61,903 nt of DNA, from NCBI GenBank assembly GCA_028692885.1, contig JAQUWM010000009.1, forward strand, positions 1-61,903, read 5' to 3'. This stretch comes from Acetobacterium sp. Its GTDB lineage: Bacteria; Bacillota; Clostridia; Eubacteriales; Eubacteriaceae. Below the pieces are notes generated by a model. The model was not told the origin of the DNA, did not search any database, and saw nothing but the letters and a program-made list of their open reading frames with translations. Positions 1-61,903 of the stretch are shown here, in pieces. Positions within the stretch are counted from its first letter, which is position 1, and each line of letters opens with the position of its first letter. The position numbers were made by a program, and so were the translations under genes.

Positions 1-1
1 T

Positions 2-43
2 TATAGCATGATGTTTAAAGAAATCAAATCCTGGTGTCGCTGA
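2..43 (+). CDS. possible 3' end of an upstream gene (partial)
   Basis: Reading from base 2, thirteen codons are open and end at a TGA at 41-43, about 90 bases before mogA. Nothing in so short a tail can be assigned to a family. A molybdenum-cofactor gene upstream would fit the mogA context, but that is only a guess. The open frame may also be chance. Confidence 0.25.
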   Translation, partial: YSMMFKEIKSWCR

Positions 44-133
44 TTGATCCGAACAATAAGTTTAAAATTATCAAAGAACATTCGGGTAAAGTTTTGATCA
101 CTTACCCTATATGTATCTTACAAGGAGGAAACT

Positions 134-637
134 ATGTATCGAACTGGAATAATGACCTTAAGCGATCTGGGCTCAAAAGGCCAACGGGAAGACAAAAGCG
201 GCCCGATGATTCAAACCATGCTGGAAGAAAGCAACCTTTATGAGGTGGTCAAAACAATTATCCTGCCGGATGATCTGGAAACCATCAAAGCAGCTCTGAT
301 TGCCTGGTCCGATGACGAGCAGCTGGATCTGATTCTCACCACTGGCGGCACCGGCTTTTCCCAGCGGGACTGGACCCCGGAAGCGACCATTGCCGTCTGT
401 GACCGTATAACCCCCGGCATCCCGGAAGCAATGCGTTATCACAGCCTGCAGATCACCCCAAAAGCGATGCTCAGCCGCAGCGCCGCTGGTATCCGCAAGC
501 AAACCCTGATCATCAACCTGCCCGGCAGCCCTAAAGCGGTCAAAGAAAATCTCGAAGCCATTCTGCCCGCCCTCGACCACGGCCTGGACATGCTCCTAAG
601 CACCGGCTCCGCCAATTGCGCCGAACCGATCAAGTAA
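134..637 (+). CDS. mogA: MogA/MoaB-family molybdopterin adenylyltransferase
   Basis: The 167-residue protein belongs to the MogA/MoaB family, which adenylylates molybdopterin before insertion of molybdate or tungstate. Visible family signs are the N-terminal TLSD start of the first beta strand, the substrate-binding TTGGTG loop near residue 70, and the NLPGSPKAV segment near residue 130. Length is normal for the family. The ATG follows AAGGAGG at 121-127 with good spacing. It ends at a hairpin terminator shared with the convergent gene. Together with the tungstate importer and a tungsten-type radical SAM protein in this window it suggests active W/Mo cofactor use. MoaB and MogA cannot be separated by sequence alone here. 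Confidence 0.9.
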   Translation: MYRTGIMTLSDLGSKGQREDKSGPMIQTMLEESNLYEVVKTIILPDDLETIKAALIAWSDDEQLDLILTTGGTGFSQRDWTPEATIAVCDRITPGIPEAMRYHSLQITPKAMLSRSAAGIRKQTLIINLPGSPKAVKENLEAILPALDHGLDMLLSTGSANCAEPIK

Positions 638-646
638 CTTATAAAA

Positions 647-681
647 AAAGCGTATCTCACCAAAAGGGGAGATACGCTTTA
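647..681. terminator. bidirectional intrinsic terminator between mogA and the YdbC gene
   Basis: The arms AGCGTATCTC (649-658) and GAGATACGCT (669-678) pair perfectly around a short loop. They are flanked by an A run on the left and T residues on the right, so the hairpin can end transcription from both converging genes. Confidence 0.8.
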
Positions 682-705
682 CATGTTGTTTACTGCATCT
701 TTTTT

Positions 706-927
706 CTAAAGTTCCATCCCATTGAGAATATCACGCAATTGAACCAGTTCATCAGCGGTCAAGGTGATTCCCTTCCGCATTTTTTCGTGATCGGCATTCC
801 AATCCCGAATATCATATTTAGGATCCCGTTCATTCCAGCTCACCAGATTCAGTTCTTTCTGCCAACCGCTGGGTAATTCACTGAGAACACCAATTTCTTC
901 TACAACCTTAAATGTTATTGCTGCCAT
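706..927 (-). CDS. YdbC/PC4-family single-stranded nucleic-acid-binding protein
   Basis: This is a 73-residue protein of the YdbC family, bacterial relatives of the eukaryotic coactivator PC4 that bind single-stranded DNA. The segment KELNLVSWNERDPKYDIRDW (residues 24-43) and the following basic stretch with KMRKGITL are the family signature. The length is typical. The ATG is preceded by AAGGTGAGG. It lies 12 bases downstream of the glutaredoxin gene and is almost certainly cotranscribed with it. Confidence 0.85.
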   Translation of the reverse strand: MAAITFKVVEEIGVLSELPSGWQKELNLVSWNERDPKYDIRDWNADHEKMRKGITLTADELVQLRDILNGMEL

Positions 928-939
928 CTCAACCTCACC

Positions 940-1188
940 TTATAATAATTCGTCGAGTTTACCGTTAAACTCAATTTCTTTAAGTTCTGAAAAACCTCCA
1001 ACAAATGTCTCTCCAATAAAGACAAAAGGCACCGTGTAATGACTTGTCTGATCCTGTAATTGGCGACGAGTCTGGGCATCATTGTAAATATCAACTTCTG
1101 TATACTTCAATCCCTTGCCATCCAGAAGTTGTTTGGCTGCTCTGCAATAGGGACAGTGCGCCCAAGTATATAATTTTATTTCCTTCAT
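940..1188 (-). CDS. glutaredoxin (CPYC type)
   Basis: The 82-residue protein has a dithiol active site CPYC near residue 13, the TVPFVFIG cis-proline segment near residue 52 and the GGFSEL glutathione-site motif, all in canonical positions. It should reduce disulfides or glutathionylated thiols in the cytoplasm. An upstream in-frame TTG at 1212 would place the ribosome site GGAGGG inside the gene, so the ATG at 1188, preceded by that site, is chosen. It is the first gene of a two-gene unit with the YdbC protein and has a clear promoter upstream. Confidence 0.9.
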   Translation of the reverse strand: MKEIKLYTWAHCPYCRAAKQLLDGKGLKYTEVDIYNDAQTRRQLQDQTSHYTVPFVFIGETFVGGFSELKEIEFNGKLDELL

Positions 1189-1248
1189 TGAATCAATCAC
1201 CCTCCTTTTCAAAATTTCTTTTGACCTTGAATTTAATCATATTCTTTC

Positions 1249-1276
1249 ATTTTACCCCTTATTTCCCAAGTGTCAA
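1249..1276 (-). promoter_or_regulatory. sigma-A-type promoter of the glutaredoxin gene
   Basis: On the minus strand TTGACA (1271-1276) and TAAAAT (1249-1254) are separated by 16 bases, about 60 bases upstream of the chosen start. Confidence 0.65.
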
Positions 1277-1355
1277 CAAATAATTCTTAAATAATGCTAG
1301 AATTATTGAGTCACTTATCGTATTATTAATCTCATAACAATAAAAGGAGATTAAC

Positions 1356-1985
1356 ATGCAAAATGTAACCATCGTGGATCATCCACTTGTCATGCACAAA
1401 TTAACCCACCTTCGCAAGATGGAAACCCCTTCCCGGGAGTTTAGAGAATTGGTGAAGGAACTGTCCAGCCTGATGGCCTGGGAGGTTACCAAACATTTCC
1501 CCCTTAAAGAAATTGAAATTGAAACCCCCATCTGCAAAACGATCCAAAAAGTTTTGGCCGAAAAAGACGTCGTTATTGTTCCGATCCTACGGGCCGGCTT
1601 GGGCATGGTTGAGGGCTTCACCAATATCATCCCTAAGGCTAAAATTGGTCACATCGGCTTATATCGAGATCCCGAAACCCTTCAGGCGGTGGAATATTAC
1701 AAAAAACTGCCTTCAGATATTGCTGAAAGAGAGGCGATTATTGTCGATCCGATGCTGGCTACCGGGGTTTCTGTGATCCATACCATTCGCCTATTAAAGG
1801 AAGCTAATTGCCCCAATATTAAGGTCGTTCATATCCTGGCTTGTCCGGAAGGCATTAAAGCCGTCACCACCGCTTATCCCGAGATCCCCATTTTTTGTGC
1901 TGCCATTGATGATCACTTAAACGACCATGCTTACATTGTACCTGGTTTAGGCGATGCCGGCGACCGCCTTTTTGGTACAAAATAA
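1356..1985 (+). CDS. upp: uracil phosphoribosyltransferase
   Basis: The 209-residue enzyme converts uracil and PRPP to UMP in pyrimidine salvage. The full family length is present, including the VPILRAGLGMVEG segment near residue 75, the PRPP-binding DPMLATGVS loop near residues 131-139 and the C-terminal PGLGDAGDRLFGT signature. The ATG follows AAAGGAG. It is apparently monocistronic: a MITE-like element begins within ten bases of its stop codon, so the native 3' end may have been altered by that insertion. Confidence 0.97.
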   Translation: MQNVTIVDHPLVMHKLTHLRKMETPSREFRELVKELSSLMAWEVTKHFPLKEIEIETPICKTIQKVLAEKDVVIVPILRAGLGMVEGFTNIIPKAKIGHIGLYRDPETLQAVEYYKKLPSDIAEREAIIVDPMLATGVSVIHTIRLLKEANCPNIKVVHILACPEGIKAVTTAYPEIPIFCAAIDDHLNDHAYIVPGLGDAGDRLFGTK

Positions 1986-1991
1986 CTCCTA

Positions 1992-2112
1992 TATTAAATC
2001 GAATTAAAAAATTTTGTAACTCGAACTGGCAATTGCGCAGTGCGCAGGCGAGGGTCTGAGCCCTTGGTCATCACGATCGCCCCCGACGTTAACTATTTAA
2101 TTCAACGTATAT
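1992..2112. repeat. MITE-like intergenic element, copy A (121 bp)
   Basis: This copy begins just after upp. Its right end reads TTTAATTCAACGTATA and its left end is an imperfect inverted counterpart. The body shares the blocks AATTTTGT, GAACTGGCAATTG and GCAGTGCGC with copies at 12382-12502 and, on the other strand, 39282-39382. It holds no reading frame of significance. Confidence 0.75.
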
Positions 2113-2213
2113 AATTGACATCTTAAAAAATATTTTCAAAATGTGTGTTAACTAAAATAATTCGGGTAGATAGTTACTGTAGCTTTTCTCCTCAAAAGCA
2201 TATTTTTAGAAGT

Positions 2214-2253
2214 GGGACACCCTCACCGGGGTGTTCCGCTTCGCTTTTTGCTT
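2214..2253 (+). terminator. possible upp terminator
   Basis: GGGACACC (2214-2221) and GGTGTTCC (2229-2236) form a stem, followed after a GC-containing spacer by a TTTTTG run. This could be the displaced upp terminator downstream of the inserted element. The T run is not adjacent to the stem, so the call is tentative. Confidence 0.35.
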
Positions 2254-2271
2254 AACGGACCCTACCTCTGC

Positions 2272-2340
2272 TAGATATTGAATAAAAGAATTTTGCAAAT
2301 TGAACTGGCCATTATGCAATGTGCTTATATTCAATTTCTA
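2272..2340. repeat. MITE-like element, degenerate copy C (about 69 bp)
   Basis: This stretch carries the left half of the element (AAAGAATTTTGCAAATTGAA, then CTGGCCATTATGCAATGTGC) joined to a degraded right end (TATTCAATTTCTA), consistent with loss of the centre. It lies upstream of the tupA promoter. Confidence 0.55.
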
Positions 2341-2442
2341 CTGATGCTCCCCAGCGTTTCACTAAATTTCTGAGTAATCCGCCATTTAGTGATGAGTTAA
2401 CTGAAATCTAAAGAAGTTCGGGTTGTAAAGCATTCAGCCCTC

Positions 2443-2471
2443 TTGACATAAACAATAATATTTGCTAGAAT
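2443..2471 (+). promoter_or_regulatory. tupA operon promoter
   Basis: TTGACA (2443-2448) and TAGAAT (2466-2471) are spaced by exactly 17 bases. The predicted start of transcription near 2478 leaves a leader of about 240 bases before tupA. Confidence 0.75.
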
Positions 2472-2477
2472 AAGTGC

Positions 2478-2719
2478 AATTGAATAGTGTTTTCTTTAAT
2501 GAAAACAAACAATCCAAATTGTTAAGCCTAAGGTTTACTATGGTTTTTCAGTCGATAGAGTATAGTTAGAAATGACTGTGCTTTCCAATGTGTAAAGGAT
2601 GGTGGAGTTCTTCGAATTTTCTGACTGTTTTTGAGCAGTCATTTTATTTTTTTGGATTACCCTCACCATTGTGTCATTAAAGAGACTTCTGTTTGATAAT
2701 ATTTTTTAGGAGAACGAAA
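2478..2719 (+). promoter_or_regulatory. structured 5' leader of tupABC, candidate riboswitch/attenuator
   Basis: The leader contains CAGTC at 2549-2553, TGACTG at 2573-2578 and again at 2622-2627, and CAGTCA at 2636-2641. The first TGACTG can pair with the upstream CAGTC or the downstream CAGTCA. The second TGACTG with the downstream CAGTCA forms the terminator hairpin. Such mutually exclusive pairings are typical of transcription attenuators. No substantial coding frame is seen. I could not match it to the Moco/Tuco RNA consensus from memory, so the ligand is unknown; a tungsten/molybdenum-linked signal is a reasonable guess from the gene controlled. Confidence 0.5.
2622..2654 (+). terminator. 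leader terminator upstream of tupA
   Basis: TGACTG and CAGTCA enclose an 8-base loop and are followed by a run of eleven T in thirteen bases, all before the tupA ribosome site. Termination here would prevent expression of the transport operon. Confidence 0.65.
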
Positions 2720-3577
2720 ATGAAAAAGAAATTGTCAGCATTGGTCATTGTTATGTTTGTCTGCACGATTGGCCTCAGTGCCATTGGTTGCACCCCGGCA
2801 AAGAAAGATTTAGAGCCCGGTTCCAATGGGGAAATCATCCTTGCCACCACCACCAGCACCCAGGATAGCGGTTTGTTGGAAGTGATCCTGCCCGATTTTG
2901 AAGCCCAGACCGGGATCGCTGTAAAAGTTGTTGCCGTGGGAACCGGTAAAGCGATTGAAATGGGAAAAAACGGTGAAGCCGATGTCATGCTGGTTCATGC
3001 CCGCTCCCAGGAAGACCAGTTCATCGCTGATGGTTACGGGGTTGAACGATTTGATGTCATGTACAACGACTTTGTGGTCCTGGGACCAAAAGAAGATCCA
3101 GCCAAGGTAAAAACAACCGCTGTTGCCGATGCTGCCAAAGCCTTTACAGCCATCGCTGCTGTTCCGTCAACCTTTGTTTCCCGGGATGATAAATCCGGTA
3201 CGCATACCAAAGAACTGGCGATCTGGAAAGCTGCCAACATTACCCCCGCTGGTGACTGGTACATTAAAACTGGTACCGGGATGGGTGAAACCCTGACGGT
3301 TGCCAACGAAAAACTGGGTTATACCCTGGCTGACCGGGCAACCTATGCCAATATGAAAGATACCATGACCAATTTGGAAGTCGTCTGCGAAGGCGATGAG
3401 CTTCTTAATAATCCTTATGGAGTTATTGCGGTATCACCAACGATCAATGACAAAATTAATGCCGAAGGCGCTCAAGCTTTTGTCGATTGGATCATCTCTC
3501 CTGAAACTCAGAAACTGATTGGTTCATACGAAGTTAATGGCGATCCACTCTTTATTCCTAATGCCTCACAAAAATAA
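2720..3577 (+). CDS. tupA: tungstate ABC transporter, substrate-binding lipoprotein
   Basis: The 285-residue protein has a lipoprotein signal peptide with the lipidated Cys at residue 24 (LSAIGC). The mature part starts with the TupA-type oxyanion-binding ATTTSTQDSGLL segment. SRDDKSGTHTKE near residue 155 is also typical of TupA/WtpA-like proteins. It would capture tungstate (possibly molybdate) outside the membrane and hand it to TupB. The start follows AGGAGAACGAAA. It is the first gene of tupABC and lies behind a leader terminator. TupA usually selects tungstate strongly over molybdate, but specificity is not readable here. Confidence 0.9.
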   Translation: MKKKLSALVIVMFVCTIGLSAIGCTPAKKDLEPGSNGEIILATTTSTQDSGLLEVILPDFEAQTGIAVKVVAVGTGKAIEMGKNGEADVMLVHARSQEDQFIADGYGVERFDVMYNDFVVLGPKEDPAKVKTTAVADAAKAFTAIAAVPSTFVSRDDKSGTHTKELAIWKAANITPAGDWYIKTGTGMGETLTVANEKLGYTLADRATYANMKDTMTNLEVVCEGDELLNNPYGVIAVSPTINDKINAEGAQAFVDWIISPETQKLIGSYEVNGDPLFIPNASQK

Positions 3578-3637
3578 ACACTAAACCGGGATCCTGGGAG
3601 AATTGCTTTCTTCCAGGATCTCATTATGGAGAAATCA

Positions 3638-4345
3638 ATGGATTACATACTCAATGGTTTTGTTGAGGCCTTTCGCCTCATTTTTTCTTTTGATCCTGAG
3701 ATCATACAGATCGTTTTATTATCGCTTTTTGTATCTTTTTCATCGACCCTTTATGGCACCGTAATTGGCGTTCCGCTTGGGATTCTTCTGGGCATCAACG
3801 ATTTTCGGGGGAAGCAGGTGGTTTCCCGTTTTCTGTATACCTTTATGTCATTTCCACCGGTTATCATCGGTTTGTTTACCGCCCTCTTTCTAGCCCGTTC
3901 CGGACCTTTTGGTCAGTTCCAACTGATGTATACCGCAACTGCCATGATCATTGCTCAAACCCTTCTGGTGACTCCGGTTATTACGGGGATCGTCTTTAAT
4001 CATGCCAATACCAGTGGCTATCAGGTGGTTCAAACCGGCAAAACCTTGGGCGCTCAGGGCTGGAATATTTTGATCCTGCTGATTCTGGAATTAAAAGGCG
4101 TCATTATGATCGCCCTGGTCACTGGTTTTGGCCGGGCTATTTCCGAAGTTGGTGCCGTCATGATTGTCGGTGGTAATATCCGCGGTTTCACCCGGGTGAT
4201 GACCACCTTTATCGCGATGAACAATAACATGGGACAATACAGTATCTCCATCGCCATGGGACTCATCCTGATGACCATATCATTTGCTACCAATTCTATT
4301 TTATACCATTTTATCATAGGGGATCAGAATGAATATCGAGACTAG
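3638..4345 (+). CDS. tupB: tungstate ABC transporter, permease
   Basis: The 235-residue integral membrane protein has about five to six hydrophobic segments and the cytoplasmic coupling-loop pattern (KTLGAQGWNILILLILELKG, residues 137-156) that docks on the ATPase. ATG at 3638 is preferred over an in-frame ATG at 3626 because the TGGAGA ribosome site lies between them. The gene follows tupA after 60 bases and overlaps tupC by 17 bases, so translational coupling is likely. Confidence 0.9.
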   Translation: MDYILNGFVEAFRLIFSFDPEIIQIVLLSLFVSFSSTLYGTVIGVPLGILLGINDFRGKQVVSRFLYTFMSFPPVIIGLFTALFLARSGPFGQFQLMYTATAMIIAQTLLVTPVITGIVFNHANTSGYQVVQTGKTLGAQGWNILILLILELKGVIMIALVTGFGRAISEVGAVMIVGGNIRGFTRVMTTFIAMNNNMGQYSISIAMGLILMTISFATNSILYHFIIGDQNEYRD

Positions 4346-5045
4346 CAGTATTATAAAAACCTACAAAGAAAAAACTGTGCTCCATCTGGAAGGCAAATAC
4401 CAAGATCTTTTTTTTGAGTCCGGAAAAATTCATGGGATTATCGGCCCCAACGGTTCCGGCAAAACAACCCTGATGAAAATTATGGCCGGCCTGGTCACCC
4501 CAACTGCCGGGGATGTACTTTATAACGGTCAGCCCCTCGGTCAGGAGCTTTTTTCGCAAATGACCTATTCTACCCATACCCCGACGCTTTTTTCCCGATC
4601 GATTTATGAAAATATTGCCTACCCCCTAAAAATTCGCAAATGGGAGAAAGACAAAATCGATCAGACCGTCTCGCAACTGCTCGACGAGTTCGAAATAGCT
4701 GCTATTAAAAACCAGAGTGCCCGGCATCTTTCTGGTGGCGAATCCCAGAAAACAGCGCTGGCTCGAGCCTTATCCTTTTCGCCCCAGGTGCTTTTTTTAG
4801 ATGAGCCAACGGCGAATATCGATCCCAAAAGCATCCAGGTTATTGAAGCCGCTCTTAAAAAGCGAAATGTCGAAGACGGCTTGACAATTATCATCATCAC
4901 CCATAATCTCAGTCAGGCTTTCCGAATCTGCAACCACCTGACTTTTCTGGATCAGGGATCCTGCCTGTTTTCAGACACGCCGGAAAAGATCATGGTATCC
5001 GACCATCCAACCATCGATGAATTTATCTCATTCAATCGATTTTAG
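4329..5045 (+). CDS. tupC: tungstate ABC transporter, ATP-binding protein
   Basis: The 238-residue ATPase has Walker A GPNGSGKTT near residue 38, the signature LSGGESQKTALARAL near residue 133, Walker B VLFLDEPT and the switch histidine in ITHNL. It energises tungstate import with TupB. It lacks the long C-terminal TOBE region found in molybdate ModC proteins, in keeping with the TupC type. Its start lies inside tupB with GGGGATCAG as ribosome site. Confidence 0.9.
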   Translation: MNIETSSIIKTYKEKTVLHLEGKYQDLFFESGKIHGIIGPNGSGKTTLMKIMAGLVTPTAGDVLYNGQPLGQELFSQMTYSTHTPTLFSRSIYENIAYPLKIRKWEKDKIDQTVSQLLDEFEIAAIKNQSARHLSGGESQKTALARALSFSPQVLFLDEPTANIDPKSIQVIEAALKKRNVEDGLTIIIITHNLSQAFRICNHLTFLDQGSCLFSDTPEKIMVSDHPTIDEFISFNRF

Positions 5046-5208
5046 GGTTTTTTTCTCATAACTAGACTCATGCAACCTTAATTTTTTTACCCTAACCTTC
5101 TTTTTTATGGGTTGCTCCGAAATTTTGATTGCAAAAACAGGGTTTTTATAGTTATAATAATAACTTAGTCCAGACTTTATAAAGGGTCATTATATTGGGA
5201 GGAAAACC

Positions 5209-6276
5209 ATGAGATATGTGCCAACATTTTGCCTCCGTGAAGGAATGATGTTAGGAAACAATCTTTGGGGTGAACGGGGTGAGTTGATTCTTGCCAAAGA
5301 TACTGTTCTCACTGATGATTACATCGAACGAATAAAAAAATTGAATTATAATGGCATATATGTTGAAGATGATCTGACCAAAGATATCCAAATCATCAAT
5401 ATCATAAACGATCGGGTCCGGGCTGAAACCGTCAAGTGTATCAAGGATGTTTTTATTACCACTGAGAATAAAGGTTCTTTAAAAAAGAATACCTTTAATG
5501 ATATGCAAAAACAGATCGAGAACATCGTTGACGAAATTCTTCAAAATAGCAGTATGGTGATTAATATGGTCGATCTCAAGGTTTTTGATGACTATACCTA
5601 TTTTCATTCCGTCAATGTGGCAGTCCTTTCCATTGTTCTGGGTACAGCTCTGGGTCTACGCCGGGAACAATTGTGTGATCTGGGTATCGGTGCCATTCTT
5701 CACGATATCGGGAAGGTTTTTGTCAAAAAAGATATTCTCTGTAAAAAAGGTGATCTTTCTGACGATGAATCCTGTGAAATGCAAAATCACTCGACACTGG
5801 GTTACGATTACATTAAAAAAGTATCCAACATCAGTATGTCAGCCCGGATCGGAATTTTGGACCACCACGAAAAATTCAGCGGTGGTGGTTATCCCGGCAA
5901 CTTAAAAGAAGAAAAAATTTCGCTATTTGGACGCATCATCGCCATTGCTGATGTTTATGATGCGATGACTTCCGACCGACCTTACCGCAAAGCCATTATC
6001 CCTTCAGAAGTTATTGAGTATATCATGGGTGCTTCCCACACTGTATTCGATCCCGATCTGGTGAATATCTTTATCCGCAAGATCGCCCCCTATCCGATTG
6101 GTACCTGTGTTGAGCTGAGTAATCGGTTAACCGGAATTATCATTGAGAACTATGAAAGCTTCTCGATGCGTCCCCGGGTTCGAATTTTTAAAAAGGACGG
6201 CGAAGATGTTACCCCTTTTGAACTGAATCTCAGTGACCGGGCATTTCTGAATATTACCATTACCAGTATCTTATAA
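5209..6276 (+). CDS. HD-GYP domain protein, probable c-di-GMP phosphodiesterase
   Basis: The 355-residue protein has an N-terminal region of about 110 residues common in stand-alone HD-GYP proteins. The HD-GYP domain follows: LHDIGK near residue 165, HHEKFSGGGYP near residue 220, and the IADVYDAMTSDRPYR helix near residue 245. All expected metal ligands appear present, so c-di-GMP hydrolysis is likely. There is no receiver or membrane segment. It is flanked by its own ribosome site (GGGAGG) and a 20-bp hairpin terminator, so it is a single-gene unit between two ABC importer loci. Confidence 0.88.
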   Translation: MRYVPTFCLREGMMLGNNLWGERGELILAKDTVLTDDYIERIKKLNYNGIYVEDDLTKDIQIINIINDRVRAETVKCIKDVFITTENKGSLKKNTFNDMQKQIENIVDEILQNSSMVINMVDLKVFDDYTYFHSVNVAVLSIVLGTALGLRREQLCDLGIGAILHDIGKVFVKKDILCKKGDLSDDESCEMQNHSTLGYDYIKKVSNISMSARIGILDHHEKFSGGGYPGNLKEEKISLFGRIIAIADVYDAMTSDRPYRKAIIPSEVIEYIMGASHTVFDPDLVNIFIRKIAPYPIGTCVELSNRLTGIIIENYESFSMRPRVRIFKKDGEDVTPFELNLSDRAFLNITITSIL

Positions 6277-6322
6277 AGGTTCGGGGCATTTTTGAGATGA
6301 ATTTTTGATGAATTTTCTAAAA

Positions 6323-6373
6323 CATAAAATTAGAGTGTTGTTCCAGTGACTGAAACAACACTCTAATTTTATG
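6323..6373 (+). terminator. long hairpin terminator after the HD-GYP gene
   Basis: Two perfectly complementary 20-base arms (6323-6342 and 6354-6373) enclose an 11-base loop. The outer part of each arm is A/T-rich, giving a T-rich 3' side, so the element may act in both directions. Confidence 0.75.
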
Positions 6374-6409
6374 CCAATTTAAAAAACACTGATTGGAAAA
6401 CCAATTTCA

Positions 6410-6438
6410 TTGCTATCTGATCCTTTCCATGTTAGAAT
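6410..6438 (+). promoter_or_regulatory. probable potA promoter
   Basis: TTGCTA (6410-6415) and TAGAAT (6433-6438) are separated by 17 bases, about 120 bases before potA. The leader in between contains a direct repeat CCTGGGGAAAGCCTGGGG followed by seven T, of unknown role. Confidence 0.5.
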
Positions 6439-6556
6439 AAACTTAATTACAATAGCGCTTATCAATAAGCAACGAACCGCTTAATCAACCCTGGGGAAAG
6501 CCTGGGGATTTTTTTGCTTAAATTTATCGTTTCGATACAGACGGAGGATTTATGAA

Positions 6557-7573
6557 TTGAAAAAAAATACCGAAAAGATTATTCAAGTTAAAGACCTGGT
6601 CAAATCCTATGGGGATAAAACCATCATCGATGAAATTAATTTTCACATTCGCGCCAATGAATTCCTGACTATTCTCGGCCCCAGCGGCTGCGGAAAAACC
6701 ACCCTGTTACGAATGATCGGCGGTTTTGAAACCCCGGATGGCGGCGATATCCTGTTTGAAGGCAAGACACTGCTCAATATTCCGGCTAACAAGCGCCCCA
6801 TAAATACGGTTTTTCAGAAATATGCTCTGTTTCCCCATTTAAATGTTTATGATAACGTTGCCTTTGGGTTGAAAATTCAAAAAAAATCCAAGGCTGATAT
6901 CGATAGCCTGGTTCAGGAAATGCTGCGAATGGTTAATCTCCAGGGCCAGGAACAGCGGGATGTCAATTCCCTAAGCGGCGGCGAGCAGCAACGGGTCGCC
7001 ATTGCCCGGGCGCTGGTCAATCATCCCCAGGTGTTGCTGCTGGACGAGCCTCTCGGCGCGCTGGATCTCAAGCTTCGCAAAAACATGCAGCTGGAGCTGA
7101 AAAATCTCCAGAAAAAAACCGGTATCACCTTTATTTACGTCACCCACGACCAGGAAGAAGCGATGACCATGTCCGATACCATTATTATTATGAACCGCGG
7201 CCGGATTCAGCAGATCGGCTCGCCAGTGGATATATACAACGAACCCCGAAACGCCTTTGCTGCCGATTTTATCGGTGAAAGCAATATTCTTGATTCGATT
7301 ATGCTTAAAGACTGTCTGGTCAAGCTTCAGGATGTGGAGTTTCCTTGTGTCGACAAAGGATTTGAAGAAAACGAACCCGTTCTCACCGTGATTCGGCCAG
7401 AAGATATTGAAATTCTTCCTTCCGGCACCGGTTTTCTGGATGGTGTCATTGAATCAGTTACCTTTCTGGGCATGCATTATGAAATCGTCATGAACTGCAA
7501 GGGCATCAGCTGGCTGATTCACACCACCCGGGAATTTTTCGCCGGCGATCAGAAACAAAGGAGAATGCCATGA
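6557..7573 (+). CDS. potA: polyamine (spermidine/putrescine) ABC transporter ATPase, C-terminus apparently truncated
   Basis: The 338-residue ATPase has Walker [10 protein letters not shown] near residue 42, [15 protein letters not shown] near residue 139, [11 protein letters not shown], and [14 protein letters not shown]-terminal TOBE domain begins near residue 270. TTG at 6557 is used, with GGAGG nine bases upstream; the ATG at 6552 is out of frame and meets a stop at once. The TOBE domain stops abruptly after FFAGDQ; relatives usually continue about 15-20 residues. The tail KQRRMP overlaps potD and looks like a PotC-type basic end. The permease genes potB and potC, normally between potA and potD, are missing. 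Confidence 0.88.
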
Positions 7574-8610
7574 AAAAAATCTTATTAATTTTGTCGTTAC
7601 TGTGTCTGCCTTTTCTGGCTGGCGGCTGCGGCTCCGATGATCGGGCTGAGCTCACCGTTTATAACTGGGGCGACTATATGGACCCCGAGGTCATCGCCCA
7701 GTTTGAAGAAGAGTATAATTGTCGGGTCAATTACGAAACCTTCACCTCCAACGAGGATATGTATGTCAAGGTCAAGAATTCATCGGATACCTACGATGTG
7801 CTGGTCCCGTCTGATTATATGATTGAACGGTTGATTAGCGAAGACATGCTCCGGCCGATCACCAAAGACAATATTCCCAATCTAGCTAACATCGATGCCT
7901 CCGCCCAGGATCTCCCCTTCGATCCGGGCAATCAATACTCAGTGCCCTATTTCTACGGAGTTTTAGGGATAGTCTACAACACTGCCCAAGTCACCGACTC
8001 GGTCGACAGCTGGAATTTACTCTGGAATGATAAATACGCTTCCAAAATTCTGATGTACGACAGCATCCGCGACAGCATGGGGGTCTCATTGAAGCGACTG
8101 GGTTTCTCGATGAATGAAACCAATGAGGCCAATATCAATGCTGCCCGGGATGCCCTGATTGCTCAGAAGCCGCTGGTGATGGCCTATGTCACCGATAATG
8201 TCAAAAGCCTGATGGCCAGCGGTGACGCCGCCATGGCCGTGGTCTACTCCGGCGATGCGGCCATTATCATGAGTGAAACCGATAATCTCGATTTTGCCGT
8301 TCCCAAGGAAGGCTCCAATGCCTTTTATGATAATTTTGTGATTCCCAAAAATGCTCAAAATCCGGAATTGGCCGAGCAGTTCATCAATTTCATGCTGACT
8401 CCAGAAATTGCCGCCCGGAATATCGAATATGTGGGTTATTCCTCGCCGAATACCCCGGCTCTGGCCCTGCTTGATGCCAGCTGGTCAGACAATGCCGGTT
8501 TTAATATCAGCAAAGAAGATCTGGCCCGCAGCGAAATCTTCAAGGATCTGCCCAGTGATGTGATGGAAATCTATAACCGGGCCTGGACCGAAATCAATGT
8601 GTCTAACTAA
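7570..8610 (+). CDS. potD: polyamine ABC transporter substrate-binding lipoprotein
   Basis: The 346-residue protein starts with a lipoprotein signal (lipidated Cys near residue 20, AGGC) and continues with the PotD-like [12 protein letters not shown] strand, [12 protein letters not shown] near residue 76 and [12 protein letters not shown] near residue 120. It would bind spermidine or putrescine at the cell surface. Its start overlaps the potA stop by four bases and its AAAGGAG ribosome site lies inside potA. Without PotB/PotC nearby, import would need permeases from another locus. Confidence 0.9.
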
Positions 8611-8725
8611 CGAAGATCCCAACCCCGATTGGCGTTGGCTAGATCACCTTGTATTCTGACCAGCCAGGCGATTTCACTGTTGGGTTCGCCATCGTTGCCT
8701 ACGCCATTAGCAAATGGTAAATAAA

Positions 8726-8757
8726 AAGATCTGAACACCGTGTTCAGATCTTTTTTT
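8726..8757 (+). terminator. potD terminator
   Basis: AGATCTGAACAC and GTGTTCAGATCT pair with almost no loop and are followed by an uninterrupted T run at 8751-8758. This is a strong intrinsic terminator. Confidence 0.85.
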
Positions 8758-8963
8758 TCACTTATTCTTTTTCCCAGCCCTAAAAATCCAGAAATACCGT
8801 TGATGACATCGGCACTGTTACCGAATTTCATCGATCCTGTCGACTTCTTTATTAGAAGTGGTGAAGGCAACACCAAACAAAAACAGCAGAATCGAAACAT
8901 CAGGATGACAAAAAAGAGTCCCTCCTCGGCATCATCAAAACCAAAGATCAGAATTCGATTGAT
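8758..8963. other. interval between potD terminator and glyoxalase gene, no recognised gene
   Basis: A minus-strand frame of up to 97 codons crosses this stretch and the potD terminator (8607-8900). It has no ribosome site and no recognisable domain. It could be decayed coding sequence, but I cannot name a parent. Confidence 0.4.
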
Positions 8964-9353
8964 CTAATTCCGGATAATCTCAATTTTGTAGCCGTCTGGA
9001 TCAGCTATAAAATAATAACGGGGTCGGCCATCACTGCCAAGTCCTTTTAGCTGGGTCGGTTGATAGCCCTTCGCTTCGTGAGCTGCCCAGGAAGCCTCAA
9101 GATCATCGACTAATACAGCGAGATGACCATAGGCTGTACCTAAATCATAGGGGACGTCCTGCCTATAATTGTAGGTCAGTTCCAATTGATGACCGTTGGG
9201 TTTACCATCGCTTAAAAACACCAGCGTATATTCATCGTTGGGTTCATCCCGACGCTTCACTTGCTCAAAGCCCAATGCTTCTTGATAAAATTCAATTGAA
9301 CGATCTAAATCGATCACCCGAATCATGGTATGTGCAATTCTGTAATTTCCCAT
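8964..9353 (-). CDS. gloA: lactoylglutathione lyase-like glyoxalase (VOC family)
   Basis: The 129-residue protein has the two beta-alpha-beta-beta-beta modules of glyoxalase I: HTMIRVIDLDRSIEFYQEAL near the N-terminus, LELTYNY near residue 58, YGHLAVLVDD near residue 75 and the C-terminal DPDGYKIEII. The His, Glu, His and Glu metal ligands appear in the expected places. It would detoxify methylglyoxal, although a low-molecular-weight thiol other than glutathione may be the cosubstrate. The second of two adjacent ATG codons is chosen because it has better spacing from AGGAGG. Confidence 0.85.
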   Translation of the reverse strand: MGNYRIAHTMIRVIDLDRSIEFYQEALGFEQVKRRDEPNDEYTLVFLSDGKPNGHQLELTYNYRQDVPYDLGTAYGHLAVLVDDLEASWAAHEAKGYQPTQLKGLGSDGRPRYYFIADPDGYKIEIIRN

Positions 9354-9376
9354 CATCGCCTCCTGTTTTTTATTTT

Positions 9377-9739
9377 TTAGTGGTGATCACCAGAACACCC
9401 CTCAGTCCCCTCAAAATTTCTGATCAGCGGTAAGGTTCGTTTTGCCATTAGGTCAATCGCTTCCAATCCTGAATAACCGCTTCCCAGATAACGGGTCACA
9501 CAACCATCAGCCAGCATATCAAAGGCCTTCTCACTGATAAAATTGCCAGTTATGATCCCCTCGCAATTCAAATCGATTATTTTTTGAGCTAAATTCTCAG
9601 CTGTCAAATCAGTTGTTATGTTGATTTCTTCGGTACTCATGTCCGAAATTTTTACCACCAACAGATTTTGATTTGCATCAAAATTATCAGATATCGGCGA
9701 CTCTAAAGTTTTTCCATTCATCATCATAGCAATTTTCAT
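9377..9739 (-). CDS. NifX/NifB-C-like dinitrogenase cofactor-binding family protein
   Basis: The 120-residue protein matches the NifX/NafY/NifB C-terminal fold: MKIAMMMNGKTLESPISDNFDAN, the central IIDLNCEGIITGNF strand-helix and the GLEAIDLM helix. Family members bind FeMo-co precursors or other Fe-S/metal clusters; many in non-fixing clostridia are of unknown function. The C-terminus carries a Cys and paired His (GCSGDHH) that could bind metal. An upstream in-frame TTG is rejected because GGAGA lies between it and the ATG at 9739. Confidence 0.75.
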   Translation of the reverse strand: MKIAMMMNGKTLESPISDNFDANQNLLVVKISDMSTEEINITTDLTAENLAQKIIDLNCEGIITGNFISEKAFDMLADGCVTRYLGSGYSGLEAIDLMAKRTLPLIRNFEGTEGCSGDHH

Positions 9740-9777
9740 TTGTTTCTCCAATCTATTTGTGAATTTTTACACTGTTA

Positions 9778-10536
9778 TTACGTCAAAGGAACGAGCATGG
9801 TTTTATAAAATGCGTAAGCTTTGGAAGATTTGCCGATGCAGTAACCGATATAGTGATCCAGCAGATCATTGATTTTTATCGCCTCAGCTGTATCGATCTC
9901 ACGATCTTTCAGCTGTTTGATCGGCTGTCTTAAAAAATCCCGCAGCAGCTCAAGCATGGCGGGGCTTAACTTATAGAGATATCCCGCTGTTGGTTCCCGA
10001 CAGCCGTTGCAGATGACCCCATTATTTTCAATGCTAAAGAGGCTTAAATCCTGCTTACCCTGACAAGCCGTGCATGTTTCCAAGATCGGGCGATAGCCTA
10101 AATAACTGACCAATTTCATCTGAAAGGCACCCACTAACACAAGGTCGTTTTTGGCTGTTCCGCCAGATATATAAAATAACACATGAAGGAGCAGCTTTAA
10201 AAGTTCCGGGCTTTTCTGGTAAAATTCGTAGGCATTATACATCAGATCCAGTAAATAGGAAGCCAATGCCATTTTAGTCAGATCATTCCGCAAGGGATAA
10301 AAGGCCTCAATTAAATTGGACTGATTGATGATGCCAAAGTTCTTGCCGGGATAATAAACAAATTCACTGTAGGCAAAGATCTGGGTGCTGGCCAGAAGGC
10401 CACTTTTTTGACGGCGGACGCCCCGGGCAATGCATTGAATCTTACCTTCTTCCTCAGTGAAGATGGTCAGAATTTTATCTTGTTCTTTATAGGGCTGCTC
10501 TCTGATAACCAGACCCTTTGTTTTAATCAGTGCCAT
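9778..10536 (-). CDS. recO: DNA repair protein RecO
   Basis: The 252-residue protein has the RecO N-terminal OB fold (KTKGLVIREQPYKEQDKILT) and a C-terminal domain with a four-Cys zinc site (CTAC about residue 147, CNGC about residue 169). RecO anneals SSB-coated single strands and loads RecA in the RecFOR pathway. The start is placed at the second of two ATG codons, six bases after GGGGAGA. It closes the conserved ybeY-dgkA-era-recO gene order, with only 20 bases between era and recO. Confidence 0.92.
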   Translation of the reverse strand: MALIKTKGLVIREQPYKEQDKILTIFTEEEGKIQCIARGVRRQKSGLLASTQIFAYSEFVYYPGKNFGIINQSNLIEAFYPLRNDLTKMALASYLLDLMYNAYEFYQKSPELLKLLLHVLFYISGGTAKNDLVLVGAFQMKLVSYLGYRPILETCTACQGKQDLSLFSIENNGVICNGCREPTAGYLYKLSPAMLELLRDFLRQPIKQLKDREIDTAEAIKINDLLDHYIGYCIGKSSKAYAFYKTMLVPLT

Positions 10537-10556
10537 CATTCTCCCCACCGAAGGAT

Positions 10557-11456
10557 TTATTCAAAATAACCTAAATCTTTCAGATCAAAATTCTTATCCC
10601 GCCAATCCGATCGCACCTTCACCCATAGCTGCAGATTAATCTGCGATTTGAGAAAAAACTCGATATCTTTCCGAGCCTGGGTACCAATTTTGGTCAGCAT
10701 TGAGCCGCCCTTACCGATCAGAATGCCCTTGTGGGTTTTTCGCTCACAGAAAATGGTGGCTTCGATGTCAATGATATCCTTACCTTTACGAGGTTTCATG
10801 GCCGTCACTTCTACGGCAATACCATGAGGTACCTCATCATTTAAAAGGTTCAGGAGTTTTTCCCGGATCAGTTCCTGAACGATCCAGCGTTCTGACTGAT
10901 CAATGATCATATCGGCCGGGAAAAACATCGGTCCCGGACTAAGTAGCCCGGTGATCAGGTTAAGCAGCTCTTTAACCCCATCCCCCGAAACAGCGGAAAT
11001 AGGAATGATTGCGTTAAGGAAATCATATTTCTGATAAGCCGCAATGGTAATTAACACATCTTCTTTAGGCAGTAGATCAATTTTATTGATGACTAGAATA
11101 ACCGGCGTCTTGCTGGCCTTGAGTTTTTCCAGAATATACTGATCCCCCGGGCCGATTTTTGTTTCCGGTTCGACCAGATATAAAACCACATCCACATCGG
11201 ATACGGTGTTTTCAGCGGCTTTTTGCATGTAGTCGCCCAATCGGTTTTTGGGGCGGTGCATCCCCGGGGTATCGATAAAGACCATTTGCGCCTGTTCATC
11301 GGTATAAATACAGCGAATAGCATTTCGGGTCGTTTGGGGTTTGGCCGAAGTGATCACCAGTTTTTCTCCCATGATATTATTAAGCAAGGTTGATTTCCCC
11401 ACATTGGGGCGACCGACGATGCTGATAAATCCGGATTTAAAGTTTTCGTTCATCAT
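10557..11456 (-). CDS. era: GTPase Era
   Basis: The 299-residue GTPase has the P loop GRPNVGKST near residue 16, DTPGMH near residue 62, the NKID specificity motif near residue 125 and a C-terminal KH domain with IGKGGSMLTKIG near residue 246. Era binds the 3' end of 16S rRNA and helps assemble the 30S subunit. It sits in the usual ybeY-dgkA-era-recO operon. The upstream ribosome site is weak (AGAAAG); either of two adjacent ATG codons could start it. Confidence 0.95.
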   Translation of the reverse strand: MMNENFKSGFISIVGRPNVGKSTLLNNIMGEKLVITSAKPQTTRNAIRCIYTDEQAQMVFIDTPGMHRPKNRLGDYMQKAAENTVSDVDVVLYLVEPETKIGPGDQYILEKLKASKTPVILVINKIDLLPKEDVLITIAAYQKYDFLNAIIPISAVSGDGVKELLNLITGLLSPGPMFFPADMIIDQSERWIVQELIREKLLNLLNDEVPHGIAVEVTAMKPRKGKDIIDIEATIFCERKTHKGILIGKGGSMLTKIGTQARKDIEFFLKSQINLQLWVKVRSDWRDKNFDLKDLGYFE

Positions 11457-11473
11457 TCACATTCTTTCTCTGG

Positions 11474-11845
11474 TTAAAAAAACCAATTGATAATTTTGGG
11501 TAAAAAGATAATCAGCCCCACGCAAACCGACATGATCGCGGCTATCATAACGGCGCCGGCGGCGGTGTCTTTGGCGACCTTAGCCAGATGATGGTATTCC
11601 TCAGTATAAAGATCGACCAGGGTTTCGATGGCGGTATTGATGATTTCCAGGATAAAAACGAAACCAATCACAATCACCAGCGCCAGCCATTCATAGCTCT
11701 CAATTTTAAAAATAAAACCAAAAGCCACGGCTAAGATCCCGACACCGAAATGAATACGCATGTTAGGCTGGGTTTTAAGGGTGTGTAAAATACCTTCGAT
11801 GGCAAAAGAAAAACTCTTTTTTAACTTTCTTCTGATCTTTCCCAC
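11474..11845 (-). CDS. dgkA: diacylglycerol/undecaprenol kinase, DgkA family
   Basis: The 123-residue membrane enzyme has three hydrophobic helices and the conserved EIINTAIETLVDL segment near residue 66, which marks the Gram-positive undecaprenol kinase type. It recycles undecaprenol for cell-wall synthesis. The only plausible near-N-terminal start is GTG at 11845, which overlaps its own AGGAGG ribosome site, so the exact start is uncertain. It lies between ybeY and era as in many Firmicutes. Confidence 0.88.
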   Translation of the reverse strand: MGKIRRKLKKSFSFAIEGILHTLKTQPNMRIHFGVGILAVAFGFIFKIESYEWLALVIVIGFVFILEIINTAIETLVDLYTEEYHHLAKVAKDTAAGAVMIAAIMSVCVGLIIFLPKIINWFF

Positions 11846-11898
11846 CTCCTGATTTTTTGTTTCTGAATTTAGAATAAAATTTATGGAAGTCTCCCGAT

Positions 11899-12366
11899 TT
11901 AGTCGTCACCCATAATTTCTTTTTCGATGCGCCGCATCGCAGATTTTTCGTCATCTTCCATATGGTCATAACCCAACAGATGCAAAACGCTATGTACCGA
12001 CAGATAAGAAAGCTCCCGAGTCAGGGTGTTTCCGTATTCTTTGGCCTGCGTTTCGGCCTGCTGGATGCAGATGACGATATCACCGAGCAACAAGGGTAAA
12101 AAAGGATTATCTTTAATGATTGCTTCCCGATGAACAATAAAATCCTCATACATTGGAAAGGACAGCACATCGGTGACAACATCTTTGTCGCGGTACTCCG
12201 CATTGAGTTTTTTTATTTCATCAACACTGACAAATGAAAAACTTACTTCACATTCCACTTCAATTTCCTGATCGAGCAGGGTTCGCACCATGGCATCTTC
12301 GATTTCCTCCAGGATGGGGTCGGCTATTTCAAAATTACTGCGATTATCATAAGCGACTATGAGCAT
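11899..12366 (-). CDS. ybeY: endoribonuclease YbeY
   Basis: The 155-residue metalloprotein has the zinc motif H-x3-H-x5-H in HSVLHLLGYDH near residue 128 and the VTDVLSFPM segment near residue 65. YbeY acts in 16S rRNA maturation and ribosome quality control. The ATG is preceded by GAGAGGAAA. It heads the minus-strand group toward recO, and a MITE-like element lies in its upstream region, where it may affect the promoter. Confidence 0.93.
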   Translation of the reverse strand: MLIVAYDNRSNFEIADPILEEIEDAMVRTLLDQEIEVECEVSFSFVSVDEIKKLNAEYRDKDVVTDVLSFPMYEDFIVHREAIIKDNPFLPLLLGDIVICIQQAETQAKEYGNTLTRELSYLSVHSVLHLLGYDHMEDDEKSAMRRIEKEIMGDD

Positions 12367-12381
12367 ATTATTTCCTCTCTG

Positions 12382-12502
12382 TATAAGTTGGATTAAAGAA
12401 TTTTGTCAATCAAACTGGCTAATTGTGCAGTGTGCGGTGAAGGGGCTGTCCCCCCTGTTTATCACGGATCGATGCTACATTTAATAGTTAATTCAACTTA
12501 TA
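12382..12502. repeat. MITE-like intergenic element, copy B (121 bp)
   Basis: This is the best-preserved copy. TATAAGTTGGATTAAA at the left is the inverted complement, with a mismatch, of the TTAATTCAACTTATA end at the right. The core contains GGGGCTGTCCCCCC and ATCACGGATCG. It fills the interval between the histidine phosphatase gene and ybeY and so supplies the DNA just upstream of ybeY. Confidence 0.8.
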
Positions 12503-12515
12503 TGGTTTTGATTTT

Positions 12516-13223
12516 TTATTTCTTTTTTTTATGGGCTGCTTTATTTTTTGCTTCGGCTCTCGCAGCGGCGCGCATAGCCGATTTTTTGGCATCCGTTAAA
12601 GGTGTTTCATAGGGGATCAATTCATCATAGGGGGGCGTTGTCATGTGTGAGAGCATCCCGAAGCCATGGTTATAGTCAATTATGGTAATACTTCCCAATT
12701 TGATATCAAAATGCCATTTACAGTCAAGGGGCAGATTCAACATGTTGGTAAGCATCCCATGGATCGTGCCGCCATGAGCAACAATCAAGACCGTTTCACC
12801 CTCATTCAATTCAGTTAAAAATTCGGCACACAGGTCATGATATTCACGTTGACTCTGGCCTTCAGGCACTGGATAATCAATGTAATTGGCCATCCATTGA
12901 TCCCATTCGGCCTCGAAAATTTCAATACATTCGTCCCGGGTTTTACCTTCGAAAATACCAAAATTAAATTCCCGGAGCCGATGATCGACCTGGATCTCCT
13001 TGCCGGTCGAATTTCCCACGGCCTGAGCAATTTTAAAAGCCCGAGTGGTGGGGCTGGCAAAGATTTTATTAAATGACAATTTTTCATTAAGTACGACTAA
13101 TTCATTCACTAATATTTCTTTCATCGCTTTTCCCCGTAGGGTGTAATCAGATTCAGTGTGGCCATTGAGGCGATGCTCCACATTTCCAAATGTTTCGACA
13201 TGTCTTACTAATACAAGTTTCAT
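12516..13223 (-). CDS. histidine phosphatase family protein
   Basis: The 235-residue protein has the phosphoglycerate-mutase-like fold. The catalytic motif is LVRHVETFGN, a variant of the usual RHGET with Val in place of Gly; the second half has the conserved VAHGGTIHGML segment. The family includes cofactor-dependent mutases, alpha-ribazole phosphatase and broad phosphatases, so the substrate is open. The last 25 residues are Ala/Lys-rich (ending HKKKK) and probably disordered, which is unusual for the family. The gene lies alone between the copy B element and a divergent exporter. Confidence 0.82.
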   Translation of the reverse strand: MKLVLVRHVETFGNVEHRLNGHTESDYTLRGKAMKEILVNELVVLNEKLSFNKIFASPTTRAFKIAQAVGNSTGKEIQVDHRLREFNFGIFEGKTRDECIEIFEAEWDQWMANYIDYPVPEGQSQREYHDLCAEFLTELNEGETVLIVAHGGTIHGMLTNMLNLPLDCKWHFDIKLGSITIIDYNHGFGMLSHMTTPPYDELIPYETPLTDAKKSAMRAAARAEAKNKAAHKKKK

Positions 13224-13297
13224 TAATATTCTTCCTTACGTGATTTTAAACTTTGCCTCTATTATAACTCATTTTAATCAGGGAAACCAAAATATTT

Positions 13298-13326
13298 TTG
13301 CCAACTTCCGACTTTTTAGTTATAAT
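13298..13326 (+). promoter_or_regulatory. promoter of the EamA exporter gene
   Basis: TTGCCA (13298-13303) and TATAAT (13321-13326) are 17 bases apart, about 30 bases before the ATG. Confidence 0.65.
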
Positions 13327-13355
13327 TAATAAAGCACCTAAGAAAGGAAGTCACC

Positions 13356-14285
13356 ATGGAAAAAACTAAAAAACAATCGCTTTTGGCTGACCTGGGTCTG
13401 GTTGCGGTGGCATTTGTCTGGGGCAGTGGTTTTGTTGCTTCAAAAAATGCCCTGGACTCGATGTCGCCGATGATGCTGATGGCAGTCAGATTTACAATCG
13501 CCGCCCTGTTATCCGGATTTATCTTTCGGAAAAATTTAAAAAGCATCGCAAAAGAAACCATTCAGGCCGGTTGTGTGATCGGATTTTTTCTGTTCACTGC
13601 TTTTGCCGCCCAAATGATCGGCCTTCAATATATGCTCGCCGGAAAGCAGGCCTTTTTAACCGCTACCAATGTCATTATGGTACCCTTTATTTATTGGGTG
13701 GTAAAAAAACAGCGCCCCGATCAGTACAATTTTGTAGCGGCTTTTATTATGCTGTTGGGACTGGCGCTACTGACCATCGATTTTTCGATTGGTTTTTCCG
13801 TTAACCCCGGGGATGCTTTAACGCTATTATGCGCCCTTTTATATGCCGGTCACATCGTGGCGGTGGGAATTTACTCCAAACAGCATGACCCCATTGCCCT
13901 GACGGTGATACAACTTGGCTTTGCGGCTGCGGTTTCCTTAGCCTATGTTTTTATTTCAGGTGAATTTACCTTGGACATCCCGGTTCCCGGTCTTTTAAAT
14001 GGCCTGTATTTGGGGATATTCTGCACCTTCCTGGCCTTTTTGGGACAAACGGTTGCACAAAAATATACCAATTCCACTCATGCCGCCATTATTCTCAGTC
14101 TGGAGGCCGTTTTTGGAAGCCTGCTCGCGATTATTATCCTTAGTGATAACTTTACTTCGATTATGTTCTTGGGCTGTCTGATTATTTTTATGGGAATCCT
14201 GACCGCTGAGACCAAGTGGTCTTTTCTGAAGCCCATATTTCTTAAAACAAAACCGGAAAATCCAGAAAAACTGACCGAGATTTAG
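13356..14285 (+). CDS. DMT-superfamily EamA transporter
   Basis: The 309-residue protein consists of two EamA repeats of about five membrane helices each; the first starts VAVAFVWGSGFVASKNAL, and the second contains the HAAIILSLEAVFGSL signature near residue 240. Members export amino acids or metabolites, but the substrate cannot be read from sequence. The ATG follows AGAAAGGAAG. The gene has its own promoter and lies upstream of the nitronate monooxygenase-like gene. Confidence 0.85.
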   Translation: MEKTKKQSLLADLGLVAVAFVWGSGFVASKNALDSMSPMMLMAVRFTIAALLSGFIFRKNLKSIAKETIQAGCVIGFFLFTAFAAQMIGLQYMLAGKQAFLTATNVIMVPFIYWVVKKQRPDQYNFVAAFIMLLGLALLTIDFSIGFSVNPGDALTLLCALLYAGHIVAVGIYSKQHDPIALTVIQLGFAAAVSLAYVFISGEFTLDIPVPGLLNGLYLGIFCTFLAFLGQTVAQKYTNSTHAAIILSLEAVFGSLLAIIILSDNFTSIMFLGCLIIFMGILTAETKWSFLKPIFLKTKPENPEKLTEI

Positions 14286-14362
14286 CTTTTTCTTTACAGA
14301 TTAATTCTCAATATGCTATGATAACCTCCAATCGCAAGAATAATTGCAGAGGAGGTTTTTTT

Positions 14363-15433
14363 TTGAAAACTCAATTTAATATTGGAAATCTGGAATTTTC
14401 CAAACCGATCGTCCAGGGTGGTATGGGGATTGGTATTTCCCTTTCCAGCTTGGCCGGAAACGTCTCAAAGTTTGGCGGCCTCGGGGTCTTGTCTGGTGTC
14501 GAAATGGGCTCTGCTTACCCGGACTACCAAAAAAATCCCAAACAGGCCAACCGACAGGCCATGGAGGATCATTTTAAGCGCGCCAAAACAATATCCGGGG
14601 ATCGTCCCATTGGGATTAATATTATGGTGGCTCTGACGCAATACGAGCAATTGGTCAAAGATGCTGTGCAAACCGGTTTTGATATCATTTTTGCCGGTGC
14701 TGGTCTACCGTTAACCCTTCCCGAACTGACCCGTAATTCTTTAACTAAGATCGCCCCGATTATTTCTTCTAAACGGGTAGCCAAACTGATTTTAAAACAC
14801 TGGTGGCGTCACTACGAAGTTGCTCCAGATGCCATTGTCCTGGAAGGCCCGCTGGCCGGTGGTCATTTAGGCTTTAAAACTGAAGATCTTACTCCTGAGC
14901 GACTAGCTGAACAAGTTCTGCCATCCCTGATTCCCGGCGTACTTGAAGAAATCAAGCCTTATGAAGACCTGGTTGGACGACATATCCCCTTAATTGCCGG
15001 TGGTGGCATTACCACCGCAACCGATGTTCGGGAAACCCTGGAAGCCGGTGCCGATGCGGTGCAGGTCGGTTCACGATTTGTTGCTACTGTCGAGTGCGAT
15101 GCCTCCCTGGCCTTTAAAGAAGCCATGGTACATGCTAAACAATCCGATATCGAAATCATCGTCAGTCCCGCCGGTTTGCCAGGTCGGGCGATTCATAACC
15201 GCTTTCTCGAAGAGATTAAAGCGGGGCTACGACATCCCCAAAACTGTCCCATTAATTGCATTAAATCCTGTGATTATAAAACCGCTCCCTATTGCATCGG
15301 CCTGGCGCTGATTGCCGGGAAAGAGGGCGATCTGGAAAACGGCTATGTTTTTTCCGGTGCTAATGCCTATAAAATCACTGAAATCACAACCGTAGAAGCC
15401 TTAATGAATGAATTGATTACAGAGTTAAATTAA
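14363..15433 (+). CDS. nitronate monooxygenase-like FMN flavoprotein (FabK/2-nitropropane dioxygenase family)
   Basis: The 356-residue TIM-barrel protein starts at TTG 14363, nine bases after AGGAGG; extension to 14318 would include the ribosome site. Family signs are QGGMGIGISLSSLAG at the N-terminus, VLEGPLAGGHLGFK near residue 165 with the catalytic-type His, and the phosphate-binding IAGGGITTATDV near residue 215. It has a Cys-rich stretch (CPINCIKSCDYKTAPYC) near residue 300 that could hold a cluster or metal. It sits just before the fatty-acid operon, whose fabK is a shorter relative, but is separated by the fabT promoter. Confidence 0.78.
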   Translation: MKTQFNIGNLEFSKPIVQGGMGIGISLSSLAGNVSKFGGLGVLSGVEMGSAYPDYQKNPKQANRQAMEDHFKRAKTISGDRPIGINIMVALTQYEQLVKDAVQTGFDIIFAGAGLPLTLPELTRNSLTKIAPIISSKRVAKLILKHWWRHYEVAPDAIVLEGPLAGGHLGFKTEDLTPERLAEQVLPSLIPGVLEEIKPYEDLVGRHIPLIAGGGITTATDVRETLEAGADAVQVGSRFVATVECDASLAFKEAMVHAKQSDIEIIVSPAGLPGRAIHNRFLEEIKAGLRHPQNCPINCIKSCDYKTAPYCIGLALIAGKEGDLENGYVFSGANAYKITEITTVEALMNELITELN

Positions 15434-15517
15434 CGAATTTAACTACCCAGTCAGTTATTTTAGAAAACCGATAATTCTTAATGGGCGCTAAGAAAGCGGC
15501 TAAAATTTGAGCTTTTC

Positions 15518-15561
15518 TTGACAAATATTTTTTTAGGGCTATAATTAGTTAGATAATCTAA
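15518..15561 (+). promoter_or_regulatory. fabT promoter with overlapping operator
   Basis: TTGACA (15518-15523) and TATAAT (15540-15545) are 16 bases apart. Directly after the -10 lies TTAGATAATCTAA (15549-15561), an inverted repeat at the expected transcription start. It is a natural candidate for autorepression by the MarR-type regulator encoded 20 bases downstream. Confidence 0.75.
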
Positions 15562-15580
15562 TGATATTGGAGGTGACCTT

Positions 15581-16063
15581 TTGGACTCTTTTTCTTCCCA
15601 ACTCAATGCAGTTTTGGTTGATACGTTCAATAATATTTTAAAGTTTGAAGAAACTTTACTCAAACAATCAACAACTATTGATTTATCCATCAACGAAATG
15701 CACCTGGTTGAGCATGTGGGAAAAAACAAAAATGATGGAAAAACCATTAGTGATCTTGCCCAAAGTCTTAATATTACCCTCCCTTCTGTGACCGTGGCCA
15801 TCAATAAATTGGTCAAGAAAGGGTACGTAAAGAAAGAGAAGAGCAATACCGATGGACGCGTTGTTTACGTCCGGCTCACCGACAAGGGTTTACGGATCGA
15901 TAAAATTCACCAATATTTTCATGTGAAAATGGTAAAAGATATTTCAAAAGAAATGAGCGCTGAAGAAAAAGAAGTTTTAATTCACGGCATGGAAAAATTA
16001 AATGGTTTTTTCAGAAAAAAATTATCAAGGTTATCTGACGAAGATGAAACGTCTAAGCCTTAA
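15581..16063 (+). CDS. fabT: MarR-family regulator of fatty acid synthesis (FabT-like)
   Basis: The 160-residue protein is a winged-helix MarR regulator with helices leading to SDLAQSLNITLPSVTVAINKLVKKGYVKKEKSNTDGR. It starts at TTG 15581 with GGAGGTG upstream. Position at the head of the fab-acc operon is the hallmark of FabT, which represses the operon when bound to long-chain acyl-ACP. The palindrome over its own promoter supports autoregulation. The fab assignment rests on context, since MarR proteins are alike. Confidence 0.82.
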   Translation: MDSFSSQLNAVLVDTFNNILKFEETLLKQSTTIDLSINEMHLVEHVGKNKNDGKTISDLAQSLNITLPSVTVAINKLVKKGYVKKEKSNTDGRVVYVRLTDKGLRIDKIHQYFHVKMVKDISKEMSAEEKEVLIHGMEKLNGFFRKKLSRLSDEDETSKP

Positions 16064-16078
16064 TGCTTGGAGGAACAA

Positions 16079-17038
16079 ATGTCCTTTACAATTCTCGGAA
16101 CCGGTTCTGCATTGCCAAAAACAATTCAGACCAATGAAGACCTCGCCCAGTTTCTAGATACATCCAATGAATGGATTGTTTCACGAACTGGCATTGAATC
16201 GCGACATATCTGTGTGGAAGAAGCCATTCTGGATATCGCTCTGGAGGCCAGTGTGAATGCCCTGGCAAACGCCCAAATCAAACCAGCAGAACTTGATCTG
16301 ATCATCTGTCCCACCCTTGGCGGCGATACTGTCACCCCTTCCCTGGCTTGCCTGATTCAGGAACAGCTAGGGGCGACCTGCCCCAGTTTTGATCTCAATG
16401 CTGCCTGTTCCGGCTTTATCTACGGGCTGGATGTGGCCGATGCTTATTTTGCCCGGAATGATGACCTGAAAATTCTCGTCATTGCCGTGGACGCCATGTC
16501 TAAGCTGGTGGACTGGCAGGATCGCGCTACGGCTGTTCTTTTCGGTGACGGCGCCGGTGCTGCTGTTCTGGCCAGCGGCAACAGCCTGAAAGCGATTCAG
16601 CTGACTGCGGTCGGAAATCACCATGCCTTAAGTATTCCCTGGCCTAAGGGTAATCATCCCCTGACCAAAAACCAGACCAACCCGGCACCCTATCTGCTGA
16701 TGGATGGGCCGGAAGTTTACCGCTTTGCGGTAGCGGCCATCTGCAGTGACTTGCGCTCAGTGGCAAAAGCCGCCGGCATCGAACTGGCAGATCTGGATTA
16801 TATCATTCCCCACCAGGCTAACCTGCGAATCATCGAAGGAGCCGCCAAACGCCTGAAGCTGCCGATGGACAAATTTGTCCTGAGAGTCAACGGTTGCGGA
16901 AATACCTCAGCCGCCAGTATCCCACTGGTGCTGGATGAACTTAACCGTGATAAAACCTTTAAACCCGGCACCCGGATTGCCTTAACCGCTTTCGGCGGTG
17001 GGCTGACAACCGGAGCCTGCGTTATTGAATGGGCCTGA
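16079..17038 (+). CDS. fabH: 3-oxoacyl-ACP synthase III
   Basis: The 320-residue initiating condensing enzyme joins acetyl-CoA (or a branched starter) to malonyl-ACP. The catalytic triad is visible as Cys in NAACSGF near residue 112, His in IIPHQAN near residue 246 and Asn in GCGNTSAAS near residue 276. ATG 16079 is chosen over an in-frame TTG at 16067 because GGAGG lies between them. It follows fabT by 15 bases and precedes acpP by a 150-base gap containing a large palindrome. Confidence 0.95.
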   Translation: MSFTILGTGSALPKTIQTNEDLAQFLDTSNEWIVSRTGIESRHICVEEAILDIALEASVNALANAQIKPAELDLIICPTLGGDTVTPSLACLIQEQLGATCPSFDLNAACSGFIYGLDVADAYFARNDDLKILVIAVDAMSKLVDWQDRATAVLFGDGAGAAVLASGNSLKAIQLTAVGNHHALSIPWPKGNHPLTKNQTNPAPYLLMDGPEVYRFAVAAICSDLRSVAKAAGIELADLDYIIPHQANLRIIEGAAKRLKLPMDKFVLRVNGCGNTSAASIPLVLDELNRDKTFKPGTRIALTAFGGGLTTGACVIEWA

Positions 17039-17096
17039 ACATCATATGGCCTAAATGTCGTTATTTAAAAAGACTTCAGAATTAAGGTCTAAAGTA

Positions 17097-17142
17097 GTAC
17101 TGATTCATTGGTTGCAACATGTTGTAACCAATGAATCGGTAC
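17097..17142. repeat. 46-bp palindrome between fabH and acpP
   Basis: The sequence reads as an inverted repeat over its whole length, centred between 17119 and 17120. Only two positions depart from symmetry, and both become G-U pairs in RNA. No T run follows on either strand, so it is not a standard terminator. An operator, an RNA processing site or a messenger-stabilising hairpin are possibilities. Confidence 0.8.
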
Positions 17143-17189
17143 AGAATCTCAAACAAAAATTTATTTAAAATCTTAGGAGGATTAATCAA

Positions 17190-17411
17190 ATGGTATTAGA
17201 AAAAGTAGTGGAAATTTTACGGAATTATAAAGACGAACAAGATCTGGAAGTAACAATGGCTTCAACATTCGAAGAACTGGAACTGGATTCTCTGGATACC
17301 GTCGAATTGGTGATGGAAATTGAAGAAGCCTTTGATACCAGCATTGAAATGGATGGCGAACTTCAAACCATTGGTGATGTGGTAACCTTGATCGAAAAAG
17401 CTATCGCTTAG
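17190..17411 (+). CDS. acpP: acyl carrier protein
   Basis: The 73-residue acidic protein carries the phosphopantetheine site DSLDTVELVMEIEE, with the modified Ser near residue 35. Size and charge are typical. The ATG has AGGAGG nine bases upstream. It is separated from fabH by an unusually long gap with a 46-bp palindrome, and is followed ten bases later by fabK, so it may have extra control to raise its level. Confidence 0.96.
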   Translation: MVLEKVVEILRNYKDEQDLEVTMASTFEELELDSLDTVELVMEIEEAFDTSIEMDGELQTIGDVVTLIEKAIA

Positions 17412-17421
17412 GTGAAATAGC

Positions 17422-18369
17422 ATGATTAAAACACCACTCTGCGATCTTTTAAACATTGAATTTCCCATTCTTCAAGGAGGAATGGCGTGGATATCCGATG
17501 CTCAGCTTGCGGCTGCCGTGTCAAATGCAGGTGGTTTAGGGATTATTTCATCAATGAACGCCGATGAAAATTGGCTGCGCAGTGAAATTCAAAAGGCCAA
17601 AAGCCTGACCGATAAACCCTTTGGGGTCAATGTGATGCTGATGAATCCCCACGTGGACAAAATTGCCCAGGTTCTGATTGACGAAAAGGTTCCGGTTGTC
17701 ACAACCGGTGCCGGCAATCCGGGTAAGTTTATGAAGCTGTGGATCGAAGCTGGCATCAAGGTTATTCCGGTGGTCCCTTCGACCGGGTTAGCGCGGTTTT
17801 CTGAACGGGCTGGCGCCACGGCAGTGATTGCCGAAGGCGGCGAATCCGGCGGACACGTCGGTGAAATGTCGACCATGCCATTAATTCCCCAGGTCTGTGA
17901 TGTGGTTTCGATTCCGGTGATTGCTGCCGGCGGCATTGGTGATGGCCGTGGTATTGCTGCCGCCTTAATGTTGGGTGCAGTGGGGGTTCAGCTGGGCACC
18001 CGTTTTTTAGTCGCCCACGAAACCAATATCCATGAAAACTATAAAGATAAAATTATCAAAGCCAAAGATATTGATACCACCCTCAGTGGCCGGTCATTGG
18101 GGCATCCGGTTCGTTCTTTAAAAACAACCTTTTCCAAAGACTTTATCAAAGCCGAAAGTGATCCCACCACGCCGCCAGAAGTCCTCGAAGAATACGGTCG
18201 GGGTGCGCTTCGCATTGCCGCTCAGGAAGGTGATTCTCAAAAAGGTTGCTTCATGGCTGGTCAGATCGCTGGAATGATTAAAGAAAAACAAAGCGTGAAG
18301 GAAATCATTTTAACACTGGCTGATGAAACAGAAACAGTTTTAAAAGGAGGATTACAATGGGTAAAATAG
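17422..18369 (+). CDS. fabK: enoyl-ACP reductase II (FMN-dependent)
   Basis: The 315-residue flavoprotein catalyses the last reduction of each elongation cycle. Typical FabK segments are FPILQGGMAWISDAQLAAAV at the N-terminus, AEGGESGGHVGEMSTM near residue 135 with the catalytic His, and IAAGGIGDGRGIAAALMLGA near residue 168. FabK replaces FabI in many clostridia and streptococci. Its end overlaps fabD by 13 bases. No fabI is seen in the window. Confidence 0.94.
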   Translation: MIKTPLCDLLNIEFPILQGGMAWISDAQLAAAVSNAGGLGIISSMNADENWLRSEIQKAKSLTDKPFGVNVMLMNPHVDKIAQVLIDEKVPVVTTGAGNPGKFMKLWIEAGIKVIPVVPSTGLARFSERAGATAVIAEGGESGGHVGEMSTMPLIPQVCDVVSIPVIAAGGIGDGRGIAAALMLGAVGVQLGTRFLVAHETNIHENYKDKIIKAKDIDTTLSGRSLGHPVRSLKTTFSKDFIKAESDPTTPPEVLEEYGRGALRIAAQEGDSQKGCFMAGQIAGMIKEKQSVKEIILTLADETETVLKGGLQWVK

Positions 18370-19298
18370 CACTGCTCTTCCCCGGTCAAGGCTCACAGTA
18401 TGTTGGCATGGGTAAACCCCTTTACGAACTTAGTCCGTGTTCACGGGAAATTTTCGACCAGGTTGATGCCGTTCATCCTGGTACCTCAGCACTCTGCTTT
18501 GAGGGACCGGCTGAAGCGCTCAACCAAACTCAGAACACCCAACCCTGTATTTTTGCAGTCGAGCTGGCGGCTCTTGCGGCCTTACAATGCGTCGGTGTCG
18601 AAGCCCAGGGGATCGCTGGCTTCTCCTTGGGGGAAGTAACCGGTCTGGTGGCATCGGGCGTCCTTTCCATGGCTGACGGATTGAAGTTTGTTAAAAAACG
18701 TGGTCAAGCAATGGAAGAAGCATCTCAGATGACACCGGCAGCGATGGTGGCTGTGTTAAAACTTGATAATGCCACGGTGGAAGCACTCTGTAAAGAATTC
18801 AACCAGTGCTACCCGGTTAATTACAATTGTCCCGGACAACTGGTTGTCGCGCTACTTAAGGTGGATCAGGAAGCGTTTCTAATCCGGGTGAAAGAGCTGG
18901 GCGGTCGGGGTATTCCCCTGACGATGTCCGGTGGCTTCCACTCGCCTTTTATGACTTATGCTACCAAGCTGCTGGAGTCGAAAATCTATGAATTGACATT
19001 TTCGGCGGGGTCGATTCCCCTTTATTCCAACGCTTATGCAAAACCCTATCCCAAATCTCCGGTCGATATCCGCGATTATATTCTTCATCAGATCAATCAC
19101 CCGGTGTTATGGGAACAAACCATGCGCAACATGATTGCCGATGGATTTACCACCTTTATTGAATGCGGTCCCGGTAAAACCCTGGGTGGCTTCTTAAAGA
19201 AAATAGACAAATCAGTCACCTGTTATCATGTTGAAACGGTGCTGACCGATTATCTTGAAGCAAAAAATTCCGGAAAGGAATGGTCTTTTATATGTTAA
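18357..19298 (+). CDS. fabD: malonyl-CoA:ACP transacylase
   Basis: The 313-residue enzyme transfers malonyl from CoA to ACP. The nucleophile lies in GFSLGEV near residue 88, the FPGQGSQYVGMG start is present, and the catalytic His is in the GGFHSPFM segment near residue 197. AAAGGAGG precedes the ATG inside the end of fabK. It overlaps the fabG start by seven bases. Confidence 0.95.
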   Translation: MGKIALLFPGQGSQYVGMGKPLYELSPCSREIFDQVDAVHPGTSALCFEGPAEALNQTQNTQPCIFAVELAALAALQCVGVEAQGIAGFSLGEVTGLVASGVLSMADGLKFVKKRGQAMEEASQMTPAAMVAVLKLDNATVEALCKEFNQCYPVNYNCPGQLVVALLKVDQEAFLIRVKELGGRGIPLTMSGGFHSPFMTYATKLLESKIYELTFSAGSIPLYSNAYAKPYPKSPVDIRDYILHQINHPVLWEQTMRNMIADGFTTFIECGPGKTLGGFLKKIDKSVTCYHVETVLTDYLEAKNSGKEWSFIC

Positions 19299-20032
19299 CA
19301 GGAAAAACTGCACTGGTCACCGGCGGCGCAAAAGGAATTGGACGGGCTATTGCCCTTAAAATTGCCGAGGCCCACGGAAATGTGGCCATAATCTATCGCG
19401 GCAGCCAGAAAAATGCCGAACAGACGCTCGCTGAACTGCTGGCAATGGGTGTCGAAGCTAAAAGCTATCAATGTGATGTGTCCGATTTCAACGCCACCAA
19501 AGCACTGGTTGCCCAGGTTATTAAAAATTTTGGCGGATTGGACATCCTGGTGAACAATGCCGGAATTACGAATGACAAGCTATTAATCGCCATGAAAGAA
19601 GAAGATTTTGACAGCGTCATTAACACCAACTTAAAGGGTGCTTTCAACATGACCAAACACGTTGGCACCTACTTGCTTAAACAACGCAAAGGCCGGATTA
19701 TCAATATTTCCTCGGTTTCAGGCCTGATGGGCAACGTCGGCCAATGTAATTATGCCGCCGCTAAAGCCGGTCTGATCGGCCTGACCAAATCAGCTGCCAA
19801 AGAAATGGCGATGCGCGGGGTCACCTGTAACGCCATTGCCCCAGGTTTTATCGATACCGATATGACCAAAGAATTAAAACCAGAAATTAAGGAAGAAATC
19901 CTCAAACAAATTCCCTTAAAACGTTTGGGACAGGTTGACGACATCGCCAATCTCTGCGTTTATTTAAGTAGCGATTTATCAGGCTATATTACAGGAGAAG
20001 TCATTAAAGTTGATGGCGGTCTCTATATTTAG
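19292..20032 (+). CDS. fabG: 3-oxoacyl-ACP reductase
   Basis: The 246-residue short-chain dehydrogenase has the NADP-binding GGAKGIGRAIA motif near residue 11, NNAGIT near residue 86, and the Ser, Tyr, Lys triad (INISSVSG, then YAAAKAG near residues 151-157). The start at 19292 gives the usual MLTGKTALVTG N-terminus; an ATG at 19280 directly abuts the ribosome site and is less likely. It overlaps fabD and precedes fabF by nine bases. Confidence 0.95.
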   Translation: MLTGKTALVTGGAKGIGRAIALKIAEAHGNVAIIYRGSQKNAEQTLAELLAMGVEAKSYQCDVSDFNATKALVAQVIKNFGGLDILVNNAGITNDKLLIAMKEEDFDSVINTNLKGAFNMTKHVGTYLLKQRKGRIINISSVSGLMGNVGQCNYAAAKAGLIGLTKSAAKEMAMRGVTCNAIAPGFIDTDMTKELKPEIKEEILKQIPLKRLGQVDDIANLCVYLSSDLSGYITGEVIKVDGGLYI

Positions 20033-20041
20033 GAGTAATCA

Positions 20042-21292
20042 ATGAATCGACGAGTTGTTATAACAGGATGCGGAGCCGTTTCTCCGGTAGGTAGCACTGT
20101 AGAACTTTTATGGGAAAACCTGAAAAACGGAAAATGTGGCATCGATTTTATTAAAAAATTCGATACCACCGACTTAAAAGTGAAAATTGCAGGTGAGGTT
20201 CATGATTTTGAACCCCTTGACTATATTAAAAAAAATGAAATCCGAAAAACCGATATGTTTACCCAATACGGCATTGGTGCGGCTGTCCAGGCAATGGAAG
20301 ATAGTGGTGTTCAGGCTCATGTGGATCCCACCCGACTGGGTGTTTACATGGGTTCCGGCATCGGCGGCATTCATACCTTTATTGATGAATGCCATAAAAT
20401 GGATACGAAAGGCCCCAGCCGGATTTCGCCTTTTTTCATTCCGATGATGATTTCAAATATCGCAGCGGGAACGATTGCGATTCGCTATAATGCCCAAGGT
20501 CCCTGCCTACCGATTGTCACGGCCTGCGCTACTGGCACCCATTCGATTGGGGAAGCTTTCCGGAGCATTAAGCACGGTTATGTCGATGCCATTATTGCCG
20601 GCGGCACTGAAGCCAGTATTTCACCCCTGTCCGTGGCTGGATTCACTAACTTAACAGCCTTAACAACTGTTAACGATCCCACCCGGGCTTCTATTCCCTT
20701 TGACAAAAATCGCAGTGGTTTTGTCATGAGTGAAGGAGCCGGAGCACTGGTCCTGGAAGACCTGGAATCGGCCCTAAATCGGGGTGCCAAAATTTACGGC
20801 GAAATTGTCGGCTATGGAAATACCTGTGATGCCTACCATATTACGGCTCCTCATCCCGAAGCCATCAGTGGCACCCGGGCGATCAGCCTCGCTATGACAG
20901 AAGCTGCCAGTTCAGGCGTCAAGTTTGAAGAAGCTCAGATTTATGTCAACGCTCACGGTACCAGCACCCCCCTTAACGATAAATCAGAAACAATTGCTAT
21001 TAAAAAAGCACTGGGTGTCAATATTTCCCGCACCCTGGTCAGTTCCACTAAATCGATGACTGGCCACATGCTGGGGGCGGCCGGTGCTATCGAAGCAATT
21101 GCTTCGGTAATGGCCTTAAAAGATGGCATTATCCCCCCGACGATTGGCTATCACGAAGCTGATCCCGATTGCGATCTGGATTATGTCCCTAATGAAAAAC
21201 GAGCCATTCAGAGTGATGTTGCGCTGTCCATCTCCCTTGGATTTGGCGGTCACAACGCTTGTCTGGCATTTGTTAGATATAGAGGAGAATAA
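20042..21292 (+). CDS. fabF: 3-oxoacyl-ACP synthase II
   Basis: The 416-residue elongating condensing enzyme has the active Cys in TACATGTHS near residue 163, the two catalytic His in NAHGTSTPLND near residue 302 and STKSMTGHMLGAAG near residue 339, and a full-length thiolase fold. It carries out chain elongation with malonyl-ACP and often sets membrane temperature response. AGGAG lies just before the ATG; accB follows after three bases. Confidence 0.96.
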   Translation: MNRRVVITGCGAVSPVGSTVELLWENLKNGKCGIDFIKKFDTTDLKVKIAGEVHDFEPLDYIKKNEIRKTDMFTQYGIGAAVQAMEDSGVQAHVDPTRLGVYMGSGIGGIHTFIDECHKMDTKGPSRISPFFIPMMISNIAAGTIAIRYNAQGPCLPIVTACATGTHSIGEAFRSIKHGYVDAIIAGGTEASISPLSVAGFTNLTALTTVNDPTRASIPFDKNRSGFVMSEGAGALVLEDLESALNRGAKIYGEIVGYGNTCDAYHITAPHPEAISGTRAISLAMTEAASSGVKFEEAQIYVNAHGTSTPLNDKSETIAIKKALGVNISRTLVSSTKSMTGHMLGAAGAIEAIASVMALKDGIIPPTIGYHEADPDCDLDYVPNEKRAIQSDVALSISLGFGGHNACLAFVRYRGE

Positions 21293-21295
21293 GAC

Positions 21296-21769
21296 ATGGA
21301 ATTAACTACCGAAACCATTCAGGCCCTGGCCAGAATCATGTCAGAAGAAAAACTTACCAGTCTGGCTCTTGATCAGGGAAACCTCAAGATCGAAATGAAA
21401 CGGGAAATCGGGTCGGCGCAGCCCTCTGGGATTAGCTATCGTGAACCTCAAACAGTGACAACTGCACCACTTCCCCATCATACCCAACCCGTAGCGGCCG
21501 AAACCATTGAAATTGTTGATGATGCCCACTGGAAAGAAATAAAATCCCCGATGGTGGGGGTCTTTTTTCAAAGCAGTCAACCGGGTAAACCGGCCTATGT
21601 GACTAAGGGCCAACACTTTTCCGAAGGCGACACCCTATGTATTATTGAAGCGATGAAGCTGATGAACGAAATTACCGCCGAAATGCCTGGAACCATTATG
21701 GAAGTTTGCGTCGGTAACGGCCAGGTTGTCGAATTCGGCCAAGTTCTCTATCGCATTGTCGAAGACTAA
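21296..21769 (+). CDS. accB: biotin carboxyl carrier protein of acetyl-CoA carboxylase
   Basis: The 157-residue protein has an N-terminal helix region, a Pro/Thr-rich linker at about residues 45-70 and a C-terminal biotinyl domain with the biotin-accepting Lys in EAMKLMNEI near residue 122. It shuttles carboxybiotin between AccC and AccAD. It sits between fabF and fabZ, separated from fabZ by about 150 bases that hold a hairpin. Confidence 0.95.
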   Translation: MELTTETIQALARIMSEEKLTSLALDQGNLKIEMKREIGSAQPSGISYREPQTVTTAPLPHHTQPVAAETIEIVDDAHWKEIKSPMVGVFFQSSQPGKPAYVTKGQHFSEGDTLCIIEAMKLMNEITAEMPGTIMEVCVGNGQVVEFGQVLYRIVED

Positions 21770-21827
21770 CTTTTAGACCTCGTTACTCGTCCAGACTGGC
21801 AATTGTTATTTAATATTGCAAACCTTA

Positions 21828-21851
21828 CCGTACCGGTCCTAATCGGTACGG
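21828..21851 (+). repeat. hairpin in the accB-fabZ gap
   Basis: CCGTACCG (21828-21835) and CGGTACGG (21844-21851) form an 8-bp stem with an 8-base loop. No T run follows. As with the fabH-acpP palindrome, this is one of the only two long gaps in an otherwise packed operon. Both gaps share GGTCTAAA (17086-17093 and 21867-21874). Confidence 0.55.
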
Positions 21852-21920
21852 CTAAACCTTGTTAACGGTCTAAAAAATTACTAAACGGAATTTTATCTAA
21901 AATTTCAGAAGGAAATCAGA

Positions 21921-22337
21921 ATGAAACGTGATGAATTAAAAAAGATCCTGCCTCATCGGGAGCCGATGCTCCTGATTGACGAGGCTGAGAAAATAGATGA
22001 CACCACCGCCACTGGACGTTACACCGTAACTGGCGACGAGTTTTTTTTGCAAGGACATTTTCCCGGCAATCCGGTTGTGCCCGGCGTTATTCTTTGTGAA
22101 ATTATCGCCCAGACCAGCTGCGTTTTACTGGCCGACCTGGGAGGTGCTAACAAAACGCCCTACTTCACCAGTTTGAACAAGGTGAAATTCAAAGAAAAGG
22201 TCTTCCCCGGCGATACCATTGAAATCACCTGCAGCATTACCCGGTCCAAGCCACCTTTTTATTTTGCCAGCGGCTCCGGTTCAGTAAATGGTAAGGTCGC
22301 GGTGGTAGGAGAATTCTCTTTTGCCCTGATTGAGTAA
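21921..22337 (+). CDS. fabZ: 3-hydroxyacyl-ACP dehydratase
   Basis: The 138-residue hot-dog-fold enzyme starts with LPHREPMLLIDEAE and has the catalytic HFPGNPVVPGVILCEIIAQT segment, with His near residue 48 and Glu near residue 62. It dehydrates 3-hydroxyacyl-ACP. AGAAGGAAA precedes the ATG, and accC begins 11 bases after the stop. Confidence 0.95.
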   Translation: MKRDELKKILPHREPMLLIDEAEKIDDTTATGRYTVTGDEFFLQGHFPGNPVVPGVILCEIIAQTSCVLLADLGGANKTPYFTSLNKVKFKEKVFPGDTIEITCSITRSKPPFYFASGSGSVNGKVAVVGEFSFALIE

Positions 22338-22348
22338 GGAGGCCAGCT

Positions 22349-23701
22349 GTGTTTTCTAAGATCCTCATAGCCAACCGGGGCGAAATCGCCCTGCGGATTA
22401 TCCGTGCCTGTAAAGAAATGGGTGTCGCCACGGTTGCCGTCTTCTCGACCGCTGATGAAGATAGTCTGCATGTGAGCCTCGCCGATGAAAGTATTTGTAT
22501 TGGCCCGGCTGCTGTTTCTGACTCTTATCTGAACATTTCGGCAATCTTATCGGCGGCAGTATTAACCGGAGCGGAAGCCATCCATCCCGGCTATGGACTG
22601 CTTTCCGAAAACCCCAAATTTGCCCGGCTGTGTGCCCAATGCGGGATTACTTTTATTGGACCGACCTGGGAAATTATCCAAAAAATGGGCGATAAGGATC
22701 AGGCTCGTGCGACCATGGCGGCTGCCGGAGTCCCGATTGTTCCCGGCACCGATATCATTAATGATCCCAATGAGGCCCATCTAAAGGCTGATGAAATCGG
22801 CTATCCCCTGTTAGTAAAAGCCCGCTCCGGCGGTGGCGGCAAGGGTATCCGCCTGGTCGAACGATCGGAGGATTTTTTAAATGAATATTCCCTCGCCCGT
22901 CAGGAAGCGCAAAATGCTTTTAATGACGATGGCGTTTATCTGGAAAAATTCTTAACCCGGGTCAAACATATCGAAATTCAATTGCTTTGCGATCAACATC
23001 AACATGTTGTTGCCCTGGGTGAACGAGAATGCTCAATCCAGCGTAAAAATCAGAAACTGCTGGAAGAAAGCCCTTCCCCATCTTTGACTCCGGAAATTCG
23101 CAATGCCATGATGGACGTTTCCCGTCAGGCTGCTCTTGCCATTGGCTATGAAAATGCCGGTACCATTGAATTTTTAATGGATGCCCAAGGTCATTTTTAT
23201 TTTATGGAAATGAATACCCGGCTGCAAGTCGAACATCCGATTACCGAAATGGTCACCGGAGTGGATATTGTCAAATGGCAGATCAGGATTGCTGCTGGCT
23301 TGCCCCTGACCTTTGGTCAGGACGATGTGCATATCCAGGGTCACGCCATCGAATGCCGAATCAATGCCGAAAATCCGCTGCTGGATTTTCGACCAAACTG
23401 TGGAACCATCAGTTTTCTGCATGTCCCCGGGGGCCCCTGGGTTCGTTTTGATACCCTACTTTATCAAGGATACTCGATCCCACCCTATTATGACTCCATG
23501 GTTGGCAAGCTGATTGTCCATTCCAAAACCCGCGAGCTGACGATCCGAAAAATGAAGGCCGCCTTGTGCGAGCTGGTCATTGAAGGCATCGATCACACCA
23601 GTCAGGTTCAATTGGATATACTCAGTCATCCCCTATTTATAAAGGGCGACTATTATACAGATTTTATGGAAAATGAATTCGGCAAACCCTTGTCCAAATA
23701 G
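22349..23701 (+). CDS. accC: biotin carboxylase subunit of acetyl-CoA carboxylase
   Basis: The 450-residue ATP-grasp enzyme carboxylates biotin on AccB. It begins with SKILIANRGEIALRIIRAC, has the glycine-rich ATP lid SGGGGKGIRLV near residue 164, the EMNTRLQVEHPITEMVTG signature near residue 285, and full family length. It starts with GTG at 22349 preceded by AAGGAGG. Confidence 0.96.
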   Translation: MFSKILIANRGEIALRIIRACKEMGVATVAVFSTADEDSLHVSLADESICIGPAAVSDSYLNISAILSAAVLTGAEAIHPGYGLLSENPKFARLCAQCGITFIGPTWEIIQKMGDKDQARATMAAAGVPIVPGTDIINDPNEAHLKADEIGYPLLVKARSGGGGKGIRLVERSEDFLNEYSLARQEAQNAFNDDGVYLEKFLTRVKHIEIQLLCDQHQHVVALGERECSIQRKNQKLLEESPSPSLTPEIRNAMMDVSRQAALAIGYENAGTIEFLMDAQGHFYFMEMNTRLQVEHPITEMVTGVDIVKWQIRIAAGLPLTFGQDDVHIQGHAIECRINAENPLLDFRPNCGTISFLHVPGGPWVRFDTLLYQGYSIPPYYDSMVGKLIVHSKTRELTIRKMKAALCELVIEGIDHTSQVQLDILSHPLFIKGDYYTDFMENEFGKPLSK

Positions 23702-23716
23702 AAATGGAGGTTTTAA

Positions 23717-24604
23717 ATGCTAAGTAAAGGTCTATTTAAAAAACCAAAAAATGAACTGGAAGCCCAGCATCGGACCAAACGCAAAACTGATCCGGTCATA
23801 CCCTCAGAGCTGTGCCGAAGCTGTCCATCCTGCAAACAATTGAGCTTCACTTCAGATTTAGAAAATAACTTCCATGTCTGTCCCAAATGCGGTCACCATT
23901 TTCGCATCAATGCCAGACAACGCCTGAATATGATTATTGATCCAGATACCTTTGTGGAGCAACATCATGAGCTGTCCTCATCCAATCGACTGGCATTTCC
24001 CGGCTATGATGAAAAGCTGGAGCAGGCCACCCTGTTCAGCCACGAAAATGAAGGCGTCATCATTGGAACTGCCAAAATAAGCGATCATAAGGTTGCACTA
24101 TTTGTTATGGAAGCCACCTTTATGATGGGTAGTATGGGTCAGGTGGTGGGTGAAAAAATCACCCTGATCTTCGAATATGCCCTTAAGCATCGTCTTCCGG
24201 TGATCGGCTATACTGTTTCCGGCGGAGCCCGAATGCAGGAAGGGATGCTGGCGCTAATGCAGATGGCTAAAACTAGCGGTGCCATTAAACGTCACAGTGA
24301 TGCCGGTTTGTTATACCTTGCGATACTGACCGATCCGACCACCGGCGGTGTCACGGCCAGTTTTGCCATGGAAGGCGATATTATTCTGGCTGAACCCGAA
24401 GCATTGATTGCCTTTGCCGGCCCCCGGGTGATTGAACAGACCATTCGTCAGCGTCTGCCAAAAGGCTTCCAGCGGGCCGAGTTTTTACTGGAAAAAGGAT
24501 TTGTTGATGCGATTGTACCCCGCAGCATCCAAAAAGAAACCATTAAGCGATTATTAACCCTTCATGGTATCCCCAAAGGCGGTGATCAAAATGGAAGCAT
24601 ATAA
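23717..24604 (+). CDS. accD: acetyl-CoA carboxylase carboxyltransferase beta subunit
   Basis: The 295-residue subunit has the N-terminal four-Cys zinc ribbon (CPSC near residue 37 and CPKC near residue 56) followed by the crotonase-like domain with SGGARMQEGMLALMQMAKT near residue 170 and TDPTTGGVTASFAM. With AccA it transfers the carboxyl group to acetyl-CoA. Its end overlaps the accA start by 14 bases, which supports coupled one-to-one synthesis. Confidence 0.95.
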   Translation: MLSKGLFKKPKNELEAQHRTKRKTDPVIPSELCRSCPSCKQLSFTSDLENNFHVCPKCGHHFRINARQRLNMIIDPDTFVEQHHELSSSNRLAFPGYDEKLEQATLFSHENEGVIIGTAKISDHKVALFVMEATFMMGSMGQVVGEKITLIFEYALKHRLPVIGYTVSGGARMQEGMLALMQMAKTSGAIKRHSDAGLLYLAILTDPTTGGVTASFAMEGDIILAEPEALIAFAGPRVIEQTIRQRLPKGFQRAEFLLEKGFVDAIVPRSIQKETIKRLLTLHGIPKGGDQNGSI

Positions 24605-25382
24605 ACGGGTAGCGCTGGCCCGGAAAAAAAGCCGCCCGACGGGACAGGATTTTATTGATAATCTGTTCACCGATTTTATTGAGCTGCATGGCGATCGCTG
24701 TTTCGGTGACGATCCGGCAATAATTACCGGGCTGGGCTTGCTACTGGACATGCCAGTTACCGTTATCGCCCAGGAACGCGGTAAAACGACTAAATCCCGG
24801 ATCAAGCGAAACTTCGGTTCAGCTCATCCCGAAGGCTACCGAAAAGCCCTACGGCAGATGCAACTGGCCGAGAAATTCAATCGCCCAATTGTCTGCCTGA
24901 TTGATACCTCTGGGGCATTTTGCGGTATCGGTGCTGAAGAACGGGGCCAGGGTCATGCCATTGCCCAAAACCTGATGGAAATGATGGGCCTTAAGGTGCC
25001 GATCCTATCGATCATCATTGGCGAAGGCGGTAGCGGCGGTGCTCTAGCCTTGGGGGTGGCCGATGAGGTCTGGATGCTGGAAAATGCCATTTACTCGGTG
25101 ATCTCTCCCGAAGGCTGCGCCAGTATTCTCTGGAAGGATGCCTCGAAAACCAAAGAAGCCGCCAATTGCCTAAAACTGACCGCCCAGGATTTACTGGAAC
25201 TTCAGGTCGTCGACAAGATCATTTCTGAAAATCATCGTGATTTTAAAAACGTCTATCGAGAACTTAAAATCGGTTTATACAAGAGCTTTCAAAAAAATCA
25301 GGCTCTGGAACCAGATCAATTGACACAAAACCGTTATCAACGGTTTCGCAAATATGGCGCGATTGAAAGCCGATCCGAATAA
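24591..25382 (+). CDS. accA: acetyl-CoA carboxylase carboxyltransferase alpha subunit
   Basis: The 263-residue subunit has ELHGDRCFGDDPAI near residue 29, the carboxyl-transfer core (FGSAHPEGYRKAL, DTSGAFCGIGAEERGQ) and GEGGSGGALALG near residue 144. ATG 24591, with AAAGGCGGTG upstream and MEAYKRVALARK N-terminus, is preferred over an ATG at 24564. It ends the fab-acc operon; two hairpin terminators follow. Confidence 0.95.
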   Translation: MEAYKRVALARKKSRPTGQDFIDNLFTDFIELHGDRCFGDDPAIITGLGLLLDMPVTVIAQERGKTTKSRIKRNFGSAHPEGYRKALRQMQLAEKFNRPIVCLIDTSGAFCGIGAEERGQGHAIAQNLMEMMGLKVPILSIIIGEGGSGGALALGVADEVWMLENAIYSVISPEGCASILWKDASKTKEAANCLKLTAQDLLELQVVDKIISENHRDFKNVYRELKIGLYKSFQKNQALEPDQLTQNRYQRFRKYGAIESRSE

Positions 25383-25412
25383 CTTCTATTAGCAACCACC
25401 TCAAGCAAGCAT

Positions 25413-25451
25413 AAAAAAAGCAGCTAACGAGCCGTTATGCTGCTTTTTTAT
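25413..25451 (+). terminator. terminator of the fab-acc operon
   Basis: An A run and AGCAG, then TAACG, pair with CGTTA and CTGCT followed by TTTTTT. The stem is interrupted by a small bulge. It lies about 30 bases after accA. Confidence 0.75.
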
Positions 25452-25510
25452 ATACCGGAGGCCGAAACTTATCCGTTTGAACCATAAAATAAAAATTTAG
25501 CTGAAATTCA

Positions 25511-25554
25511 GGCGATAAAAAAGAACCGTCATATAACGGTTCTTTTTTTATCGC
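25511..25554. terminator. second, bidirectional terminator before the zinc-ribbon gene
   Basis: Nearly perfect arms of about 19 bases (GGCGATAAAAAAGAACCG and its complement) enclose a short loop. A and T runs are inside both arms, so the hairpin can serve accA from the left and the minus-strand zinc-ribbon gene from the right. Confidence 0.75.
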
Positions 25555-25564
25555 CGTGATGTTT

Positions 25565-26152
25565 TTAATAATACATCGACTGCATCATCGCTGCAACAAT
25601 AGCCACTATAATACTAGAAAAGATAATGGCAAGGACAATACCAATACCAATTCCCATAAAGATCAATGTCGCCCAGGCAAAGTGTTTTTTCGTCGTGCTG
25701 GTTTTAGAATCAACACTCCAAATAATCAGCATGACGATGTTGACAATTGGTAAGTACAGCAATAGTAGGGTCAGCATCCAGTCACCCAGAGTCATTGGGA
25801 CTTCGGCGTTTTCAGCAGCAGCCTGAGGTCGGGGTGGCACCTGATATTGTATCGAGGTCTGTGCTGGATCTGCGCTTGTTATGATGGTTTCTGGGACAAT
25901 GACCGCGTCCTCAACAATACCATCAGCAATGATTTCATCTTCGACAATTTGGTGCGATAAGATTTCTTCATCTGGAGTTTCACCAGGAATCTCTTTTCCG
26001 GAAACATCATGAGAACGGTTTTCGTTATCAAAAACGCCGGCCGTGAAATCTTCTGTCTCACCGACATTTTCCTTCAACACGTTACCACAATTACCACAAA
26101 CTGCATCATCTGGATCGATACTGGCGTTACATTTTGGACAATACTTTGCCAT
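25565..26152 (-). CDS. zinc-ribbon membrane protein with acidic linker
   Basis: The 195-residue protein starts with a zinc ribbon (CPKC at about residues 5-8, CGNC at about 19-22), continues with an acidic, Glu/Asp/Ile-rich linker (for example HQIVEDEIIADGIVEDAVIV near residue 80), and ends with two or three membrane helices (residues about 125-192). The start is ATG 26152 with AAGGATG upstream. It resembles the many small Firmicute zinc-ribbon membrane proteins of unknown function. The gene at 31299-31787 encodes a related ribbon and acidic motif but no membrane part. Confidence 0.75.
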   Translation of the reverse strand: MAKYCPKCNASIDPDDAVCGNCGNVLKENVGETEDFTAGVFDNENRSHDVSGKEIPGETPDEEILSHQIVEDEIIADGIVEDAVIVPETIITSADPAQTSIQYQVPPRPQAAAENAEVPMTLGDWMLTLLLLYLPIVNIVMLIIWSVDSKTSTTKKHFAWATLIFMGIGIGIVLAIIFSSIIVAIVAAMMQSMYY

Positions 26153-26212
26153 TGCGCTCACATCCTTTTTATTTTATTCTATCATAAAAACAAGATGTTT
26201 TCAAAAAATAAT

Positions 26213-26707
26213 TCAGGATACAACTTCAATTTTCTTAATAACCTGATCTTCTCGCGGTTTATCTGAACGATCCCGATCAACAGCAACGATTGCATCCGCT
26301 GTTTCGATTCCTGAAATCACCTTGCCAAAAGCCGCATACTGACCATCTAAAAATGGCGCATCATCGACCATGATAAAAAACTGGGAACCGGCAGAATCCG
26401 GCATCCCCGAACGAGCCATGGATATTACGCCTTTAACATGTTTCAGATCATTGACCACACCATTGCTAGTGAATTCGCCTTTAATCGTATGACCCGGGCC
26501 GCCCATACCGCTGCCCTGGGGACATCCGCCCTGAATCATAAAACCAGGAATGACCCGATGAAAGATTAATCCATTATAGAAGCCATCATTGACTAGGGTT
26601 ACAAAATTTTCTACGGTAATCGGAGCAACTTCTGGATATAATTCCACTTCCATCGTCTGGCCATTTGCCATTTCAATTTTTACAATTGGATTTGCTGTTT
26701 CTGACAT
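26213..26707 (-). CDS. cyclophilin-type peptidyl-prolyl cis-trans isomerase
   Basis: The 164-residue cytoplasmic cyclophilin has FHRVIPGFMIQGG with the catalytic Arg near residue 50, MARSGMPDSAGSQFFI near residue 96 and DGQYAAFGKV near residue 121. No signal peptide is present. The ATG 26707 follows GGAGGAAATA, which excludes the upstream in-frame ATG that lies within that site. It lies alone between the zinc-ribbon gene and the CO dehydrogenase operon. Confidence 0.93.
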   Translation of the reverse strand: MSETANPIVKIEMANGQTMEVELYPEVAPITVENFVTLVNDGFYNGLIFHRVIPGFMIQGGCPQGSGMGGPGHTIKGEFTSNGVVNDLKHVKGVISMARSGMPDSAGSQFFIMVDDAPFLDGQYAAFGKVISGIETADAIVAVDRDRSDKPREDQVIKKIEVVS

Positions 26708-26815
26708 TATTTCCTCCAAATTTTCTGATAATTTTTACTTCAATGTAGTATACACCAAATGAAACGAAATGAAAAGAGGTTCGCCAGAGTCTTAAGTTTT
26801 TTGAGAATGGCACTT

Positions 26816-28048
26816 TTATACAGCGTAGCGATATTCTCCAGTTTGCTGATCCTGATCATAAAAATCGGCATAACTCAGGCCGAAGACATCTTTGTTTTTA
26901 CCAGAAATATCGATTTTATTTTTGATCAGGTATTGCCAGAATCCGGTACCACCAATATTTCCCTGAATAATGACCCCTTGGACGACCCCATTTTTCAAGA
27001 CAACTTTTTGATAGTTATGGCGGTCTTCACATATAAAGATCTCGCAGTTTTCTTCAGGTTCCGGGTTGATGTTTCCGAGTGACAAGGTGGTGAGGCCAAA
27101 GAAATTGACGGTATTCTTAAGGGCATAACGATCTTCATATGAACGTTTTTCGCCCAGCATGTTAAGCGCAGCGATCCGCCCCTGTTTCATCGCATTAGGC
27201 CAGATCCCGGCAATTCCGGTGACATCGCCAGCGGCATAAATATCGTCAATATTGGTCTGTAAGTCGTCTCCGACCAGAATGGCATGGTTGGTATCAATCC
27301 CAGATCCGGTGATAAAACCAAAGGCTGGTCGCACTCCGGCAGCAATGACAATCACATCAGCAGGAACCACTTTCCCGCTGGCCAGATGGATCGTTTTTCC
27401 CCGTCCGACTTCATCCACGTCAACCGAAACGACCTTATCATTTAAAATAAACTCCGCTCCGTGTTCTTCAAAGCGCTGCTGGTAGGCCTGAGCCGATTTT
27501 TGATCAAGCTGTAAACTCATCACCGCATCGGTCATTTCAATCACGGTTACCTTTAAACCCCGCTCCATCATCGCCACGGCGGCGTCCATGCCAACCAGAC
27601 CGGCACCAATGACCACGGCATTCTTCGCCGTGTTGCATTCGCTATCGAGCAACTGAGCATCTTTTAAGTCCCGGAATCCATAGACGTTTTTTGACTCCCG
27701 GAGGCCCGGAATCGGTGGGATAAAATAGGAAGCCCCAGAGGCAATCAGCAGCTTGTCATAGCTTATATCCTGATTGTCATGGGTTTTTACCGTCTTTTTC
27801 TGTGTATCCAGGCCAATCACGGTGGTATTATTAAGCCAGGTAATTCCACTCGTTTCAAAGAAGTCATCAGCAATAAAACTAATCCCTTTGACATCCCGCT
27901 CATGACCCAAAAATTTATGGAGCATACAGCGGGAGTGAACACGGTCTTCTTTGGCAATGATTACCACTTCGGTATCTGGTTCTGAGGCTTTGATTGTTTT
28001 GGCTGCGCTGATTCCGGCCGCGCTGGCTCCGATAATAACGATTTTCAT
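26816..28048 (-). CDS. FAD/NAD-dependent oxidoreductase of the CODH cluster
   Basis: The 410-residue flavoprotein has two Rossmann folds: IIGASAAGISAAKTI at the N-terminus for FAD, and VIGAGLVGMDAAVAMMERGL near residue 149 for NAD(P)H, plus the FAD motif IYAAGDVTGI near residue 292. It is of the rubredoxin/NADH-oxidase-like class found with cooS and a CooF protein (often called CODH-CooF-FNOR clusters). There it is thought to pass electrons from CO to NAD(P)+ or an acceptor. It overlaps the cooF-like gene by four bases and is the last gene of the operon. Confidence 0.88.
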   Translation of the reverse strand: MKIVIIGASAAGISAAKTIKASEPDTEVVIIAKEDRVHSRCMLHKFLGHERDVKGISFIADDFFETSGITWLNNTTVIGLDTQKKTVKTHDNQDISYDKLLIASGASYFIPPIPGLRESKNVYGFRDLKDAQLLDSECNTAKNAVVIGAGLVGMDAAVAMMERGLKVTVIEMTDAVMSLQLDQKSAQAYQQRFEEHGAEFILNDKVVSVDVDEVGRGKTIHLASGKVVPADVIVIAAGVRPAFGFITGSGIDTNHAILVGDDLQTNIDDIYAAGDVTGIAGIWPNAMKQGRIAALNMLGEKRSYEDRYALKNTVNFFGLTTLSLGNINPEPEENCEIFICEDRHNYQKVVLKNGVVQGVIIQGNIGGTGFWQYLIKNKIDISGKNKDVFGLSYADFYDQDQQTGEYRYAV

Positions 28049-28494
28049 AAGCTTACCTCTTTCACTTCAATGGCTTTCTTGGGACAGGCTTTGACACAGC
28101 TGGGGCCGTCCACTTTATCATCGCAGAAATCACATTTGATGACCTTGGTCCGAGTTCGTTTATCTGGTTTTAAAACCCCATAGGGGCAGTTCATCACACA
28201 CATATAGCAGGCTGCGCATTTACTTTCGTCATACTGCACATGCCCGGTTAGCGGGTCTTTTTCCAAGGCGCCACTCATACAGGACAGCACACATTCCGGT
28301 TCGTCACAGTGACGGCAGAAAATCGGCAGGTATCCCTTTTGGGCATCAAATTTAATAAAGTTTCGGGTTTCCGCATCAGGACTTAGCATATTTACGGTGT
28401 AAAAATTACTGCCTTCCTCATGGGCACTGATACAGGCAATGTTGCAGTTTAGGCAGCCATCGCATTTTTCACGATCAATGATGATTCGTTTCAT
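28045..28494 (-). CDS. cooF: CooF-like four-cluster ferredoxin
   Basis: The 149-residue protein has Cys motifs for several 4Fe-4S clusters: CDGCLNCNIAC near residue 10, CRHCDEPECVLSC near residue 61, CAACYMCVMNCPYG near residue 93, and CDFCDDKVDGPSCVKACPKKA near the C-terminus. It should carry electrons from CooS to the neighbouring flavoprotein. It begins 12 bases after cooS and overlaps the oxidoreductase gene by four bases. Confidence 0.9.
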   Translation of the reverse strand: MKRIIIDREKCDGCLNCNIACISAHEEGSNFYTVNMLSPDAETRNFIKFDAQKGYLPIFCRHCDEPECVLSCMSGALEKDPLTGHVQYDESKCAACYMCVMNCPYGVLKPDKRTRTKVIKCDFCDDKVDGPSCVKACPKKAIEVKEVSL

Positions 28495-28506
28495 GACTAC
28501 ACCTCC

Positions 28507-30390
28507 TTAGATGTTTAATTCCTTGCGTTTCTTTTCAATGATCGCATCCAGGGTTTGGGCTGCTGATTGGGCATTGTCATCAATGATCAGTTGTCCGCCG
28601 GTCAGGTTTAACATATCCTGAGTGAACACCTGAACAGCTACGGGGCTGCCGGTAACAAACGGCGGCAATCCTAAATGGAGCGGTAGTCCTAACGCTAAAC
28701 CAAAGGCACCATCGGCCAGAGCTTGTTCTTCCAACCATTGTGGCGCTGATAAAACCAGCGGTAATTGTGGTAAATCGACACCGATGGCTTCAGCCAGTTC
28801 GGTAGCGACCAATTCCAGTCGGCCAATAGCCAGACAGGGGCCAAAGTTTAAAACTGGGGGAATCCCCAAGCTTTCACAGACAGCACGCAATTTTGATCCC
28901 GCCTGGGATGCTGCTGAAGGTGACATCAAACCAACATTTTCCAATCCCCCGGAAGAACAGCCAGCCGATAAGACCAGAATATCTTTGGCAATCAATTCTT
29001 TAACCAAATTAACCGTCAGTACATCATGGCCGCCAGCCGTTAAGCTAGAACATCCGACAACCCCGGCAATCCCCTTGATTTCGCCTTTGACGATGAGATC
29101 AATCAGTGGTTTCCAGGTTCCGCCCAGGAATGATTTCAGGGAACCCTCACTAACACCAGTTAAGGTATCGTCGTTGCCATGGTCAGCATCCATATTCAGG
29201 GCAACAACGCCCCGTCTGGCCTGATACGCCTCAATCACTGAATCGATAATGTCATTGCTTTGGCTTTCTTTTTCTTCGAAAACAAATGGTTTCATTTCGG
29301 CATTCGCTTTTTTGGCAACATCATCCAGGCAGATCTGTTTGATTTTAAGTTCATCACAGATTGGCTCGATCCCCGGCAAAGTACAGTTAAACTCTGATAA
29401 TACCGCATCAATCGCACCAGTGGCCAGAATCGCTTCGCTGGTAAAATTATTGCCGGCATGACCATTGAAGACCTCTTGATAATGTTCGCCACGCAACTGC
29501 AGATCCTGACCAACACAGGTACATCCGACCAGTTTAAACCCTTTGGCACCGACAGCTTTGGCTTTTTCGATGACATCGTCCTGAATTAGCCGATCCTGTA
29601 AGTAGGCAAAGATGGAATGTTGATGGCCGGTGATCATGATATTAATATAGTCGGTATCGATAACCCGTAAACCCACAGGTGCCAAACGGATCGATGGTTC
29701 CCCCAGCATCACGTCATTTAACAGATTGGTCAGCGTCAAACCATAAAGACCGGTGGAAATCCCCAGTTTTAAGCAATTCAGATACATATCGACGGGATCA
29801 GAATTGAGATTGGTGGATGTTTTAACAACCCCGGCAAACACTTCAGATTTTGCGCCCCCCGGCAGGATCCCCAATTCTTTCCAGCGATCGAAGCGGGGTT
29901 TATAGGCCATTTTTTCAACCAGTTCCATTTTTACATAGTCAGGCTTATATAAATCGGCTAAAACCATATCAGCAATTTTTTCGGCTCGAACATGTTCATC
30001 CGCTTCATCCACTGCAAATATTTCCGCCAGTTTTGCCAATGCCACCTTGCCTTTTAATACCCCTTTGCTGGCTGCTGTTTTCTTGAGCATCAGCGCAGTA
30101 TTTTCGACGATATGAATATAACATCCGGAACCAGCTGAAACAGCACGCAGGAAGTTTCTGGCCACTATAGTATCAGCGGTGGCACCACAAACCCCTTTTG
30201 GTCCATCCGGAGTGATTCGACATGGCCCATTGGAACAGAGACGGCAGCAGATTCCCTGCAATCCGAAACCACATTTGACACTTTGCCCTTCCATCCGGTG
30301 ATGGGATGTATCGACACTGAGATTGGAAATAAAGGTTTCCAGTTTTTGATCTGCACTTGCACAGGTTTTACAGCTAAAATTTGTATTCAT
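28507..30390 (-). CDS. cooS: anaerobic carbon monoxide dehydrogenase catalytic subunit
   Basis: The 627-residue Ni-Fe-S enzyme oxidises CO to CO2. Cluster D and B cysteines lie in CKTC near residue 7 and the CGFGLQGICCRLCSNGPCRI-type stretch near residues 39-58 with CGAT at about 67. C-cluster ligands are visible as His in GHQHS, and Cys in GCTCVG, EFNCTLPG, GCSSLTAGG, SAGCSSGG and FGPCLAIGR. The start is ATG 30390 after GGAGGATATC; a longer frame to 30468 has no support. It is the first gene of cooS-cooF-oxidoreductase. The bifunctional acetyl-CoA synthase partner is not here, suggesting a stand-alone CO-oxidising enzyme. Confidence 0.95.
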   Translation of the reverse strand: MNTNFSCKTCASADQKLETFISNLSVDTSHHRMEGQSVKCGFGLQGICCRLCSNGPCRITPDGPKGVCGATADTIVARNFLRAVSAGSGCYIHIVENTALMLKKTAASKGVLKGKVALAKLAEIFAVDEADEHVRAEKIADMVLADLYKPDYVKMELVEKMAYKPRFDRWKELGILPGGAKSEVFAGVVKTSTNLNSDPVDMYLNCLKLGISTGLYGLTLTNLLNDVMLGEPSIRLAPVGLRVIDTDYINIMITGHQHSIFAYLQDRLIQDDVIEKAKAVGAKGFKLVGCTCVGQDLQLRGEHYQEVFNGHAGNNFTSEAILATGAIDAVLSEFNCTLPGIEPICDELKIKQICLDDVAKKANAEMKPFVFEEKESQSNDIIDSVIEAYQARRGVVALNMDADHGNDDTLTGVSEGSLKSFLGGTWKPLIDLIVKGEIKGIAGVVGCSSLTAGGHDVLTVNLVKELIAKDILVLSAGCSSGGLENVGLMSPSAASQAGSKLRAVCESLGIPPVLNFGPCLAIGRLELVATELAEAIGVDLPQLPLVLSAPQWLEEQALADGAFGLALGLPLHLGLPPFVTGSPVAVQVFTQDMLNLTGGQLIIDDNAQSAAQTLDAIIEKKRKELNI

Positions 30391-30499
30391 ATGATATCCT
30401 CCAGTAATATTATATTTGGCATCCACAACCGATTTCAATTTTGTTTTAAAAATAATTGCGTTTATCAATGCCAGCGACTGTTGTTTTTAATCCGTTTTA

Positions 30500-30528
30500 A
30501 TTATAAAGTCGAAATAAATATTTGTCAA
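30500..30528 (-). promoter_or_regulatory. cooS promoter
   Basis: On the minus strand TTGACA (30523-30528) and TATAAT (30500-30505) are exactly 17 bases apart, a near-consensus promoter. AATAAATATTT occurs in the spacer region (30513-30523) and again about 27 bases upstream (30540-30550), a possible regulator site. Confidence 0.75.
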
Positions 30529-30562
30529 GAATGATTCACAATAAATATTTATTTTTTTATCT

Positions 30563-30598
30563 GCAAAATTAAAAGCCTGATACCAGGGTATCAGGCTT
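30563..30598 (-). terminator. terminator of the Fur-like gene
   Basis: AAGCCTGATAC and GTATCAGGCTT pair around a four-base loop. On the minus strand the stem is followed by TTTTAATTTT. It isolates the cooS promoter from transcription of the Fur-like gene upstream. Confidence 0.8.
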
Positions 30599-30651
30599 AT
30601 GATTTTCATTCAATTTTTCTCGTTGATTAAGAGTTAGTTTCTTAATTTTGA

Positions 30652-31065
30652 TCAGGCAAAAATAGACACTTCCATACGGTTTAGCGAAATATCTTCCGGT
30701 AATTTATTTTTGAAGTAATCGGAGAGTAGAATCTCCAGTTCTGGATCATGGTAATCACAGATCCCATTATTTTCCTTATTGTATATGTGTACATGAAATT
30801 GTGTGTTCGCATCAAAACGCATTACTTCCTGATTATCTTTTAATTTTAAAATCAGGCCTTTTTCAGAGAATGTTTCCAGTATATTATAAATCGTCCCTAC
30901 TGACATTACATAGCCTTGATTTTCAAGGACATCCATCAACATATCGGCACTCGGATGAGATGTCATCTCTGACAATACCTTTAACACACTAATTCGTTGC
31001 GGTGTGGCTTTTAAGCCAACACTGCGGATCATATCTGTATACATTTGTATTTTTTTATTTTTCAT
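30652..31065 (-). CDS. Fur-family transcriptional regulator lacking the CxxC zinc sites
   Basis: The 137-residue protein has the Fur winged helix (LKATPQRISVLKVLSEM and SVGTIYNILETFSEKGLI) and a HVHIY metal-site segment near residue 91. The two CxxC structural zinc motifs normal in Fur, PerR and Zur are absent, leaving a single Cys in that region. It could be a PerR-like peroxide or metal sensor. It lies just upstream of cooS on the same strand with its own promoter and terminator. Confidence 0.85.
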   Translation of the reverse strand: MKNKKIQMYTDMIRSVGLKATPQRISVLKVLSEMTSHPSADMLMDVLENQGYVMSVGTIYNILETFSEKGLILKLKDNQEVMRFDANTQFHVHIYNKENNGICDYHDPELEILLSDYFKNKLPEDISLNRMEVSIFA

Positions 31066-31103
31066 GATTAAGAATAACTCCTAACTAATAATTTGTTTTT
31101 TTA

Positions 31104-31132
31104 ATTATAGTATGGTTATCCCATATTGTCAA
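31104..31132 (-). promoter_or_regulatory. promoter of the Fur-like gene with internal inverted repeat
   Basis: TTGACA (31127-31132) and TATAAT (31104-31109) are 17 bases apart on the minus strand. The spacer contains TATGG and CCATA arms (31111-31125) around five bases, which may be an autoregulatory operator. Confidence 0.65.
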
Positions 31133-31298
31133 ACTTCTTTTGAATTTTTTGCTAAAAAAGTGCCCGCTTGCGAATTATCTTAAGCTTACTTATGGTTGTC
31201 TTTAGACAACCGCTGTAATTTAGATAAATGCACCATCGGACACTCTACTCATTTTTACAATTTTTTTGATCAATCATCATTTAGTCGTCTCTTGCTGA

Positions 31299-31787
31299 TC
31301 ACAGCCGCATTGATTTGGGAAGATTTGGCTGATTCTTAAACGCCAAAAATCCGTCTGCTGTGATCTCATCTCCAATCATTTCTTCTGCAAAAAGCTCATC
31401 GTCTGCTGTCAGGATTCGGGTTTCAACTGTAGGTGTCATTTCTCGTCCCTGATCCAATAATCCTTTTGACAAACTTTCAACCTCAAAACCCTTTTCTGTT
31501 TCATTGCTGAATAATTTGTCACCAATAATTTCGTCAGCGATCATTTCATCGGTCAAAGCTTCATCGTCTGTTTGGAGTCGTTTTGTTTCTTTAGCTGGCG
31601 TCATTTCTCTGCCACCATCGAGAAATTCTCGTGAAAAACTTCCGCTTTCCATCATTTCCTCTTTAAGGAATTCATTAGCGATCTTCTCATCAACAACGAT
31701 TCCCGTTGTTATTACCATGCCACAAAAACTGCATTTTGTATCGTCAATACTCAAAATGTAAGTACATCTAGGACAATACTTTGGCAT
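31299..31787 (-). CDS. zinc-ribbon protein with internal tandem acidic repeats
   Basis: The 162-residue protein begins with a zinc ribbon (CPRC near residue 5, CSFC near residue 19). It then has two copies of a module of about 42 residues: one at about 42-83 starting SREFLDGGREMTPAKETKRL and one at about 99-140 starting SKGLLDQGREMTPTVETRIL. Each ends in an acidic DDE..EMI.DEI motif. No membrane helix is present. The start is ATG 31787 after GGAAGTGAG. The function is unknown. It shares the ribbon and the DEIIAD-like motif with the protein at 25565-26152. Confidence 0.7.
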   Translation of the reverse strand: MPKYCPRCTYILSIDDTKCSFCGMVITTGIVVDEKIANEFLKEEMMESGSFSREFLDGGREMTPAKETKRLQTDDEALTDEMIADEIIGDKLFSNETEKGFEVESLSKGLLDQGREMTPTVETRILTADDELFAEEMIGDEITADGFLAFKNQPNLPKSMRL

Positions 31788-32119
31788 TTTACTCACTTCC
31801 TTCCATTTGTATTTTATCATGAATTTACGATTTTTACAAATAAAAGCACGCTTTGTCGGCCGCGATAAGATAAGATAAAGGTTTTATTAAGCAATGTAAA
31901 TAGGCCGTTACAGAAGCTTCTATTCTGCAACAACCTGCTTTATAATATCTATAAAAATAGTCTGAATAATTGCAATTCCCCTTTAAACAAATATGGTCGT
32001 TGCCGTCTACCAGCCTCCTTAATTCCCGTCAGATCCGCACTCTTAGTACAGAAAATAAAGTGCCTTCTGTATTCTTGGTTTTTCGGATCATGGTGTCCAG
32101 ATCATCCGCGTTTCTTTTT
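31788..32119. other. interval of about 330 bases, possible decayed reading frame
   Basis: On the minus strand, starting just below the ArsR stop, one frame reads DDLDTMIRKTKNTEGTLFSV and ends at a TGA. An overlapping +1 frame continues ADLTGIKEAGRRQRPYLFKG up to a stop near 31940. This could be a frameshifted remnant of a small gene, but I recognise no family. Nothing else is seen. Confidence 0.3.
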
Positions 32120-32410
32120 TTACAAGCTATCCTCTCCGTACAATGCCTTTATGATATTTTTGGCCGGTTTGCTGATGACTTCATAATAAATTTCATTTCC
32201 CGTTCGATAGCCTTTAACAATTCCAGCGTTTTTCAGCTTAGATAAATGCTGAGAAACCCCAGATTGGGAAACTTCGAGACACTCTTCCATATAGGAAACG
32301 TTGCATCGCCCGTTTGCGATCAGCCCTTTGGTGATGCAGAGGCGTACCGGATGTCCTAATGCTTTTAAAATTTCTGCTGTTATCTCGTGATCTTTTAAAT
32401 CCATTTCCAT
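32120..32410 (-). CDS. ArsR-family transcriptional regulator
   Basis: The 96-residue winged-helix protein has LKALGHPVRLCITKGL, then the recognition helix VSQSGVSQHLSKLKNAGIVK. It has three Cys (in RLCITKG, GRCNVS and EECLE), which could sense metals or thiol-reactive signals. The ATG 32410 follows AAGGAG. No linked target gene follows, so it probably controls itself or distant genes through the inverted repeat upstream. Confidence 0.85.
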   Translation of the reverse strand: MEMDLKDHEITAEILKALGHPVRLCITKGLIANGRCNVSYMEECLEVSQSGVSQHLSKLKNAGIVKGYRTGNEIYYEVISKPAKNIIKALYGEDSL

Positions 32411-32445
32411 GAAATTTTCTCCTTGTGTTAACATAATCACTCAGC

Positions 32446-32463
32446 CTAATATTATTATATTAG
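32446..32463 (-). promoter_or_regulatory. candidate ArsR operator
   Basis: The sequence CTAATATTATTATATTAG is a perfect 7-4-7 inverted repeat about 35 bases upstream of the ArsR start, as expected for autorepression. Confidence 0.6.
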
Positions 32464-33027
32464 ACTTCCCCAATATGCTAAGCGTAAAATTTTTTCTTGT
32501 CCTTCAAAATATCTAATACCGTATCAATTACTCTAGTCTTTGTTGGGGAATTGTTTTGTTGTCATTCAACTCTTGTAATTTTCCCTCAGATACTGTATAA
32601 AGTGGCTGCTTTTCTGAACAGCCGTGGGGGTTTCCTCCTCTATTTAGTTTCTAATTGCTAATTGATTACACATTACCACATTCTAATTCATTAATCAAGA
32701 GAATAGTTTTGTTATTTTTGTTTAACAAAATTGAGTTTTTCAAAATTCAACAAACAAAAAATGCCCAGTTTTAACATCCTGGACATTTTCTCAATAAATT
32801 TAATCACCGTTATTTGTCAGTTACCGACGACCGCCTTTTCTTCTGAAAATTTAAAATGTAATCCAGATGATGCCAAGGAGTATAACGATTATTACACCGG
32901 TTACAGTATAAACAACCATCGGATTTTTCACGGCAAAACCGGTTTCGGAAGGTTTTTTATGAATATTTCGGCACAAGCTCAGAGAATCATCAGCGCACCG
33001 GCGATAATTAATCTGACTTTGTGTCGC
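32464..33027. other. interval of about 560 bases between ArsR and ohrR
   Basis: The DNA is AT-rich and mostly featureless. A small hydrophobic minus-strand frame lies at 32851-32931. A plus-strand frame at 32731-33045 has no ribosome site or recognisable domain and is probably spurious. The interval separates two regulator genes of the same orientation. Confidence 0.4.
32851..32931 (-). CDS. possible small membrane peptide (26 codons)
   Basis: From GTG 32931 the frame encodes VKNPMVVYTVTGVIIVILLG followed by IIWITF, one clear membrane helix. The frame is open without interruption from the stop codon of ohrR upstream, in the same phase. No good ribosome site is visible, so it may be a remnant rather than a gene. 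Confidence 0.3.
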   Translation of the reverse strand: MKNPMVVYTVTGVIIVILLGIIWITF

Positions 33028-33453
33028 TTACATTTTACCCAATAGTTTGTATAATAATTGGTATAGAGTAATTGCTTCATCCTGAGTGATGGGCAGGCAT
33101 TGCTTGACTTGATCAGGAATCAGACTGGCCGGGCCTTTAAGTGCCTCGCCTGCTGCGGTCAGTTTGATAATCACATTACGCTCATCATTGGAATCGCGCT
33201 TTCGTTGAACAAATCCAGCCGATTCCAAACGTTTCAGCAAGGGAGTCAGGGTTCCTGAATCCAGATACAAATAGTCTCCCAGTGTTTTTACGTTGATGGT
33301 TTCATGTTCCCATAAAACCATCATCGCGATATATTGGGTATAGGTTAGTCCGATTTCATCCAGATAAGGCTTATAACGTTTAAGCACCTCTTTGGCACTA
33401 GCATAAAGAGGAAAGCACAATTGGTTCTCCAATTTCAGTTGTTCATTGTCCAA
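33028..33453 (-). CDS. ohrR: OhrR-type MarR-family peroxide-sensing repressor
   Basis: The 141-residue regulator has the N-terminal reactive Cys in ENQLCFPLYA, the position that senses organic peroxides in OhrR. The winged helix follows (YLDSGTLTPLLKRLESAGFV, RKRDSNDERNV). A TTG at 33453 is chosen because AAAGGAG sits nine bases upstream; a GTG at 33462 touches that site. It lies about 80 bases downstream of a glutathione peroxidase gene on the same strand, a typical OhrR target. Confidence 0.85.
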   Translation of the reverse strand: MDNEQLKLENQLCFPLYASAKEVLKRYKPYLDEIGLTYTQYIAMMVLWEHETINVKTLGDYLYLDSGTLTPLLKRLESAGFVQRKRDSNDERNVIIKLTAAGEALKGPASLIPDQVKQCLPITQDEAITLYQLLYKLLGKM

Positions 33454-33530
33454 GTCGACCACTCCTTTGAAAAAATTTATAAATCATTATACCTTACAAT
33501 TCCATTGCCGGCAATTTTTCAACGGGAAGA

Positions 33531-34010
33531 TTATTCCGCTAATAATTTTTTGATGTCATTTTCGATTTTTTCAGGCACGTCAGTCGGTGCAAAACGTTTG
33601 ATCACTTCACCCTTTTTATTAATTAAAAATTTAGTAAAATTCCATTTGATGTTGGATCCCAGCATTCCACCCTTTTCTTTCTTAAGGTAGGTAAACAGCG
33701 GATCAGCATTGTCGCCATTGACATCAATTTTATGAAAAATCTTAAAAGTGACTCCAAAACGGGTTTCACAGAAATTTTTGATCTCATCATCGGTTCCCGG
33801 TGCCTGGTTGGCAAATTGATTACAAGGAAAATCAAGAATTTCAAACCCCTGCTCCCGGTATTGATCGTAAAGATCCTGGAGTCCTTCGTATTGCGGAGTC
33901 AAACCACAGCCGGTGGCAGTATTCACAATCAGCAACACCTTACCTTCGTAATCTTTCATGGAAACATCCAGGCCATTGGCATCTTTTACGGTAATATCAT
34001 ATAGACTCAT
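33531..34010 (-). CDS. glutathione peroxidase-like thiol peroxidase (Cys type)
   Basis: The 159-residue protein has the peroxidatic Cys in NTATGCGLTPQYEGL near residue 36, the second conserved segment FPCNQFANQ near residue 67 and the IKWNFTKFL motif with Trp and Asn near residue 125. The active residue is Cys, not selenocysteine. It reduces hydroperoxides, probably with thioredoxin. ATG 34010 follows AAAGGAG. It precedes ohrR and shares a control region with an OhrR-like inverted repeat. Confidence 0.92.
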   Translation of the reverse strand: MSLYDITVKDANGLDVSMKDYEGKVLLIVNTATGCGLTPQYEGLQDLYDQYREQGFEILDFPCNQFANQAPGTDDEIKNFCETRFGVTFKIFHKIDVNGDNADPLFTYLKKEKGGMLGSNIKWNFTKFLINKKGEVIKRFAPTDVPEKIENDIKKLLAE

Positions 34011-34036
34011 TTTAATTCTCCTTTGCATTATTATAT

Positions 34037-34075
34037 TGTATGCAATTATTATATACCACAATTTAATAACGTCAA
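34037..34075 (-). promoter_or_regulatory. gpx promoter with candidate OhrR site
   Basis: On the minus strand TTGACG (34070-34075) and TATAAT (34048-34053) are 16 bases apart. Between the -10 and the start codon lies ATTG-N4-CAAT (34036-34047), close in style to the AT-rich OhrR box. A similar CAATT/AATT arrangement lies upstream of ohrR near 33495. Confidence 0.5.
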
Positions 34076-34149
34076 TATCTTTTTTTTGCAGATTTTAATG
34101 ACCAAATGATTTAAAAAAGCGCTGATTATATTGTTTTGTCAAATCCTGA

Positions 34150-35436
34150 TCAAATATTTTTGATCCCTTCGGTGACACTGCGAATATTGTGGAGGCTGTT
34201 TTTTATTTCTTCAGGCGAACAGACATGAACACTGTGCGGCAGGTAATTAAAAAACTCCCTAAATACAATCACAATTCCTGTTTCATTAATGGTTAGTTTC
34301 AGCATGCTCTGGTTGATCTCGTTAATCAGGATAAATTCGACCCGTTCCTCATCAGCCAGATAACGGATGCATAGATTTTTAGCCCCGGTGATCAGTCCAT
34401 CTCGCAGCACAAAAACATCGGTGCTGCAGACACTACCTTTTTGCAGCAACTGGATCTCCCCGGAGGTGCCATCTTTTTCAGCTGGAACGCTTGTCCGATC
34501 AAGGAGACTTTCCAACTGATCAAAAGCGATATACGTCTCCGCAATATTATTTTTTCTGACTTTTTCAAATGATGGCAGCGGGTAATTGGCCCATTTTATC
34601 GGTTCTTTTTCCACAAAAGAGGCGCATTTGCTGAGTATCGATTGTGATTTATTTCGGTAGTAATCGAGGATTTCCGGATCTTCATAAATAATGGCACTTT
34701 CAAAATCCCGATCGATCGTAATGACCTGTTTGGAGGTGATTAAATAATTGGGGACAATGATACTGATATCATCATATATTTTAGTTCCCGAGTAAAAATA
34801 ATAGGGTTCATAATCAATATTATCCAGACTTTTTAATAAGAGCACCATTTTTAAAACATCCAGATTATTTCCTAATTTTTTCTTATTGACCAAGGGAATG
34901 ATGTTTTGAATTTTTCCACCTTGGTTTTGACCACTGATCCGCATAATCAATTCATAAAGAAAGTAGTGCTTAAAATTAATTGACATAATCACATTGGCAT
35001 TTTCACTCATGCCCATCTCTTCCATAAAACAGCTGCGGATGATCCCCTCAATTTTGACCTGGCCCCGGATAATCTGGGCTTTTTTTAAATTTAATTGGTT
35101 TTTTACCAGATATTCTTCGCTTTCAACCCATTTTTTTTCGGTATCGACCTGATTATAGATTTCTCCATAAAGGGAAAAGATATCCTGGCTGTTTTTCAAG
35201 ACTTCCCGATCATCATATTCGTTCTCAAATAGCGTGTATAACTGTTTTTTTTTATCCTTGGGCAAATTTAGGATGACCATTATTTTTTGAAGATCTTCCA
35301 AATTCATCTTGCGTTTACCTGATAGAAAATGCTGAAAGGTTGAACGATCGACACCGATCTCTTTAGCAAGCGAGGCGTTTCTCATGTTCTTTTCTTTAAT
35401 CAGATCTTTTAGTATATTGCCAATTTCCTGGCTCAT
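34150..35436 (-). CDS. XRE-family regulator with a large uncharacterised C-terminal domain
   Basis: The 428-residue protein has an N-terminal helix-turn-helix (LAKEIGVDRSTFQHFLSGKR at about 23-42, LEDLQKIMVILNL). The remaining 360 residues match nothing I recognise and have no membrane segment. The C-terminal region could be a sensing or oligomerisation domain. The ATG has AGGGATAAA upstream. It stands alone between gpx and the radical SAM gene. Confidence 0.7.
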   Translation of the reverse strand: MSQEIGNILKDLIKEKNMRNASLAKEIGVDRSTFQHFLSGKRKMNLEDLQKIMVILNLPKDKKKQLYTLFENEYDDREVLKNSQDIFSLYGEIYNQVDTEKKWVESEEYLVKNQLNLKKAQIIRGQVKIEGIIRSCFMEEMGMSENANVIMSINFKHYFLYELIMRISGQNQGGKIQNIIPLVNKKKLGNNLDVLKMVLLLKSLDNIDYEPYYFYSGTKIYDDISIIVPNYLITSKQVITIDRDFESAIIYEDPEILDYYRNKSQSILSKCASFVEKEPIKWANYPLPSFEKVRKNNIAETYIAFDQLESLLDRTSVPAEKDGTSGEIQLLQKGSVCSTDVFVLRDGLITGAKNLCIRYLADEERVEFILINEINQSMLKLTINETGIVIVFREFFNYLPHSVHVCSPEEIKNSLHNIRSVTEGIKNI

Positions 35437-35632
35437 TTTATCCCTCCGTCTCTTGTGTGATGGCTTTTTCTCGTTTATGGCTGATAATTAGGTTATCTCG
35501 ATACCCTAACTGCAGTTTTTACTTTATAATTGTTGTTATACTGTTCACTGCTAGTTGCTATTATTTTAACTGAAAGATGCCAAATAATCAATATCACAAA
35601 TGGCAAGCGTCGGGATACGTTCGCTAAATCAA

Positions 35633-35661
35633 AGAAATCTGGATAAATTATCCAGATTTCT
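35633..35661 (-). repeat. 13-bp perfect hairpin after the radical SAM gene
   Basis: AGAAATCTGGATA and TATCCAGATTTCT flank a three-base loop. No clear T run follows on either strand, so it is at best a weak terminator for the radical SAM gene that ends at 35722. Confidence 0.55.
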
Positions 35662-35721
35662 AAGCAGATTGATTTTAATGTTTATAATTTTTTTCTTTTT
35701 TATTTTTGGGAACTGTTACTG

Positions 35722-36759
35722 TTATGGACAACGAACTAAATTTCGAACCCATAAACAGTCGGCACAGGATGGTGTGTTAAAATAGCAGTCATACTTGGTG
35801 TCTTCAACCAGACTACAACCGCTCCGTAAATCGCAGTCGATACAAGATGGATATTGATTATTATAAACCGTGTTCCAGAAATTCTGGTATGCTTTGCCCT
35901 CAATAATCTCTTTCAACGTTTTTTCTTTTATATTCCCAAATGAATGTTTGAGCACTCTTTTTTTATCCCCAAAAACATATTCATCATAAGTATTTGCCAG
36001 ACGATAGCAGGAGATGACTTCACCCCCAGCATCTATATAGATGTAACCGTTGTCAATAAAATCACAGCGTCGTTCGCTTTTTAATTCCATATCAGGAATT
36101 TTTATTTTGATATCACGATAGGTAAAGATTTTCTCCAGATACGCCTTTCCTTCAGGGTTTTCATACCGGGTATAAAAAATATCATCGGTATCTTTTTCGT
36201 TAATCGGCAGCAGATGCGACAGCGACAGGCGGTGAAAACCGTAATGACGCATCATCTTCATGATATCAAACAGCGCTTCCGAATTACTTTTTGTCAGGAC
36301 ATAAGCCACCCCAACCTTTGGTGTCGATGAACGTGTCTGTTTATGATAATTCGAAATAATCTCAAATGTTTTGATCAGCTGATCCTTGACGCCTTGGCTG
36401 TCTTCATGATATTGGTCGGCTGAAAAATAAATCTCCGTGAATTTTTCACAGATCAATCTGGCATTTTCTTCTGACATGATCCCATTACTGGTCATTAACA
36501 GCGGATATTCTTCAAATAGCTTAACAGCTTCTTCAAAATACGGGTAAACCGTTGGTTCGCCAATTCCGCCAAAAAAAACTTCTTCCAGTGATGGAAAATC
36601 TTTCACCTGTTCTCTGAGCGATTTTAGTAAATCAAAATCCATATCGCCTTCAACAGTATCCCAGGTATGTCGAAAACACATCTCGCAATCAAGATTACAG
36701 CGATTTGTCAGCTCGATATAAATCCGCTTAAGTTCCATACTATCTCTTTTATGTTTCAT
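35722..36759 (-). CDS. radical SAM/SPASM protein, similar to tungsten-oxidoreductase maturases
   Basis: The 345-residue protein has the radical SAM cluster motif CNLDCEMC at residues 21-28, a GGIGEPT segment near residue 65, and a C-terminal Cys-rich SPASM-like region (CIDC, SGCSL, DCYFN, CADCLW, ending RNLVRCP). From memory the ELTNRCNLDCEMCFRHTW start and DCLW...RCP end fit the family that matures tungsten-dependent aldehyde oxidoreductases. No such oxidoreductase is in the window, but tupABC and mogA are. ATG 36759 is chosen with GTGAGG upstream. A tandem repeat separates it from the ArsR gene, so they may be cotranscribed. Confidence 0.72.
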   Translation of the reverse strand: MKHKRDSMELKRIYIELTNRCNLDCEMCFRHTWDTVEGDMDFDLLKSLREQVKDFPSLEEVFFGGIGEPTVYPYFEEAVKLFEEYPLLMTSNGIMSEENARLICEKFTEIYFSADQYHEDSQGVKDQLIKTFEIISNYHKQTRSSTPKVGVAYVLTKSNSEALFDIMKMMRHYGFHRLSLSHLLPINEKDTDDIFYTRYENPEGKAYLEKIFTYRDIKIKIPDMELKSERRCDFIDNGYIYIDAGGEVISCYRLANTYDEYVFGDKKRVLKHSFGNIKEKTLKEIIEGKAYQNFWNTVYNNQYPSCIDCDLRSGCSLVEDTKYDCYFNTPSCADCLWVRNLVRCP

Positions 36760-36849
36760 ACTATTCCTCACTTTTTATTAACAACAGCGAACTCCGCTTA
36801 AACCCCACCTTACTGGCTAAAAATTCTCTATTTTGCCGATACCTCTCAC

Positions 36850-36917
36850 TTTTTCATTTCATTCTCTTTTTCATTTCATTCTCTTTTTCATTTCATTCTC
36901 TTTTTCATTTCATTCTC
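36850..36917. repeat. 17-bp tandem repeat, four copies
   Basis: The unit TTTTTCATTTCATTCTC occurs four times without change, plus a five-base partial copy. It starts about three bases past the ArsR stop codon and precedes the radical SAM gene. On the transcribed strand each unit reads GAGAATGAAATGAAAAA. Confidence 0.9.
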
Positions 36918-36920
36918 TTT

Positions 36921-37280
36921 TTACATGATTAATGCCGTAATATTATGGCAGCTTAATTCACTCTCCTGATAACGCTGAAGTTTGGCTAATTCTGCCATTA
37001 AATAGTCTTCCCTTTTTAATTCTGTTTTAAAAATAAGGGATACAAAAGGATGCTCGGTCAAAACCAAGGCGTTTATTTTATAATAAACAAATTTATTCTG
37101 ACGACGACTTTCCAGAAAACCGGCATCGCTCATTAACCTGAGATGTTTTGATAAATTGGATTGAGAAATACCCAGTAAATATTCCAGTTCACACACGCAT
37201 AACTCCTGCACATAAAGCAAATTAAGTATTCTTAAACGATTGTTATCCGATAAAATCTTAAGTATCTCGATAACTGTCAT
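36921..37280 (-). CDS. ArsR-family regulator with CVC metalloid-binding motif
   Basis: The 119-residue winged-helix repressor has ELCVCELEYLLGISQSNLSKHL, the As(III)/Sb(III)-binding CVC motif of classical ArsR, near residue 27. The start is ATG 37280 after AAAGGGGTGA. No arsenic pump is nearby; downstream is a radical SAM gene and divergent is a cysteine desulfurase, so a thiol or metal signal tied to sulfur chemistry is possible. The upstream region has a large inverted repeat. Confidence 0.88.
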   Translation of the reverse strand: MTVIEILKILSDNNRLRILNLLYVQELCVCELEYLLGISQSNLSKHLRLMSDAGFLESRRQNKFVYYKINALVLTEHPFVSLIFKTELKREDYLMAELAKLQRYQESELSCHNITALIM

Positions 37281-37361
37281 TTTTATAATCACCCCTTTCA
37301 TTCCACTCAATTCGCAAAATGTCTTGAAATAGCTTTATTTCAAGCCTTATTTTTATTCAAG

Positions 37362-37422
37362 CGTTGACAATGTCATATAACTTATTTTTACATGATATGT
37401 TATTCATATGAAAATGTCAACG
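37362..37422. promoter_or_regulatory. large inverted repeat carrying ArsR promoter
   Basis: CGTTGACAATGTCATATAAC (37362-37381) is mirrored, with a few changes, by a 24-base right arm (37399-37422). On the minus strand TTGACA (37415-37420) and TATCAT (37392-37397) are 17 bases apart and fit the ArsR promoter. The plus-strand TTGACA (37364-37369) faces it but lacks a good -10. The symmetry suggests a regulator site over the promoter. Confidence 0.6.
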
Positions 37423-37499
37423 GTTATTTTTTAACCTGATTTTTTCTTAAATCATTGTAAATCAATTTTTATCAACCCAAATTCTACCTGTTAATTTTA

Positions 37500-37528
37500 T
37501 TGACGAATTTATTTTTAACATCTATGAT
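37500..37528 (+). promoter_or_regulatory. promoter of the cysteine desulfurase gene
   Basis: TTGACG (37500-37505) and TATGAT (37523-37528) are 17 bases apart, 48 bases before the ATG. Confidence 0.6.
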
Positions 37529-37576
37529 AAAGATAATACTAAGCATATTATTATTTGATTATAGAAGGAGTCTTTT

Positions 37577-38728
37577 ATGGATACTTATTTAGATAACGCC
37601 GCGACGTCCTTTCCTAAACCACTGGCTGTGCCAGAAGTGATTTATGATTATATTGTTAATAATGGCGCAACTTCAGGCTGCGGATCCTATGAAAAAGCGA
37701 TCTTAGCTGATGGGCTTGTCTATCAGACCAGAAAAAAACTGGCAAAACTTTTTAATCATCATGATCCCAAAACGGTGGTATTCACATCTTCTGTTACCGA
37801 ATCTTTAAATCTTGCGCTTCAGGGCATCTTAAAACCCGGAGATCACGTGGTCACCAGCTCCCTGGAGCACAACGCTGTCTGGCGCTGTCTTAAAACTCTG
37901 GAGCGAGATCGTGGGATTAATATTTCGGTGGTACCAGCCACCGCCACAGGCGAAACAGCTGTCAAAGATGTGGCCGCTGCCATTACTCCTGACACAAAAA
38001 TGATTGTCTTTACCCATGCCTCCAATGTACTGGGTACCATCCAACCGATTGGTGAAATCGGAGCATTAGCCCGAAAGAAAGACATTCTTTTTCTGGTTGA
38101 CGCTGCCCAGACGGCCGGAGTTGTCCCCATTGACATTCAGGCGCAAAATATCGATTTACTGGCCTTTACCGGACATAAGAGCCTGTTAGGACCGATGGGT
38201 ACCGGCGGATTGATCGTTAATTGCGCTACCGATATCCACCCGCTCATCTCGGGAGGCACCGGTGGTGACTCGGCCTATGAATACCAGCCCGACTATTATC
38301 CCAACCACTTGGAGGCTGGCACCATGAATGTCAGCGGAATTATCGGTTTGGGCGCGGCCCTGGATTTTCTGGAGGCTGAAGGCCTGGATACGATCCGTCA
38401 TAAGGAAGATAATCTGATGAACTATGCGTTAGAGGCATTGCGAGACGTCTCTGGAATCGAATTATACGGCCCTCAGGATTCTTCCAAAACCGTTGGCGTT
38501 ATCGCCTTTAACCTCCAAGGTCATGTCCCCGAGGAAATTGCATTTTATCTGGATCAGAAATGTCAGGTGATGATCCGTTCCGGATTACACTGTGCACCCA
38601 GTGCACATCGTCTAATCGGTACAGTTAACCGGGGAACTTGTCGGATTGGTATTGGTTATTTCAATGAGAAAACTGATATTGATACCCTGATTAATGGATT
38701 AAAATCATACTTAAAGGAGAATAACTAA
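37577..38728 (+). CDS. cysteine desulfurase-like aminotransferase (class V)
   Basis: The 383-residue PLP enzyme starts with YLDNAATSFPKP and has the PLP-Lys in FTGHKSLLGPMGTGGL near residue 203 and the flexible-loop Cys in RSGLHCAPSAH near residue 340. The sequence is of the SufS-related type common in clostridia (EGA-type). It could supply sulfur or selenium to a cofactor or Fe-S target. The ATG follows AGAAGGAG. Its stop and the ATG of the next gene overlap by one base, so the two are coupled. Confidence 0.88.
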   Translation: MDTYLDNAATSFPKPLAVPEVIYDYIVNNGATSGCGSYEKAILADGLVYQTRKKLAKLFNHHDPKTVVFTSSVTESLNLALQGILKPGDHVVTSSLEHNAVWRCLKTLERDRGINISVVPATATGETAVKDVAAAITPDTKMIVFTHASNVLGTIQPIGEIGALARKKDILFLVDAAQTAGVVPIDIQAQNIDLLAFTGHKSLLGPMGTGGLIVNCATDIHPLISGGTGGDSAYEYQPDYYPNHLEAGTMNVSGIIGLGAALDFLEAEGLDTIRHKEDNLMNYALEALRDVSGIELYGPQDSSKTVGVIAFNLQGHVPEEIAFYLDQKCQVMIRSGLHCAPSAHRLIGTVNRGTCRIGIGYFNEKTDIDTLINGLKSYLKENN

Positions 38729-39267
38729 TGTACCTCTCAACAATCAGTCTTATTTATATTAAACCCTGTACTACCGGTGGTGGTCGAATTAAATTTCGGG
38801 CCAAGCTTAGCAATCCGGTACCTGAAGTTATGCCTTATCTCAATACGGTGATTAAAACTGGGCTCTATATTCCCTCAGCTCATACCTTCACCTATAAGAT
38901 CGGCAGTCATATTATTAATATCCATGACCATAATCTTACCTGCACGCAGTTAACCAATGAAGCGGAGTGTTATGAAATGATCGATCAACTTTATCAGCTG
39001 ATCAATGAGACCTGGGAAAACCGAGCGTCGATTGTGCCCAACGAAGAAACCCGCGAACGCCCCAGCGCTATTCAACTCTATAAATTATTACCTAGGAAAA
39101 TTGGTTGCAAAATCTGCGGCCAGGGCTCCTGTATGGGCTTTGCTTCTAAACTGATTTTAGGAACCTGTCGGCTAAACCAATGTACCCTCATGAAGGAAGC
39201 CGAATATGCGCCCAATTATTTAAGCCTGGAAGCACATTTACAGCTGTTGGGTTATGAAACCGACTAA
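38728..39267 (+). CDS. 4Fe-4S domain protein of unknown function
   Basis: The 179-residue protein has a C-terminal Fe-S motif similar to that of corrinoid/acetyl-CoA-pathway proteins: LPRKIGCKICGQGSCMGFAS near residue 128 with later Cys in GTCRLNQC. The N-terminal 120 residues match no family I can name. Its start overlaps the desulfurase stop by one base, which suggests that the desulfurase provides the sulfur for, or works with, this protein. Confidence 0.7.
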   Translation: MYLSTISLIYIKPCTTGGGRIKFRAKLSNPVPEVMPYLNTVIKTGLYIPSAHTFTYKIGSHIINIHDHNLTCTQLTNEAECYEMIDQLYQLINETWENRASIVPNEETRERPSAIQLYKLLPRKIGCKICGQGSCMGFASKLILGTCRLNQCTLMKEAEYAPNYLSLEAHLQLLGYETD

Positions 39268-39281
39268 ATTTATAGCTATCC

Positions 39282-39382
39282 TATGTTGATTTAAATATTT
39301 AACGGGGGAGCGATCCGTGATCGCTCCCCCGCATACTGCACAATTGCCAGTTTAATTTGCAAAATTCTTTAATTCAACTTAT
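39282..39382. repeat. MITE-like intergenic element, copy D (101 bp, reverse orientation)
   Basis: On the minus strand this copy begins AAGTTGAATTAAAGAATTTT and continues GCAAATTAAACTGGCAATTG, the same order as copies A and B. Its core holds a perfect 13-bp stem (CGGGGGAGCGATC and its complement) with a three-base loop. It occupies the gap between two convergent genes and may act as their terminator. Confidence 0.75.
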
Positions 39383-39418
39383 CTATATCCGTTGATATTT
39401 TTTATTTCTGAAAAAGTT

Positions 39419-40252
39419 TTATGACACTTTGAAATCATAGACAGGAATATTATTGAGAAAGTAACGCAGTACCCGGTTATCCAGTTCGCTCCGCCCCTGA
39501 TGGCTAAGATAATCAATGGCTTCCATGGCCGATTTCCCTTTTTTATAAATCCGATTGGTGGTCATGGCGTCATAGACATCGGCGACTGCAATGATTTTTG
39601 GTAAAAGTCCCACATAATCATCGCTGGCGCAAAGCGGATAACCTTTGGCATCAATCCGCTCATGATGAAAGAGGACCGCCCGTTTGACCTCGAGATTGAA
39701 TTCACTGAATTCATTGAGCAACGAATAGCCGTAAAGCGGATGCAGCTGAATAATTTCATATTCCTGCTGCGTTAAGGCTCCGGGTTTATTTAAAATCGCC
39801 TCGGGAATATAAATCTTACCGATATCATGTAAAAATCCCGCCTGGGTGGCATTGATGATATCCTGATCTGCCAAACCCATCCACATGGCGATAAACATCG
39901 AATAAAAGGCCGTGTTGACACTATGGGTAAAGGTGTACTCGTCCATTTTTTTAATCTTGTCCAAGGCTTTAAGAATGAAGGAATTACCTTCGATGCTTTC
40001 ATACATATGAGCCAGAAACTGGGTCACATGGGTGTACGTGTACTCTTCCTGAAACAGCACGTTGCTCAAGTTATTTTTTAGTTCTACCAACATCTTGCGG
40101 TTGAGCTGTTCGGTCATGCTTTCGTTAAGATCACACAAATAACGAGACAGTGAATATCCAGTTTTTTCCCGTTTACTATCATGGTCCATTGTTTGACCAT
40201 CGGGCTGCCCAAACTGTGTATAATTATTAATGTGATCTTCTAAAACTCCCAT
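39419..40252 (-). CDS. HD-GYP domain protein
   Basis: The 277-residue protein has an HD-GYP domain with FLHDIGKIYIPEAIL near residue 139, LFHHERIDAKGYP near residue 194 and AVADVYDAMTTNR near residue 222. The GYP motif reads KGYP, with Lys for the first G. About 85 residues precede the domain and have no clear match. It follows a receiver-domain gene by 20 bases, forming a split response-regulator pair, and closes the chemosensory cluster. Confidence 0.85.
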   Translation of the reverse strand: MGVLEDHINNYTQFGQPDGQTMDHDSKREKTGYSLSRYLCDLNESMTEQLNRKMLVELKNNLSNVLFQEEYTYTHVTQFLAHMYESIEGNSFILKALDKIKKMDEYTFTHSVNTAFYSMFIAMWMGLADQDIINATQAGFLHDIGKIYIPEAILNKPGALTQQEYEIIQLHPLYGYSLLNEFSEFNLEVKRAVLFHHERIDAKGYPLCASDDYVGLLPKIIAVADVYDAMTTNRIYKKGKSAMEAIDYLSHQGRSELDNRVLRYFLNNIPVYDFKVS

Positions 40253-40272
40253 TTTTTCATCCCATTTTAGTC

Positions 40273-40677
40273 TTACTGATCGACTTTGATCACACCCAGT
40301 TTATTCATGACTTCAACCAGTTTATCGGTATCAACCGGTTTGGCAGCATAGGCTTCACAGCCTAGATCGAAGGCAGTATTGACGAACTCCGTATCAGCCA
40401 ACGCCGTGATAATAATGATCTTCACTCTGTTTTCGGGCAAAATTCCCCGTTGCACTTCAAAATCCCGGATCGCTTTAAGCACCTTGACCCCATCCACCTT
40501 TGGCATCATAATATCCAGACAGATCAGATCATAGGGGTCTTCTTCTTTAATGGCAATGAGATAGGCATCCAGAGCCTCCATCCCGTCCACAACAATATCA
40601 CATTGACCATATTGAGCCAAAAACTTCCCCAAAAAACGTCGGCTCACCATGTCATCTTCTACAATTAATATTTTCAT
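40273..40677 (-). CDS. single-domain response regulator (CheY-like)
   Basis: The 134-residue receiver has the acidic pocket IVEDD, the phospho-Asp in LICLDIMMPKVDG near residue 59, a Thr in IITALAD near residue 92 and the conserved Lys in AAKPVD near residue 113. There is no output domain. It may take phosphate from the hybrid kinase or CheA and act on the adjacent HD-GYP protein or another target. Confidence 0.9.
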   Translation of the reverse strand: MKILIVEDDMVSRRFLGKFLAQYGQCDIVVDGMEALDAYLIAIKEEDPYDLICLDIMMPKVDGVKVLKAIRDFEVQRGILPENRVKIIIITALADTEFVNTAFDLGCEAYAAKPVDTDKLVEVMNKLGVIKVDQ

Positions 40678-40749
40678 TTCATTCCTAACCTTTCTTTTCC
40701 TGACTATTTAACCTGGTCAATTATTTTTGTCAATTGTCTTTAATCTAAA

Positions 40750-43700
40750 TTATACCGTTTTTTTATAAACCGAGTAAACATGATTAATCTGATTAACTTT
40801 TTTGGCTGCAGCTTCAAAATTACCCCGTCTGATATCCAGCTCGATTTTAAAGGCAACGACCTTTAAGTCTTCAATATCCAAAGCAATCGAAAGTTTCTTG
40901 ATCTGATTCGCCAGCTTCTCCAAATTTTCCAGTTTTCCGACCGTCATCTGATCGTTTAATTCGTTGATCAACTCAGCCAGCTGCGCTTCCTTTTCGACAT
41001 CATAAACCTTTCCGACCAGGCAATCTGATGGCTTCTTTTCTTTAATTACAATTTCACCATTGGCGTCGATATGCATTTTAAAATCCCCATATTTTAGGGC
41101 TTTTTCTTTGCGGCTGATGCATTTTTCAATTTCTTCCACCAGCTTCTCCACTTTGATCGGTTTGGAGATGTAGCCGTCCATTCCCTGGGATAAAAACTTT
41201 TCCCGGTCGCCGTGGAGAGCATAGGCCGTAATAGCTAGAACCGGGGTATCTTTGTTTATCATTCGAATGCACTTAGTGGCTTCGATGCCATCCATTCCCG
41301 GCATTTGAATATCCATCAGAATGATGTCGTAGCTGTTTTTTTGAGCCATTTCGACCGCCTCATAGCCGTTACTGGCAAGATCCACCTGATATCCGCATTC
41401 GTTGAGCATTCGGGAAATAACCAATTGATTGACCTTATCGTCTTCGGTTAAGAGAATTTTATATCGATGATTAATTTTAAAATAGTCGCACGGTTTTTCC
41501 CATTGACGATCTTCTGCTGAACCCAGCTCAAAGGCCAGCTGAAAATAAAAACGACTGCCCTGTCCTTCATTACTTTCGACCCAGATTTTTCCACCCATCA
41601 GTTCCACCAATTGTCTGGTTATCGCGAGCCCTAAACCGGTGCCGCCGAATCGCCGGGTAAAGGAACCATCAACCTGGCTGAAGCTTTCAAAAATCTGCTG
41701 CCGGTTTTCTTCAGCAATGCCAATGCCGGTATCTTCAACAACAAAAAGCAGTTCAACCTGTTTATTTGTTACGGCCAGGTTTTTAACCTTAATCCAAATT
41801 TCACCGTTATCAGTAAATTTGATGGCATTACTGATCAAGTTATTGAGAATCTGATGAATCCGATGAAAATCCGCCATAATATATTGGGGGACAGCAGCCG
41901 AAAAAGCATAGTTGAGTTCGATCCCCTTGCCTGCCGCCACTGGCGACTGGGCTTTAATCGTATGTTCCACCAGGGCTTTAATGTTACAGTTTTTCTTTTT
42001 AATCTCGAGCTTCCCCGCTTCCATTTTTGAAAAATCGAGGATATCATTGATCACAGTGAGTAAAGCCCTGACACAGGTTTTGATAATTTTGATGTTCTCC
42101 TGCTGTTCCTGATTGAGATTCGATAGCCGCATTAAATTAACCATCCCAACAATGCCATTTAAGGGGGTTCTGATTTCATGGCTCATATTGGCCAGAAATT
42201 CACTTTTGGCCTGGTTGGCCGTTTCGGCTTCTTCCTTAGCCTGTTTTAGGGCTTCCTCTACTGCTAACCGTTCCGTAATGTCGCGAATAATGTTGATTAC
42301 CATCTTCTTTTCATTCAGATAACAATAACTACAGATCACCTCAACCGGGAATGTTGTTCCATCTTTTCGTTTGGCCCTTGTCTGCAAGGTAATATAATTT
42401 TTATCGCGTAATTCATTGTATTGCTGCCTCATATCTTCTGAAGACTTAATGATTTTAAAAATCGGATCATCAAATTCAAAAAACTCCTCGTAGGAATAGT
42501 GAAACATATCTCCAGCGGTCTGATTGACCTCAATCAGGCGACCATTACTACCATCCGCTTTTGTTTCCTGAACAAAGATGGCATCGGACGAACTATGGAA
42601 AACCTGACGAAACTTTTCTTCGCTGTCAATGAGGGCATTTTCAGAATTTTTCCGTTCCGAGATATCCCGGATAATGCAGATAATCACCCGCTTATCGATC
42701 ATTTTTGTGGCTTTAGCACTGACTTCGACGGGAAACTGAGTCCCGTTTTTACGCTTATGGGTGGTTTCAAAAAAGACGCCATCCTTATCGCCATTTTCCA
42801 TTTCCTCAATCGCAACTGATTTTCCGCCTTCAATCAAATCAAAAACCGAAAGTTTGAGCAGTTCCGCCCGTTTATATCCGTAAAGTTCCACCGCGGCATT
42901 ATTGGCATCAATTATTTTGCCATTGATTTCAACAAAAAGAATGGTATCCCGTACCTTTTCTGCCAGCATTTTATAACGGATCAGCCCTTCTTCCAGGCTT
43001 TTCCGATCAGTAATATCAATCCCAATGCCAACATAGCCACCGTAACTTCCATCCACCTCAAAAGATGGACTGTAGATCCCTTCAATCCATCGGTAATTGC
43101 CACTATCATGACGAATCCGATACTCCATACTGAAGGATTTTTTACTGCGGAAGGCCTGGTTTTTCATTTGCAGATAAAACTTCCGATCCTCAGGATGAAT
43201 CAGATCCAGCCACTTAGCCCCCAGATAATCCTCGCTCTGCTTACCGGTGAACAGCGACCAGCTGTGGTTGAAGTAAACCACGTTCCCTTCCAGATCGGTT
43301 TTCCAGATCAGGGTCGGAAAATTTTCAAACATCCGGTAATAATAATCGCGCGATTGTTCAAGGAATATCTCTCTGTTTTTACGCTCGGTAATATCAATAA
43401 ACGTCACCACTGCATTTCTTTTATTTTCCCGAATCACGGACGTGATACTGACTCTGAACCAGTAATCATTTTCTTCATCATCGACATAGATACTTTTTTT
43501 AAATTCTATTTTAATCGGTTCATCTTCGCATTCCAGAACCTTAGAAAAGGCATTTCTGAGTTCGCAGAACTCACAGGATGGGTCAAAGCCGCAGCCCAAA
43601 TTATTTAAACGGCTACTTTTACACTGAACCGCATCACCAAACTGTTTGCCCATAAAGGCTGCTCTTTTTTGGTTAAAATAGTTCAGCAACGGATCATTGA

Positions 43701-43806
43701 CTTTGGTGACTTTCGCCGTTTCGTCCAACACCACTACCCCAACTGCAAGGGCATTAAACTCCTGAATAAAATTATCTTCCGTATCCACTCGCTTCTCCTT
43801 TGACAT
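40750..43806 (-). CDS. multi-PAS hybrid sensor histidine kinase with receiver and degenerate Hpt domain
   Basis: The 1018-residue cytoplasmic kinase has four PAS domains (about residues 10-130 with a Cys-rich [14 protein letters not shown] segment, 140-265, 275-390 and 395-515). It continues with HisKA ([15 protein letters not shown] near residue 540), HATPase ([24 protein letters not shown]) and a receiver ([21 protein letters not shown]). A C-terminal Hpt-like helical bundle has ANQIKKLS where a phospho-His is expected, so it lacks the acceptor His. No membrane segment is seen, so sensing is intracellular. It lies between cheD and the receiver gene. Confidence 0.88.
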
Positions 43807-43865
43807 TTTGTCGCTCCCTTTTTAAGGGTATCCGGTAATTTAAAATTACCATAAGATAGTTTGCT

Positions 43866-44336
43866 TTAAATAATCATATTCTGATGCCAGATGTTAATAT
43901 CGCCGCTGGCAACCTCCAGTTCAATGGTCCGACTGACTCTGGCACCCGTTTCTGAATACTGAATACCCAAATTCATATCATTAAGAATCTTTTTTGTAAT
44001 TTCCAGGTTGTGTTTGCCAACGTTAAAGGTATCATTCTGACGCATCGATTCGGCGCCTCCAAAAATACGGATCACCAATTCATTTTTCAAGCACCCATAT
44101 TCACTGGAAAACTGCTGAATAAAATAAGGCAATCCCGTCGTAGCATAATAACAATGGCGGTCAATCGCATCCTCCATTCGGGCCGGCCGAGGCAGTGCAA
44201 TATGGATGATCCCCCCGACTTTCCGGATCGATGAATAGGCCGTTATTCCCAGACATGAGCCCAAGGCAAAGGTCTTAATGGTATCGTTACAATTGTTGGA
44301 AATGGCCATTTCGCCGATTCCGATTATTTTTGTCAT
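43866..44336 (-). CDS. cheD: chemoreceptor glutamine deamidase CheD
   Basis: The 156-residue protein has the catalytic Cys in FALGSCLGITAY near residue 27 and His in GGIIHIALP near residue 44. CheD deamidates receptor glutamines and, in Firmicutes, may tune CheA through CheC; no cheC is seen here. The ATG 44336 overlaps the cheB stop as ATGA, so translation is coupled. An in-frame ATG at 44372 lies inside cheB. Confidence 0.93.
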   Translation of the reverse strand: MTKIIGIGEMAISNNCNDTIKTFALGSCLGITAYSSIRKVGGIIHIALPRPARMEDAIDRHCYYATTGLPYFIQQFSSEYGCLKNELVIRIFGGAESMRQNDTFNVGKHNLEITKKILNDMNLGIQYSETGARVSRTIELEVASGDINIWHQNMII

Positions 44337-45394
44337 CGCTTCACCTGTTCCTTTAATGCTGTCAGAATGCAATGATGAATATTCTCCAGTGCCGACTGAA
44401 CCGACACGGCTCCCATATTGTAGGCGACTTTGTTCATTCCATAGACCACCGAAGATGCCTGATCCTGACCAATGGTGTGACCGCCGTTGCGTCGGATCTC
44501 AAGGAGGCCTTTGGCACCATCATTTCCCATTCCGGTCAGCAATACGCCAATCGCCCGATGACCGGCTTCTCGAGCCACCGAATCAAAAAGCATATCCACC
44601 GAGGGACAATGACCATTGATTTTCTCACCAACAAATACCTCTATCCGGTACTGATTACCAATTCGTTTAATCCGCATATGACGATCTCCCGGCGCAATAT
44701 ATACCCTTCCCGATTCCAGATAATCACCGGTTTGGGCTTCTTTACAATGCAAGGCGGTCTGCGTATCCAATCGTTCGGCAAACATTTTTGAAAAAACCGG
44801 CGGAATATGCTGGACAATCAGGATTCCTGGACAATCTGCCCGTAGATTTTTAAGGATCTGATAAATCGCTTCAGTACCACCGGTTGACGCACCAATGGCA
44901 ATGAGCCGGTCAGTTGACTGGCTATTGCCTGATAATTGCTGCGTTTGATCATTTTCACCCCTTGGTGATACTGATTTTTTCGCCTGCAGAGCGATTCCCG
45001 TTCTGGCGCCCAGCCGGATCTTCAGGGTTAACTCAAGGAGAAAATCCGCAACCGTTTTTGCTGATCTGGGATTAGGTTTTTCTGCAAAATCCAAAGCGCC
45101 AGCCTTTCTCGCGGCTGCTTCAATCTGGGCATTATCGCTGATTATCACCACCGGCAGGGGATATTGGGGAAGCAGCCGCTTAATAAATTCGATGCCATTC
45201 ATTTTAGGCATTTCCTGATCACAAACGATCAGATCCAGATCATAGCTGAGAATTTTATCACGGGCTTCAAAGGCATCACCGGCAGTGGCAACAACCTCGA
45301 TCTGCGAATCAGCGGATAGCTTTCGAGCCACCATTTCCCGAAAAGACTTGCTGTCATCGACGACGAGAACGCTGATCTGATTTTTCTTTGGCAT
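44333..45394 (-). CDS. cheB: chemotaxis protein-glutamate methylesterase
   Basis: The 353-residue protein has an N-terminal receiver (VVDDSK, phospho-Asp in LIVCDQEMPKMNG near residue 56) and a C-terminal methylesterase with the triad in IGASTGGTEA near residue 166, VQHIPP near residue 193 and TGMGNDGAKG near residue 288. It removes methyl groups from receptors. The opposing methyltransferase CheR is not in this window. A gap of 165 bases separates it from the MCP gene. Confidence 0.94.
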   Translation of the reverse strand: MPKKNQISVLVVDDSKSFREMVARKLSADSQIEVVATAGDAFEARDKILSYDLDLIVCDQEMPKMNGIEFIKRLLPQYPLPVVIISDNAQIEAAARKAGALDFAEKPNPRSAKTVADFLLELTLKIRLGARTGIALQAKKSVSPRGENDQTQQLSGNSQSTDRLIAIGASTGGTEAIYQILKNLRADCPGILIVQHIPPVFSKMFAERLDTQTALHCKEAQTGDYLESGRVYIAPGDRHMRIKRIGNQYRIEVFVGEKINGHCPSVDMLFDSVAREAGHRAIGVLLTGMGNDGAKGLLEIRRNGGHTIGQDQASSVVYGMNKVAYNMGAVSVQSALENIHHCILTALKEQVKR

Positions 45395-45559
45395 TTTTTC
45401 TCATCCTTTCTGTCCGCTTGAGAAATCATTGTCCCCACTAGTAATGATCTTACGGGAACAACCGGTTAAAATCAATTATCTGACTATCTTAAATGCTTAA
45501 TCTTGGCTGCGCTGTTTTTACCTGAGCAAATCATTGATACCCCTTTTTTCAGCTTTTCT

Positions 45560-47239
45560 TTAATATTTTCCAAATTCATTATCGGTCAAGGCAATACGGG
45601 TCGGTTTTGACACCGGATTATTAATCGGTTCTCTTCGGACACCGCGATTGTCGCTTACTGATTCTTCGGTTGACCGATAGGCAAAGCGGCTCGATTTTTT
45701 TAAAATAAACCGGGCGGCCTGTTCTCTTAATAATTCGGCCTGACTGGATAATTCTTCGCTGGCGGAGGCACTTTCTTCTGAAGTAGCAGAATTCATTTGA
45801 ACAACTTCAGAGACCTGCATGATACCCTGGTTGATCTGGGAAATGCCAATCGCCTGTTCATTGGAAGCTGAAGCAATATTCCCGACTATGCCTGAGACCT
45901 TCGCGACATCATCGACAATTTTATTAAGGGCAGCGGCGGTGGTCGTCGCAATTTTAGTGCCATCGTCGACCTTTTTAATCGATCCTTCAATCATCCGGGT
46001 CGTTTCTTTTGCCGCATCGGCTGATCGGGCGGCCAGATTTCTGACTTCTTCGGCGACAACCGCAAAGCCTTTACCGTGCTGCCTGGCTCGAGCTGCTTCC
46101 ACCGCTGCGTTTAAGGCCAGAATATTGGTTTGGAAGGCAATCTCATCGATGACCTTGATAATTTTAGAAATATTAGCTGAGGATTCATTGATTTCTTCCA
46201 TCGATTCCAACATCCGTTTCATTTCGTTATTTCCCTGAACGGCGTTTGCTCTGGTGAGTTCCGCCAGTTCATTGGCCTCGCTGGCGTTATCAGCATTAAG
46301 ACGAGTCTGGGCAGAGATTTCTTCGATCGAAGCAGTCAGTTGTTCAATTGAACTGGCCTGTTCGGTAGCCCCCTGGGATAGCCCCATGCTGGAATCAGCA
46401 ATCTGTTTGGAACCAGCAGCCACCTGTTCGGCCGCGGAATCAATATTGGTCATAATTTCATTGATATGGTCGGTCATTTTGACAAAGGCCAGCCCCAACT
46501 CGCCGACTTCATCCCGACTATCAATTTTGATCGTCACATCCAGATTGCCGTTGGCAATTTCCTCAGCTGAATCAACCATCCGTCGCAGCGGTTTGCTGAT
46601 CATATTGGCAACCATCAATCCCAGTCCGACTGCCACGGCAATTCCGACAATGATAAAAATGATCATCACGGTACTTTGGGTTGTGAAGTTTGCCGTATTC
46701 TGAGCCAGAACCTCTTCCGCCTGGCTGGTATTGTAGGCGATTAAAGCTTTTAAATCCTCATCAACCGTCTGTCTGGTCTGGCTGACTTTGTCAAGTCCAG
46801 CCTGAGCCTCGTCATATTTTTGCACTTTTACCAGCTCCAGATTGGCATTACGTAATTCTCGGTAAGCGGTCAGACTATTGGTCAGCGTGGTATACATCGC
46901 TTTGTTTTCATCATCCTGGATGGTCGCTTCATACTCTTTTAATAGCGTATTATCACTTTCCACTGCCGCATTAATGGCATCCAGGCGGGTTTGCAGAGTG
47001 CCCGAATTACGTTCATAAACTGCCAGTAGCTGATTAGCTCGGATATCTTCCATCGCTGCTTGAATGCTGGCCAGTTTTTGTGATGGCACCAAGTTGTTAT
47101 AATACATGTTTTCCGACTGGGTGTTGATGGTATTCATGGTATAGATGCCAAATACCCCGACAATTCCAGTTACCGCTGCCAGCAAGATAAAACAGCTGAC
47201 CAGCTTTTGTTTTATTTTAAGGTTTTTAAAAAATTCCAT
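45560..47239 (-). CDS. methyl-accepting chemotaxis protein
   Basis: The 559-residue receptor has a four-helix periplasmic-type sensor (about residues 35-185) between two membrane segments (about 12-32 and 188-211). A HAMP domain follows near 212-265, then a long coiled coil with the signalling tip [20 protein letters not shown] and [14 protein letters not shown] near residue 385. It has no C-terminal CheR-tethering pentapeptide. It lies between cheW and cheB, so it is probably the dedicated receptor of this cluster. Its ligand is unknown. Confidence 0.93.
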
Positions 47240-47284
47240 TTTGTGTTTCCTCCATCAAAGTTTTATTTAGTTCTTGTATACAAA

Positions 47285-47791
47285 TCAGACTTCCTGATTG
47301 TGATTTTCCATTTCATCGTCCTCAAGCAGTTTCTGGCAGTCCAGAATGAGCTTAACCGCTGTTCCGACTTTTCCGATTCCTCTGACAAATTGCCGGCTGT
47401 CGGTTTCATCCAGATCCGGATGAGCAACAATTTCTTCCTCTGGAATAGCCACTACCTCGGCCACTCCATCGACGATCAACCCCACCGTGATATCCGAAAT
47501 CTCGACAACGATCACACAGGTTCGTTCATCATATTCCCGATCTGGTTTCCCAAACCGCAGCCGCACATCCACCACCGGAATGATCTGTCCGCGGAGACTC
47601 ATAATCCCTTTGACGTATTCTGGCAGCTCCGGCACTTCGGTTATTTTCTGAATCCCGATTATTTCAGTGACATAAATAATTTCAAGACCATAGGCTTCAT
47701 TGTCCAGATTAAACGTTAAATACTTCCCTTCTTCGGTTTCATCATCTTCGGCCAGCTCCAGTTCATCAAATTCATCAAACTCTTCCGCCAT
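47285..47791 (-). CDS. cheW: CheW-like coupling protein
   Basis: The 168-residue protein has an acidic N-terminal stretch (residues 3-22) before the CheW domain, with EIIYVTEIIGIQKIT near residue 36, GIMSLRGQIIPVVDVR near residue 61 and GLIVDGVAEVV near residue 102. It links receptors to CheA. It follows cheA by 17 bases and precedes the MCP gene. Confidence 0.93.
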   Translation of the reverse strand: MAEEFDEFDELELAEDDETEEGKYLTFNLDNEAYGLEIIYVTEIIGIQKITEVPELPEYVKGIMSLRGQIIPVVDVRLRFGKPDREYDERTCVIVVEISDITVGLIVDGVAEVVAIPEEEIVAHPDLDETDSRQFVRGIGKVGTAVKLILDCQKLLEDDEMENHNQEV

Positions 47792-47808
47792 CGTTTCGCC
47801 TCCTTTAC

Positions 47809-49887
47809 TTAATTTTTAAGCCGTTTCTGAGCAATCAGTCCATTAACATCCAGAATTAGACTGATATTACCATCGCCCAGCAGCGTACATCCAGCCAGAC
47901 CATCGATTTTTTTCATCCGTTGAATATACTTCGGCAGGGTTTTAACCACTACCTGCTGCTCACCCAATAATTCATCGGCAAAAAGGCAAGTCGTTTTCGT
48001 TTCGCCCTCCAGCATTATTAAAATGCCGTCCTCAATCTCGGTTGCTCCGGTTTTAACCTTGTAATGCTCTTTGAGCCGCATAATCGGGTAACATTGACCT
48101 CGGATCATAATCATTTCATTTTGATCGGTATCCCGAAATACCTCCTGAGCCTTAGGAATAAAGGATTCTTTGATGGCCATAATTGGAAGGGTATAACAGG
48201 TTTCACCAACCCGGATATTCATTCCTTCAATGATAGCGAGCGTCAGGGGAATTTTCAGGGTAATCGTCGTTCCCTGACCTTCGACACTTTCAACTAGAAT
48301 ATTGCCACCCACCGCTTCAATATTCTTAGCTACCACATCCATGCCTACCCCCCGGCCAGAAAACTCAGTCACCGCTTCCTTAGTCGAAAAACCGGGCAAA
48401 AAAATTAGGTTAAACACTTCGGTATCAGTCATATTGGCCGCTTCATCACCGACTAGACCGTTTTCCAGGGCTTTTTCGAGAATCCCGTCGCGGCTCAAAC
48501 CCTTGCCATCATCGCGGATGATGATCACCACCTCACCGCCGGCGTTTTTAGCCTCTAGGGTGATCGTGCCGGCCCGGGGTTTGCCCTGGCGGACCCGGGT
48601 CTCAGCCGTTTCGATCCCATGATCGGCCGAGTTTCTGACAATATGCATCAACGGATCACCGATCTGCTCAATAATATTCTTATCCACCTCGGTTTCTTCT
48701 CCCAGGATTTCAAGATTGATTTCTTTTTCCAGCTTTTTGCTGATATCCCGGACAATTCGGTTCATTTTAAAAAAGGTGGGTCCCAAAGGCACCATCCGAA
48801 TCGACATAACCATATCCTGGAGTTCATTGGTGATTTTTTTGAGCTGTCGCGCCGATTTGCTGAAATTATCGAGCACCAGACCCTTAATATCCGGATTTTG
48901 GGTGACCATCGCTTCTGATATGACCATCTCACCGACCAGATTCATCAGCTTATCAAGCTTTTCAACGCTGACCGAAATCATGCTCTGACTCTGGCTTCCA
49001 CTTGATACTGGCGCCTCTTTGTTTGTAACACAAGCTCTCAAGCTTTCTTTTGGTTGGGGGACAATAATTGTATCCTCCGAAAGAAGGCCACAGATCTCTT
49101 CCTGAATTTCCATGGTCTTATCTAGCTCGACAATTTCAATCTGATCGATAAATGCCATGGTGTGAAAAAAGGCTTCCAGTTTATCTTTAGATTTTGGGGT
49201 GTCAATTTGAAGAATAAAACCATCCCGCTTAATCGTCTCGACACAATCCGGATCATTGATGACGTCCTCCGGGATGCTTTTAAACGAATCGGTGATCTCC
49301 TTCAGATTGTGAACCACGGTAAAAGCCCGAATGTTTTCCATCCCACAATCTGCTTCGAATTGTAAAATGACCTGATAGGTTTTCGGTTCGCTAATTTTTG
49401 CTGCTTTATTGGAGCTGATATAATATTTTTCGGCTACCGGCTCATTATTAACAGCCTGGGAATTGGTCAGATTATTATTCTCTTTGAGAATCTTCAGGTG
49501 TTCTTTAATTTTTTCAATCAGAGTTTCTGGGTTACCATCGGCTTCTGCACCATTTTTTATTTTTTGCAGTTCCATTTTCATAAAGTCAATCCCTTCAAAC
49601 ACCAGATCTGAAAGGGTTGAAACATCGATAAGCTCAGGCTTTTCCTCCCGCATAAAATAAAACATATCTTCGGTGGTATGAGCCACCACCGACATGTTGT
49701 TGATGAGCATCATCGCTGCTGAACTTTTGATGGTATGCATGATTCTAAATATTTCATTAATCGTGTCACTGGGATAACTGCCTAAAGCTTCGGTCTTAAT
49801 CACCGACTGTTCCATTTGCTCCAATTGCTGCGATGTTTCAAAAATAAAAACTTCCTGCATTGGATCATTCATATATTGCTCTGCCAA
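47809..49887 (-). CDS. cheA: chemotaxis histidine kinase CheA
   Basis: The 692-residue kinase has the phospho-His domain with His51 in IMHTIKSSAAMM, a region near 165-260 that may be the P2-like domain, the dimerisation helices (VEKLDKLMNLVGEMVISEAM near residue 310), the ATPase domain (HIVRNSADHGIE, IRDDGKGL, GRGVGMDVV) and a C-terminal CheW-like domain. It is the core kinase of this cluster. It begins 17 bases after the TetR gene stop, so both share one transcript. Confidence 0.95.
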   Translation of the reverse strand: MAEQYMNDPMQEVFIFETSQQLEQMEQSVIKTEALGSYPSDTINEIFRIMHTIKSSAAMMLINNMSVVAHTTEDMFYFMREEKPELIDVSTLSDLVFEGIDFMKMELQKIKNGAEADGNPETLIEKIKEHLKILKENNNLTNSQAVNNEPVAEKYYISSNKAAKISEPKTYQVILQFEADCGMENIRAFTVVHNLKEITDSFKSIPEDVINDPDCVETIKRDGFILQIDTPKSKDKLEAFFHTMAFIDQIEIVELDKTMEIQEEICGLLSEDTIIVPQPKESLRACVTNKEAPVSSGSQSQSMISVSVEKLDKLMNLVGEMVISEAMVTQNPDIKGLVLDNFSKSARQLKKITNELQDMVMSIRMVPLGPTFFKMNRIVRDISKKLEKEINLEILGEETEVDKNIIEQIGDPLMHIVRNSADHGIETAETRVRQGKPRAGTITLEAKNAGGEVVIIIRDDGKGLSRDGILEKALENGLVGDEAANMTDTEVFNLIFLPGFSTKEAVTEFSGRGVGMDVVAKNIEAVGGNILVESVEGQGTTITLKIPLTLAIIEGMNIRVGETCYTLPIMAIKESFIPKAQEVFRDTDQNEMIMIRGQCYPIMRLKEHYKVKTGATEIEDGILIMLEGETKTTCLFADELLGEQQVVVKTLPKYIQRMKKIDGLAGCTLLGDGNISLILDVNGLIAQKRLKN

Positions 49888-49904
49888 TCGCGTCCCTCCT
49901 TATC

Positions 49905-50495
49905 TTAATTTTCCATAAAACCGTTTAAAATTAATTCGACCATTTCAGCTGTTTTTTCTTTAATTGAAAAATTATACTTGTTCATTCGCCATTTCAGACA
50001 GATTTCTTTGCTGCCGCCGGTGAGAATATTTTCAAGTACCACCGGATCAAGCTTTGCACGGATAAGTTTCTGATCCATCGCTGCTTGAATGGTTTTAATC
50101 ATAAAATCGGATCGTTTATATATAATTGAACTGACTTTTGGGGACAGTTCGGGATCACACATCAGGCTGTCATAAGCTTGGATCACTACCGTTATTTCCG
50201 GGTAGTTTTGATAATATTCTGCATAAGCGTTATAAAAATAGCGAATCGCTTCCAGCGGCGAAAAGTTCTTTTGACCACAGGTTTCAATAATGGCATCATC
50301 ATACTGCGAAAAATGATCCACCACTGCCAGCATAATTTCGCTTTTAGTCTTAAAATGCCGAAATAAGGTTCCTTCTGAAACACCTTCCTGATTGGCAATC
50401 AATTTTGTGGATAGATTTTGAAGACCCACGGCATTCAAGGTTTGAATCGTTGAAACAATGATGCTTTCACGCCTTTTGATTAATGATTTTTGCAC
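49905..50495 (-). CDS. TetR-family transcriptional regulator
   Basis: The 196-residue repressor has the TetR helix-turn-helix (LSTKLIANQEGVSEGTLFRH near residue 28) and an all-helical ligand domain. It starts at GTG 50495 with AGGAGG seven bases upstream. It heads the transcript of the chemosensory genes and probably represses them and itself through the inverted repeat at 50508-50531. The inducer is unknown. Confidence 0.9.
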   Translation of the reverse strand: MQKSLIKRRESIIVSTIQTLNAVGLQNLSTKLIANQEGVSEGTLFRHFKTKSEIMLAVVDHFSQYDDAIIETCGQKNFSPLEAIRYFYNAYAEYYQNYPEITVVIQAYDSLMCDPELSPKVSSIIYKRSDFMIKTIQAAMDQKLIRAKLDPVVLENILTGGSKEICLKWRMNKYNFSIKEKTAEMVELILNGFMEN

Positions 50496-50507
50496 GGCTC
50501 TCCTCCT

Positions 50508-50531
50508 ATAGGAGTGATCACTTACTCCTAT
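50508..50531 (-). promoter_or_regulatory. candidate TetR operator
   Basis: The arms ATAGGAGT and ACTCCTAT flank eight bases containing GATCACTT, so the central AGTGATCACT is also symmetrical. The site overlaps the ribosome site region of the TetR gene and lies just downstream of the likely promoter. Confidence 0.7.
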
Positions 50532-50689
50532 GTTTGAATTATACTCTTTTCTTCCTGATTGTCAACTTTTTATGTGAAGTTTTAGAAAACTTTTTTTGCC
50601 AACTACTTCGCCCTTTAGTCGTATCCGGCCTTGATCTTTAAATGATTTGTAACGGCCATGGAATTTTTTTTATCTTTTGACAAAAGCCA

Positions 50690-50698
50690 TGTTATAAT
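50690..50698 (+). promoter_or_regulatory. extended -10 promoter of the COG2509 flavoprotein
   Basis: TGTTATAAT is an extended -10 element 32 bases before the ATG. The nearby TTGACA at 50677-50682 is only ten bases away and cannot serve as its -35. Confidence 0.5.
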
Positions 50699-50730
50699 AG
50701 TTTTCATACATTATATAACAGGAGGATCGG

Positions 50731-52353
50731 ATGATTCGAATTCCCAATTTAAAACTACAAATCCAGCAAGCCAAAAATAAAGATGCTGAACAACAGGCCT
50801 TGAAGAATGCCATTCTAGCTAAGCTAAAAATTAATCCCAAGGACTTAATCGCCTTTAAGATATTTAAAAAATCCATTGATGCCCGCAAGAAAAACGCCAT
50901 CGTCTATATCTATACGGTCGATGCCAATCTGAAAAATGAGGAGCCGATCCTGAAAAAATACAACAGGTCTGGTATAATCCCCAGTCCAAATTTATCCTAT
51001 CAACCAGTAGTACCAGGAAATATGCGACTGGATCGCAGACCGGTGATTATCGGTATGGGCCCTGCCGGTCTTTTTGCCGGTCTGATCCTAGCTCGAAATG
51101 GTTATGCCCCCATTATTCTTGAACGAGGTGATCAGGTCGATGTCCGCTCCATCAAGATTGATACCTTCTGGCAAACTGGAGTACTCGATCCGGAGAGCAA
51201 TGTCCAATTCGGAGAAGGTGGCGCCGGAACCTTTTCAGACGGCAAACTAACCACCCTGATTAATGATCCCCGCTGCCGTAGTATTCTGGAAGCTTTTATT
51301 TCCGCCGGAGCACCCGAGGAAATCCTTTATCTGAGCAAACCCCATATCGGAACCGATCTGCTGCGGGAAACGGTTAAGATGCTTCGCCAGGAAATTATTA
51401 AAAATGGCGGCGAAGTGCGGTTCCGCTCCCGAGTCACTGATTTTCTGATTGAAAACGACCAGCTCACCGGGTTAATCATCAATGATCACGAAACCCTTGA
51501 CTGTCGAGTCGCTTTGCTGGGAATCGGCCACAGCGCCCGGGATACCTTTGCGACCTTACATGATCGAGGCATCGCAATGACTCCGAAAGCCTTCTCGATT
51601 GGTGTCCGGATCGAGCACCCTCAGAACCTCATTGATGGCTCCCAATACGGATCAGCGGCCGGAACTGCGGGACTCGGAGCCGCTGACTATAAGCTTTCCT
51701 ATCATTCCCCCAACGGGCGCTCGGCCTACACCTTCTGTATGTGTCCCGGGGGTTATGTGGTGGCCGCTGCATCTGAAGCGAATGCTGTTGTCACCAATGG
51801 CATGAGTGAACACCGACGTGATGGTGAAAATGCCAATGCCGCCCTGCTAGTTGGAGTCCAGCCCGAAGATTTCGGCGACAAGCATCCCCTGGCCGGGGTG
51901 GCCTTTCAGCGTAAGTGGGAAGGCCTGGCCTTCACCCTGGGGGGACGAAACTACTGTGCCCCAGCCCAGCTGGTAGGCGATTTTCTGGCCGATCGACCCA
52001 GCACCGACTGGGGTTGCGTTAAACCAACCTATACCCCAGGTCTTAGCTTCGCCCAGCTAAAAGACTGCCTGCCAGATTATGTGGTCGCCACCATGAAAGA
52101 AGCCCTGCTTCATTTTGATCAAAAGATCAAGGGCTTTGCCATGGCTGACAGTATTATGACCGGGGTTGAAACCCGCAGCTCCTCGCCGGTTCGGATTAAT
52201 CGCAATGATGACCACATCGCCAATATTTCCGGACTATACCCGATGGGTGAAGGTGCCGGGTACGCCGGAGGGATTATGTCTTCAGCGGTGGACGGAGTTA
52301 AAACCGCCGAAAAAATCATCCAGCGATATGCCCGGTTCAGCCCAGTCGATTAA
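50731..52353 (+). CDS. FAD-dependent protein of the COG2509 family
   Basis: The 540-residue protein has a typical N-terminal domain of about 80 residues (PKDLIAFKIFKKSIDARKKN) and a Rossmann FAD site IIGMGPAGLFAGLILARNGY near residue 106. It has conserved internal segments QFGEGGAGTFSDGKL near residue 155 and GAGYAGGIMSSAVDG near residue 509. Members are widespread and of undefined reaction; NAD(P)H binding is not obvious. AGGAGG lies before the ATG. It is followed by its own terminator. Confidence 0.85.
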   Translation: MIRIPNLKLQIQQAKNKDAEQQALKNAILAKLKINPKDLIAFKIFKKSIDARKKNAIVYIYTVDANLKNEEPILKKYNRSGIIPSPNLSYQPVVPGNMRLDRRPVIIGMGPAGLFAGLILARNGYAPIILERGDQVDVRSIKIDTFWQTGVLDPESNVQFGEGGAGTFSDGKLTTLINDPRCRSILEAFISAGAPEEILYLSKPHIGTDLLRETVKMLRQEIIKNGGEVRFRSRVTDFLIENDQLTGLIINDHETLDCRVALLGIGHSARDTFATLHDRGIAMTPKAFSIGVRIEHPQNLIDGSQYGSAAGTAGLGAADYKLSYHSPNGRSAYTFCMCPGGYVVAAASEANAVVTNGMSEHRRDGENANAALLVGVQPEDFGDKHPLAGVAFQRKWEGLAFTLGGRNYCAPAQLVGDFLADRPSTDWGCVKPTYTPGLSFAQLKDCLPDYVVATMKEALLHFDQKIKGFAMADSIMTGVETRSSSPVRINRNDDHIANISGLYPMGEGAGYAGGIMSSAVDGVKTAEKIIQRYARFSPVD

Positions 52354-52388
52354 TCCCCGGATCATTAATCTTTATCTTTGATCTAAAA

Positions 52389-52422
52389 AGCTCCTGAAGA
52401 TTTTTCTCCAGGAGCTCTTTTT
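52389..52422. terminator. terminator between the COG2509 gene and the flavodoxin gene
   Basis: AGCTCCTG and CAGGAGCT enclose a loop of about 12 bases, with T residues after the right arm and A residues before the left arm, so it serves both converging genes. Confidence 0.8.
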
Positions 52423-52470
52423 TAACAAATTACATTTTTAATAATTATTCCGCCAATCTCAACTACATCA

Positions 52471-52938
52471 TCAAACCGCTTTGATGATTTCTGCGATTAG
52501 ACTGTCAATCTCGGCTTCTCTTTTTTTATTCTTCCAGCTGACAATAAAAGATTTTTCGACGGTGCCACCTTTTACAGCCACCGCTGACTTGATCTGCTTA
52601 TTTGCCTTGGTTCCTCCGGTAAATTTTGATGCCAGCTGCTTGGTAACAAAACTAAAGACTCGTTTTCCCTGAAGGGACGCAACTTGTTCAAGATACTCTT
52701 TCATCACCACCGCCAGTGAAAAGGCCCAAACCGGACTGGCAAAAATCACCACATCGTAGCGCGATACATCCGGCTTATTGGTAAATACAACCGGTGGTTT
52801 AACCCCAGGATCATCATTTTCCGGAACGATCCGCTGGATTTCAACATCCAAACCCTTTTCCGCCAAGGCAACCCGCAGTCTTTCGGCGACAGAAAACGTA
52901 TTGTTGGTTTTGGAAAATACAATAATACCAATCTTCAT
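52471..52938 (-). CDS. flavodoxin-family protein
   Basis: The 155-residue protein has the FMN phosphate-loop region FSKTNNTFSVAERL near residue 8 and VVIFASPVWAFSLAVVMKEY near residue 60 at the flavin-stacking position. It would carry electrons with FMN. It stands as a single gene with AAAGTGAAATG at its start and a convergent neighbour. Confidence 0.82.
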   Translation of the reverse strand: MKIGIIVFSKTNNTFSVAERLRVALAEKGLDVEIQRIVPENDDPGVKPPVVFTNKPDVSRYDVVIFASPVWAFSLAVVMKEYLEQVASLQGKRVFSFVTKQLASKFTGGTKANKQIKSAVAVKGGTVEKSFIVSWKNKKREAEIDSLIAEIIKAV

Positions 52939-53123
52939 TTCACTTTCTCCATTTTCTTTAAAATGTGACCATGTTTAGAATACAAATAAAGCCAAGCACT
53001 TTTAGTCATTAATTATTATCTTATTGACACTAAGGTACCGCATTTTATCATTTTTTTCAAGTCTTTTCTTTCGTTCGGGTCAACACTTTCTTCATTCATC
53101 CCCCAAAATTCGGAATAATAACA

Positions 53124-53163
53124 AAAAACAGCCTGAAACTATTTTAGCATTCAGGCTGTTTGC
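53124..53163 (-). terminator. terminator of the C11 peptidase gene
   Basis: AAACAGCCTGAA and TTCAGGCTGTTT pair around a 12-base loop. On the minus strand a T run follows the stem. It lies 17 bases after the peptidase stop. Confidence 0.8.
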
Positions 53164-53179
53164 TTTGATTCGCTTATTT

Positions 53180-55321
53180 TCATTGATTAAAATAAATATC
53201 TCCGTTGGCATCGACCGAGAAAATTTCAAAGTCAGTATAAAGGGAATTGCCAAAAATATCATCAATCTGGAACGAATAATAGTAGTCGCCCACTGCCAGA
53301 GGTTCTTCGTAAATCACCGGGTCATTATTGAAAGTGTATGCTTCACCTTCGTAAATGCCCTCCTCATCTGTTTTCATACTATATGAATAATACATCGGTG
53401 TGATCAGATCACCCTTTTTGAGCTTCTTGATCTCTTTGGCTGACTGACCGGTAACCTCATCAATGCCATCCCAAGCTCCAATAATGGTGATGGTATAATT
53501 CCCGTCGCTGGCAAAGTCAATTCTTATTCGCAAATTGGTTTCCACCCCATTAAGCATCACCGGTGAGGTATAAATATTATAGTTATCGCCCTGTTCAACA
53601 ATGTAGGTAGCCAAGGGCTGTCCATCAGGCAACGAGACCCAATAGCCGCTGAAGTTATCTTCAAACTTTCCAGTATTCCAATCGGCGGTGATATTATCGT
53701 CCAGTCCCAGTTCAATCAGAGTTTCTTCATCCCCGGCGTCCACAAACACGTCACAGTAAACCGCATCAACATAGTCCAGGGTGTCGGCTGAAATAGTAAA
53801 ACCGTACATGCCATCGGCATTGATGGCTGGAGCTGCTGAAAATGAAACAGCTGTTTCATCTTCACTGAAGTTGTACACTTCGACAGATTCCTGATCCAGT
53901 TCCGACCAGTAATCGGATCCGGCTGCCTCGTCATAGCTCCCACTCCAGTAAAGGGAATTTTCGCCAAACCAATCGGTATCACTGTAGCTTCCAAAATCGC
54001 CATTGGTATCACTACCATAAGCCATTTTGTCAACAAATGACATATAATAAGGAGTGACACAAATATCCTTGAAAATTGACAATTCCTCAGAACCCTGAAT
54101 GGCCAACGGATAATAGATCGCCAAGCCATGGGAATCGGCCTTGTCACTACCGTTTTTCATATAAACAACACAGTCCTGAAGAGCCGCCAGAGCCTGATCC
54201 GTACCCGTCACCTGACCGCTGACGTTTTTCAGTACCGAACCCAGATCGACCATATTGGTATAGCCTTCGGACTTGTTGTTGCCACCAAAATTTTGTGCCG
54301 ATGTGATTCCCTTGACCATTGTTGACAAAAGATTGGTTTTAGTTGTGGCATTGTACATCTCCCGGGACACATCATTAAAGGCATAAACCAGCTCATCAAT
54401 TTTGGAAAGGTCGATGCAGGACAGGGTCGCTTCATTGTGACTGTCGATGGCAACACAGGCTTCATAAAAAGAATCCACGATCACTTTGCCCAGTTCGGCA
54501 CCGCCAGCAACCGGATTGGTTACAATAAAGTTACCCATAGCGGTATAATCCCAGCCATAACCAGGTTCCAGTTCTTCGGAGGCCACCATATAACGGGCGT
54601 GGGGCGCCAGTATATTCCCGGTTTCTAAAGTTCCCATCAGACAGGCATCAAACCCGATAAATTCAAAGGCATCGGTCATCTTAGGATAAACTGAAGTCAG
54701 GGCATTTTCAATTTCCAGCAGCGACAGGCTGTCGCTTTCATTCTGCTCATCAAAACAAACCCCAGTGATGCTACCACCACCGTGATTCCAGAAAACCAGC
54801 CCCATTTTTTCAGCGGGATAGGTGGACACTCCCCAATCCAGAAATTCTGCCAGGGTTTGGGCGCTGCCCATATTGGCACCGTCGGCTGCTTCGATCTCTT
54901 CCATATTCTGATTTTCAATCACAAAACGCTGAGTCAAGGTATCATCAACCAGATCATTATCCCAGGCATTTGCGCCCCCGGTCTGAACCACAAATTTTAC
55001 CTTGTCTGACTGGGCACCATCGATCATCTCCTGGAGATCCATGGTGGCCAAACCACCGTCACTTTCCAGATCTGAACCACACATATAAACAAAAATGGTC
55101 CAGGTTCCAGATTCGCCCATTTTTTTTGTTTCGGATCGGGTCAGCCGTTGAATTTCCAGATCCCCCCCAGAACTCACCTGCATATCGGTGCTCCGCTTAA
55201 ACGATGTATCCAGTCCGCTGTTTTTGTGGATACTTGGACCGCCACCAACATCATCTGAACAAGCTGCCAAAGACAGCACCAGCGCAAATAAAATCAAAAA
55301 TGCCAGCAATCTTTTTTTCAT
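53180..55321 (-). CDS. clostripain-related (C11) cysteine peptidase lipoprotein
   Basis: The 713-residue protein has a lipoprotein signal (LSLAACSD, lipidated Cys near residue 21). The C11 core follows with WTIFVYMCGSDLESDGGLAT near residue 75, catalytic His in VFWNHGGGS near residue 183 and catalytic Cys in GFDACLMGTLE near residue 227. The C-terminal 270 residues are rich in beta strands and acidic residues and may bind substrate or wall. It should act at the outer face of the membrane, cleaving at basic residues as in clostripain relatives. Confidence 0.88.
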   Translation of the reverse strand: MKKRLLAFLILFALVLSLAACSDDVGGGPSIHKNSGLDTSFKRSTDMQVSSGGDLEIQRLTRSETKKMGESGTWTIFVYMCGSDLESDGGLATMDLQEMIDGAQSDKVKFVVQTGGANAWDNDLVDDTLTQRFVIENQNMEEIEAADGANMGSAQTLAEFLDWGVSTYPAEKMGLVFWNHGGGSITGVCFDEQNESDSLSLLEIENALTSVYPKMTDAFEFIGFDACLMGTLETGNILAPHARYMVASEELEPGYGWDYTAMGNFIVTNPVAGGAELGKVIVDSFYEACVAIDSHNEATLSCIDLSKIDELVYAFNDVSREMYNATTKTNLLSTMVKGITSAQNFGGNNKSEGYTNMVDLGSVLKNVSGQVTGTDQALAALQDCVVYMKNGSDKADSHGLAIYYPLAIQGSEELSIFKDICVTPYYMSFVDKMAYGSDTNGDFGSYSDTDWFGENSLYWSGSYDEAAGSDYWSELDQESVEVYNFSEDETAVSFSAAPAINADGMYGFTISADTLDYVDAVYCDVFVDAGDEETLIELGLDDNITADWNTGKFEDNFSGYWVSLPDGQPLATYIVEQGDNYNIYTSPVMLNGVETNLRIRIDFASDGNYTITIIGAWDGIDEVTGQSAKEIKKLKKGDLITPMYYSYSMKTDEEGIYEGEAYTFNNDPVIYEEPLAVGDYYYSFQIDDIFGNSLYTDFEIFSVDANGDIYFNQ

Positions 55322-55381
55322 TTCTAACCTCCCGAATAACGTTTTTATTGTGTACTGGGATGACCCGTTCCTGATTCACGA

Positions 55382-55420
55382 AAAACCTTCGGCTGACATT
55401 AGATGTCTTCCGAAGGTTTT
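55382..55420 (-). terminator. terminator of the SLC13-type permease gene
   Basis: AAAACCTTCGG and CCGAAGGTTTT pair around a loop of about 17 bases. On the minus strand the stem ends in a run of five T. Confidence 0.7.
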
Positions 55421-55537
55421 CCAGATTGAATTCTAGGCACAACATTGATGTATATTATACCCATATATGATCGATTAGCAAAGTAAATTCGATGATAAAA
55501 AAAGAGGTTATTTCCTAAATAATCCAAAGCTACTATT

Positions 55538-56932
55538 TTATGTAAGACCGACGAGTTTCCCCCCAATCGGCAACCAGAGCGTACAGAGTACAATAAAGAC
55601 CAGTTGCAGCCAAACAGTTGCCTTTGGCATATCCGTCATCTTGTAATATCCAGCCGTATAGGTTATCAGCGGAATGGTATCAATCGGGAACAGATAACAA
55701 TTGCCGGCACATAATCCCAGGGTGATAATCAGCAAGGCCGGATTAATGCCAGTGGTCGCTGCCAGGCTGACAATGACCGGCGTCAGCACCCCAATCAAAG
55801 CCGGAGCCACCGGAACAACCAGCATAATGACAAAACTCATTGCTGCTACAAATAACACCCCTTCCATTGTTGAAATCGAAAGACTTGTCGGCAGCACATG
55901 AGTTACAAACCATTCGCTGACACCATTGGCCACAATCGTATTGGCTATACACAGAACCGTTCCAATCAGAATAAAAGAAGTCCAGCTGACTGCTTTCATA
56001 TAGCGGTCCCAGGTCAAAACCTTGATCCCGGGCATAAAGAACAACGAACAGCCCACCAAAGCAACGACGGTTACTTCAATTCCTGACACAAATGAGCTGA
56101 GGATCCAGAAAAACAGCATTCCCGAAGCAATGGTAATAACCTTCCATTCAGTTTTTGAAATTTTTTCTTTAACTGCAATCGTTTTTAAATATCCCTGTAT
56201 TTCTGACTGATCAATTTCAGCCGGCGGATATATTTTCATCAGGACAAACCAGGACAATGGCAGCATCAAGACAACAATTGGAATGGCACAAACCATCCAT
56301 TGAATAAAGGTAATCTGGATACCCGCGATATTCTGCAATAAACCGATGGTTAGAATATTGATCCCACTGCCCGCCGGAGTCATCACGCCGCCAATCATAA
56401 TCGCAACCGGAATACCAATCATCAGAGGTCTGGCTGTTTTCTGACGATCCACTTCATTTTTAAAGAGTTTCAGAAAGCTGGCCCCAATTCCCATAAAAAC
56501 AACCACCGTTGGCACATCCGTCACAATCGAAGAAACCAGCCCTCCGGTAACCATAATTGCCAGAATACAAGTCTTAACATCTTTTCCAAACTTTTCGAGA
56601 AGAACATGCAAAACCCGCTGCACAATTGGCGTGGATGTCACTGCTTCGGCCAAACCGAACGAAGCCAGGACAAAAAACAACATGGTATTGCTAAACCCAA
56701 CCAACCCGGTTCCCAGATTTTTAGTTACTCCCAGAATCGGCATTAAAGCCAGACTCAGAAAGCAGATAACCCCAACCGGCAGTGCTTCTGTAATCAGCAT
56801 GATCAAAAAGAAAATTAACAGACCAATGGTAATAAAACCAATATCCGTCAAACCTTCTGGAATTGGCAGCAGGAAAACGGCAATCAGCACTCCAACACTT
56901 ATGATCATTCCAAACAATTGTTTTTTGTTCAT
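55538..56932 (-). CDS. SLC13/DASS-family anion symporter
   Basis: The 464-residue membrane protein has about twelve hydrophobic helices, with TDVPTVVVFMGIGASF near residue 135 and MTPAGSGINILTIG near residue 183, motifs of divalent anion/sodium symporters. The likely substrates are dicarboxylates or sulfate. ATG 56932 is chosen because GAGGTGG lies just upstream. It is 185 bases downstream of the GPH symporter gene; a weak hairpin at 56974-57003 may separate them. Confidence 0.82.
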   Translation of the reverse strand: MNKKQLFGMIISVGVLIAVFLLPIPEGLTDIGFITIGLLIFFLIMLITEALPVGVICFLSLALMPILGVTKNLGTGLVGFSNTMLFFVLASFGLAEAVTSTPIVQRVLHVLLEKFGKDVKTCILAIMVTGGLVSSIVTDVPTVVVFMGIGASFLKLFKNEVDRQKTARPLMIGIPVAIMIGGVMTPAGSGINILTIGLLQNIAGIQITFIQWMVCAIPIVVLMLPLSWFVLMKIYPPAEIDQSEIQGYLKTIAVKEKISKTEWKVITIASGMLFFWILSSFVSGIEVTVVALVGCSLFFMPGIKVLTWDRYMKAVSWTSFILIGTVLCIANTIVANGVSEWFVTHVLPTSLSISTMEGVLFVAAMSFVIMLVVPVAPALIGVLTPVIVSLAATTGINPALLIITLGLCAGNCYLFPIDTIPLITYTAGYYKMTDMPKATVWLQLVFIVLCTLWLPIGGKLVGLT

Positions 56933-56973
56933 AATCCACCTCAAGTTTTTTAATCATCACGATAAAACGAACA

Positions 56974-57003
56974 GGAAGTCGATTCAGTTTCGAATAGACT
57001 TCC
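56974..57003 (-). terminator. possible weak terminator after the GPH symporter gene
   Basis: GGAAGTC and GACTTCC form a seven-base stem with a 16-base loop. T-rich DNA follows on the minus strand, but without a continuous run. Confidence 0.35.
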
Positions 57004-57117
57004 TCTTCTTTAAACTTAAACCCTAATCCAACCTGAAGTCAAATTCAGCTTCAATCTGCGTTTTTCCTGAATCAAAACACTTTCTTTGACATCTTATCGA
57101 TTTCTTTATTGATGGTT

Positions 57118-58485
57118 TTAAGCTTGTTTTCGTTCAGCAACTTCTTTACTCATTTCTGCCATTTTTTCAGGCGTCAATGAATACAAGCCAAACATTAATA
57201 CCAGTCCAATAACCATAAAGATTGCTGGATAGAGAGCAAAACCATTCTTAATGGCCTGTACCAGTTCAGGTGTTACGGCCATATCAGCTACATAACCAAC
57301 CGAACCTAATACTGCTGCAATAATGACCGAACGGATAAAGATTGATATTTTGATTGGGAAGCTGATCAGTGACATAATAAAACCACGGGCATTTTTCCCA
57401 GTTTTCCATTCGCCATAATCAACAGTTGCAGAGTACATCGCAACACCCAGTGAATCAGGTAAGCCGTAACCAATATAGGCAACAAACATGATGATCTTGA
57501 ACGCAGTTGCCTCAAGTGGCATAAACCATACCAGTAGTAATCCAACAACCAAAAGACTAAGAGCGATCATATAGGTTGTTTTTTCACCCAGGCGTTTAGC
57601 AACTGGTGCGGCAATCATCGCAGCAAAGAAACTTGAAATCGTTAATCCGGTCATGAATAAAGCTAATCCCGGCAAATCGTTGATGACATATTTAAAGTAG
57701 TAGAATGCCATTCCAAAAATTACAAATCGGCCTAGATATCGACCCAGTTCTACTAACATTAACCCCAGCAGAGGTGGATTAACAACAATTTGTTTGAGCA
57801 TTTCGGCAACTGACATCTTTTCGGCTGGTTTTCCAGCTTTTACTTCAGTGCCGTTTTGGGCATAATCTTTGGTAATAACATAATAAATGATGTTACAAGT
57901 AATCATGATCACGCCAGTGATCGCCGCCATATAAGTATAGCCTAAAACTGGGTTACCAACACCAGTACCAATGGCAGTGATCGCTTTTACCCCAAAGTAA
58001 GAAAACGCTAGGGCGCCGGCAGCATTGAACATCCCCCGGTTGCTGGCCATGGAGATTCGCTCTTCACGAATTGTGGTCAGAGAATTGTTCATGGAAATAT
58101 GGGCAGCATAGAAGGTATTCCAGACCAGATGACTGATGGCGAATCCTAAAAAGATGATAATGGCATTAATCTCTGATGTGCCGCCGATTTGTGAAAACTG
58201 CAAAATATAAAAGAGTGCGGCAATCGGTGGTCCGACCAGCAACCATGAACGGTATTTACCCCACTTCATGTTACTTTTTTCTAAGATGACCCCCGCGGTT
58301 GGAACCGCTACAATGTCAACAATACTGGTTATCAGTAAAATGGTGCTTACTAAAGCCAATGGTATTTTTGCAAAATCAGTAAGGAATGCTGCGAAAAACA
58401 TAACTTCAATATTGACCATGGTCTGAAACCCGAACGACGGCAATCCATAAAGATTAATGGCCGACTTTTTTAATGGTTTGTTCAT
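57118..58485 (-). CDS. GPH-family (MelB-like) cation symporter
   Basis: The 455-residue protein has twelve predicted helices and the glycoside-pentoside-hexuronide symporter pattern, including YGLPSFGFQTMVNIEVMFFA at the N-terminus and GYGLPDSLGVAMYSATVDYG near residue 338. It is a cation-coupled importer of a sugar or related solute; no catabolic gene is adjacent to name the substrate. AAAGGAG precedes the ATG. A promoter about 300 bases upstream implies a long leader. Confidence 0.82.
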   Translation of the reverse strand: MNKPLKKSAINLYGLPSFGFQTMVNIEVMFFAAFLTDFAKIPLALVSTILLITSIVDIVAVPTAGVILEKSNMKWGKYRSWLLVGPPIAALFYILQFSQIGGTSEINAIIIFLGFAISHLVWNTFYAAHISMNNSLTTIREERISMASNRGMFNAAGALAFSYFGVKAITAIGTGVGNPVLGYTYMAAITGVIMITCNIIYYVITKDYAQNGTEVKAGKPAEKMSVAEMLKQIVVNPPLLGLMLVELGRYLGRFVIFGMAFYYFKYVINDLPGLALFMTGLTISSFFAAMIAAPVAKRLGEKTTYMIALSLLVVGLLLVWFMPLEATAFKIIMFVAYIGYGLPDSLGVAMYSATVDYGEWKTGKNARGFIMSLISFPIKISIFIRSVIIAAVLGSVGYVADMAVTPELVQAIKNGFALYPAIFMVIGLVLMFGLYSLTPEKMAEMSKEVAERKQA

Positions 58486-58561
58486 AATTTTTTCTCCTTT
58501 TTAGTTTAAACTTAAATAACAATTCCTTCTCCAAGACTGTTTGTCTATTATACATGAACAG

Positions 58562-58669
58562 TCAATTCTCATATTCCAACAATTCAACTCCCAAATAATT
58601 TATCCAATCGTCCCTTCTCCCGGGGTTTATTTTGCACCATGCTTTCAATTTATGATGCAATCTTTTCAT
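58562..58669 (-). CDS. possible 35-codon small protein in the symporter leader
   Basis: The frame starts at ATG 58669 two bases after AAAGGAG, closer than usual, and encodes a basic N-terminal half (MKRLHHKLKAWCKINPGRRD) and an acidic C-terminal half (ELLEYEN). No family is recognised. It could be a leader peptide or small protein, or chance. Confidence 0.3.
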   Translation of the reverse strand: MKRLHHKLKAWCKINPGRRDDWINYLGVELLEYEN

Positions 58670-58786
58670 TACTCCTTTCTTGATTATTCAGACTTCAATG
58701 GAGAGGCACTAAAGATCTTTATTAATTTCTCTTCATTCCGCATAAATCGTAAATAAAATTGTAATTACTATTGTATTTTCAACATC

Positions 58787-58815
58787 ATTGTACTCGTATT
58801 CAGTAAGACTGTCAA
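58787..58815 (-). promoter_or_regulatory. promoter of the GPH symporter gene
   Basis: On the minus strand TTGACA (58810-58815) and TACAAT (58787-58792) are 17 bases apart. Confidence 0.6.
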
Positions 58816-59227
58816 TGTTTTTTTAGTAAATTTTATCTGTAAATTTGTTTTTTGTCTTTTGTACTCGTTTACTTTTGTAATGATCTAAGTGATTTATACT
58901 TTTTTTGATATCTGCAGCATTTTAAATGATACTGTTCGATTATCAATCAATCACCATTTTATTACTTATTTACAAAATATTGCTTCTCAATTTTCCCAGG
59001 TCGATCAAAAATTTCACAGCTTTTATCATTAACAATTCTGATACGATGCTCGATTCCGGAACCTGATTTGCTCTGGTTCTGACCATTTGTTTAGCCAATT
59101 GCTGCCACAACACCTACCGATTCGCCGAGATTATAAGTCTGGCGGCAAATCTGCTATACTTTCTCAGCCTTTTAGCATAAAATTGAAACTATGCAAAGTA
59201 CCAATCAAAGAGATCACAGGTGAAACA

Positions 59228-61600
59228 ATGACCAATCAACCCGAAATAAAACTATCCGTTCGCAATCTGGTGGAGTTTATGCTCCGTTCCGGAAATATCG
59301 ACTCCCAATTCATCAGCAACGCCAGCGCTCTGGAAGGAACCCGGGCCCACCAAAAGGTTCAGAAGGACAATCAAGACAAGGGCTATACCCCCGAGGTATC
59401 GCTAAAATACAGCCTCACCTATGAAGGCTTCAAATTCCGGATCGAAGGCCGGGCCGACGGCATCATCGCCAGCGCTACCGGGATTATTGTCGACGAGATC
59501 AAGTCCACCAACCGGCCCCTGGAATCCATCGACGAAGACTATAATGAAACCCATTGGGCCCAGGCCAAATGCTACGCCTTTATTTACGCCGTCCAGAATG
59601 AGCTACCGGAAATCAGTGTTCAGCTGACCTATTTTCAGCTGGACAGCGATGAGATCAAGCAGTTTCTAAAAGTCTTTAACCAAACCGAACTGACCACTTT
59701 CTTTTACGAGCTGATCGATCAGTACCTGGTCTGGGCCCGTCTAACCAGCGACTGGGTGGCGAAGCGAAATGCTGCCATCCGGGCCCTGGATTTTCCCTTT
59801 GCGAGCTATCGCCGGGGCCAGCGGGAACTGGCGGTGGCGGTTTATAAAACCATTGCCGAACAGCAAAAGCTGTTTGTTCAGGCCCCCACCGGCATCGGGA
59901 AAACGATGTCGACGCTGTTTCCCGCCATCAAATCAATGGCTGAAGGGCATACGGGTAAAATTTTTTATCTGACCGCCAAAACCATTGTCCGGGAGGTAGC
60001 CGAGGAAGCCTTTGCCAAAATGGCGGATCAGGGGCTGGCTTTTAAAAGCGTCACCCTCACCGCCAAGGATAAAGTCTGTTTTCAGGCCGAAACCATCTGC
60101 GATCCCGATCACTGCCAGTACGCCCGGGGTCATTTCGATCGCGTCAACGGCGCTATTCTTGATCTGCTGGAGCAGGAAAACCGCCTGACCCGGCCGCTCA
60201 TTGAAGACTATGCCCACAAGCATCAGGTCTGCCCCTTTGAATTTTCCCTCGATTTAACGCTCTGGTGTGACTGTGTGATCTGTGATTACAACTATGTCTT
60301 TGATCCCCGGGTTTATCTCAAGCGCTTTTTTACCGATAACGGCGGCGACTACACTTTTCTGATTGACGAGGCCCATAATCTGGTGGACCGGGCCCGCTCG
60401 ATGTTTTCGGCGGAGCTTTATAAAAAACCATTCCTGGAGCTGAAACGTGTGTTTAAGGATCTCGATCCCGGTATCGCCAAGTCGCTGGAGAAACTTAATA
60501 CCCATATGATCGAGCTACGGAAACTGGCTGAGACCGACCAACATTATCTCCAGAAAGAGCTCCCTGGTGATTTCTTACCCCTACTGCTGAAGTTTATTCA
60601 TCATGCCGAAGCCTGGCTGGTTAAAAATGAGGGCAACGACTCCCACGAACAGCTGCTGGAACTGTATTTCAACGCCCTGACCTTTATGCGTACCGCCGAG
60701 TTTTACGATGACCGCTTTCTGACCTATGTGGAAAACGGCAACGGTGATACCAAAATAAAGCTCTTTTGTCTGGACCCCTCCCACCTGCTGAACGAAGCCA
60801 TCAAGCGGGGTCGGGCGGCGATCTTTTTTTCCGCCACGCTGTCGCCGCTGGACTATTTTGCGGAAATTCTGGGCGGGGACCCCGACAGCTATAAGATCAG
60901 CCTGCCCTCGCCCTTTGATGTCAAAAACCGGGAACTGCTGATCGCCGATACCATCTCGACCACCTTCCGGAACCGCGAAAAAACCTACCCCGTCATTGCC
61001 GACCGGATCAAAACTGTGGTGGAGCAACACCCGGGCAACTATCTGGTTTATTTTCCCTCTTATAAATATATGAACGCTGTATTTGATATTTTTACCAAAA
61101 CCTACCCGGAGGTCGCCACCATCCGGCAATCAACCGAAATGAACGAGATCGACCGAGAGCTGTTCCTCCATCAATTCCGACCGAAACCCAACGAAACCCG
61201 GGCTGGCCTGCTGGGCTTCGGGCTGCTGGGCGGGATCTTTTCCGAAGGCGTGGACTTAAAGCACGAGGGCCTGATAGGCGCCATTATTATCGGGGTGGGT
61301 CTGCCCCAGATCTGTTTTGAGCGCGATATTATCCGCGATTATTTTAATGAAAAGAACCACGCCGGCTATGAATATTCCTATCTCTATCCCGGTATGAACA
61401 AAGTGCTCCAGGCCGCTGGACGGGTGATCCGAACCGAAACCGACCGCGGCGTAATCGTCCTGATCGATGAGCGCTTCAGCAGCCCCAGCTATCGCCAGCT
61501 GTTTCCCCGGGAGTGGTTTCCCCATCGCCGGATTCGAAATGAGGCTGAGCTGAAAAAAGCCTTGCAGGATTTCTGGGCGATGGCTGAATCGCAAACTTGA
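59228..61600 (+). CDS. DinG/Rad3-like ATP-dependent DNA helicase with N-terminal nuclease-like domain
   Basis: The 790-residue protein starts with a PD-(D/E)XK-like domain (GRADGIIAS near residue 78, VDEIKSTNRP near residue 92). An SF2 helicase of the XPD/DinG type follows: Walker A APTGIGKTMS near residue 225, four-Cys Fe-S candidates in KVCFQ, CDPDHCQYA and VCPFEF, DEAH box LIDEAHNLVDRA near residue 385, and motif VI QAAGRVIRTETDRG near residue 735. It probably acts in DNA repair. ATG 59228 follows AGGTGA; the open frame reaches 59087 but no better start is there. GC content seems higher than its neighbours. Confidence 0.85.
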   Translation: MTNQPEIKLSVRNLVEFMLRSGNIDSQFISNASALEGTRAHQKVQKDNQDKGYTPEVSLKYSLTYEGFKFRIEGRADGIIASATGIIVDEIKSTNRPLESIDEDYNETHWAQAKCYAFIYAVQNELPEISVQLTYFQLDSDEIKQFLKVFNQTELTTFFYELIDQYLVWARLTSDWVAKRNAAIRALDFPFASYRRGQRELAVAVYKTIAEQQKLFVQAPTGIGKTMSTLFPAIKSMAEGHTGKIFYLTAKTIVREVAEEAFAKMADQGLAFKSVTLTAKDKVCFQAETICDPDHCQYARGHFDRVNGAILDLLEQENRLTRPLIEDYAHKHQVCPFEFSLDLTLWCDCVICDYNYVFDPRVYLKRFFTDNGGDYTFLIDEAHNLVDRARSMFSAELYKKPFLELKRVFKDLDPGIAKSLEKLNTHMIELRKLAETDQHYLQKELPGDFLPLLLKFIHHAEAWLVKNEGNDSHEQLLELYFNALTFMRTAEFYDDRFLTYVENGNGDTKIKLFCLDPSHLLNEAIKRGRAAIFFSATLSPLDYFAEILGGDPDSYKISLPSPFDVKNRELLIADTISTTFRNREKTYPVIADRIKTVVEQHPGNYLVYFPSYKYMNAVFDIFTKTYPEVATIRQSTEMNEIDRELFLHQFRPKPNETRAGLLGFGLLGGIFSEGVDLKHEGLIGAIIIGVGLPQICFERDIIRDYFNEKNHAGYEYSYLYPGMNKVLQAAGRVIRTETDRGVIVLIDERFSSPSYRQLFPREWFPHRRIRNEAELKKALQDFWAMAESQT

Positions 61601-61609
61601 CGTAAAAAA

Positions 61610-61640
61610 ACATCTGCTGTCGCACTACGACAGCAGATGT
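61610..61640. terminator. hairpin after the helicase gene
   Basis: ACATCTGCTGTCG and CGACAGCAGATGT are perfectly complementary with a five-base loop. On the minus strand a T run follows, so it fits best as a second terminator for the minus-strand gene, though it also lies just after the helicase stop. Confidence 0.75.
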
Positions 61641-61672
61641 CTGATAGACCATGATGGGATAATATAAAAAAT

Positions 61673-61696
61673 AGGACCAGCGCATTTACTGGTCCT
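61673..61696 (-). terminator. terminator of the partial Cys-rich gene
   Basis: AGGACCAG and CTGGTCCT pair around eight bases. On the minus strand ATTTTTTATATT follows, ten bases after the stop codon of the partial gene. Confidence 0.75.
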
Positions 61697-61706
61697 GGGG
61701 GAGGGG

Positions 61707-61903
61707 TTAGCTGTAGGTGGCATAATACTCAGCTTCGGCCTGCTGGGCTTTCTGGTTGCCGACGCCACAGCGGGGGTTAAGCAATGAACAGTTTTTACCG
61801 CAGCCGCCGCAGCGCAATTGGGCTAAAAATTCGCTGAGGCTGGGAACATCGGGTTCGGGTTCGTTAATCACCGGTTCCGTGACGGCCGGGGTTGCTTCGA
61901 CTA
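61707..61903 (-). CDS. C-terminal end of a Cys-rich protein (partial)
   Basis: The last 64 residues are visible. An acidic Pro/Glu-rich linker (VTEPVINEPEPDVPSLSEFL) leads to a compact Cys motif: RCGGCGKNCSLLNPRCGVGN, then QQAEAEYYATYS at the end. Four Cys in this spacing suggest an Fe-S or zinc site. Similar tails occur on membrane or flavin-linked redox proteins in clostridia, but I cannot name the family. The gene runs off the window. Confidence 0.7.
   Translation of the reverse strand, partial: VEATPAVTEPVINEPEPDVPSLSEFLAQLRCGGCGKNCSLLNPRCGVGNQKAQQAEAEYYATYS

Follow-up and report, generated by a model that had tools for sequence, protein, structure and literature searches.

A P3-less Moco-family riboswitch precedes the tungstate import operon tupABC in Acetobacterium

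The closest described relatives of the RNA analyzed here are the Moco/Tuco riboswitches of Rfam family RF01055. Regulski et al. (2008; PMC2408646) reported that 58 of 176 Moco RNAs lack the P3 stem and that tungsten-cofactor genes are found in 17 of 19 organisms with such RNAs, and they proposed the tungsten cofactor as the ligand of the P3-less RNAs. In the E. coli moaA element treated in the same paper, ligand represses expression, and the RNA has both a P3 stem and an expression platform at the ribosome-binding site. Closer to our organism, a passage in PMC13390469, citing Putumbaka et al. (2025), mentions tungsten-dependent riboswitches of Eubacterium limosum transporters, and PMC5651825 refers to Moco-RNA motifs with mapped start sites in E. 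limosum. In its classification of RNA-regulated genes, PMC3766115 has a "Molybdenum & tungsten transporters" category, so the control of tungstate transporters by RF01055 probably has been catalogued already. Papers in which tupA and riboswitches both occur include PMC2408646 and PMC2996986. Our literature search found no paper joining a tungstate transporter with a Moco riboswitch, and it did not find the phrase "tungsten cofactor riboswitch."

We analyzed a 61,903-nucleotide contig of Acetobacterium sp. (referred to as the window). The first-pass annotation of this DNA had proposed that the leader of tupA contains a riboswitch or attenuator that controls tungstate import in response to tungstate, molybdate, or their cofactors, and it had suggested a covariance-model search. 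The search supported the proposal and named the class. Positions 2500-2618 (+), upstream of tupABC, matched the RF01055 aptamer at 52.4 bits, where the curated threshold is 36 (E value of 1.1e-9 for the whole window on both strands), and this was the sole Rfam match over threshold in all 61,903 bases. The alignment covers the whole model (positions 1-135 of 135) apart from the P3 columns, which are deleted. This leader is a genuine, conserved P3-less Moco-family riboswitch, and it adds a member to a known class. A minus-strand match to SQ2397 (18.4 bits against a threshold of 100) was attributed to chance. The features of the locus are as follows.

2443-2471, forward strand: sigma-70-type promoter, TTGACA-17-TAGAAT, with a TG extension before the -10 element (11 of 12 consensus matches)
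2500-2618, forward strand: Moco/Tuco riboswitch aptamer of P3-less architecture (RF01055)
2509-2603, forward strand: P1, 2512-2515 with 2597-2600 plus 2509-2510 with 2602-2603 (helix in the covariation test)
2518-2552, forward strand: P2, 2518-2528 with 2542-2552, internal bulge at 2529-2531 and 2540-2541 (RF01055 alignment, covariation)
2553-2557, forward strand: joiner CGATA, from P2 to P4 (RF01055 alignment; 5 nt in 17 of 17 aligned tupA leaders)
2558-2583, forward strand: P4, 2558-2568 with 2573-2583 (11 pairs), GAAA tetraloop at 2569-2572 (covariation)
2562-2628, forward strand: candidate antiterminator B, 11 pairs between 2562-2572 (5' strand and tetraloop of P4) and 2618-2628 (prefix folding)
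2622-2652, forward strand: intrinsic terminator, stem 2622-2629 with 2634-2641 (8 pairs), 4-nt loop, then a T-rich tract (terminator scan, covariation)
2676-2697, forward strand: another conserved hairpin, downstream of the terminator and upstream of the ribosome-binding site (covariation)
2708-2712, forward strand: Shine-Dalgarno sequence AGGAG of tupA (sequence; conserved in the leader alignment)
2720-3577, forward strand: tupA, tungstate-binding protein (NF041772, E value of 4.5e-73; 3lr1, 5my5)
3638-4345, forward strand: tupB, permease (NF041773 TupB, E value of 1.1e-43; ABC_perm1 over cut-off)
4329-5045, forward strand: tupC, ATP-binding subunit (ABC-transporter ATPase models; place behind tupB)

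TupA scored 245.9 bits against NF041772, under the curated cut-off of 400, and matched the solved tungstate-binding proteins 3lr1 (E value of 7.1e-74) and 5my5 (4.7e-63). TupB scored 149.7 bits against NF041773, under the curated cut-off of 320. The third gene was named tupC from its position behind tupB, with which it overlaps; among the 25 ATPase-model matches listed, none was over its curated cut-off. Genes for molybdenum or tungsten uptake, or for cofactor synthesis or use, are expected behind an RF01055 aptamer, and the genes found downstream of this one are tupABC. Tungsten-metabolism genes of the genome include tupABC and an AOR-family gene (PF01314 and PF02730). A MoaB/MogA-type molybdenum-cofactor gene (134-637, +; TIGR00177 over cut-off) lies about 2 kb upstream of tupA, and the Rfam scan of the window revealed no RF01055 element beside it. 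Between upp and the tupA promoter, a strong 15-pair terminator-like hairpin followed by GCTTTTT was noted at 2209-2242 (+).

Further inspection of the aptamer revealed the elements of the family fold. The internal bulge of P2 (2529-2531/2540-2541) is the tetraloop receptor of the RF01055 family, with CCTAAGG/CTATGG, and the GNRA tetraloop that would dock into it is present on P4. The 3' strand of P2 takes in CAGT at 2549-2552, the helix has U-U mismatches (2522-2523 with 2547-2548), and the 3' strand of P4 holds the first TGACTG (2573). The P3 stem is absent from the window because only five bases (2553-2557) join P2 to P4, and it is likewise missing in 17 of 17 aligned tupA leaders. In P5, cmscan marked one nonstandard pair, a change also seen in relatives. 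The folding stability of the aptamer was moderately unusual (z score of -1.82; 9 of 200 shuffles were equally stable). The P1/P2/P4 core, the GAAA loop, and the P2 receptor are common to this leader and the E. coli moaA element. Unlike the latter, the tupABC leader has no P3, carries a terminator in place of a ribosome-binding-site platform, and precedes a transporter operon. It resembles the P3-less Tuco variants of Regulski et al. in lacking P3, in belonging to an organism with tungsten genes, and in being one of several genomic copies (seven in this genome), but the tupA leaders of Acetobacterium and Eubacterium differ from those variants in having GAG/CTT at the base of P4 and an altered P5. 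As described in the passage mentioned above, the E. limosum system also involves a tungsten-responsive RNA on uptake operons within the same bacterial family; the passage concerns iron transporters, and the RNA probably is of the same family as the one described here.

The first-pass annotation had made its proposal depend on conservation and covariation in related tupA leaders, and both were present, in the aptamer (17 leaders) and in the terminator (10 leaders). Across the 17 aptamers, 94.8% of cells were paired, and changes on both sides were seen in 11 of 26 pairs (1 in P1, 4 in P2, and 6 in P4). By helix, these amount to 4 of 9 counted pairs in P2 and 6 of 11 in P4, whereas P1, although 97.1% of its cells were paired, was invariant in 5 of 6 pairs and hence is little informative alone. 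The covariation score of the aptamer was 0.345 against a shuffled mean of 0.176, and 0 of 500 shuffles scored as high; slid versions of the pairing scored at most 0.126. The terminator stem behaved similarly in the 10 leaders that align there: 98.3% of cells were paired, 3 of 6 tested pairs had changes on both sides, and the score of 0.396 (0.218 shuffled) was reached by 0 of 500 shuffles. Kinship alone can produce such statistics, but a kinship artifact is unlikely in view of the slid controls and the independent RF01055 match.

Promoter, aptamer, and terminator follow one another in the leader. The consensus promoter proposed earlier was confirmed at 2443-2471; its two ends lie 277 and 249 nt upstream of the tupA ATG (2720), and transcription probably starts near 2478. 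It ranked best among 15 promoter-like sites in 1800-6000, a region for which shuffles averaged 9.4 such sites. For the 17 aptamer-bearing tupA leaders, we scanned 110 nt before P1 and reported one site per leader; in 16 of these the best site had 8 to 11 of 12 matches and a TG extension and ended 14 to 40 nt before P1, and in the remaining leader (L025) the reported site lay 74 nt before P1 and lacked the TG. The intrinsic terminator that had been placed inside the leader likewise stood, at 2622-2652, with its stem kept by compensatory changes. The sequence after the stem (2622-2641) is TTTTATTTTTTT, and nine aligned relatives share with the window a T-rich tract behind the stem. The scan found 10 terminator-like sites in 1800-6000, compared with 4.0 expected. 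In one relative (G007), it found a weak hairpin (-4.4 kcal/mol), and in G001 and three Eubacterium leaders, it picked only the hairpin proximal to the ribosome-binding site.

We propose that this leader, as a Tuco-type (P3-less) riboswitch of the Moco family, controls tupABC by attenuating transcription, a reading to which we assign a probability of about 0.8. Transcription would begin near 2478, and, when the tungsten cofactor is plentiful, it would bind the aptamer formed by P1, P2, and P4, in which the GAAA loop on P4 would dock into the P2 receptor. The bound aptamer would keep the strands of P2 and P4 off the linker, so that the terminator at 2622-2652 could form, tupABC would be off, and tungstate import would be shut down. 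When the cofactor is scarce, aptamer strands could instead pair with the terminator's 5' arm, and polymerase would continue into tupABC. That ligand represses is suggested by analogy with the E. coli element and by the terminator platform.

The structure of the ON state is tentative in this scheme. In the energy model, the leader from 2478 to 2654 formed the terminator with a probability of 0.92 though P1 reached only 0.12, so that the model gave no clear switch. The repeats on which the first-pass annotation had built its alternative pairings are all where it had placed them (CAGTC at 2549, TGACTG at 2573 and 2622, and CAGTCA at 2636). CAGTC falls in the 3' strand of P2 and at its edge; pairing of this repeat with TGACTG (2549-2554 with 2622-2627) would take that strand. 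This pairing (candidate antiterminator A) is possible and had 90.0% of cells paired, but its covariation score was reached by 238 of 500 shuffles, and we set it aside as unsupported. Candidate antiterminator B arises from the repetition of the 3' strand of P4 in the terminator arm. When the leader was folded as a short prefix from just before P1, the 5' arm of the terminator paired with the aptamer with a mean probability of 0.88; with the leader from 2478 included, antiterminator B itself reached only 0.07 to 0.14 at lengths of 2627 to 2636. It showed no covariation, the complementarity of the linker was equaled by 187 of 2,000 linker shuffles, and it too was set aside, as an unproven candidate. 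In comparable prefixes of the 17 leaders, ending at the 5' arm, the mean probability of arm-aptamer pairing was >0.8 in 10 and <0.5 in the other 7, and the pairing used different aptamer strands in different species. When aptamers and terminator arms were exchanged among 14 leaders, own arms paired at -9.27 kcal/mol and swapped arms at -8.38 kcal/mol, with the own arm best in 3 of 14, which was not convincing as evidence for an antiterminator.

The same riboswitch might instead respond to the molybdenum cofactor, to the cofactor of either metal, or to metal-free molybdopterin, rather than specifically to the tungsten cofactor. PMC2408646 assigns P3-less RNAs to the tungsten cofactor by correlation, and it describes deletion of P3 from the E. 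coli RNA as abolishing regulation, not as switching specificity. Both metals may enter the cell, as the window's genome (3.03 Mb, 202 contigs, 87% complete) encodes tupA and two modA genes over cut-off. The distribution of the RNA speaks against such a ligand. Among 40 genomes of the family, tupA was found in 21 and RF01055 in 24, in a survey that scored part of the first-look candidates per genome and may miss weak aptamers. Of the 21 tupA genes, 17 had RF01055 within 400 nt, at 80 to 110 nt upstream; of 37 modA genes over cut-off, those near contig ends included, 0 had it within 5 kb. Since this genome has both importers and the family places the RNA near tupA and not near modA, the RNA is tied to tungsten import, not molybdenum import, in this group. 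It was present at all 14 complete tupA genes of Acetobacterium; among named records, the nearest relatives of the tupA in the window are those of Acetobacterium species and one Firmicutes genome. No RF01055 element was close to the other four family tupA genes: one (G025) belongs to the same genus as three that have it, two (G027 and G028) belong to another genus, and one (G008) is cut at a contig end. Beyond the family, we used a model (R1) built from 30 family aptamers on the best 80 of 556 GTDB tupA loci. Within 600 nt upstream, 39 had a match, of which 9 belong to the family that supplied the aptamers for R1 and one is truncated by the end of its contig, and 41 had no R1-type aptamer.

The genes behind other copies also bear on the ligand. 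We read 79 of 80 family RF01055 copies with the available downstream DNA. In a Pfam scan, representative copies preceded tupABC, FecCD-type ABC transporters, and Peripla_BP_2 binding proteins, and others preceded a formate/nitrite transporter, NADH-dehydrogenase-like subunits, and a MobB gene; representatives from Eubacterium preceded ferredoxin, AOR, and ThiS-type genes. A P3 pattern, which was one specific sequence pattern and thus narrower than a general test for P3, was matched by 5 of 79 copies, and these are the five before one gene cluster encoding MoeA, MobB, and MOSC proteins (one copy tested). The confinement of the P3 copies to this Moco-type cluster agrees with the Moco/Tuco split described in PMC2408646 and argues against a molybdenum-related ligand for the P3-less leader, a reading that we regard as unlikely. 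FecCD-type ABC transporter and Peripla_BP_2 genes were seen behind RF01055 copies at L009:4774-6632, L154:3407-4399, and L143:400-1419, and PMC13390469 places iron transporters of E. limosum under tungsten-dependent riboswitches.

Control might also be exerted at translation or mRNA stability through the hairpin at 2676-2697, with the terminator a mere leaky roadblock. This hairpin is conserved and covarying, with changes on both sides in 5 of 7 pairs and a score that 0 of 500 shuffles reached; it is the kind of hairpin found alone by the terminator scan in the four leaders mentioned above (G001 and the three from Eubacterium), and both kinds of expression platform occur in the riboswitch family according to PMC2408646. 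However, it stops 10 nt short of the Shine-Dalgarno sequence, which is left uncovered, and in the window G2682 stands opposite G2691, which breaks one pair of the hairpin. The compensatory changes in the terminator stem, together with the T-rich tract retained in the window and its nine relatives, also speak for attenuation, and we consider control through this hairpin decidedly improbable.

The exchange at the base of P4 raised the question of a specialized aptamer. GAG/CTT replaces GGG in all 17 tupA-leader aptamers of Acetobacterium and Eubacterium, and P5 is altered as well; among 44 other copies in the genus, none had GAG, 42 had GGG opposite CCT or TCT, and 2 were poorly placed. The tupA-leader aptamers could have been tuned, perhaps to select more strictly for tungsten or to bind with another affinity, but this is quite doubtful. 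The same exchange occurs in 8 of 16 non-tupA copies of Eubacterium, and tupA leaders outside the family lack it by eye, which weakened the case for a tupA-specific subclass. More probably, a single compensated pair has been inherited in an orthologous leader. The gene context, and thirteen short start-to-stop runs (4 to 60 codons) beginning in 2478-2700, might suggest that the leader senses the tungstate or molybdate ion directly or attenuates through a leader peptide. This reading was already disfavored and is most improbable, given that the leader matches a cofactor-sensing class along the full length of the model and that the frame of the short run from 2499 is, by eye, not kept in relatives.

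A separate arrangement was observed outside the window. Twenty family RF01055 copies have no clear downstream gene in the sense direction, and in 16 of these an AOR-family gene (PF01314) faces the aptamer on the other strand; at L012:5747-7546 (-) and like places, an aldehyde:ferredoxin oxidoreductase-family gene stands end to end with an aptamer copy. Both AOR domains are found in the window's genome, and Eubacterium instead has an AOR gene downstream in the sense direction. In 19 of the 20 copies, which could be aligned past the aptamer, the tail consists of a terminator (T1), a conserved segment that includes a hairpin, and a second terminator (T2). The segment contains the word TTTGTAACC in 18 of 19 rows and TTTGCAACC in the remaining row, and the loop of T2 is close to ACTAACCAA. 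Among 16 tail sequences, 0 of 500 shuffles reached the covariation score, and 6 of 10 pairs of T2 had changes on both sides. We searched 67 genomes of the order with a model of the tail (R2). In the genus, 17 of 19 genomes together held 23 strong copies (E values no worse than 1.4e-8); outside it, there were two weak matches only (7e-4 and 2e-3). By coordinate comparison, an RF01055 hit precedes 20 of the 23 strong copies, and 18 of the 23 face an AOR gene. Examples are L012:5055-5372 (G000:C1:23054-23371) and G000:C102:45057-45382 (L007 from 1501), and tails with no RF01055 hit alongside are at G007:C137:37206-37367, G010:C1:3092278-3092405, and G017:C1:2648127-2648260. Rfam gave no match over threshold at the tail loci besides RF01055, and a literature search gave no paper on such a tail, nor did the titles listed name it. 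The antisense riboswitch is a known idea, and PMC9943018 counts 24 MOCO cases. The tail loci possibly are simple antisense riboswitches; because T2 lies before the AOR gene, the tail also is a possible candidate for a small RNA controlled by the tungsten cofactor.

Finding this riboswitch before tupABC allows a regulatory signal to be assigned to the uptake of tungstate by acetogens. The occurrence of the RNA at tupA and its absence at modA provide a clean natural contrast for the proposal of 2008, itself correlative as set out in PMC2408646, that P3-less RNAs sense the tungsten cofactor, and an acetogen importing both metals is a good host in which to test it. A small RNA controlled by the tungsten cofactor and facing an AOR gene would, if true, extend what this riboswitch class does.
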